From IMG/VR virus record IMGVR_UViG_3300032224_000835, positions 1 to 28,252 of that record: 28,252 nucleotides of DNA; one strand, 5' to 3'. The translations under genes were made by a program, and so were the position numbers. Below the pieces are notes generated by a model that saw only the letters and a program-made list of their open reading frames with translations, searched no databases and was not told the DNA's origin. Positions 1 through 28,252 of the stretch are shown here, one piece after another. This DNA is from a virus. Position 1 is the first letter of the stretch. The number at the start of each line of letters is the position of its first letter.

Positions 1-44
1 ATACCGTGCGATCGCGTAACAATAGAATAATGACCGCCCCCCAT
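1..44 (-). CDS. 5' end of a gene cut by the window edge (unknown)
   Basis: An ATG 15 nt after the glycosyltransferase stop opens a frame that reads MGGGHYSIVTRSHG and runs off the window. There is no convincing Shine-Dalgarno sequence, only a T/A-containing CGTTTCAA leader. The short spacing and same strand suggest the operon continues to the left. The visible 14 residues are too few to name a family; a hydrophobic strand (YSIV) followed by a polar turn would fit the start of a Rossmann-type or GT-A fold, but that is a guess. Confidence 0.35.
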   Translation of the reverse strand, partial: MGGGHYSIVTRSHG

Positions 45-58
45 TTGAAACGCGCGTT

Positions 59-1261
59 CTACTTCTTGCGCTTAGATGCGCGGCGCTCGGCGCGATTCGC
101 CGGTGCGCCTGGTGCGTTGCGCTTCGCGAGTCGCTCGATCAGCGGTCGCCAGTGCGTCTCGTAGATCAAGTCCGCGTCATACGCCAGTGCGAACTCGCGC
201 ACCTTGGCGCGGTCAATCGTTCCAGCCTTCGTTGCCTGGTAGTTGGATTCAAGCCCTGCTTCAATTTGCTTGATGTCTGGCGCGATCCAATACGAGCCTT
301 GAAACTCATCCCACTGCTGCTGCCCACTTACCAGCGTGCTGTGTGGTCCAGCCAACTCTTCACTGCCAGCGAACGCGCTGACGATCACTGGCGTGCCACA
401 CGCCTGCGCTTCAATTGTCGGAATGCCGAAGCCCTCGCCCATCGAGGTAGCGAGCAGGATGTCACCCGCCGCATAGATGTGCTTCAGGCTGTCCGTCGGA
501 ATGCCGTTGCGGAACGCCATCGGTTCTGGCCATCGGATGCGATCCATCGGCGCGTTGATGAACTGCAAGTAGCGCGGGAGGTTCATCCCATCGCTGATCC
601 CTTCAGGCTCCGTGTGCAGGTACGCCCAGGCATCAGGATGCCGCTTCAAGTGATTGGTCAGAGCAAGGAGATTCTCAGGGAACGCCTTGCGGATCGGTAG
701 CCTGCCGCGATTGGCCGCGTTCATCACGACGAGGTGCGCCTTGGCGGGTATCGCCATTGCCTCCCTCGCTGCCTGCCCTACGTCAATGAAGTCCTTTTTC
801 GTGTCAATGGCGTGCGGGATGTACGCCACTAGCTCTTTCGGCATCCCGACTTTCAGCAGCGCCTGCTCGCCGAACTTCGTCATTGCGATGGCGAATGCGC
901 CACTCTTGCTGAAGAACTCAACGACGCCGGGCGGCACTGGGTCGTGATCAATTGGAACCCACCACGCAAGGTTCAGTTCGCGTAGCTGCGGCGCAACGGG
1001 AATCATCGGCCAGGAGTCGAAGAGTCCGATGCTGATCCCGCCCCACGCCTTGAGTTGCTGCGGGAAGATGTCAAGGCTGTACTGCTTCAAGCCATCGGCG
1101 AATACTGGAATCTCTCCCCAGTTGAGCGCCGCTGCCGCACCGAAGTTGCTGACCACTGCTGGATCGTGTCCGTCCTTCTTCATCCGCGCGATCACTTGCG
1201 CGGTCATTTGACCGTAGCCGCTTGGAATGTGGGGAGCATTGCTATACCAGCCGACCCTCAT
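59..1261 (-). CDS. GT4-family glycosyltransferase
   Basis: A 400-residue protein with the layout of a GT-B retaining glycosyltransferase. The N-terminal acceptor half starts MRVGWYSNAPHIPSGYG, with the glycine-rich first loop typical of the family. The C-terminal nucleotide-sugar half has the E-x7-E signature at E276/E284 (EGFGIPTIEAQACGTPVIVS). The tail (about 385-400) is Arg/Lys/Ala rich. The ATG is preceded by AGGAGG at 5 nt, and this SD overlaps the stop of the upstream HNH gene, so the two are co-translated. Phage glycosyltransferases usually modify phage DNA bases, virion proteins or host surface glycans; which applies here cannot be read from the sequence. The family call is firm, the substrate unknown. 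Confidence 0.85.
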   Translation of the reverse strand: MRVGWYSNAPHIPSGYGQMTAQVIARMKKDGHDPAVVSNFGAAAALNWGEIPVFADGLKQYSLDIFPQQLKAWGGISIGLFDSWPMIPVAPQLRELNLAWWVPIDHDPVPPGVVEFFSKSGAFAIAMTKFGEQALLKVGMPKELVAYIPHAIDTKKDFIDVGQAAREAMAIPAKAHLVVMNAANRGRLPIRKAFPENLLALTNHLKRHPDAWAYLHTEPEGISDGMNLPRYLQFINAPMDRIRWPEPMAFRNGIPTDSLKHIYAAGDILLATSMGEGFGIPTIEAQACGTPVIVSAFAGSEELAGPHSTLVSGQQQWDEFQGSYWIAPDIKQIEAGLESNYQATKAGTIDRAKVREFALAYDADLIYETHWRPLIERLAKRNAPGAPANRAERRASKRKK

Positions 1262-1270
1262 TGCATCCTC

Positions 1271-1582
1271 CTACTTGTGCCTGGTCGCTCGACCGTGGCA
1301 AGGTCTACAGATTACACGAAGCCTGTGCTCTGGCGCGAGCAGCGGACCGCCCTTGCTAAGAGGATCAAGGTGGTCAACCGTGAGGTCAGTGGTCTTTCCG
1401 CAGACTTCGCACCACGGTCGCTTGCTGCGAATCTGGCTGCTCAACTTGCGCCACGCAGGATCAAGGTAGGGATTCGGTCGCCCTTCTTTCCACTTCGCTT
1501 GCGCCGCAGCTCGATGCGCCTGGCAACGGTTGCCCACCATCGTGAGCACGCCGCAGTCCAGGCACGGCCGCTGAAACGTCAC
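1271..1582 (-). CDS. HNH endonuclease
   Basis: A 103-residue HNH nuclease. An N-terminal CxxC/CxxH pair (C7, C10, C20, H23) precedes the core: CEVC at 58-61, the metal-binding DH at D70-H71, and the ICRPCHGRAT end (C92, C95, H96). The usual central Asn is not evident; PEHRLRVIC occupies that place, with H86. The start is GTG sharing GTGA with the stop of the SprT-like gene. Phage HNH proteins act as homing-type nickases or, when next to terminase, assist cos cleavage. This one lies at the far end of the window from the terminase genes, so a packaging role would need the genome ends to join nearby, which cannot be seen. Confidence 0.85.
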   Translation of the reverse strand: MTFQRPCLDCGVLTMVGNRCQAHRAAAQAKWKEGRPNPYLDPAWRKLSSQIRSKRPWCEVCGKTTDLTVDHLDPLSKGGPLLAPEHRLRVICRPCHGRATRHK

Positions 1583-1989
1583 GCCTTCGGAAACGCCGGC
1601 AGCGGCAAGTGCTGCGCCAGTACGCGCGCGATGTGATCCACCGCTCGCTCCGTCGCATTGACGTATTGCGGCTCAAAGATTGTCCACACGACTTTCCCGA
1701 ATGCTTCCTCTAGCGCCTCAATCGTTTGGTCAAGTCGAGCGGTGACGATGTGCAGCATCTCGTGCGTCAGCACTTCTCGCTGTTGTTGCGGCGTCTGCTT
1801 CCAGAAGTCGTGGCTCACGCGCAGCTCAGCCGTGTAGTTCTGCTCGTGCGGGTTGATGTCAGCCCAGGCTTCCACGTCGGATGCTTCTCGTGCAATGGTG
1901 ACTTTCCAGTTCGTAATGTTGAGCGCCTCTTGCAGCTCGGCGACGTACGCTTCCAGCGCGTCAAATTTGTCGTGCTTTGCCGTCGCCAT
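1579..1989 (-). CDS. SprT-like zinc metallopeptidase-type protein
   Basis: A 136-residue protein with the zinc-peptidase motif HExxH at H76-E77-M-L-H80 (LTHEMLHIV) in a helix, and a later E114 in NATERAVDHIA that could be the third ligand. The N-terminal part (about 25-62) is strand rich, as in SprT/WSS1-type minigluzincins. ATG follows GGGGG at 4 nt. Cellular relatives cut DNA-protein crosslinks; in a phage the substrate is unknown. It is the first gene after the hairpin-rich gap at 1990-2089 and overlaps the HNH gene by 4 nt. The motif is certain, the substrate is inference. Confidence 0.72.
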   Translation of the reverse strand: MATAKHDKFDALEAYVAELQEALNITNWKVTIAREASDVEAWADINPHEQNYTAELRVSHDFWKQTPQQQREVLTHEMLHIVTARLDQTIEALEEAFGKVVWTIFEPQYVNATERAVDHIARVLAQHLPLPAFPKA

Positions 1990-2006
1990 ACGTCCCCCTC
2001 TGTCCT

Positions 2007-2048
2007 CAGGCTAGTGAGCCTGCCAGCGGGAGGACTCCGCTGGCAGGC
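2007..2048 (-). promoter_or_regulatory. two overlapping, mutually exclusive stem-loops before the SprT-like gene
   Basis: A 12-bp perfect stem pairs 2018-2029 with 2037-2048 (plus-strand arm GCCTGCCAGCGG, 7-nt loop). A second 6-bp hairpin pairs CAGGCT at 2007-2012 with AGCCTG at 2017-2022 and shares bases with the first stem, so the two cannot form together. The element ends 18 nt before the SprT-like ATG and holds no T-tract. It may be a terminator, an attenuator or a translation switch; the sequence alone cannot decide. Confidence 0.5.
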
Positions 2049-2053
2049 GATAG

Positions 2054-2071
2054 GCCGCACCGAAGCGCGGC
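2054..2071 (-). terminator. UUCG-tetraloop hairpin after the methyltransferase gene
   Basis: A 7-bp stem, GCCGCGC with GTGCGGC on the minus strand, is closed by C(UUCG)G. One pair is G-U in the minus-strand RNA but would be A-C on the plus strand, which points to a structure acting in the minus-strand transcript. It begins 18 nt after the stop of the methyltransferase. There is no U-tract, so it may be an RNA 3' end stabiliser or a tract-less terminator. Confidence 0.55.
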
Positions 2072-2089
2072 ACGCCGCCGATTCTAGAC

Positions 2090-2656
2090 CTAGGGCTTCC
2101 TCCACACGGTGATGTACGAGCGAACCTCTGGCTCCACGCCCAGCCGCGTCAGGAAGTCCCGCACGAATCTATGCTTGCCGTGCGACTCATCCACGCAGTC
2201 ATCTATGGCGATCAGGCAGCCCGAAGGCAGTGCGGCGTAGATTGACGCTAGTTCAGCGAGGTGGTGCAGCGGCGAGTCAATGGTTTCAGTCAGGTCGTAG
2301 GAGTCCAGATAGAGCAGGTCAATCTTTCCTGGAGTCTCCACGGTGCGAAGTCCAACCACAGAATCACACTGGATGATCTCAGCCTTGCTGACCATCTTGC
2401 GACCCTCAAGGATGTTGCGCTGGCTGATCTCGTACGTCACGGAGCGCCCACCGACGCGTGTAATGAGCCAGTCCCAGAGCACGGTGCTCAACCCGTCGCC
2501 TTCCCAGTTCCCTAGTTGGCGAGCACACCCAGTCTCAACGATGTAGAGGGGACGGTTGCGCTCGATCAGGTCGTTGGCGATAAAGGTGAACGCTTTCCAG
2601 CGCCGGCTCTTTCCCAGCGAACCAGCAAACGCCTTCTCAAAGTCAGCGAGCGTCAC
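2090..2656 (-). CDS. class I SAM-dependent methyltransferase-like protein
   Basis: A 188-residue protein with a Rossmann methyltransferase layout. Motif I is VETGCARQLGNWEGDG at about 40-55, followed by an acidic end of strand 2 (YEISQRN), then IDLLYLDSYD and GCLIAIDDC. It resembles the Methyltransf_24 type rather than DNA methylases, because no NPPY or DPPY catalytic motif is present. The start is GTG overlapping the upstream stop by GTGA. The downstream neighbours include a glycosyltransferase, so modification of a small molecule or glycan is possible. Fold fairly sure, substrate unknown. Confidence 0.7.
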   Translation of the reverse strand: MTLADFEKAFAGSLGKSRRWKAFTFIANDLIERNRPLYIVETGCARQLGNWEGDGLSTVLWDWLITRVGGRSVTYEISQRNILEGRKMVSKAEIIQCDSVVGLRTVETPGKIDLLYLDSYDLTETIDSPLHHLAELASIYAALPSGCLIAIDDCVDESHGKHRFVRDFLTRLGVEPEVRSYITVWRKP

Positions 2657-3273
2657 ACGCCAACCCGATGACTATACGTCTCGCAGGTGACATTGAACAC
2701 GAGTCCGTTGATCTCTTTCATCCTGTCATCCACCGCGCCAACCATCCCGCATACCTTACAGAGCGCGAGCCAATCTTCGCTGGTGGCGAGGGAATCAAAC
2801 CCGTGAGGGTACTTGGCGCGAGCCTCCTCTTCGTCAAGGCGCTCCTCAATCATTCGCAGGCGGCCGTGCGTCATCGGATTCTGTTCCCAGTCCAGCGCGT
2901 GTCCTAGGACGTCTTGCGCGAGGATGCTGGAAGAGCGGATCGCTCGACTTCGCCAATCCGTTCGCAGCTCATCAGCCTGGACCTTACTCAGCCCAGGTGC
3001 GCGATCCTCTTTCTGCTTGCGCTCGTAGCGCGGTCGCTGCATCTCAATGGTTCGCCAACCGTCTTCGGCGACTTTCCCAAAGAGGTCAATAAAACGATTC
3101 TCAACGTCTTCGGGAACTCGCCGCTCTTCAGCGGCGTAGGCGTAGCAACTGCGACGGCTGATCTGGAGCACCTCCGCTAACGCTTCAATGCGTCCAGCCG
3201 GCGGCTTACTCGGAAACGCGTTCTTCGCCGTAATCTTGAGCCAAGCGCCGCTGATCGACCGAACTGTTTTCAT
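2653..3273 (-). CDS. hypothetical protein with N-terminal HTH-like segment
   Basis: A 206-residue protein I do not recognise. Residues about 26-65 (AGRIEALAEVLQISRRSCYAY) read like a Cro/CI-type helix-turn-helix, and a long charged helical stretch follows (about 75-160). Near the C-terminus is a CKVC pair and a later Cys (VTCETYSH), perhaps a small metal site. GGGGGG lies 3 nt before the ATG. It starts 11 nt after the RlpA-like gene and overlaps the methyltransferase by 4 nt. A DNA-binding or regulatory role is possible but not shown. Confidence 0.6.
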   Translation of the reverse strand: MKTVRSISGAWLKITAKNAFPSKPPAGRIEALAEVLQISRRSCYAYAAEERRVPEDVENRFIDLFGKVAEDGWRTIEMQRPRYERKQKEDRAPGLSKVQADELRTDWRSRAIRSSSILAQDVLGHALDWEQNPMTHGRLRMIEERLDEEEARAKYPHGFDSLATSEDWLALCKVCGMVGAVDDRMKEINGLVFNVTCETYSHRVGV

Positions 3274-3284
3274 TGTCCCCCCAC

Positions 3285-3686
3285 TCAGGGACGAATGCCG
3301 TCCCAGTCCAGGATTATGACTCTCACGACCCCCAATTGCAACCCTTGCAGCTTAGCGAAGGCTTGTGGACTCAAGTCAATGTTGCGGCTCACGCCAGTCC
3401 AGGTGCGCTTGAGATCTTGAGCGCAGCGCTGGCAGTAGTCAGAAACGGTCACCGTTACGCATCGCTTGAGATTGTCTGCTCGACATACTTTCAAGCGGTA
3501 TGGCGTGTTGCCCCAGCGGAATGATCCTACCGCTGCGTACATCCGATTGCCACCGCGCGTGTACCACGCATTATTGGAGGTTGCGTCGTACCACGAGGCA
3601 ACGCCGCCAATCGGCACGCCTTGCGGCGTCTTAGCCCAGCACGCTGGATTCAATGCCAGCACGAGCGCTAAGAGTGGCGCGATCAC
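3285..3686 (-). CDS. secreted RlpA-like double-psi beta-barrel protein
   Basis: I choose the GTG at 3686, which shares GTGA with the upstream stop and has AGGAG 8 nt before it. This gives 133 residues that begin with a clean signal peptide (IAPLLALVLALNPACWA, cut probably after A18). An upstream start would bury the signal. The mature part has the RlpA marks GVASWYD, VTVSDYC and NIDLSPQAFAKL. RlpA relatives bind or cut peptidoglycan; expansins loosen cell walls. Four Cys residues in the mature part could form disulfides outside the cell. It sits among DNA metabolism genes, far from the lysis cassette, which is odd for a cell wall protein. Confidence 0.75.
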   Translation of the reverse strand: MIAPLLALVLALNPACWAKTPQGVPIGGVASWYDATSNNAWYTRGGNRMYAAVGSFRWGNTPYRLKVCRADNLKRCVTVTVSDYCQRCAQDLKRTWTGVSRNIDLSPQAFAKLQGLQLGVVRVIILDWDGIRP

Positions 3687-4075
3687 TCGGGCGGCTCCTG
3701 CGTTTGATTGACGAACCAATCCGCGAAGTCATCAAGGTCAAGCAGGATCATCGCGCGCCTACGGCCGCCGCCAGCTCCTGGGCTGTCGCCAATGACCAGT
3801 CCGCGCAACTGGTCGCCCTTGACCGGCACGCTCTGCAGCCAACCCCACTGGCGTTCGCTGAAACTTCCGCCCACCTTGCACTGGACTTGCAGCCAGTCGC
3901 CTTCTCCTCCTGTGGCATCAGCCTTGCCGCCGAAATGCCCCACGCGCCTGCCGCCAAGTTTCGCTGCGACAAATCGCTCGAACGCGTTGCCGCGAAGTCG
4001 TGAATTCTTCCCGCGCCGACTCTTCGCCGGATCAACGTTGTGCTCTTGAATGGCGAGGTCCTTCATCTTGCCCAT
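3683..4075 (-). CDS. PD-(D/E)XK-like nuclease / Holliday junction resolvase-like protein
   Basis: A 130-residue basic protein. After a Lys/Arg-rich N-terminus comes RGNAFERFVAAKLGGRRV (E33 in helix 1), then GDWLQVQCKVGGSFSE, which fits the D-x(n)-(D/E)-x-K pattern as D60 and Q65-C-K67. The Q in place of D/E makes catalysis less certain, although the overall helix-strand-strand order matches small phage resolvase-like nucleases. Start ATG overlaps the upstream stop as TGATG. If it is a resolvase it would complement endonuclease VII in the same operon; an inactive DNA-binding relative is the alternative. Confidence 0.55.
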   Translation of the reverse strand: MGKMKDLAIQEHNVDPAKSRRGKNSRLRGNAFERFVAAKLGGRRVGHFGGKADATGGEGDWLQVQCKVGGSFSERQWGWLQSVPVKGDQLRGLVIGDSPGAGGGRRRAMILLDLDDFADWFVNQTQEPPE

Positions 4076-4362
4076 CAGATCAACCGCGCCAATAGCGCCG
4101 ATCCACCATCGCTCAACGTAAAGCGCGCCACCTGTACCTCCAAGATGCCGTGCTTGAGCAGGTCAAGATTCGTCTTTCGGTTGCCGATCCCCTCGTATAG
4201 GAAGAACCATCCTTCAGGCGCGACGGCGTCTGCATAGCGAATTGAGAGGTTGCACCACGCCCGCCCAGTCACCCCAGGCTCCTCACACCACGCATCGGCA
4301 CCCTCCTGCACCGCAATCACCTTGTCATCAAGGAATGGCGCAGCTCGCTCAATGCGGTTCAT
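4075..4362 (-). CDS. hypothetical 95-residue protein
   Basis: I place the start at the ATG at 4362, which forms ATGA with the upstream stop; a longer frame extends upstream but lies inside the previous gene. The protein is mixed alpha/beta with aromatic strands (GRAWCNLSIRYADA, EGWFFLYEGIGNRKTNL) and ends LLARLI. I recognise no family. Position between a zinc-ribbon protein and a nuclease-like protein suggests a DNA metabolism accessory, without direct support. Confidence 0.55.
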   Translation of the reverse strand: MNRIERAAPFLDDKVIAVQEGADAWCEEPGVTGRAWCNLSIRYADAVAPEGWFFLYEGIGNRKTNLDLLKHGILEVQVARFTLSDGGSALLARLI

Positions 4363-4544
4363 TTCACACAGGTCCTGTGATGCCACGCGAACTTCGTCTG
4401 GCGCTTTGTCCCGTTGAAGTAAATGCTCTTGACGCGCCACGCCTGCTTCAACGTATCGAGCACACCGCCGCACGCGGCGCACGCCGTCAGCTTGAAAACT
4501 GGCTCCTTGCGCGGACCACCACGTTGCGTTTTTATTGCGGCCAC
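4359..4544 (-). CDS. small zinc-ribbon-like protein
   Basis: A 61-residue basic protein with a CAAC pair at about 22-25 and a C-terminal HHRTC, which together could hold one zinc ion. GTG start with AGGAG 6 nt upstream; it overlaps the upstream membrane-protein gene by 13 nt and the downstream gene by 4 nt. Its high Lys/Arg content would suit nucleic acid binding. Function unknown. Confidence 0.55.
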   Translation of the reverse strand: MAAIKTQRGGPRKEPVFKLTACAACGGVLDTLKQAWRVKSIYFNGTKRQTKFAWHHRTCVK

Positions 4545-4714
4545 TGCACGCTCCTTGAAATCCAGATGACGGTTGCGAACGAGAGAATCAGATACAGGAT
4601 AGCGGCTGCAATGTTCCCGCGCCGTCGTACCTCAGGAAGGCTGAGACAGACGAGGAATGCCAGCACGAAATGCAGGGTTGCGATGACGATGCCGGTGAAG
4701 TTAAATGCCTTCAA
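4532..4714 (-). CDS. small membrane protein, two predicted TM helices
   Basis: A 60-residue protein with hydrophobic segments at about 6-26 (FTGIVIATLHFVLAFLVCLS) and 34-54 (NIAAAILYLILSFATVIWIS), separated by a basic loop EVRRRG. The start is TTG, sharing TTGA with the upstream stop, with GGAG 7 nt before it. It is in the early DNA-metabolism operon and not in the lysis cassette, so a role in membrane modification or superinfection exclusion is as plausible as lysis. No family recognised. Confidence 0.6.
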   Translation of the reverse strand: MKAFNFTGIVIATLHFVLAFLVCLSLPEVRRRGNIAAAILYLILSFATVIWISRSVQWPQ

Positions 4715-4902
4715 TGTCCGACTCCGTTCAGCGTCACCACCAGGCGCTCGATCATTCGCTCAATTGCTTCCTGCGCGGTCGCTCCCGTCGTGCTGAATTC
4801 GCCATCCTCATCGTCAAGTATCACCGTCCAGACGCCGCTTATCTGCAGGCAGTCCTGGACCCGATACCCAGCCTGAGCTGCGAGAACTTCTAGTTCGTTC
4901 AT
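4711..4902 (-). CDS. hypothetical 63-residue acidic protein
   Basis: A small acidic protein with a beta-hairpin-like centre (GVWTVILDDEDGEFSTTG) followed by a helix (TAQEAIERMIERLVVTL). ATG overlaps the kinase stop as ATGA, so the two genes are translationally coupled. No family recognised. Confidence 0.55.
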   Translation of the reverse strand: MNELEVLAAQAGYRVQDCLQISGVWTVILDDEDGEFSTTGATAQEAIERMIERLVVTLNGVGH

Positions 4903-5462
4903 ACGACTCCCTCCATCGCATCCACAATCTCTCGGTACGCCTGCTCTGGCGTCAGTTCTGACGTGTCAACCGTAAGGTCAAACTCGGCGGCTGTCCAGCC
5001 CAATTCCGTAATGTCCGTCGTGCCGATCAGTTCGCCGCCCATCCTGCGCGCCCTCACCTCGTGATCAGCGGTCAGCCGGACAATAAAGATCTGAGGGTCC
5101 ACCATCCTGAGATAGTGCACCTCTTCTGGCAGTCGGACATCGTCAATGACCACGCCGTAGCCCAGTCGCTGGATCTCGGCGTAATCCTGTCGCCACACGC
5201 GCAACCAGAACGTCCTATCCACTTCACGAAGCGCCGCCCCGATGTCCTGAAGCAGCTCGCGGCCCGTGATGAGCGTCAGCCCTGAGTAGCGATCAACGAT
5301 GACCGTTTCATCCTTGCCCAGTTGCCGATAGGCAAGACTGGCAAGGTGCTTGATGGCGTCAGCGATGCCGTGCCGCTGGTAGCCACGATGCTCGCCGAAG
5401 AGCGCCGCGATGCTCGACTTCCCAGCGCCCTGTGGCCCGAGGATCGCCACCGATCTGCTCAC
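4899..5462 (-). CDS. P-loop deoxynucleoside monophosphate kinase-like protein
   Basis: A 187-residue P-loop NTPase. Walker A is GPQGAGKS at residues 9-16. A helical lid region follows, with GRELLQDIGAALREVDRTFW, a feature of phage deoxynucleotide monophosphate kinases, and then VVIDDVRLPEEVHYL and IFIVRLTADHEVRARR. These motifs match the phage dNMP kinase group, which phosphorylates dNMPs for DNA synthesis from host nucleotide pools. GTG start in a GTGA overlap with the upstream gene. A general adenylate-kinase-like role is the alternative. Confidence 0.78.
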   Translation of the reverse strand: MSRSVAILGPQGAGKSSIAALFGEHRGYQRHGIADAIKHLASLAYRQLGKDETVIVDRYSGLTLITGRELLQDIGAALREVDRTFWLRVWRQDYAEIQRLGYGVVIDDVRLPEEVHYLRMVDPQIFIVRLTADHEVRARRMGGELIGTTDITELGWTAAEFDLTVDTSELTPEQAYREIVDAMEGVV

Positions 5463-5863
5463 GGTAGTTGCACCGCATCAGCGACCGGCAAGAAGCCGAC
5501 CATCTTGATGATCTGATCCGTATGCTCGAATTGCGTCGTCGCTGGCAGCAGCTCTGGCGCCCAGGCTGGCTCCTTCACGCGGTACAGGTCCCACGCGAAG
5601 ATTCCGTGCGGCGTGCTGTTGATGTACGCCGGACGCGCCTTACGCTTCGTCGCTTCAGCGATCAGCCAGTCGTACTTCGCCTGCTCGATCAGCATCTTCA
5701 GGTAGTGCGTCTCTCGGCACTTCAGCTCCAGGATGAAGTCCACCCTTCCAAGGGAAGTCTCGTAGAACGCCGTGCAGTCCCAGTGGCTAAAGCCGTACTC
5801 CATCCGCTGGAGATTCGGCACGCTCGTTCGCGCTAAGTGAGTGAGTAGCTCCTGCTCCGTCAT
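5459..5863 (-). CDS. PD-(D/E)XK nuclease-like protein
   Basis: A 134-residue protein with the catalytic pattern D42-x3-E46-x-K48 in GRVDFILELKCRE, preceded by a helix and followed by a long helix (HYLKMLIEQAKYDWLIAEATKR) and the strand-turn INSTPHGIFAWDL. This arrangement fits the restriction-endonuclease-like fold. The phage gene has no methylase partner, so a role in recombination or host DNA breakdown is more likely than restriction. AAGGAGG 8 nt before the ATG; ATGA overlap with the winged-helix gene upstream. Confidence 0.62.
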   Translation of the reverse strand: MTEQELLTHLARTSVPNLQRMEYGFSHWDCTAFYETSLGRVDFILELKCRETHYLKMLIEQAKYDWLIAEATKRKARPAYINSTPHGIFAWDLYRVKEPAWAPELLPATTQFEHTDQIIKMVGFLPVADAVQLP

Positions 5864-6300
5864 TTGCTCGCCCTCCTTGAAAAAAAATCGCCAATTCGTT
5901 CTGGTTGATTTGCCTTAGTAAGAGTCTGGTTCTTCTCTCTCTCTTCTCTGCTCTGCTCTATAGCGTGACTGAACCGTGACTCAGCGCCTTTTCCCGCACG
6001 ACTGCGTTGCTGACGCTGGGCTGAGGTCGGGTCGACTTGCCAGCGAGACCAATGTGAGACGGTGATGAGACCGCTCTGAGACTCCTCTAGCAAGCCTTCG
6101 GTAATGAGCCGAGGGATGGCCCTTGAGAACTCAGGTCCAAGGATTGTTTGCAGGTGCTTTCGGTCCCGAAACTCGCCACCCTTTCGCATCTCCTTCGACA
6201 CCTCCAGGATGATGACGAACGCGCGAAACTGTAGGTGCGTCAAGCTGCTAATGATTGCGTCCTTGTGCGCCTGTGCTGACCACTTAATCCAGAGACTCAT
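5860..6300 (-). CDS. winged-helix DNA-binding protein, possible replication initiator
   Basis: A 146-residue protein. Its N-terminal 85 residues read as a winged helix (SSLTHLQFRAFVIILEVS, a recognition region at about 48-70, then the wing GLLEESQSGLITVSHW). A charged, low-complexity linker (RQQRSRAGKGAES) and a polar tail follow. Phage replisome organisers often have this layout, with the tail recruiting a helicase loader. The strong SD AGGAGG precedes the ATG, and a 24-nt gap separates it from the annealing protein gene, the widest gap in this part of the operon. The initiator role is inference. Confidence 0.6.
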   Translation of the reverse strand: MSLWIKWSAQAHKDAIISSLTHLQFRAFVIILEVSKEMRKGGEFRDRKHLQTILGPEFSRAIPRLITEGLLEESQSGLITVSHWSRWQVDPTSAQRQQRSRAGKGAESRFSHAIEQSREEREKNQTLTKANQPERIGDFFSRRASK

Positions 6301-6324
6301 TTAATCCTCCTCTCTTCCACTCGA

Positions 6325-7032
6325 CTAGAACGGCAACTCGCCCAGGTCCTCTGGCACGAGTTTGGGCTTCGCCGCCGGTGCAGATTGCGCCGCCACCCAC
6401 TGTTGACTTGGCTTGTCCTTGCACCAGCCGCCATCAGCCGTCTTGTGGCTCGCGGCGTAGAACGGGTTGTATGGCTTGCCAGTCGCTTTGCTGACGCCGC
6501 CTGGCTTCAACTGCCACTGCTCACCGTGCGAGCAGGCGCCCTCGTTGCCAGCGAAGAGCATCGCCGCCGCAGCCATCACCTGATCGTCTGCAGACATCGC
6601 GCTAGAAGCCTCTGGCTGTGTCCCAGAAGCGTCGGAGAGGTGCCTTGCCCTGCCAAGTGACACTGGGACACCCTTTTCGGGTGAATACAGGCTACGGCCG
6701 ATGCCTAGTGCGGCTGCCGCACGCCTGCGACTATCTGTCACGCTTGACTTGATTGGCTCCTCGTCGCGCCCTGCGGCGTTCGGATAGCCAGCCTCCTCGA
6801 TTGTCTTGCTCACGCCTTCGTGCGTCACAATCAGGCGACCACGCACGACTGCCGTGGCTGCATCAACCAAGTCCCACGAGAACGACCAGCCCATCGTGCC
6901 AAACACTTCGTCAAGACGACCATCAATCGCCCTCACATCGGCGTAGGTGAACGTCATTCCAGCGCGCCCTGGACGATGCTTCAAGTCCTTCTCCTCAAAT
7001 GGTGCCGCTAGTGCTGCTGCGATCTTGCTCAC
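6325..7032 (-). CDS. Rad52-like single-strand annealing protein
   Basis: A 235-residue protein. Residues about 24-118 show the Rad52/22-type core: MTFTYADVRAIDGRLDEVFG, strand pairs with GRLIVT, then the helix ending SRRRAAAALGIGRSLYS, which matches the R-A-x-x-x-G-x-G-R signature of the family. Residues 167-204 (C167, H169, H196, C204) look like a zinc knuckle with the segment GGVSKATGKPYNPF. The C-terminus EDLGELPF resembles the acidic tip of SSB. It probably anneals single strands made by the YqaJ nuclease two genes upstream. GTG start with AGGAGG at 5 nt. Family fairly sure. Confidence 0.75.
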   Translation of the reverse strand: MSKIAAALAAPFEEKDLKHRPGRAGMTFTYADVRAIDGRLDEVFGTMGWSFSWDLVDAATAVVRGRLIVTHEGVSKTIEEAGYPNAAGRDEEPIKSSVTDSRRRAAAALGIGRSLYSPEKGVPVSLGRARHLSDASGTQPEASSAMSADDQVMAAAAMLFAGNEGACSHGEQWQLKPGGVSKATGKPYNPFYAASHKTADGGWCKDKPSQQWVAAQSAPAAKPKLVPEDLGELPF

Positions 7033-7499
7033 GCTTCCCTCCTAACTTTCAATACCAGCGATGGCTGGCGCAGTGCCCAGATTGCGAATGACCAATCATT
7101 CTCCAGATAGCCGAGGTATGTGTTATGCGATCTACACAGGGCACCACGAACACACTTGCCACACGACCTTCTGCCTGGGCAGCAAGAGTGATCGTGGTCA
7201 ATCGCAAGATCCTGTTTCTCATCGCAAGTTGGTGAATAGCATCCTGCGGCAAGGAGTTCTTGTAGCCTTGAGACAGTTATCCCAAAGTTTCTGGCCCGAC
7301 TCCTAGCCAGATGCTCTTTACCCTTTTCAGATTGTTTGTACGCCTTGTACCACTCCCTACCTTCTTCGGATTGCTCCCACGCCTTCCGATACTCCTTCCA
7401 CTTCCCTGATTCGCGGAATGCCTTTTGGACAGCCTTTCCATTTTCTGATTCGCGGTACTTCTTTTGGCTTTCCCTGCGCGCTTCCGACCAGCGGCTCAC
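7029..7499 (-). CDS. recombination endonuclease VII-like protein
   Basis: A 156-residue protein. Residues about 16-67 hold four imperfect units of roughly 13 residues with the core (S)ExGKxxxKA, strongly charged and probably helical. The C-terminal half is an endonuclease VII/His-Me finger domain: C87 and C92, the metal/catalytic DHDH at 101-104, then SCGKCVRG and LCRSHNTYLGYLEN. The last zinc Cys of the usual LCxxCN is His125 here. Endonuclease VII cuts branched DNA before packaging. GTG start, GTGA overlap, AGGAGG at 7 nt. Confidence 0.82.
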   Translation of the reverse strand: MSRWSEARRESQKKYRESENGKAVQKAFRESGKWKEYRKAWEQSEEGREWYKAYKQSEKGKEHLARSRARNFGITVSRLQELLAAGCYSPTCDEKQDLAIDHDHSCCPGRRSCGKCVRGALCRSHNTYLGYLENDWSFAIWALRQPSLVLKVRREA

Positions 7500-8446
7500 T
7501 TGTCAACCTCCTCTGTCTTGAACTTGAACACTCGCGCACCGGGAACTTCCCGCGTGTACGCGCCCACAATGTCTGTATGAGGCTTGAGCGCCTCCAACAG
7601 CAACTTGTAGTCAACCTTCTGGCTTGGCTTGTTCTGCTTCCACGTCGCCGACCAGCCAGAGCCTGCGACGCCAGCCTTCTCACCGACGGCTTCCTTCAGA
7701 CTGATGGCAAGATTCTGCAGCTCCTGATCAAGCAACTTGGATTCGTATTGCTTCTCGGCGTAGAGCTGCGCCACGCGGTCAAGTCCAGCGTCAGCCTGCA
7801 CCCACTCTTCCAGTCCGTTCCACGGCGTGACCGATGCGAGCGCGTCACTGTCCTCGCCCTGCAACGACGGTGGCGTTCCCGTTGCCAGCAGGTTGCGGAA
7901 TTCCACCGCGCGACGGTACAACTCCGTCTGCATCTCAAGGCTTGCGTGCACGCGCTCAATGCGGAACACCAAGCCACCGAGCAGAACAGCCACATCAACT
8001 GCCTTTGCGCCAGTTACCAGCATTTGCCATTGGCATTGCGCCTGAACGTCGTTGGGAACTGGAGCGAGAGACCAACGAGGTGATGTGCTGGTCTTCACCT
8101 CAACCAAAAGATCAGGATCGCCAACCACACTGCGGTCTAGCGACGCCATCACCCAGGGAATCTCCTTGAGTCGGACGATGCCATTGCTGCGCCTAAGATC
8201 GCGCCCAGTCTCCATTTCGTAAAACGCCGCAACGGTTGATTCGAGCAGGATGCCGCGAATTGCAGCCGGTCCAACTGGCTCTGGCTCGTACTTGCCGAGC
8301 TTCTCAGCCCAGAGCTGATACGGCGTCTTGTATGGCGAGAGGCCAGCGATCACCGCCGCCTCCGTCGCCGTAATGCCGTCCTTTCGCAGCGCAAACCACT
8401 CAGGGCTGCGCTGCTCCGCCTTGATGAATTCGTATTGTTTGCTCAC
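7496..8446 (-). CDS. YqaJ-type viral exonuclease/recombinase
   Basis: A 316-residue protein of the lambda exonuclease/YqaJ fold. It shows RSPEWFALRKDGITATEAAVIAGLSPY at the N-terminus, E69/E70 region LLES, D104 in ASLDR, the nuclease signature D112-x3-E116-V-K118, and QAQCQWQM for the following helix. A coiled, Glu/Lys-rich region (about 225-270) and a C-terminal domain follow. It should resect double-stranded ends 5' to 3' and hand single strands to the Rad52-like protein, a standard two-component phage recombination system. GTG start, GTGA overlap. Confidence 0.88.
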   Translation of the reverse strand: MSKQYEFIKAEQRSPEWFALRKDGITATEAAVIAGLSPYKTPYQLWAEKLGKYEPEPVGPAAIRGILLESTVAAFYEMETGRDLRRSNGIVRLKEIPWVMASLDRSVVGDPDLLVEVKTSTSPRWSLAPVPNDVQAQCQWQMLVTGAKAVDVAVLLGGLVFRIERVHASLEMQTELYRRAVEFRNLLATGTPPSLQGEDSDALASVTPWNGLEEWVQADAGLDRVAQLYAEKQYESKLLDQELQNLAISLKEAVGEKAGVAGSGWSATWKQNKPSQKVDYKLLLEALKPHTDIVGAYTREVPGARVFKFKTEEVDK

Positions 8447-8682
8447 TGATGCTCCTCCTTAAACTTCGCCACTGCCTTGACGCGGTACGCCTTCAGCTCA
8501 GCCTGCGCCTGCTTGAGCAGTAGCCGCGCCTCCTCTTGTCTGAACCCTCCTTGAAACTTGTAGATAGCCACGAGTTTCTTGTAGTGCTCAACCCTGCAAT
8601 CCTCACAGAGTCGCTGATACAACACTGGCTTGACTTCGCTCTCGCGCTTTGCGAGACAGACGGAACATTTCCACTTGATCAT
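8443..8682 (-). CDS. small zinc-binding protein with helical tail
   Basis: I choose the ATG at 8682 (ATGA overlap, AAGGAAGG 3 nt upstream), giving 79 residues; a longer frame would run deep into the FmdB-like gene. CSVC at 6-9 and CEDC at about 28-31 form a four-Cys zinc ribbon. The rest is a long basic helix rich in Lys, Ala and Glu. Function unknown; coupling to the YqaJ gene suggests a DNA-processing accessory. Confidence 0.6.
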   Translation of the reverse strand: MIKWKCSVCLAKRESEVKPVLYQRLCEDCRVEHYKKLVAIYKFQGGFRQEEARLLLKQAQAELKAYRVKAVAKFKEEHQ

Positions 8683-8870
8683 TTGCCTTCCTTCTTTGCT
8701 CGATCTTTCTTCGCCCAGCCCTTGCCGGTGAAGACGATGGCGGCTGGCGTATACACCATCCGCATCCAACGGCCGCACTTCTCGCAGCGCGGGTTGTAGA
8801 GCTGCGTCATTGAATGCGTATGCTCTTCACGCGCACCACAATCCCCGCAGCGGTATTCGTAGACTGGCAT
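8679..8870 (-). CDS. FmdB-type zinc ribbon protein
   Basis: A 63-residue protein that matches the FmdB zinc-ribbon pattern closely: MPVYEYRCGDCG at the start, CEKCG at about 33-37, then MRMVYTPAAIVFTGKGW and a Lys-rich end. FmdB-type proteins are common small bacterial and phage proteins of unclear function, suggested as regulators. ATG overlaps the upstream stop as TAATG. Confidence 0.8.
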   Translation of the reverse strand: MPVYEYRCGDCGAREEHTHSMTQLYNPRCEKCGRWMRMVYTPAAIVFTGKGWAKKDRAKKEGK

Positions 8871-9031
8871 TAACCAAGCATCCCGAAGAGGAAGATGGCG
8901 AACGCCAATCCAAATACGCCAATCGCAATGTCCCAGAACGCTGCCACGCGGCGCTGCTCCTCTTCCAGCAACGTCGTGTGAATTGCGATCCGCTTGTATA
9001 CGAGTGGTTGATTCTTTCGGTTGAGTGTCAT
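8870..9031 (-). CDS. 53-residue membrane protein
   Basis: A short frame: ATG at 9031 in an ATGA overlap with the upstream microprotein, stop TAA shared with the next gene's ATG as TAATG. The N-terminal 33 residues are polar and charged (MTLNRKNQPLVYKR, LLEEEQRRV); residues about 34-52 form one TM helix (WDIAIGVFGLAFAIFLFGM). The overlaps on both sides and the clear TM segment support a real gene. Function unknown. Confidence 0.65.
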   Translation of the reverse strand: MTLNRKNQPLVYKRIAIHTTLLEEEQRRVAAFWDIAIGVFGLAFAIFLFGMLG

Positions 9032-9114
9032 CGCATTGACCCCCAGGCGAGCAGGATGATCATTGCTGCTATGAATGCGAGCGCTGTCGCAACCTCTTGC
9101 GCTGTCTTAATCAC
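9028..9114 (-). CDS. 28-residue single-TM microprotein
   Basis: GTG at 9114 forms GTGA with the upstream stop, and GGAGG lies 6 nt before it. The frame reads MIKTAQEVATALAFIAAM and then IILLAWGSMR, an almost pure TM helix with one charged residue pair at each end. Its stop shares ATGA with the next small membrane gene. The fit to the operon's overlap pattern on both sides is the main support; length alone would not justify the call. Confidence 0.5.
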   Translation of the reverse strand: MIKTAQEVATALAFIAAMIILLAWGSMR

Positions 9115-9449
9115 TTTGCGCCTCCTGCAAACGCCGACCACGGCGTGGCTTGATTCTGATTGCGCTCAACACGGCGCGGTGCCGGCACGCCGTAACTGAT
9201 CGTCAGCGATGGTCGTGTCGGATCATTCGGATCGCCAACGATCTGGGTGCAGATGCCGTGTCGCACGCTGGTGTTCTGACGCAGCAGCGCCTTGTCGATC
9301 TTTGGCATTGCGGCGCAGCGGCCGCAGTCGCCGTCCTCAACTGGCATCCAGTCGCGCAGTCGCATTCCTGCGCTGTAGTTCATCGTGTCCTTGACGCACT
9401 GTTCGCAGAGCGCCTGCTCTGAGTTGGGGTGCTGGTACAGCTCCGTCAT
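9111..9449 (-). CDS. hypothetical protein with two CxxC motifs
   Basis: A 112-residue protein with CEQC at about 15-18 and CGRC at about 42-45, probably a single four-Cys zinc site in the N-terminal half. The second half is Pro/Asn rich and low in structure, and ends FAGGAK. ATG overlaps the previous stop as TGATG. No family recognised. Confidence 0.6.
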   Translation of the reverse strand: MTELYQHPNSEQALCEQCVKDTMNYSAGMRLRDWMPVEDGDCGRCAAMPKIDKALLRQNTSVRHGICTQIVGDPNDPTRPSLTISYGVPAPRRVERNQNQATPWSAFAGGAK

Positions 9450-9634
9450 CAGCGCACCGCCTGAACATCAGCTAACTGCTGACGGAACATCTCTGCAATC
9501 TTCTTGGCTGCTTTGATGCTTGGCTGGGTTGGATTGTGAGCGATCATCCGTGCGATGTGCGCGTCCTGATTGACGATCTTCTGCTCTAGCCTCTTGGTGA
9601 TCTTTGCCTCTAGAGCCTTGATTGACTTGTTCAC
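9449..9634 (-). CDS. 61-residue helical protein, first gene of the long left operon
   Basis: A basic, mainly helical protein (MNKSIKALEAKITKRLEQKI, then KAAKKIAEMFRQQLADVQ) with heptad-like Leu/Ile spacing that suggests a coiled coil. GTG start with AGAGGAGG 5 nt before it. It is the first gene after the promoter at 9689-9718, with a leader of about 48 nt. First genes of phage early operons are often host-takeover factors; that is inference only. Confidence 0.6.
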   Translation of the reverse strand: MNKSIKALEAKITKRLEQKIVNQDAHIARMIAHNPTQPSIKAAKKIAEMFRQQLADVQAVR

Positions 9635-9688
9635 TTGAACCTCCTCTAGCAGGATCAGCCATCTGGCTGGTTCCTCCCTGCTGTCACA

Positions 9689-9718
9689 AGTCTAGACCGT
9701 GACGTAACGGCACGTCAA
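9689..9718 (-). promoter_or_regulatory. predicted promoter of the left operon
   Basis: Minus strand: -35 TTGACG (9713-9718), 18-nt spacer, -10 TAGACT (9689-9694). It lies between two hairpins that close the preceding operon and the start of the 61-residue helical protein gene. The form TTGACN with TAGANT matches the housekeeping sigma consensus of many actinobacteria and is close to general sigma-70. Confidence 0.6.
9697..9716. promoter_or_regulatory. nested palindrome in the promoter spacer (candidate operator)
   Basis: On the plus strand CCGT-N6-ACGG (9697-9710, with two mismatches in the 14-nt palindrome) overlaps GACGT-N6-ACGTC (9701-9716, perfect arms). Both lie between or on the -35 and -10 boxes, a place where a bound repressor would block RNA polymerase. 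The HTH protein at 10992-11228 is a candidate binder. Confidence 0.4.
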
Positions 9719-9749
9719 GCCCCTAGTTTGAGCACGAAATTGGGGTAGT

Positions 9750-9779
9750 CCCCCAGCCCGGAGGAGGTCGGGCTGGGGG
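9750..9779 (-). terminator. 11-bp GC-rich hairpin (tandem terminator, distal)
   Basis: CCCCCAGCCCG at 9750-9760 pairs perfectly with 9769-9779; the loop is 8 nt. It follows the UUCG hairpin at 9784-9799 in the minus-strand transcript and precedes the promoter, which is the usual place of an operon terminator. No U-tract is present. Confidence 0.6.
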
Positions 9780-9783
9780 GTGC

Positions 9784-9799
9784 GCCGCCCGAAGGCGGC
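9784..9799 (-). terminator. UUCG-tetraloop hairpin directly after a stop codon
   Basis: GCCGCC at 9784-9789 pairs with GGCGGC at 9794-9799; the minus-strand loop is C(UUCG)G. It begins on the base after the stop codon of the zinc-ribbon gene. With the adjacent 11-bp hairpin it forms a two-part terminator or mRNA end. Confidence 0.55.
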
Positions 9800-9994
9800 T
9801 TAGTTATCGTCCTCGTCGAGCAGCTCCAGGATCACCGTCAGGCACTGCCAACAGAGCGCGTGAGCGATGAGGAGATTGTAGCCATCCTGCGTGGTCAGTG
9901 TCTCTTCACCAAATCTCCAGACGCGTCCTGACTCCCCACAGCTTGAGCAGACTCCAGGCAGCGGGGGATCGGTCCGCATCGAGAGAAACGGCAT
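9800..9994 (-). CDS. small zinc-ribbon protein
   Basis: I choose the ATG at 9994, which overlaps the metallophosphoesterase stop as TGATG; a longer frame lies inside that gene. The 64-residue product has CSSC at about 16-19 and CWQC at about 49-52, a probable four-Cys zinc site, and a very acidic end (ELLDEDDN). Function unknown. It ends its operon, with two hairpins after it. Confidence 0.6.
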   Translation of the reverse strand: MPFLSMRTDPPLPGVCSSCGESGRVWRFGEETLTTQDGYNLLIAHALCWQCLTVILELLDEDDN

Positions 9995-11007
9995 CAGCCC
10001 AGGCGCACCAAGTATTCCGCTGTTACGCCTTTCGCGTTCTGAAACAGCAGCCACTGGCACGGTTCGCCGGCTGCAGCCAACTGCTCTTGCGCGAACGTAT
10101 TAGTTGACTCAATCGAGCCACCGTTCCAATGCGTCAACCCGTTGAGGTACATCCGCGTCGGGGTGTGGAAGTGAGCACCAACTGAGTAATCAAACTCAGC
10201 GACGGATGCTCGCCATCCGCTCAACTTCTTGCCGAATCCGTACCACGGGAAGCCTGCGAACCCGCCGCCGACTTGATCACCGTGGAATAGGAACCAGCGC
10301 TTGCCGAGCACGTTATCAACGGCGTACCAATGACGCTCACCTTGCGTGAATGTCTCTGGCCACTCCAATCGCTTCTCTTCGCCAACTGCCATCCGCGCAA
10401 TGCGATACATCATCGCATCAGCGTTGCTCTCTGGTCGGAAGGTGCCCTTGCGTCCGAGCCTGCCGTGGTTGCCGATGACGCCAACAACCTTGACTTTCTC
10501 AAAGTGTCCGAGCATCTCGCGCACCAATCGAGCGAGCGCTTCAGCCGCGCCAAACATCTGCGAATACAACCCTGAGTCAATCAGGTGCGCCTGTCCAGGG
10601 AAGATGTCCTCGCCTTCCACAAGGTCGCCAAGCAAGTGAATGTGCAACTCACGCACTGGATGCGCGGTGCGCTGAATGTCCACCAGTCGCTTTACCTTCT
10701 CGCCAAGCTCCTTGACGCGAACCGCCGCAATCTCGCTGTTGTACGTCGGCGTGATCTTTCCCCACTGCCAGTCGCTTGCCAGCAGAATGGCGTGCTCTGG
10801 CTCGCCCTTGCGTTTATCCGGCTTCGGTGCCGCCACCTTCGGAATGTTCATCCCTAGCGCCGCATCCTTCGCAGCGAGGTAGACCGCTTCTACCAGCTCG
10901 CTTGTTGCCTGCTCACGCTTCGCCAGCGCACGCAGCGCTCGACCGTGCGCCGCTTTCAGCTCCTGCAACTCATCGGTCTTTATGAATTCGCTCAAATCTT
11001 CTGGCAT
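9994..11007 (-). CDS. calcineurin-like metallophosphoesterase
   Basis: The start is the ATG at 11007 with AGGAG 7 nt upstream, giving 337 residues. The first 60 residues are a charged helix; the core has the metallophosphoesterase motifs in order: SDWQWGK (D79), LLGDLVEGED (D128), VIGNHGR (N180-H181), FLFHGDQ and GAHFHTP. In the first motif the usual D-x-H is D-x-Q (Q81), a change that may alter the metal site. Phage members are thought to be SbcD-like nucleases or nucleotide phosphatases. It lies in the operon behind the TTGACA promoter, after the HTH gene. Confidence 0.82.
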   Translation of the reverse strand: MPEDLSEFIKTDELQELKAAHGRALRALAKREQATSELVEAVYLAAKDAALGMNIPKVAAPKPDKRKGEPEHAILLASDWQWGKITPTYNSEIAAVRVKELGEKVKRLVDIQRTAHPVRELHIHLLGDLVEGEDIFPGQAHLIDSGLYSQMFGAAEALARLVREMLGHFEKVKVVGVIGNHGRLGRKGTFRPESNADAMMYRIARMAVGEEKRLEWPETFTQGERHWYAVDNVLGKRWFLFHGDQVGGGFAGFPWYGFGKKLSGWRASVAEFDYSVGAHFHTPTRMYLNGLTHWNGGSIESTNTFAQEQLAAAGEPCQWLLFQNAKGVTAEYLVRLG

Positions 11008-11228
11008 TTGCAATCTCCTCTCCTGTGACGTGCAATGTTGTAATAGGTCCACACCTGATTCCGCAACTCGCACCATTTCTGAATTGCCTTGGAAGTGATA
11101 GCGGCTGACGCAAGCGCCGCATCTAGCGCCGCCCGGTCAGCCGCTTCAAGTTCCAGTAACTGATAGGCGCACTTCGGTCCCTTGACCGTGTGCTGCAGTT
11201 CTCTGAACTGCTGTAACGGATCAACCAT
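10992..11228 (-). CDS. small HTH-like DNA-binding protein
   Basis: A 78-residue protein. Residues about 28-70 (RAALDAALASAAITSKAIQKW, then a second helix ending IARHRRGDCKCQK) match a small helix-turn-helix type found in phages in which the end carries RHRRGxCxC. It is the first gene after the promoter at 11269-11297, with GGGGAGG before its ATG, and overlaps the metallophosphoesterase by 16 nt. It is a candidate regulator of the two left-half promoters. Confidence 0.6.
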   Translation of the reverse strand: MVDPLQQFRELQHTVKGPKCAYQLLELEAADRAALDAALASAAITSKAIQKWCELRNQVWTYYNIARHRRGDCKCQKI

Positions 11229-11268
11229 AACTCCTCCCCTACGCGGCCAGACTACAGCCGCTGGAACG

Positions 11269-11297
11269 ATCCTGACGACGACTCACGCCGCTGTCAA
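11269..11297 (-). promoter_or_regulatory. predicted promoter of the HTH-metallophosphoesterase operon
   Basis: A perfect -35 box TTGACA (11292-11297) is followed after 17 nt by CAGGAT (11269-11274), a partial -10. It lies in the 72-nt gap between the holin and the HTH gene, with a leader of about 35 nt. The leader holds a small inverted repeat (GCGGC/GCCGC). Confidence 0.55.
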
Positions 11298-11300
11298 GGA

Positions 11301-11504
11301 TCAGTTTTTTGGCGAACCCATCCCGTACTCGCCGCCTGGCTGAACCCAGCGCAGGATGACGGTGAGCGCGCCCGTAATGGCAGCGGCGGCAAGCGTCTTC
11401 CAGCCGTCCACCCCAAGGTCGAATACCGATTGTCCGTTGGCGAGATAGAGCGCGACCACGGCTGAGAGCGCCGATCTGACCGCGTCGGTTAGTGCCTGCT
11501 TCAT
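11301..11504 (-). CDS. holin, r1t-like
   Basis: A 67-residue membrane protein. An amphipathic N-terminus (MKQALTDAVRSALSAVVALYL) is followed by the segment GWKTLAAAAITGALTVILRW, which with the RWVQPGGEYGMG end resembles the r1t holin family of Gram-positive phages. Length fits that family. AAAGGAAACAGA precedes the ATG. It should form the membrane lesion that releases the endolysin encoded just upstream. Confidence 0.75.
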   Translation of the reverse strand: MKQALTDAVRSALSAVVALYLANGQSVFDLGVDGWKTLAAAAITGALTVILRWVQPGGEYGMGSPKN

Positions 11505-11517
11505 TCTGTTTCCTTTC

Positions 11518-12105
11518 TTACTTCGCTGAAACGATCAGCGTTCGGTTCTGTGGCGCGTCGCCCTTTGAGGAAGCGAGTTGCTTCACCTGATCTTCGGTGA
11601 CGCTCACAGCGTATTCCTCGTCCCCCTTGCCACTCATTGTCGGGCACGCCCACATCCAGCCCTCCGTCGGATCGTAGGCGGCAACCGTGAAGTGACCATA
11701 AATGTCGCCGCGTTTCATCTTCAAGTGATGATCGTGCCAGGCGCTCATCTTGATGCCCTGGTAATACGGCATCCGCGCCTGATCCACGTTGATGATGAGC
11801 GCCGCGCCGCCCTTGGCTGCCTTAATCGCGTCATCCCACTTTTTCGGGTAGCTCGACTTAGCGCCAAGCTGTTTGACCGTCTTGGCGAGGTCGTTGAGGC
11901 TTGAGCCGTTATCGCTGACGCCTTGTTTTTCGGTGAAGCCAGTTGCCTTCGCCTTGGCTGCGATGCCCTCGGCAGCGCTGATCTCCTTCTTGAGCACCCA
12001 CGATGAGGCGCACGCCGCGCTGGACGGGCCGCAATCGTCGAGGATGCCCTTCTGACGCGCCTCTTGATCAACGGTGACTTGTGATCGAATCTTGAGCCGG
12101 CTCAC
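11518..12105 (-). CDS. C39-like cysteine peptidase, probable endolysin
   Basis: I place the start at the GTG at 12105, which shares GTGA with the XhlA-like stop; the ATG at 12126 has no SD. The 195-residue product shows the papain-like C39 pattern: nucleophile C25 in DDCGPSSAACAS, then H138 in YGHFTVAAYDPTEGW with D145. Such peptidases cut peptide stems or cross-bridges of peptidoglycan. There is no signal peptide, so export would depend on the holin. No separate wall-binding domain is obvious; the segment between about 35 and 110 is helical. The lysis role rests on the neighbours. Confidence 0.78.
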   Translation of the reverse strand: MSRLKIRSQVTVDQEARQKGILDDCGPSSAACASSWVLKKEISAAEGIAAKAKATGFTEKQGVSDNGSSLNDLAKTVKQLGAKSSYPKKWDDAIKAAKGGAALIINVDQARMPYYQGIKMSAWHDHHLKMKRGDIYGHFTVAAYDPTEGWMWACPTMSGKGDEEYAVSVTEDQVKQLASSKGDAPQNRTLIVSAK

Positions 12106-12293
12106 TTGCCTTGCCCCTGAATCCACGCGATGACGCCACCCAGTCCGCTGATGCCGAGCAGGAAGATAATGCCCTTCGCCAGGTTGAGCGCGCCACGACT
12201 CTCGGCAAGGTCAACCTTGATTTGCGTCAAGTCGCGCTCGATGCGATCCAGGCGCTTGAGAATCTCCTGGCTCTGGCTGGCAGTCACGGTCAC
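12102..12293 (-). CDS. XhlA-like small membrane protein
   Basis: A 63-residue protein: N-terminal coiled-coil helix (QEILKRLDRIERDLTQIKVD) followed by one TM helix (LAKGIIFLLGISGLGGVIAW) and a short tail. This is the layout of XhlA/hemolysin-type lysis proteins of Gram-positive phages. GTG start, GTGA overlaps on both sides. It may act as holin partner or antiholin to the r1t-like holin. Confidence 0.65.
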   Translation of the reverse strand: MTVTASQSQEILKRLDRIERDLTQIKVDLAESRGALNLAKGIIFLLGISGLGGVIAWIQGQGK

Positions 12294-12502
12294 TCCTGTG
12301 TGGAAGGTGGACTAAATGCACCGTCAGTATACGACCCGCCGATCCAGACGGTCGTAGTTGCATCCACGGCAATAATCTCCGTTGCGCCGAAGAGGATGCC
12401 GTAGTCGTGCAGGAATTGCGCCTGCTGCTCCTCGTTAAGTTCGCCAACGATGCAGTTCACGACGATGCCGTCGGCGTTGATAAATGCGAACCTAGGCAAC
12501 AT
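12290..12502 (-). CDS. small fibre-associated protein
   Basis: A 70-residue protein (FAFINADGIVVNCIVGELNEE at the start, WIGGSYTDGAFSPP at the end). The end is like the W-x-G-x-x-Y-x-D-G-x-F-x-P-P motif seen in tail fibre assembly proteins and in fibre tips. It overlaps the Gly-rich fibre gene by 11 nt, as fibre chaperones often do. Chaperone and structural roles cannot be told apart here. Confidence 0.55.
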   Translation of the reverse strand: MLPRFAFINADGIVVNCIVGELNEEQQAQFLHDYGILFGATEIIAVDATTTVWIGGSYTDGAFSPPSTQE

Positions 12503-14264
12503 ACACCACCGTCACGATCCCATCGCTCCCGTTTCCACCTGGTCCTGGACCCATAACAAAGACGTAAGGAAAATTAGTTGAGAATCCAGACTGCGCTTGT
12601 GACATTCCTCCGCCGCCGCCGCCGCCGGCACCAGAATTTGCGCCAGCGGCACCACCTGCACCTCCAAGAATAGAAACGGTTCCAGACGGGTATGTAGCCG
12701 TTGAGATACCAGTGGCGAAACGCGCCGACGCCCCACCGCCACCTCCACCAGCAGCGCCGACTCCACCGGTCGCTGAGTTTGTAACTGTGGGGGTTGAACT
12801 TGTCATTCGCGCCCCTCCGCCGCCTCCGCCGCCGCCGCCATAATGCGCGCTTCCGCCTGTTGATCCGGTAGACGTAGCATTATTTGAACTGAATCCAACC
12901 GCAGTTCCCATTGGGATCGCGGTTGTCACCCCGTCCGCGCCAGTTGCGCCAGCGGAAAATGTTGAATACGGGAATGACGAGTATGCAGTATTCGTGTTTG
13001 ATGATCCTGCCGTTCCAGCCGAAGGCGCACCAACACTGCTGGCGCTACCACCAGCACCGCCTGCTGCTCCAACGATTGAGGTGCCACCACCAAAAAACGT
13101 GAACGATGCCAATGGCCCAGCGGTGCCCCCGACCGCGCCAGCAAATGATGCGCCGCTTGTAGCAGCGGTTCCGCCCCCGCCACCGCCGCCGCCGTTGACG
13201 GTCACGATACTGCCAAATGTCGTCGCTCCTCCAGCCGCTCCCGCAGGACCAACTCGCGTGAAATTGGGTATGGTCGTACCAGCAACCGTCGTTGAGATTG
13301 CCGCGCTGCCCCCCGCGCCGCCAGCGCCAATGCCGATGGAAACGCTTGTAGCCGTTCCAAGGGAATAATCCTTGATGATTGACCACGAAGCCCCGCCGCC
13401 GCCAGCGCCTCCAGTCGCGTAGACGGTGCCTACTGGCAGGTTAGAAACTCCTCCTCCTCCCCCGCCGCCGCCGCCCGCGCCCGTTGCAACAATCGCGACG
13501 AAATTCGTCACACCAGTTGGTGGCGTCCACGTCGTGCTGGATGTGAATGATTTCGTTACCAAGAACGATCCAGTCGCCACCGTGCTGGTTGCCAGGAGCA
13601 GGCTCTCAATGTCCACCTTCGCCGTGCCGCTCACCGTCGCCGCCGCCGTCAACGTAAAGTCAAGGTCAACATATGCAGCGGCAGGGTTCACGGCCGTGCC
13701 ACCGCTCGTTGTGTTGCCAGTGATTGACGACCAGGTGCCGTTATCTGCAACCGTGCCGATGGCGTACTGATGCAACTGCGCGCCGGTGACGTCAAAGTAG
13801 GTTGCCGTGAGCACAAGGTTCCACTGATTCGTGCTGCTATAGGTTCCAACCTTCGTGACCGTGGCGAACGCCTTCTGGCGAAGGTTCAAGTTGCTGTCGT
13901 TGATCAGGTAGGAGCGCGTTTTCAGCGTGATGTATTCACCCGCCGCAGCGGTGCCAGGGTCAATGCGGCACGCCCAGGTCTGCGCCGTCGTGTCAAAGAA
14001 CATTGAGCCAGCCATCGAGTTGCTGTAGTTATTGAGTGTCCAATACGGAATCGAGTTATCGTTCGTCACAGGCGAGCGCGTATCGGTTGGCGTCAAGTTG
14101 AACAGCGGATTCGGGATGGCGTAGAGCGCCTGCGCGACGGCAGCAGGGCCGAGTGGCGAAGCACCAAAGCCCGTAGCTGATGAAACGACGGGATTGCCAG
14201 CCGTGTCAACCGATGCCGATAGGTTGGAAGACTGGAACTGGCGATCGGAGCCGATGCGTGGCAT
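12492..14264 (-). CDS. glycine-rich tail fibre / receptor-binding protein
   Basis: A 590-residue protein. Residues 1-250 are a Ser/Thr-rich beta region with an aromatic strand core (SIPYWTLNNYSNSMAGSMFFD, residues about 72-92). At about 256 a domain begins with FTSSTTWTPPTGVTNFVAIV and continues with many poly-Gly runs to the end (MGPGPGGNGSDGIVTVVYVA). The Gly-rich tail matches phage adhesins whose Gly stretches pack as polyglycine-II helices and whose loops contact the host. The gene follows the tail-tip gene as a TAATG overlap. Its Gly codons are repeats of GGN, so length variation by slippage is plausible. Confidence 0.75.
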   Translation of the reverse strand: MPRIGSDRQFQSSNLSASVDTAGNPVVSSATGFGASPLGPAAVAQALYAIPNPLFNLTPTDTRSPVTNDNSIPYWTLNNYSNSMAGSMFFDTTAQTWACRIDPGTAAAGEYITLKTRSYLINDSNLNLRQKAFATVTKVGTYSSTNQWNLVLTATYFDVTGAQLHQYAIGTVADNGTWSSITGNTTSGGTAVNPAAAYVDLDFTLTAAATVSGTAKVDIESLLLATSTVATGSFLVTKSFTSSTTWTPPTGVTNFVAIVATGAGGGGGGGGGVSNLPVGTVYATGGAGGGGASWSIIKDYSLGTATSVSIGIGAGGAGGSAAISTTVAGTTIPNFTRVGPAGAAGGATTFGSIVTVNGGGGGGGGTAATSGASFAGAVGGTAGPLASFTFFGGGTSIVGAAGGAGGSASSVGAPSAGTAGSSNTNTAYSSFPYSTFSAGATGADGVTTAIPMGTAVGFSSNNATSTGSTGGSAHYGGGGGGGGGARMTSSTPTVTNSATGGVGAAGGGGGGASARFATGISTATYPSGTVSILGGAGGAAGANSGAGGGGGGGMSQAQSGFSTNFPYVFVMGPGPGGNGSDGIVTVVYVA

Positions 14265-16687
14265 TACTGCTTACCCGCAATCAGGCGCGAGAGATCATCA
14301 GGATTCTTACGGTTGAACAGAATCTGAAGGTGCTGCAAGTAGGTTCCTCCTGGCTCCAGCGACCAGTTTACTTGTTCCACTCGATAGATTCCGCTCAAGC
14401 CAAGCGGCTGACTTGCCACCTCCACCCACTGCCCTGGAGTCCAGCCAGTGACCAGCGCGTAGCCGTAGCCGGTTGCGCCAGTCAAGGTTGCCGTGCCTGC
14501 GCTGCCAGCGCTCGTGTAGGTAAACACGGTGCCAGAGGTGACGGTAATGGTCGCCGTGCCGTTCATCGAGGTGCCAGCGGTTCCGGTCAAACCAGCGATC
14601 ACCACCGTGTTGCCCGTAGCGAAGGGATGCGTCGCCGTGGTCGTCACGGTCACCGTGCTCGCCACGCGGATGGCTGAAGCAAAACTGAACGCAATCTGCG
14701 CGTAGCCAGAGGTTAATCCGAGCGCGTTCCACGCAGCGTCTCCTGCACCGCGCAGCTCGAATTGTCCGCTGAGCAGCGGCTTCGCCTGCTCGGAGAAGTA
14801 CGCCACGGCCGCACCGTTCATTTGGTTGATCGGGTTCTTGACTGCCGTAGGGAATTCAACGATGGCGTCAAAGTTTGGCGCGCCTGCGCGCGTCGGGTAG
14901 ATCGCAGTTCCAGCAACCGTTCCCTTGGCGTTGCCCGGCGCATAGAGTTCGTCGTACGAGAATACTTGCGATGCAATCGAGCCAGTGACGGATGGAATGC
15001 TGAACAGCGCAGTCTTGTAGCCGTTGTGATCCCAGTTCGCCGAGAGCGAATACGGAGCGACGGTCGCCTTGCTCGATGAGGTGTCTGGCGAGCCTGCGGA
15101 TGCCGTCGTAATCGAGTAGGGCGCATTGGCGTAGGTAGGCTGAGACGCCGCGTCTACGAGCGTGAAGGCAAGGCGACCCTGAAGGTCAATCCAGTAACGT
15201 CGAGCGCGCGCGTCGCCACGCAATCCCTGGTACGTCTCAATGATCGAGTCGAGCGCTGAGCGAAGCGTCGTTGCAGGGAACGACACGTCCTGCGTAATGA
15301 TGTTGGCAGTTCCCGCAGCAATCTGCGTTGTATCTGCAGTGTTGAACAGCCGCTGCAGCGGAGCCTGGTTGTTGTGATACGCGTCAACCGTCCGCAACAA
15401 CTGCTTGATGGCGTTCGTCTCGTTCGTTCCACTTGGAATGTTGACGGTGATTTGACCGTTCGTCACTGGATCGTTGATGGTTGGAATGCAGTTAACGATA
15501 GTGCTCCACGAGCCGTTCGATGGCCACGTTCCCGTATACGCTTTCGGCAAGGCAAGTTCAATCGTATTCGCGTCAATCTTGGTCACTTGGTCACCGCTGT
15601 ATTCGCCGCTTAGGTACGGCGTCATCGCTTCTGCAGCGGTGCCACCGTAGATATCCCACACGCCGACTGACTGCCCAGATTCAATGTTCAACTGATTCGT
15701 CGTTCCGCTCGTATAGAGCCGAATGCGGTCGTTGCTTGACTTGCTTCCGCTGACTTGAATTCCCACACCGCCCGTGAGGTTATTATGGCTCTGATAGGCA
15801 TTAGGTCCTGACTGAAGGTACTTGACGCTGTAGTAGCCCTGGTACTTGTTTACCGAAGTTCCTGAAATCGTGAAGAAGCCGTTGAATGATGCGGTACCGC
15901 CGCCAGCAGCGCCCGATACTCGAATCTGTTGCCCAACGGAGAGTCCAGGATCGCGCCACGAATACGCCGTGCACGTTCCACCTGATCGCGCAATTCTGAC
16001 GTCTTGAAAGACACCGGCTGAGTAGTAACCAGTGAGTCGCACTGGAGAAATCGTCTTGCCGAATACGCCGAGTTTGTCGAGCAGCGTCGTGGCGTCGCTC
16101 AAGTTGACCGTGGTGACGTTGCCCTGCCCAGCGCCGTTCATCTGTGAGTTGACTGATTGCAGGTAGCCAAGGAAGCGAATGTCTGCAGTGCCTGGCGTTG
16201 CGCCGGTGTTGGTCTGCGTGAACCTGAAGCGCGTATTGTCTGGCACGAGGTTGAACCACGGTCCGACGCTTGGCGTAATTTCTTGCAGCACGGTGAAACT
16301 CATTGAAGAGCCTGAGCCGTCCCCGTTGGAACTCAAGTTCATTGACTCAAGGTCAACGATCATTGCGTTCTGGCGTGCCGTTCCAGCGGCGTAGTTGATT
16401 GGTGGATTCATCAAGTCGTACGAGATCACGCCTGGGTCAACGACGGCCGTCCCAGATGCGCCGCCAAGGACATACGTCAACGACGTACCGCTCGGAACGG
16501 TCGCAACCACGGCAACGCCGTTCATCGTCGTGCCGCCCGTGGCGTCAGTGAACCCCGCAACTTGAATGTAAGCGCCTGGCGTCACACCGTGTGAGCTGCT
16601 TGTGGTTACGGTAACCGTGCCGCCCGTGGCGACAGCGGTTGCGATTGGCGCAAGGTCCATCCACAACTGGAATGGTGCCGTAGCCAT
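14264..16687 (-). CDS. tail-tip/baseplate protein with repeated beta inserts
   Basis: An 807-residue protein beginning directly after the tape measure stop, where distal tail and tip proteins are encoded. Residues about 90-215 (YDLMNPPINYAAGTAR, then strand-rich) and 400-660 form the main body. Three segments share a small beta domain: about 18-86 (VTVTTSSSHGVTPG, then NGVAVV), about 228-295 and about 668-740 (VTVTTTATHPFATG, then NGTATITVTSGTVFTYT). The pattern resembles FCCH-like inserts of phage virion proteins. The C-terminal 740-807 has GWTPGQWVEV and QILFNRKNPDD. It probably joins the tube to the fibre. No peptidase or lysozyme motif was seen. Confidence 0.65.
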   Translation of the reverse strand: MATAPFQLWMDLAPIATAVATGGTVTVTTSSSHGVTPGAYIQVAGFTDATGGTTMNGVAVVATVPSGTSLTYVLGGASGTAVVDPGVISYDLMNPPINYAAGTARQNAMIVDLESMNLSSNGDGSGSSMSFTVLQEITPSVGPWFNLVPDNTRFRFTQTNTGATPGTADIRFLGYLQSVNSQMNGAGQGNVTTVNLSDATTLLDKLGVFGKTISPVRLTGYYSAGVFQDVRIARSGGTCTAYSWRDPGLSVGQQIRVSGAAGGGTASFNGFFTISGTSVNKYQGYYSVKYLQSGPNAYQSHNNLTGGVGIQVSGSKSSNDRIRLYTSGTTNQLNIESGQSVGVWDIYGGTAAEAMTPYLSGEYSGDQVTKIDANTIELALPKAYTGTWPSNGSWSTIVNCIPTINDPVTNGQITVNIPSGTNETNAIKQLLRTVDAYHNNQAPLQRLFNTADTTQIAAGTANIITQDVSFPATTLRSALDSIIETYQGLRGDARARRYWIDLQGRLAFTLVDAASQPTYANAPYSITTASAGSPDTSSSKATVAPYSLSANWDHNGYKTALFSIPSVTGSIASQVFSYDELYAPGNAKGTVAGTAIYPTRAGAPNFDAIVEFPTAVKNPINQMNGAAVAYFSEQAKPLLSGQFELRGAGDAAWNALGLTSGYAQIAFSFASAIRVASTVTVTTTATHPFATGNTVVIAGLTGTAGTSMNGTATITVTSGTVFTYTSAGSAGTATLTGATGYGYALVTGWTPGQWVEVASQPLGLSGIYRVEQVNWSLEPGGTYLQHLQILFNRKNPDDLSRLIAGKQ

Positions 16688-18019
16688 TTAGCGCCCTCGA
16701 CCGTTATTGCCAGTCGCTACCGTTGTACGCGTCTTGCTTGCGAGATACGGCGAGATTGCAGTTGCGAGTGTCCTGCCGTCAAGCGTGAGGGTCGTGTTGC
16801 TTGTGAGATTCATCGGCGCGGCAACCGTTGGCGCGAGCATCCCACCGTAGCCGCTCGTGAGCGCTCCGCTCACCGCCGCGCCTGTAGTGCCGCCCACCGT
16901 TGTGCCAAGACCAAACACTGTGCTCTTATTAGCAGCGGCAGCGTTTTTCTCAACAGTCTGCGCGCCAGCAACTTTCTGAATGGCGTCAATAACCTTGGTG
17001 ATGTTATCCACAAGCCATTTCAGCGCATCAAAGAATGGTGCGGCTAACTCAAATGCTGCCTTGATTGTCCCTCCAAGCAACTTAAACGCACCACCCAGTG
17101 CGCCGTCACCATCTCCCCACAGCACTGCAATTAGGTGTCCGACCGATTCAACAAATCCTCCGACGGAATCAACCAACTTGTCAAACGCTGGCTTCAAGTC
17201 AATAAGAATCGGTCCGACGACCTTTCCAATGGATGCTCCAATGTCAGCGAATGCTCCTCCCACCGTGAAGATAATGTTTGCTAATTTGTCTAGCGCAGGC
17301 GCAAGCATCGGCAGCACTTTGTCCGTAATGAATGTTAACCCCACGACCATAGCTGGAAGGAAATTCTCGGCGAAGTTCTGAATAATCTGGTTGAACGACG
17401 CCTGTGCTACTTCGACCCTGCCCGCAACGGTATCTGCATACGCCTTGGCAGCGTTGGTAACCTTGCGTTGAATCGCCTCAAGCGCCGTGTCGCCCTTGAT
17501 CTTCTTATCCGTAATACCGAGTGTCTTGAGGAGGCGGCCGCCAGCACCGGCGTACGCCTTACCGACATTCAACGTTGCGGTTGCAAGGTCAACGCCAGTG
17601 GCGCGAGAGACGTCTTGAGCAACGCGCATAATCTTCTGCGCCTTGGAGAAACTGTGAGTGAAGCGCGTCGCCTCTTCAAGACTGGTCTTAACCTGGTCAT
17701 CGGTGAAGCCGAGTTTGATTCCTGCCTTGATGGATTCGTTGACGGCAGCCGTGACCTCTTTCGTTGCCATCCCTCGCGCCTTGAGCGCGGTCATCAGCCG
17801 ATTGGTTGACTTCTCATCATCTGCAGCCTGCTTGATCGCATCAACGACAAATGCTCCGACTGCTAATGCGGCGGCTACGGCACCAGCGGCAATCGCCTTG
17901 AACGCCGTCCCAGCGGCGTGCTTGAGTTTCCCCATCGCGCCGCCAATCTTGCCGAGCGGTCCCGTGGCGGCATCTTTAGCCTTGACTACGAAGTTTGCTG
18001 CTCGATCCGTGCCAGCCAT
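16688..18019 (-). CDS. tape measure protein
   Basis: A 443-residue protein with the tape measure pattern: Ala/Lys-rich helical N-terminus (AKDAATGPLGKIGGAMGKLK), a hydrophobic stretch (about 38-62), a long helical middle and two further hydrophobic helical segments (about 225-300), then a Gly/Thr-rich C-terminus. It is short for a siphovirus; by the usual rule of about 0.15 nm per residue, the tail would be near 66 nm. It follows the gp10-like gene as TAATG and leads straight into the tip gene. Confidence 0.8.
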   Translation of the reverse strand: MAGTDRAANFVVKAKDAATGPLGKIGGAMGKLKHAAGTAFKAIAAGAVAAALAVGAFVVDAIKQAADDEKSTNRLMTALKARGMATKEVTAAVNESIKAGIKLGFTDDQVKTSLEEATRFTHSFSKAQKIMRVAQDVSRATGVDLATATLNVGKAYAGAGGRLLKTLGITDKKIKGDTALEAIQRKVTNAAKAYADTVAGRVEVAQASFNQIIQNFAENFLPAMVVGLTFITDKVLPMLAPALDKLANIIFTVGGAFADIGASIGKVVGPILIDLKPAFDKLVDSVGGFVESVGHLIAVLWGDGDGALGGAFKLLGGTIKAAFELAAPFFDALKWLVDNITKVIDAIQKVAGAQTVEKNAAAANKSTVFGLGTTVGGTTGAAVSGALTSGYGGMLAPTVAAPMNLTSNTTLTLDGRTLATAISPYLASKTRTTVATGNNGRGR

Positions 18020-18549
18020 TATTTCCCTCGCTTGAATTTTAGGATGGTGTTCCTGAAGGTCTCGTTGTTGAAGTATGCCTCAGCCGTCGCAGCGTAGGCT
18101 TCAACTGCACGCGCAAGATGTTGAGAGTTCTGCGCGACGCGCATTACGAATGGATTGGCTCGCACCGGCTTCACGGATTTTGGTCCGTTCTTGGTTTGCC
18201 GCACTCCACTAATACCGCTCGTGACGAACCAGCGATACCACGCGCCACCATTGACGCCAGCGCGATTCCTACCGGCGCGCGGTCCGACAACAGCGGCAGG
18301 CGTACCAAAGCGCGCACGACGAGCGGTGACGGACTTCCTGAGTCGCCCTGGCGTCTTGGTCGTCGTGCCAACAGGAGCCGCGGCGCGCATTGGGTTCACC
18401 ATCGTGCGAGCGGCGTTCAGCGATGCAACATTCAGGAGACGCTTGAAGGCAGCAGGATTATCGGCTTCAAGGAAGCCGAGCATCAGTTTGTTGTAATTCC
18501 CATCAACGGTTAACGACAGTTCAATCCTGTCCATTGACTTAGCGGCCAC
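18019..18549 (-). CDS. HK97 gp10-like tail completion protein
   Basis: A 176-residue protein. Residues about 50-110 show the gp10-like signature: MRAAAPVGTTTKTPGRLRKSV, then VVGPRAG and WYRWFVTSG, then RANPFVMRVAQ. Family members complete the tail or sit at its neck. In HK97 and relatives this gene is before the tail tube gene; here it lies after the tail chaperones and directly before the tape measure, an unusual position. GTG start with GGGAG; 11-nt overlap with the chaperone extension. Confidence 0.72.
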   Translation of the reverse strand: MAAKSMDRIELSLTVDGNYNKLMLGFLEADNPAAFKRLLNVASLNAARTMVNPMRAAAPVGTTTKTPGRLRKSVTARRARFGTPAAVVGPRAGRNRAGVNGGAWYRWFVTSGISGVRQTKNGPKSVKPVRANPFVMRVAQNSQHLARAVEAYAATAEAYFNNETFRNTILKFKRGK

Positions 18550-19014
18550 GTTGCTCCCTTGGTTGTAGGTCCGACATCAACTGCGCGGTGCGCTGAAAGT
18601 CTCCTGCTTCCCACTGCAACACTTCGTGCGGAGGGATACCGAATTCGCGCCCAATCAAGTGTGCCACGATCAACGGATGCGGCGAGATGGAACGACCAGC
18701 CGCGAGCCGCTGCGCGTCTAGCCTCAGCGAGGGGGGAGTGTTGCTACCGCGTCGCTCCACCTGCTAATCGCTTCAGTCAGTGCATCCATCGGCGCATCAA
18801 GCACGGATTCAGCCGGCTCTCCTGCTTCATCAAGGAAGTTGTGCTTCACAATCAGCCGCTCAACCGCCTTCATCGAGCGCTCCACATTTCCACTCTGAAG
18901 CTCGATAAAGATGCGCGCAGGCACGCCTTCAGCGCGCATTGTCGTAATCCACCCCTCGAATGGTGCTGGTAGCGCTACTTCAACGGTGCGAAAGTCGGGC
19001 TTGTTCTGAGCCAT
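18539..19014 (-). CDS. GT-type tail assembly chaperone made by -1 frameshift
   Basis: At the slippery heptamer 18730-18736 a -1 shift joins the first 95 residues of the G-type protein to 63 residues of the overlapping frame that ends at 18539, giving a 158-residue product. The extension contains PHPLIVAHLIGREFGIPPHEVLQWEAGDF, which resembles the T part of tail chaperones in phages of the lambda type. The T frame has no SD of its own at its first ATG (18760). In lambda, both G and GT are needed, at a fixed ratio, to chaperone tail tube protein around the tape measure protein. That the neighbours here are tail tube (upstream) and tape measure (downstream) supports the call. Confidence 0.8.
18724..19014 (-). 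CDS. tail assembly chaperone, unshifted G-type product
   Basis: A 96-residue protein (VEVALPAPFEGWITTMRAEG start, then an acidic helix-rich half) encoded directly after the tail tube gene, with GGAGGAG before the ATG. It ends LPPR with TGA at 18724-18726, three bases after the slippery run. The position, size and frameshift fit the G protein of siphophages. The name is based on context and frameshift, not on strong sequence likeness. Confidence 0.75.
   Translation of the reverse strand: MAQNKPDFRTVEVALPAPFEGWITTMRAEGVPARIFIELQSGNVERSMKAVERLIVKHNFLDEAGEPAESVLDAPMDALTEAISRWSDAVATLPPR
18730..18736 (-). promoter_or_regulatory. programmed -1 frameshift site C CCC CCT
   Basis: The minus strand reads CTC CCC CCT CGC TGA in the G frame. 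Tandem slippage of the P-site CCC and A-site CCT by one base re-pairs them as CCC CCC and then reads TCG CTG AGG in the T frame. Both tRNAs keep their first two codon positions, as the X XXY YYZ rule requires. The G-frame stop is one codon downstream. Confidence 0.8.
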
Positions 19015-19038
19015 TTGCTCCTCCTCGTATTTCTAAAC

Positions 19039-20046
19039 TTATGGCAATGCAGCCAAATCGCTCGTCGCAATGATGCGAAGTGTCTTCGCGCTTGTCGGGT
19101 CGTACACCAGCGTTCCAGTAACGCTCATTGTGGTGAGGCCGTCTTCGGCTCCAGCCATCTGCTGCACGTCAGTTGGAACAATCATCGTCATTACGTTGAC
19201 GCCGTAGGTGCCGTCGCTGTAGGCGAGTCGCACGCCAACTGGCGTCGCAGCTCGAAGCGAGTCGTACCAGACGCTTACGGCTGATGCCGTGCTGCTCACC
19301 GTCATCGTCAGCGTGCCTGTGAATGGCGCGGATTCAGCGTGCGTGCTGAAGACTGCAGTCCCGTTCAGGTACGCCTGGCGAGTAATGCCTGCGTTCCACT
19401 GAAGGCTGAAATCGAGCAGATAGTTGTACGCAGTTCCCGAAGCGGTGCCTGGGAATACGGTTCCGCTCTGGAACGCGGTCCAGAGTCGCCCCGCCATAAA
19501 CTTCGATGTTGGCGTGGCTTCAGCGAGCGTCGCTGAGTTCTTTGCAACGTCCGAAGCGAATAGGCTCGCGCTCAGGCTCGTCATTCCGCTGCGATCCGCA
19601 GCGAGCGTCAACGACTCAGCCAAGCAGTAGTTCACCGCGTATTGCTGCACGCCGTCGGTGGCGACCAAGGTGTATGAGGTTGGAGAATTACTGCTAACCA
19701 TTGACCAGTCGTAGTCTCGGATGTAGGGCGCCGCTGTGCCGACAGCGGTTGCTGTGCCAAGCATTGAAAGCCAGATTGGAATTTCTCCCACGCTCAGGGC
19801 GGGAACGGTTGCGCTCAGGGTTGGCTCAATCGAAGTGATCGTCGCCGTCGTTGAGATCAGCGGGTTGCGAAGCGCAACCGAGCGTCCGTCACCGAGTTCA
19901 ATGGTCACGCCATTGGTGATCACGCCAGTCGGATTCACGAGCAGCTTGCGACCGCCGGAGGTAAGCGTTGGGATGGTCCCTGGAGTTGCCTCCTTGAAGG
20001 CAACGAGTTTGCTAAATAGGACATTACCCGCTGAAGCTGCTGGCAT
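19039..20046 (-). CDS. major tail (tube) protein
   Basis: A 335-residue Ser/Thr/Ala-rich beta protein. The start (MPAASAGNVLFSKLVAFKEATPGTIP) and alternating strands (ATITSIEPTLSATVPALSVG, then YLLDFSLQWNAGITRQAYLNG and GTLTMTVSSTASAV) fit phage tube proteins; one or more Ig-like extensions may account for its length above the smallest members. Strong SD AAGGAG 7 nt before ATG. Between connector genes and tail chaperones, the canonical place for the tube gene. Confidence 0.75.
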   Translation of the reverse strand: MPAASAGNVLFSKLVAFKEATPGTIPTLTSGGRKLLVNPTGVITNGVTIELGDGRSVALRNPLISTTATITSIEPTLSATVPALSVGEIPIWLSMLGTATAVGTAAPYIRDYDWSMVSSNSPTSYTLVATDGVQQYAVNYCLAESLTLAADRSGMTSLSASLFASDVAKNSATLAEATPTSKFMAGRLWTAFQSGTVFPGTASGTAYNYLLDFSLQWNAGITRQAYLNGTAVFSTHAESAPFTGTLTMTVSSTASAVSVWYDSLRAATPVGVRLAYSDGTYGVNVMTMIVPTDVQQMAGAEDGLTTMSVTGTLVYDPTSAKTLRIIATSDLAALP

Positions 20047-20050
20047 CTAT

Positions 20051-20263
20051 CTACTCCTTGATGTCGCTTGCCGCGACCGCTGGTGCCGCTGGCGCGGCGG
20101 TTGACGCGTTTCGTGCATAGCCTGCTGCGATCCACGCCGCCGCAATGTCTGCATCGGCGCTAATGATACTCCCATCGGTCGGAAGTCCACCGATAAATTC
20201 ACCTTGTGGAAGTGAGCCGGCGATGAACGACACCTTGACGAATTCACCCTTAGGCGCTGGCAT
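20051..20263 (-). CDS. small Ala-rich protein of the connector region
   Basis: A 70-residue protein: strand-like N-terminus (FVKVSFIAGSLPQGEFIGG), then an Ala-rich helix and linker (AAAWIAAGYARNASTAAPAA). GGAGG lies before the ATG, and it overlaps the upstream gene by 14 nt. Its stop (TAG) lies within the spacing between SD and start of the tube gene, so translation of the two is probably linked. No family recognised. Confidence 0.6.
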   Translation of the reverse strand: MPAPKGEFVKVSFIAGSLPQGEFIGGLPTDGSIISADADIAAAWIAAGYARNASTAAPAAPAVAASDIKE

Positions 20264-20687
20264 TTATGGCCTCCACGACTGCAATTTCAATTGTTGCGCT
20301 GATGGTCAGGTAGTCCTGATCAGCCCAAGTATCGGTGCCAATGTCCGTTCCTGTCACGCTGGCTTGCGCCACTGTGGAGGTCCCATCAAGCGTCACGCCG
20401 TCAATGAGGATGTCTCGCAGCCAGGCGCGCCACGTCATCAGGTCCGTGTACTTACGAGAAAGGTCAGCCTGCGGCTGAATGTAGACGGTTGCGTTGATGG
20501 TCAGCGTCACGCTGCGACTTGCCGCCCCGTAGCTGATCGAGTCGCCACCTGGAATCAAGACGCAGGCAGGCACCACCGCAAGATTGTCGGGTGGGTAGGT
20601 GTGGACTTGGCGCAGCGTGTAGCCGGCTGGTGGCGTAGCGTTTGAGATGTGCGTTGCAAGTCCAGAAAGGATCGTCGTGTCAATCAC
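20250..20687 (-). CDS. tail terminator / completion-like protein
   Basis: A 145-residue protein with a helix (ILSGLATHISNA), then strands (AVVPACVLIPGGD, SVTLTINATVYI) and a helix (DLMTWRAWLRDILIDG), and a final pair of strands. The order resembles tail terminator proteins of siphophages, and it lies between the gp6-like connector and the tube gene, where such genes are found. GTG start, GTGA overlap. Confidence 0.6.
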   Translation of the reverse strand: MIDTTILSGLATHISNATPPAGYTLRQVHTYPPDNLAVVPACVLIPGGDSISYGAASRSVTLTINATVYIQPQADLSRKYTDLMTWRAWLRDILIDGVTLDGTSTVAQASVTGTDIGTDTWADQDYLTISATIEIAVVEAINASA

Positions 20688-21280
20688 TCTGCAATGCCGT
20701 TTCGGTTGCGGTATGGCTCAAGCAGAATCTGTGCTTCAGGATGCAGCGCGCGATTCTGGCGAAGGATGCCGCCGAGGTCAGCCGATCCGATGACGCCGAA
20801 TGGCGAGGTGCGCGATGCCCACACTGCGCCGGCTTGAATCAACTCCGCTTGCTTGACTGCTGGCGGGACGGATGGCCATCCGAAGACGCCCGTCACCTTG
20901 ACGCCGATGTAGCGCGTCGGAAACAACTGGACTTGAGCAACATTCGTGTCAATTTCCGTGTATGGGCGGCTGTCGAGCGCAGCATTTTTTGGCGCGAGAA
21001 TGTAATCAGTGCTGTTCCACGTTACGTCCCACGTCCCCATTCCAGTGTTGTCTGTCTTCAACTCAGAGACGCTGACGATCGGATCGGTGATCACATAGAG
21101 GATCGAGTTTGTCGTGTAGTAGCGCGTCTGACTCGCCGTCTGACCGAAGCCAACCTTCGTATCGCAGAAGTTGTTGATGAGGTTATCGGTTGCATCGAGT
21201 ACAGCCTGCAGCGGCGTATCGTCAACGCTGTCGGTAATCCCCAGACTTGATTTCAGTTCGGCAAGCGTGGCGTAACTCAT
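20684..21280 (-). CDS. gp6-like head-tail connector
   Basis: A 198-residue protein. The start MSYATLAELKSSLGITDSVDD followed by a helix with ATDNLINNFCD is the pattern of gp6-like connector proteins; a strand-rich middle (about 50-125) and a helix (PPAVKQAELIQAGAVWASRT) follow. These proteins form the ring below the portal. ATG overlaps the upstream stop as TAATG. The middle insertion makes it longer than the smallest family members. Confidence 0.72.
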   Translation of the reverse strand: MSYATLAELKSSLGITDSVDDTPLQAVLDATDNLINNFCDTKVGFGQTASQTRYYTTNSILYVITDPIVSVSELKTDNTGMGTWDVTWNSTDYILAPKNAALDSRPYTEIDTNVAQVQLFPTRYIGVKVTGVFGWPSVPPAVKQAELIQAGAVWASRTSPFGVIGSADLGGILRQNRALHPEAQILLEPYRNRNGIAE

Positions 21281-21540
21281 TATCCGATCCTCAACGCGGT
21301 AATAACCACGGTGCCAGAAGATGAAACGCCATACAGCGCGTCCCCTGCGGTAAGGCTGAGTCTCTGTGGTCCTGCATTTTTGTCAATGAACAGTCCGTTC
21401 GCGGTAGATACGTCAGAGCCACCGATGTAGGCGCTGCTATTGCCGGGGATGTGCACGATCACGGCGCAACCGTCGCTGTCCGCTTGGACAATCAGCGCCG
21501 CCGTGCTAGTCAGGCTTACTTGCGTGCTCGTAATCGCCAT
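21280..21540 (-). CDS. beta-rich small virion protein, possible capsid decoration
   Basis: An 86-residue protein of short strands: VSLTSTAALIVQADSDGCAV, VHIPGNSSAYIGGSDVST, PQRLSLTAGDALYGVSSSG. AAAGGGG precedes the ATG. Placed after the capsid gene and the 59-residue frame, a common place for decoration or head-fibre proteins. Family not recognised with certainty. Confidence 0.6.
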   Translation of the reverse strand: MAITSTQVSLTSTAALIVQADSDGCAVIVHIPGNSSAYIGGSDVSTANGLFIDKNAGPQRLSLTAGDALYGVSSSGTVVITALRIG

Positions 21541-21685
21541 TCTTCCCCTTTTCCCTCCATTTGACGGTCGTTCGCTTGATAGTAGCCGTCTCCACCCAAG
21601 TTTTGATCCAAGTTCGCTCTATGAGGCTGGGAGGTGCCTCTGCGTTGATTCTAGCGAGTGACTTGAGGCGCTTCATCCAGTCCAT
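21506..21685 (-). CDS. 59-residue basic small protein
   Basis: ATG at 21685 with GAGGAG 4 nt upstream opens a frame of 59 codons (MDWMKRLKSLARINAEAPPS at the start; many Lys, Arg and Trp) ending in TAG at 21506-21508, with a 35-nt overlap with the decoration-like gene. It fills most of an otherwise empty stretch of about 210 nt downstream of the capsid hairpin. The SD and codon use support it; no family recognised. Confidence 0.5.
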   Translation of the reverse strand: MDWMKRLKSLARINAEAPPSLIERTWIKTWVETATIKRTTVKWREKGKNGDYEHASKPD

Positions 21686-21705
21686 TGCGCTCCTCTCGTG
21701 GTATT

Positions 21706-21731
21706 GGGGGCTGGGCCGAAGCCCAGCCCCC
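21706..21731 (-). terminator. 11-bp UUCG-tetraloop hairpin after the capsid gene
   Basis: GGGGGCTGGGC (21706-21716) pairs perfectly with 21721-21731; the minus-strand loop is C(UUCG)G, one of the most stable RNA loops known. It starts 22 nt after the capsid stop codon. No T-tract follows. It may stop part of the transcripts or protect the capsid mRNA from 3' decay, giving more capsid protein than the genes after it. Confidence 0.7.
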
Positions 21732-21753
21732 GCAACCTAGCGACTAGTTCCGA

Positions 21754-22905
21754 TTAGGAAGCAGCGCCGCCCTTGAACGTCTTGACCGCGCTTGCCTCGA
21801 TAAGGCCAGTCACGCCGCGCACCTGAATGCGGTACGTCACAAGCCCGTAGTTGAAGGCGAAGTCAGCGCTTGAAGCGATGTCAACACCACCAACGAGGAC
21901 CGTCTTGATCGCGCCGAGGTCGCCGAAGGCAACGTTCAGTGCGTTCGCGGCCGAGTCAGCCAAGGCTGCTGAATAAACCGGGAAACCGAGAACTGTGTCT
22001 GGCTTGCTCAGGTCGCCTGGAATGAAGATCGGTCGGTTCTGTGAGTCGAGCAGCTTGATGATTCCACCAAGGGTGGCGTCGTTCATCAAGAATCCGCGCT
22101 TTGGCGCGCGGCGATACTGCTGCTTGACCGAGTACACAAGGTCAACAAGGTTGGCGTACGTCGGTGAATACACCGTCGTTGCACCAGTCACGCCGATTGT
22201 CGCCGCAGCCGCAACAGCGGTGCCTGCAACTGCGCCGTGAGCGATACCAACTTCCTGACCAGCCTTCTCAGCAACGAAGCCTGAGATGTCGAACGCTGCA
22301 TCGTTGATCAACTCGCCGCTGATCTGGAGCAGTGTCGCGTACTTGACTGGAGTGAGCGCGAGGTTGGACAGCGTTCCGTCCGACTCGCCAATTGCGCCGG
22401 CTTCAGAAACTGAACCCGCCGTTCCAAGCGCCGTAACGCGTGGAAGAAGGATCTGATTTCCTGTTGAAGCACGGATGATGTCAACAACGTCTGGATTGAG
22501 GAAAGGGTTCACCTGTCCTGCAATGACGTTGACCATTCCTGCGACCGAGACTGGATTGCCAAGTCCAGTGGACTTAACAACGTCGCGGTACTCAAAGTTT
22601 CGCTCTCCACCTTCGCGTCCAAGTCGGCGAAGTTCGGCCGCGTCATCCGCAGTCTCGTTCGTCTTTGGCGCTACAGCGGCGGCGTACTCCGCGCGAACTG
22701 CGTCAGCGGCACTGCGTGCCTCTGCTGCATCTCGCTCTGACTTGATGGCGGCAGCGATCTGCCCGGCTTCGGTTGTGAGGGCCTCGAATCGTGCCTGTGC
22801 CTCACCCTCAAGCGCTTCGCCCTTCTCAGCCTGAGCCGAGACAAGAGCGGACGCATCGGTAAGCAGAGCAGCACGCTTCTCAGCAAGCTTCTTAATGTCT
22901 GCCAT
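21754..22905 (-). CDS. major capsid protein, HK97 fold
   Basis: A 383-residue protein. Residues 1-95 are an Ala/Glu-rich coiled coil (IKKLAEKRAALLTDASALVS), the delta or scaffold domain of HK97 capsids, which the protease of the next gene upstream would remove, probably near residues 95-105. The body has the HK97 marks LGREGGERNFEYRDVVKS, VNVIAGQVNPFLNPDVVDII, RRAPKRGFLMNDATLGGIIK and FGDLGAIKTVLVGG. AAGGAG 7 nt before ATG, with an A/T-rich leader. Cleavage point is inferred. Confidence 0.9.
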   Translation of the reverse strand: MADIKKLAEKRAALLTDASALVSAQAEKGEALEGEAQARFEALTTEAGQIAAAIKSERDAAEARSAADAVRAEYAAAVAPKTNETADDAAELRRLGREGGERNFEYRDVVKSTGLGNPVSVAGMVNVIAGQVNPFLNPDVVDIIRASTGNQILLPRVTALGTAGSVSEAGAIGESDGTLSNLALTPVKYATLLQISGELINDAAFDISGFVAEKAGQEVGIAHGAVAGTAVAAAATIGVTGATTVYSPTYANLVDLVYSVKQQYRRAPKRGFLMNDATLGGIIKLLDSQNRPIFIPGDLSKPDTVLGFPVYSAALADSAANALNVAFGDLGAIKTVLVGGVDIASSADFAFNYGLVTYRIQVRGVTGLIEASAVKTFKGGAAS

Positions 22906-23013
22906 TTCGGTACTCCTTATTCTTGCTATTGGTTTTGTTTCAACACTCGGATCGCTAGCGGGATACCAGAACGCGGGCTTGCGTACGAAGCGCAGCGGGA
23001 CGTCGGCTCGTGA
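22906..23013 (-). other. gap between protease and capsid genes
   Basis: 108 nt without a gene. The 40 nt next to the capsid ATG are rich in A on the minus strand (AACAAAACCAATAGCAAGAA), unlike the rest, which would leave the SD unpaired. TTGAAA occurs 17 nt before ATAAGG, which is weak as a promoter and overlaps the SD. No clear terminator was seen. Confidence 0.4.
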
Positions 23014-25011
23014 CTAGATTTCCTCGTTGATCATCGCAGATAGGCGAAGTTGTGCCGCTGCAATCGTCGGGTCAATGCCACGCTTTGTGGATTTGGTTCC
23101 CAACTTGATGCGTACGGCGTCAATCACCGCAGTCTGCTCTTCTGTAAGTTCGCGCGCCGCGCCAATGTTCGCCAGCGCAGCGGCGAGCGTGTCGCCATCT
23201 ACGCCAAGTGACTTGCGCGCAACCTTGCGAACGGCAGCCAGTCCAGTAGTCGCAGGGTATGCGGCGCGCTGTCCTGGGCTGAGGATGGAGGCTTCAATCA
23301 GGTTAACTTCGGCAAGCGTTCGCTCTTCGCCGTTCCAGGAGTCGCCGCCCTTTGGAACGGTAAAGCCGAACGACATTCCAGAAGATGCGGATTCGTGCGT
23401 CAGCATCGAGATCACCTTCGCGGCGTCTGGATCTGACGGGTCAAGTTTCGCTTCTACGCGAAGCCCCTTGGCGTCTTCGCTCAACTTCAGGCGGCCGCTC
23501 GCGGTCGTTGCAAGCGCGCGTGTCTCATCGTGTCCGAAGAGGAATGCGACGACTTTCTGTCCAGCCGCTGCGCGCGACAGGCTGCGCTTAAACGCGCCCG
23601 GCTTAATGAACTCAGTGAACGGCAGCCCAGCCGAAGGTGAATCAAAGAGCGCGGCGTACCCGCTGAAGGTGCGCTGACCATCGGCACTCTCTGTCACCGT
23701 GAAGTCGCCCATCTCGGCTGCTCGCGTCTCAATGTCCTTGAACTGCGAGCGAGCTGGAGCGTCAGAAGTTGTGTCGTGCGGCTGCGCTTCAGCCATCGGC
23801 TCGGCGGCTTCCTCATCAACCTCGGCGCGGACAACGATCGTATCGGTCCAGCCGAGCACTGCTTCGCAGGAGTCATCAACCGTTGGATCTACGCCATAGA
23901 GGAGCGCGAATACTGCCCAAGGAGACGGCCACGAAGGATCAGTCTTGTCTTCAGCGGACGGAATGCCCTCCCACTTCTCGCGGTTGATCAGGATCATCCG
24001 CTCGATCTCGCCGACTTCCTCAACTTCAATCTGTCCTGATGCGAGCGCCTGACCGTGTTCAAAGTCGCTCGCGGTGACATCAGCGCCGCCGATACCGGTG
24101 TTGTACAGCTCGACGCCTGCTGCTGCAGCCATCTGGATGTACGCAGGCACGGCAACAACGTCACCCTGCAGAGCGCGTGGCTCAACTTCTTTCACGTTTG
24201 ATCTCTCCGCATTAGCGAGTGTGGTAATCACTCTGTTCGCCCATCCTATCACCTGATCAGCGCTGCTTTCGCTTGTCGGATCTACGCCCCATAGCAGCGC
24301 TGCAACTGCGCCTGGCCCTGGATAGTCGGCATTATTGGCGTCGTTATTCTGTGGCACGTTTTCCCAGTCAACACGGTGGCGCGAAATCCAGGCGCTCATT
24401 CGAATCACCTTGTCTTGTGTGACGTTGCCAGCAACAAGTTGCGTGGCTTCTTGAATCGTTTGTGGCTTCAGCCCAGCGCCGGCACGCCCCTGCTTCTCAT
24501 ACGCCAGTCCCTTGACCGCTGCAGCCTTGATGTAGACGGGAACGTCTATCGCGGGGACTGCTCGACTTGGCATTGCAGGATCAGCGAAGGTGGAATGACC
24601 CTCTTCCTGAAGGTGCTGTTCTGGCGTCACCGCGCGAAGCCCCAATGACTTCGCCATTGCGATCACCTCTGGATCGTTGTCAATTGCGTAGTCAATGCCA
24701 TCTGGATTGGATGCAGACTGAATGCCGTATTGCTTAATGAGCGCTTCGTATTTCGCCTTCTTAAAGGCGAGTCCGACGTTTGGTCCCTTGCCTGCCCCAG
24801 CGAAGTCATTGAGATGAATCTGATCGTATTGAATCTTGTTATCGGAGAGCCACTTCTTTGTTTCGTCAAGTCGGCTTACTGGACGCGCGGATACGACGAT
24901 GAACTTCGTTCCCTCCTGCGCTGCATCCTCCTGGACGTACTGCACCATCTTTGCATTTGGCGTATTGCCTGAAGTTGTCAGGGTGCCGTCAATGTCAATG
25001 ATCTCGTACAT
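23014..25011 (-). CDS. HAD phosphatase - duplicated helical domain - HK97 prohead protease fusion
   Basis: A 665-residue protein, about three times the length of a usual prohead protease. Residues 1-140 are a HAD phosphatase with motif I DIDGT (D6, D8), motif II VVSARP (S41), a Lys-rich motif III area and motif IV AIDNDPE (D111, D113); it resembles the phosphatase part of polynucleotide kinases. Residues about 157-266 and 288-396 are two copies of one helical unit (VPxYIxxAA ... GVDPT). Residues about 425-600 are the S78-type protease with H494, S547 (GMSFGF) and E573 as likely triad. The tail 605-665 is helical. The ATG follows the portal stop directly. Confidence 0.88.
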   Translation of the reverse strand: MYEIIDIDGTLTTSGNTPNAKMVQYVQEDAAQEGTKFIVVSARPVSRLDETKKWLSDNKIQYDQIHLNDFAGAGKGPNVGLAFKKAKYEALIKQYGIQSASNPDGIDYAIDNDPEVIAMAKSLGLRAVTPEQHLQEEGHSTFADPAMPSRAVPAIDVPVYIKAAAVKGLAYEKQGRAGAGLKPQTIQEATQLVAGNVTQDKVIRMSAWISRHRVDWENVPQNNDANNADYPGPGAVAALLWGVDPTSESSADQVIGWANRVITTLANAERSNVKEVEPRALQGDVVAVPAYIQMAAAAGVELYNTGIGGADVTASDFEHGQALASGQIEVEEVGEIERMILINREKWEGIPSAEDKTDPSWPSPWAVFALLYGVDPTVDDSCEAVLGWTDTIVVRAEVDEEAAEPMAEAQPHDTTSDAPARSQFKDIETRAAEMGDFTVTESADGQRTFSGYAALFDSPSAGLPFTEFIKPGAFKRSLSRAAAGQKVVAFLFGHDETRALATTASGRLKLSEDAKGLRVEAKLDPSDPDAAKVISMLTHESASSGMSFGFTVPKGGDSWNGEERTLAEVNLIEASILSPGQRAAYPATTGLAAVRKVARKSLGVDGDTLAAALANIGAARELTEEQTAVIDAVRIKLGTKSTKRGIDPTIAAAQLRLSAMINEEI

Positions 25012-26223
25012 CTACTGTCCGCTCCCTTGCGTTGGCGGCTGACCGATCAGCCCAAGGTTAAGTGGCTGACGGAAATTGTCCCCGCCTGAACCGATTGGCG
25101 CTCGGTCTTCTAGTTGCCTGATTTCGTTCACCGAAAGCCAGCCATTGTTCAGCGCGACTGCATAGGCATCGTATCGCTCTTTCGTTGTTGCACGGAGCAG
25201 TGCATCAAGATTGAACTTGATAAAGGTGGTGTTGCCAACAACAAGGCGCTGAAGCGCCGATTCAAGTCGAGCAATCAATGGCCCAAGACCCAAAACTAAC
25301 CAGGCTTGCCCAAGTGACTCCGCGCTGTTATATGACGTGTTGCCGCCTGGATACTGAAGGTATTGAAGCGGGACGCCGTAGATGCGCGCAATGGATTCAA
25401 CGCCCCAGTGCATTGTGTCAACCAATGCAAGGTCCGCTGGCTTGAAGCTCATCGTCGTAAAGTCCGCGCCGCCGGTGAGCACTGCAACACGATGCATCTT
25501 GTCCACGCCTTCGTGCTTGCGCCCAAATGATGCGCGCAGAGACTCAGCCTGATCAGCGGTCAGTTCGCCGGGGACCTTGATAATCCCTGAAGGCGAGGCC
25601 CCTTGCTCAAAAAACTTGGCTCCAAAAAGTTGCGTTGCTGATGCGAGTCCGAGCGTCACGCGATGATGCTCAACTGGGGACAGTCCGCGAAGATCCTCGG
25701 TAATTGGTCCCTGCAACGTGATGTGAACGATCTCGTCGGTTCCGAATACTCCAGTCCCTTGATCGCTCTTGATGTGATATTCCGGCGTTCCGTCAGCCAG
25801 CACCTTGATAGAAACTTTGCGAGGATCAAGCACTCGACATTCACGAACGACGCCAGTGGCGTCGCGCATCGTCAAGATGAATGTGTTGCCGTCAAGTAGC
25901 AGTGACGTAACCATCTTGTGACGGAAGTCAAAGCCCGTGAAGTTTGGATTGTTTGGAATCGGCGTGTCCATCCAGAGCGGTCGGGTGACAGGTCGGCGCG
26001 ATCCATCGGAGCGGATGTAGGCGCCCCACGGAAGAGAGGCAACGGTGTCTGCATACAACTTGATTATTGCGAACAGCGGTGCGATGTCAAGCGCATTGTC
26101 TTGGTTGATTGCAACGCCGGCGTACTTGTTGGTGCCATCGCGCCACCAGTCGTTTCCCCATCCTCCACCAATTGCGCGTTTCTCCTCAACCTCTCGGCCA
26201 AGGATTCGGTCAATGATTCCCAT
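25012..26223 (-). CDS. portal protein, HK97 family
   Basis: A 403-residue portal. Typical parts in order: APLFAIIKLYADTVASLPWGAY, a strand-rich wing with HKMVTSLLLDGNTFILTMRD, DEIVHITLQGPITEDLRGLSP, the helix-rich stem, and the WLSVNEIRQLEDRAPIGSGGD near the end. Twelve copies form the ring through which DNA enters the head. SD GGGAG before the ATG, 9 nt after the large terminase stop. Usual family length. Confidence 0.92.
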   Translation of the reverse strand: MGIIDRILGREVEEKRAIGGGWGNDWWRDGTNKYAGVAINQDNALDIAPLFAIIKLYADTVASLPWGAYIRSDGSRRPVTRPLWMDTPIPNNPNFTGFDFRHKMVTSLLLDGNTFILTMRDATGVVRECRVLDPRKVSIKVLADGTPEYHIKSDQGTGVFGTDEIVHITLQGPITEDLRGLSPVEHHRVTLGLASATQLFGAKFFEQGASPSGIIKVPGELTADQAESLRASFGRKHEGVDKMHRVAVLTGGADFTTMSFKPADLALVDTMHWGVESIARIYGVPLQYLQYPGGNTSYNSAESLGQAWLVLGLGPLIARLESALQRLVVGNTTFIKFNLDALLRATTKERYDAYAVALNNGWLSVNEIRQLEDRAPIGSGGDNFRQPLNLGLIGQPPTQGSGQ

Positions 26224-26232
26224 TCGTTCTCC

Positions 26233-27855
26233 CTACAACTCCAGGTACTCAACCTTGGCGCGCGCCTTCGGCGCGGGTGCGTTGCCAAGTGTACCCGCTC
26301 GGCTGTGTGCCATTAACGCAGCGACCAAAAGGTCAATGCGCTTAAGTGAAGTCTTGGACTCTTTCCGAATCATAAGCCCATTGCGGCTGTAATACGGTGT
26401 GGCATTTGCAGCGTGTCTGGCAAGGCTCGGATCGCCGTTATGCTTGACCCGCCTGTTGACGACCGCGTCGTAAAACGCTGCTGTCGCAGGCACCATTCGG
26501 CTTGGCGTCTGAGGGAACTCGACCACAGGCAACCCCACCTGCTGCCACGCCTCCATTGAGCGCTGCCATCGGAACGGGTCACAAACGATTTCTCGAACCG
26601 TGTAGCTGGAACAGATGTCCAGCATCTTGGCTTCCACCTCTTCCACCGGCACGCGCCAGTTGAGTTCTGCATCGAGCGGCCGCTCCCAGTGCCCCAGCAC
26701 GAAGAATGCCTTATCGCTCACGCGGCAGGCAACGATGGCAGTGGAGTCGTTGCTGAACGAACCGTCGAATCCCAGTACGACTTCATCCTCCTTGTTGAGC
26801 GCGATTTGATCATCCTTGCAGGCGTCCCACGTCCCAGTTGGCAGGAATGCTTGTGAACTGCTCACCCACTGATTGAGTCGCTTCGTCCTGAACTCCTGCT
26901 CTGGCGTGCGTTTCTTCGCGCTCTGCAAGTCTTCAATGCTCAAGATTGCAGGGTCGCTCATCAGTCCTGGATTCGCTTCGCTCCACTTCGTATCGTCGCC
27001 GTAGGCATCATCGGCGGCTTCCCACCACGCCATCCCAAGGGTCGTGTCATCGTTCTCACCCGTGATTCGGCGACGCGCCAGTTGGTAGAGCGTGTACGCG
27101 ATGGAATCTCCACCCGTTGAGTCAACGCGCGGACCAGCCGTGGTGATAGCGACGAACAACGGCGACTTTCGCGCGCCCATTGAGAGCGAGAGGACGTCAA
27201 ATAGTTCGCGGCTCGGCCAGGCTGCCAACTCATCGGCGATCACCAGAGAAGCGCTCAAGCCCTCCTTGGTGAATGCTTCAGAAGAGAGCGCCTTGTAGAC
27301 GGTGCCAGTCCCCTTGAACTCCATCGCATCCCTAAACACCTTGATCTGGCTGCCAAGTTCTGGACTCATCTCAACGGCGCGGCGCGCGTGGCTCATTACT
27401 AGTTTGGCCTGATCGCGATCAGCGGCGGCTGAATAGATTTCGCCGCCCTTGTCGCCGTAAAGTCCGAAGAAGAGCGGCAACGTCGATGCAAGCGCCGTCT
27501 TGCCGTTCTTGCGCGCAATTCCAGTCAGAAAGAATCGGTGCGTGAAGGTGTCATCCTCCTTGCGAGCCAGCATCCTGCGGAGCAGGCGACGCTGCCATTG
27601 GCGAAACACGAGCGGCTCGCCCGAAGCGCCAGCGATGGAATCCTTGGCGATGGGCACGAGCTCCTCGGCGAAGTCTGAGACGATGTCCCCAAGGCTGCGG
27701 CTGAGGTCAGCCGGAGCGACTGGAGTCAGCCAGCGCGGTGGCCAGCCTTCGCCGCCAGCCGCTCGCGGTATTTGTCCACCTTGCTCTGGCTCTCGACCAT
27801 TGCGATCCCCAGCTTCGCTCGGTCCGCTGGAGTCAATCCGAGATGATTCATCCAC
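26233..27855 (-). CDS. terminase large subunit
   Basis: A 540-residue terminase of the Terminase_1 kind. ATPase: Walker A TGIARKNGKT at about 111-120 and Walker B LVIADE with D208-E209. Nuclease: D364 in VLGFDGSFSND, D426 in VCDPFRW and D508 in KRIDLLVAALMAH. The ATG at 27855 has AGGAGAG 13 nt upstream and overlaps terS by 130 nt; the first 40 residues are polar and may not be translated, but there is no other ATG before residue 95, so the start is uncertain. The type pairs with P27-family small subunits. Confidence 0.92.
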   Translation of the reverse strand: MDESSRIDSSGPSEAGDRNGREPEQGGQIPRAAGGEGWPPRWLTPVAPADLSRSLGDIVSDFAEELVPIAKDSIAGASGEPLVFRQWQRRLLRRMLARKEDDTFTHRFFLTGIARKNGKTALASTLPLFFGLYGDKGGEIYSAAADRDQAKLVMSHARRAVEMSPELGSQIKVFRDAMEFKGTGTVYKALSSEAFTKEGLSASLVIADELAAWPSRELFDVLSLSMGARKSPLFVAITTAGPRVDSTGGDSIAYTLYQLARRRITGENDDTTLGMAWWEAADDAYGDDTKWSEANPGLMSDPAILSIEDLQSAKKRTPEQEFRTKRLNQWVSSSQAFLPTGTWDACKDDQIALNKEDEVVLGFDGSFSNDSTAIVACRVSDKAFFVLGHWERPLDAELNWRVPVEEVEAKMLDICSSYTVREIVCDPFRWQRSMEAWQQVGLPVVEFPQTPSRMVPATAAFYDAVVNRRVKHNGDPSLARHAANATPYYSRNGLMIRKESKTSLKRIDLLVAALMAHSRAGTLGNAPAPKARAKVEYLEL

Positions 27856-28214
27856 TTGCGAATACTCTCCTCTGCACTGTGTCTCATCCCCATTGCAGGA
27901 TGAGCATACGCGTAACCTTTATCCGTGTACAACACTGGTCCATCAACGCTGATCCGCGCCTCCAGGTTAGCCAGCAGCTCGATGTCCTTTACCAGCATCG
28001 TGAGAGCATCTCGATCGCTCACCGCGATCCACGCCCCGGCGTATTGAACGATTCGCTGCCAAGCATCCGTGGCGATCGGCCCTAATCCGTCTGGAACGCC
28101 CAGCTCAGAAGCTCTGGGAAGGCTGTTGGCGATCTGTACGACCACGGCACGACTAGGCTTCAGCGTCCCACGCTTCGCCTTGATCTCGTTAGGCACACGG
28201 GCAGGGCCACTCAT
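27726..28214 (-). CDS. terminase small subunit, P27 family
   Basis: A 162-residue DNA-recognition subunit with the P27-type pattern: VPNEIKAKRGTLKPSR at the start, DGLGPIATDAWQRIVQYAG, DRDALTMLVKDIELLANL, then HPAMGMRHSAEESIRKWMNHLGLTPADRAKLG. It selects the phage DNA end for packaging by the large subunit. ATG after AGGGGG. First gene seen on the minus strand at the right edge of the window. Confidence 0.88.
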   Translation of the reverse strand: MSGPARVPNEIKAKRGTLKPSRAVVVQIANSLPRASELGVPDGLGPIATDAWQRIVQYAGAWIAVSDRDALTMLVKDIELLANLEARISVDGPVLYTDKGYAYAHPAMGMRHSAEESIRKWMNHLGLTPADRAKLGIAMVESQSKVDKYRERLAAKAGHRAG

Positions 28215-28252
28215 AGTCCCCCTAGCCTAACCTGTCCGCGCACGCACGGCAC
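28215..28252 (-). other. leader of the small terminase gene, cut by window edge
   Basis: 38 nt that hold AGGGGG just before the terS ATG and, further up, TTAGGCT, which could include a -10-like TAGGCT. Too little remains to place a -35 box or packaging site. Confidence 0.3.

Follow-up and report, generated by a model that had tools for sequence, protein, structure and literature searches.

A predicted HAD phosphatase as an exchangeable N-terminal cassette on an HK97-type prohead protease

Judged from sequence comparison, a predicted phosphatase of the HAD superfamily is carried, as an exchangeable N-terminal cassette, by the prohead protease of an HK97-type virus, a finding that is new here; the architecture is widespread yet unremarked and, far from being unique to this virus, is shared by a large group of uncultivated phages. 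The DNA analysed, called the window throughout, is a linear IMG/VR virus record of 28,252 bases. Prohead proteases, with their 200 or so residues, usually pass for plain maturation enzymes, and what is added to this picture is a protease of the HK97 type whose N-terminal cassette can be swapped and is probably enzymatic. The explanation that we favour, with moderate confidence, is that the gene encodes a modular HK97-type prohead protease whose N-terminus would serve as a carrier for swappable modules, the phosphatase among them, that enter the prohead.

The fusion gene and its protease domain

The window has the gene order usual for HK97-like phages, with terminase small and large subunits, portal, fusion gene, major capsid protein (MCP) and tail genes (Table 1). 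An earlier note on this DNA had described a single uninterrupted frame of 665 codons joining HAD, helical and prohead protease domains, and this frame proved to be real, conserved and recurrent. It is encoded by the minus strand, stops interrupting the plus strand over this interval, and its ATG directly follows the portal stop codon. A portal gene directly upstream and an MCP gene directly downstream, the setting that marks an S78 protease, were found in the window and in 161 of the 172 loci with room on both sides.

The C-terminal domain passed the curated cut-offs of both TIGR01543 (79.9 against 59 bits) and PF04586 (97.7 against 21 bits). It is the complete protease recognised earlier, with the catalytic His, Ser and Glu (H494, S547 and E573) present and invariant in 31 aligned sequences. 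Protease domain, catalytic residues and gene position between portal and MCP are those of the HK97 family prohead protease (S78, TIGR01543, PF04586); the window protein differs from it by about 430 extra N-terminal residues, which hold the HAD and helical domains. In our preferred explanation the S78 domain would do its normal maturation job and the N-terminus of the protease would be an exchangeable cassette site, occupied here by a Pnkp-like HAD domain that is joined to it by two helical spacer or adaptor domains.

Table 1. Coordinates in the window of the fusion gene, its predicted domains and the neighbouring head genes.
Feature	Position	Strand	Basis
Fusion gene P0001, 665 aa: HAD, helical, helical, prohead protease	23014..25011	-	Open frame; start coupled to portal stop
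Predicted HAD phosphatase domain, residues 1-137	24601..25011	-	phrog_415 7e-10; Foldseek T4 Pnkp 4e-4; AF2 pLDDT 95-98
Helical domain copy 1, residues 155-269, phrog_2859 type	24205..24549	-	phrog_2859 1e-7; AF2 pLDDT 93
Helical domain copy 2, residues 286-399, rare L013-type subfamily	23815..24156	-	53% to L013-type copy
Flexible linker before protease, residues 403-432, candidate self-cleavage zone	23716..23805	-	pLDDT <50
S78 / HK97-type prohead protease domain, residues 433-599	23215..23715	-	PF04586 1e-27; TIGR01543 2e-22; phrog_80 3e-33
Major capsid protein, HK97 fold, directly downstream of fusion gene	21754..22905	-	PF05065 7e-32
Portal protein, directly upstream of fusion gene	25012..26223	-	PF04860 1e-79
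Terminase large subunit	26233..27855	-	PF03354/PF20441
Terminase small subunit	27726..28214	-	PF05119

The HAD domain and its relation to Pnkp phosphatases

The N-terminus had been assigned to the HAD superfamily from its motif residues, and this identity held. Motifs I (DxDGT, with D6 and D8), II (S41), III (K84) and IV (D111) are present, and AlphaFold2 (AF2) and Foldseek confirm the fold. For this domain, placed at residues 2-134, Pfam gave only a weak match (Hydrolase_3, 7e-4), PHROGs returned phrog_415, named 'polynucleotide kinase', and phrog_505 (3e-5), and a profile built from 16 HAD sequences found Pnkp1 in the PDB (2.7e-4). The top Foldseek matches of the confident AF2 model were T4 Pnkp, the T4 Pnkp 3′-phosphatase and Pnkp1 (E about 4e-4 for these). 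The profile searches and Foldseek thus bear out the proposal that the domain is closest to nucleic-acid 3′-phosphatases of the Pnkp type. Among named proteins its nearest relatives are actinophage Pnkp enzymes, one of which adjoins an RNA ligase.

The likeness to T4 Pnkp, Pnkp1 and the actinophage PseT-type PNKP phosphatase (PF25109), which covers the HAD fold, DxDGT, S-x-R, Lys and Asp and gives the best structural match, does not justify a simple Pnkp label: several Pnkp features are missing, and 3′-phosphate DNA or RNA is for this reason only a candidate substrate. When aligned with two actinophage PNKPs, the domain lacked their long loop after motif I, in which an Arg is conserved (the Pnkp substrate loop), having a shorter one instead, and motif IV was not of the DDR type, DND (Asn second) being usual and DDS occurring sometimes. 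The cut-off of PF25109 (HAD_PNKP; 27.6 bits) was reached neither by the window (13.1) nor by the best relative (21.1). The fusion protein of the window has no kinase domain, and among 19 related records, many of which may be fragments, neither an RNA ligase (0/19) nor an AAA_33 domain (Pnkp-type kinase) above cut-off (0/19) was found. Membership in a phage RNA-repair system of Pnkp and RNA ligase was rejected, its partner genes not having been found in those 19 records. Unlike the PNKPs, this HAD domain is also fused to a protease.

Conservation of the domain was followed in 87 distinct HAD sequences from HAD and protease fusions at the same gene position in other IMG/VR contigs. The residues D6, D8, S41, R43, R47, D69, K84 and D111 were unchanged in 88/88 distinct HADs taken from the lists of the best 80 relatives, while identity to the window dropped to about 41% with the catalytic set invariant. 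Median dN/dS was lowest in the protease (0.10), followed by the helical domain (0.15) and HAD (0.18); all three domains are under purifying selection. Since Pnkp-type enzymes are the best solved matches and the catalytic residues are kept in 88/88 sequences, the predicted phosphatase is probably catalytically active, and retention of exactly the catalytic set is not what one would expect of a structural relic.

Where a HAD domain was present, it occurred once per record and always inside a long fusion frame. An alternative would have the domain active in the cytoplasm of the cell that produces the phage, in nucleotide or RNA metabolism or in counter-defence, the fusion setting only its timing and dose and the domain being lost before or during packaging. 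The actinophage Pnkp enzymes, one of them beside an RNA ligase, speak for such a role, which we nonetheless think quite unlikely: HAD is fused, and not merely adjacent, to the protease in nearly all close relatives found, the kinase and ligase partners are absent from the 19 records, and no strong internal ribosome site for a separately translated protease was found within the fusion gene. Separate translation of the protease was rejected on this last ground.

Recurrence of the fusion and the helical domains

A search for the same fusion in viral metagenomes, as the earlier note had proposed, showed that many IMG/VR contigs carry a HAD-protease fusion. A first scan turned up six contigs whose fusions, 393-419 aa long, occupy the same place in the operon; alignment-based, HAD-based and helical-based scans found 449, 297 and 334 relatives, of which the best 80 of each were analysed. 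The resulting counts come from lists ranked by similarity to the queries and are biased towards them, and their proportions are not a census. Among 146 distinct proteins in these best-80 lists, the commonest form was HAD, one helical domain and protease (78), followed by z1-z2-helical-protease (38; z1 and z2 are described below), HAD-protease (15), HAD-z2-helical-protease (6) and a few others; the HAD-helical-helical-protease order was seen in the window alone among the 146. The belief that no system of such a layout had been described stands insofar as no paper on a HAD-prohead protease fusion was found in the open literature, most subscription journals lying outside the reach of that search, but the fusion itself is widespread, occurring at the same position in over 100 other virus loci. 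No host or prophage copies were found in 84,980 genomes.

The possibility that an assembly error had joined two genes, raised in the earlier note, could be invoked only on the ground that the exact domain order occurs in one record among the relatives analysed. Its probability is practically negligible, since L075, the nearest relative, shows HAD joined to the protease in the same way within one frame and dozens of independent contigs carry three-part fusions, and a gene-join error was rejected on the strength of this recurrence.

In L127 (1971-3418) the HAD-helical and protease parts lie in two overlapping frames, which may reflect a sequencing frameshift or else a genuine split; its sister L146 has them in one frame with a deletion in the protease. 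In L126 (2715-4385) a very divergent S78 protease is fused to HAD-helical, and the fusion therefore spans distant protease lineages.

The helical region had been described as a duplicated domain. Two all-helical domains are indeed predicted by structure, but they are not a recent duplication: the copies are 32% identical and fall into two divergent subfamilies. Copy 1, which matches the phrog_2859 profile (1.3e-7), is up to 64% identical to the single helical copy of relatives, whereas copy 2 can be linked to this type only by way of relatives and the A5/A8 alignments. The closest match of copy 2, at 53% identity, is a rare subfamily made up of L013 and three others. Since the copies belong to two pre-existing divergent subfamilies, each closer to other phages than to its neighbour, a recent tandem duplication was rejected, and by these identities the window protein combines the two subfamilies. 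DNA homology between the window and L075, whose HAD-protease fusion lacks helical domains, breaks off near codon 139 and picks up again near codon 425: the helical pair stands in place of the HAD-protease linker.

No relatives of the helical domain were found in the PDB, nor any solved relative of the confident copy 1 model. In BFVD, structural comparison found the fold in proteins of uncultured phages that are named XkdF, portal, ParB/sulfiredoxin, Dps and Tudor-like, and the domain, as modelled, qualifies as a widespread unnamed phage adaptor domain. Some of its carriers in BFVD are named 'HAD-like domain containing protein'. Similar proteins apparently already stand in databases as 'Prohead protease' or under that HAD-like name; single pieces are there, and probably whole relatives too.

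Exchange of N-terminal modules and possible roles in the prohead

The strongest of the new evidence, that for exchange, came from pairs of closely related loci. The protease DNA of L229, which carries HAD, is 99.2% identical to that of L241, which carries z1-z2, and identity is 96.7% over about 2 kb from the HAD end to MCP. On the upstream side, homology (84%) reaches 13 nt into HAD, and on the downstream side it restarts 5 nt past the HAD end; 224 locus pairs of this kind, many of them redundant, break near the same domain edges. HAD was also exchanged for HAD, two proteases 97% identical carrying HADs 47% identical to each other. The module z1 is short ('MPYFITD..GWATVKxDGEVxGCH') and, together with z2, replaces HAD in the N-terminal 150 aa (L022, L038, L060 and others), z2 being a four-cysteine (Cys4) module with weak likeness to high-potential iron-sulphur proteins (HiPIP). 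A third module, DUF5824 (PF19141, 1.6e-8), is inserted after HAD (or z1) and ahead of the helical domain or z2 at L114 (2522-2956), L115 and L026. HAD is regarded as an exchangeable cassette because near-identical proteases have in front of them HAD in some phages and an unrelated Cys-rich module in others, the breaks falling at the domain edges.

The exchange suggests that the head protease is used for carrying exchangeable cargo into the virus particle. HK97-type proteases are assembled and work inside the prohead, and for this reason an N-terminal domain should enter it too; the phosphatase would be carried in along with the protease. The linkers at residues 140-149, 273-281 and 403-432 are predicted by AF2 to be disordered, which makes release by self-processing plausible, and the HAD domain would probably be cut free there as the protease processes its surroundings. 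No cleavage site was identified in the fusion linkers, and a comparison of these with the MCP processing region for a shared cleavage motif brought out nothing decisive. A phosphorylated nucleotide or nucleic-acid end may be what the HAD domain acts on, whether inside the head as it matures or once delivered to the next host.

Clean swapping of cassettes among near-identical phages is also seen with host-interaction and anti-defence functions. A broader proposal, which we hold tentatively and with some doubt, makes the prohead protease a general cargo carrier whose N-terminal slot swaps HAD phosphatase, Cys4 module and DUF5824; these would ride into the head, be cut free by the protease itself and be delivered with the DNA, probably to act against host defence or to mend nucleic-acid ends.

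The same exchange can be read structurally, the N-terminal modules providing extra scaffold, size control or protease docking in the prohead core and HAD being merely a convenient folded domain. That unrelated z1-z2 replace HAD with the rest of the gene unchanged fits this reading, swapping for a Cys-rich module that is not an enzyme could point to a role in structure and not in catalysis, and many phages have the helical domain next to proteases, XkdF, portal and MCP. We regard it as unlikely, however, since a purely structural role would not need the HAD catalytic residues to stay invariant, as they do in 88/88 sequences, amid drift elsewhere in the domain, and the MCP already bears, from its sequence, a scaffold-like N-terminal region of about 100 residues. 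Under the carrier explanation that we prefer, the existence of a widespread lineage whose protease bears a conserved phosphatase, or another module instead, suggests a protease gene able to load the capsid interior, and its N-terminus may offer a natural tag for loading enzymes into phage heads.

Among known systems, the closest cultured relative is the actinophage Pontimonas phage phiPsal1 (TerL 45%, MCP 33%), and by these identities the window belongs to a related HK97-type lineage. The phiPsal1 prohead protease (AUV61415) likewise has a helical domain before the S78 protease and the same gene order, but carries z1 and Cys4 z2 in place of HAD and a single helical domain. Roseobacter phage CRP-831 and Synechococcus phages S-CBS1 and S-CBS3 also have the phrog_2859 helical domain at the N-terminus of the head protease; they differ from the window in having no HAD and in fusing the protease to MCP as protease-capsid polyproteins, and CRP-831 has DUF5824 as well. 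The scaffold is removed proteolytically in HK97 and T4 (reviewed in PMC3185693), and a precedent is offered by the internal head proteins of P1, which have a part in infection and undergo processing by the prohead protease (PMC12810830); DarA and Hdf of P1 are separate proteins, unlike the protease fusion of the window.

Three further genes of the window, all on the minus strand, were noted in passing. That at 11518-12126 has by eye the look of a C39-type papain-like peptidase (DCGPSS..., HFTVA), without a Pfam match, and a short protein at 3285-3719 has, also by eye, an RlpA/expansin-like (double-psi barrel) cell-wall likeness. A deoxynucleotide monophosphate kinase-like gene (PF21448) at 4899-5462 is the only nucleotide kinase recognised in the window.
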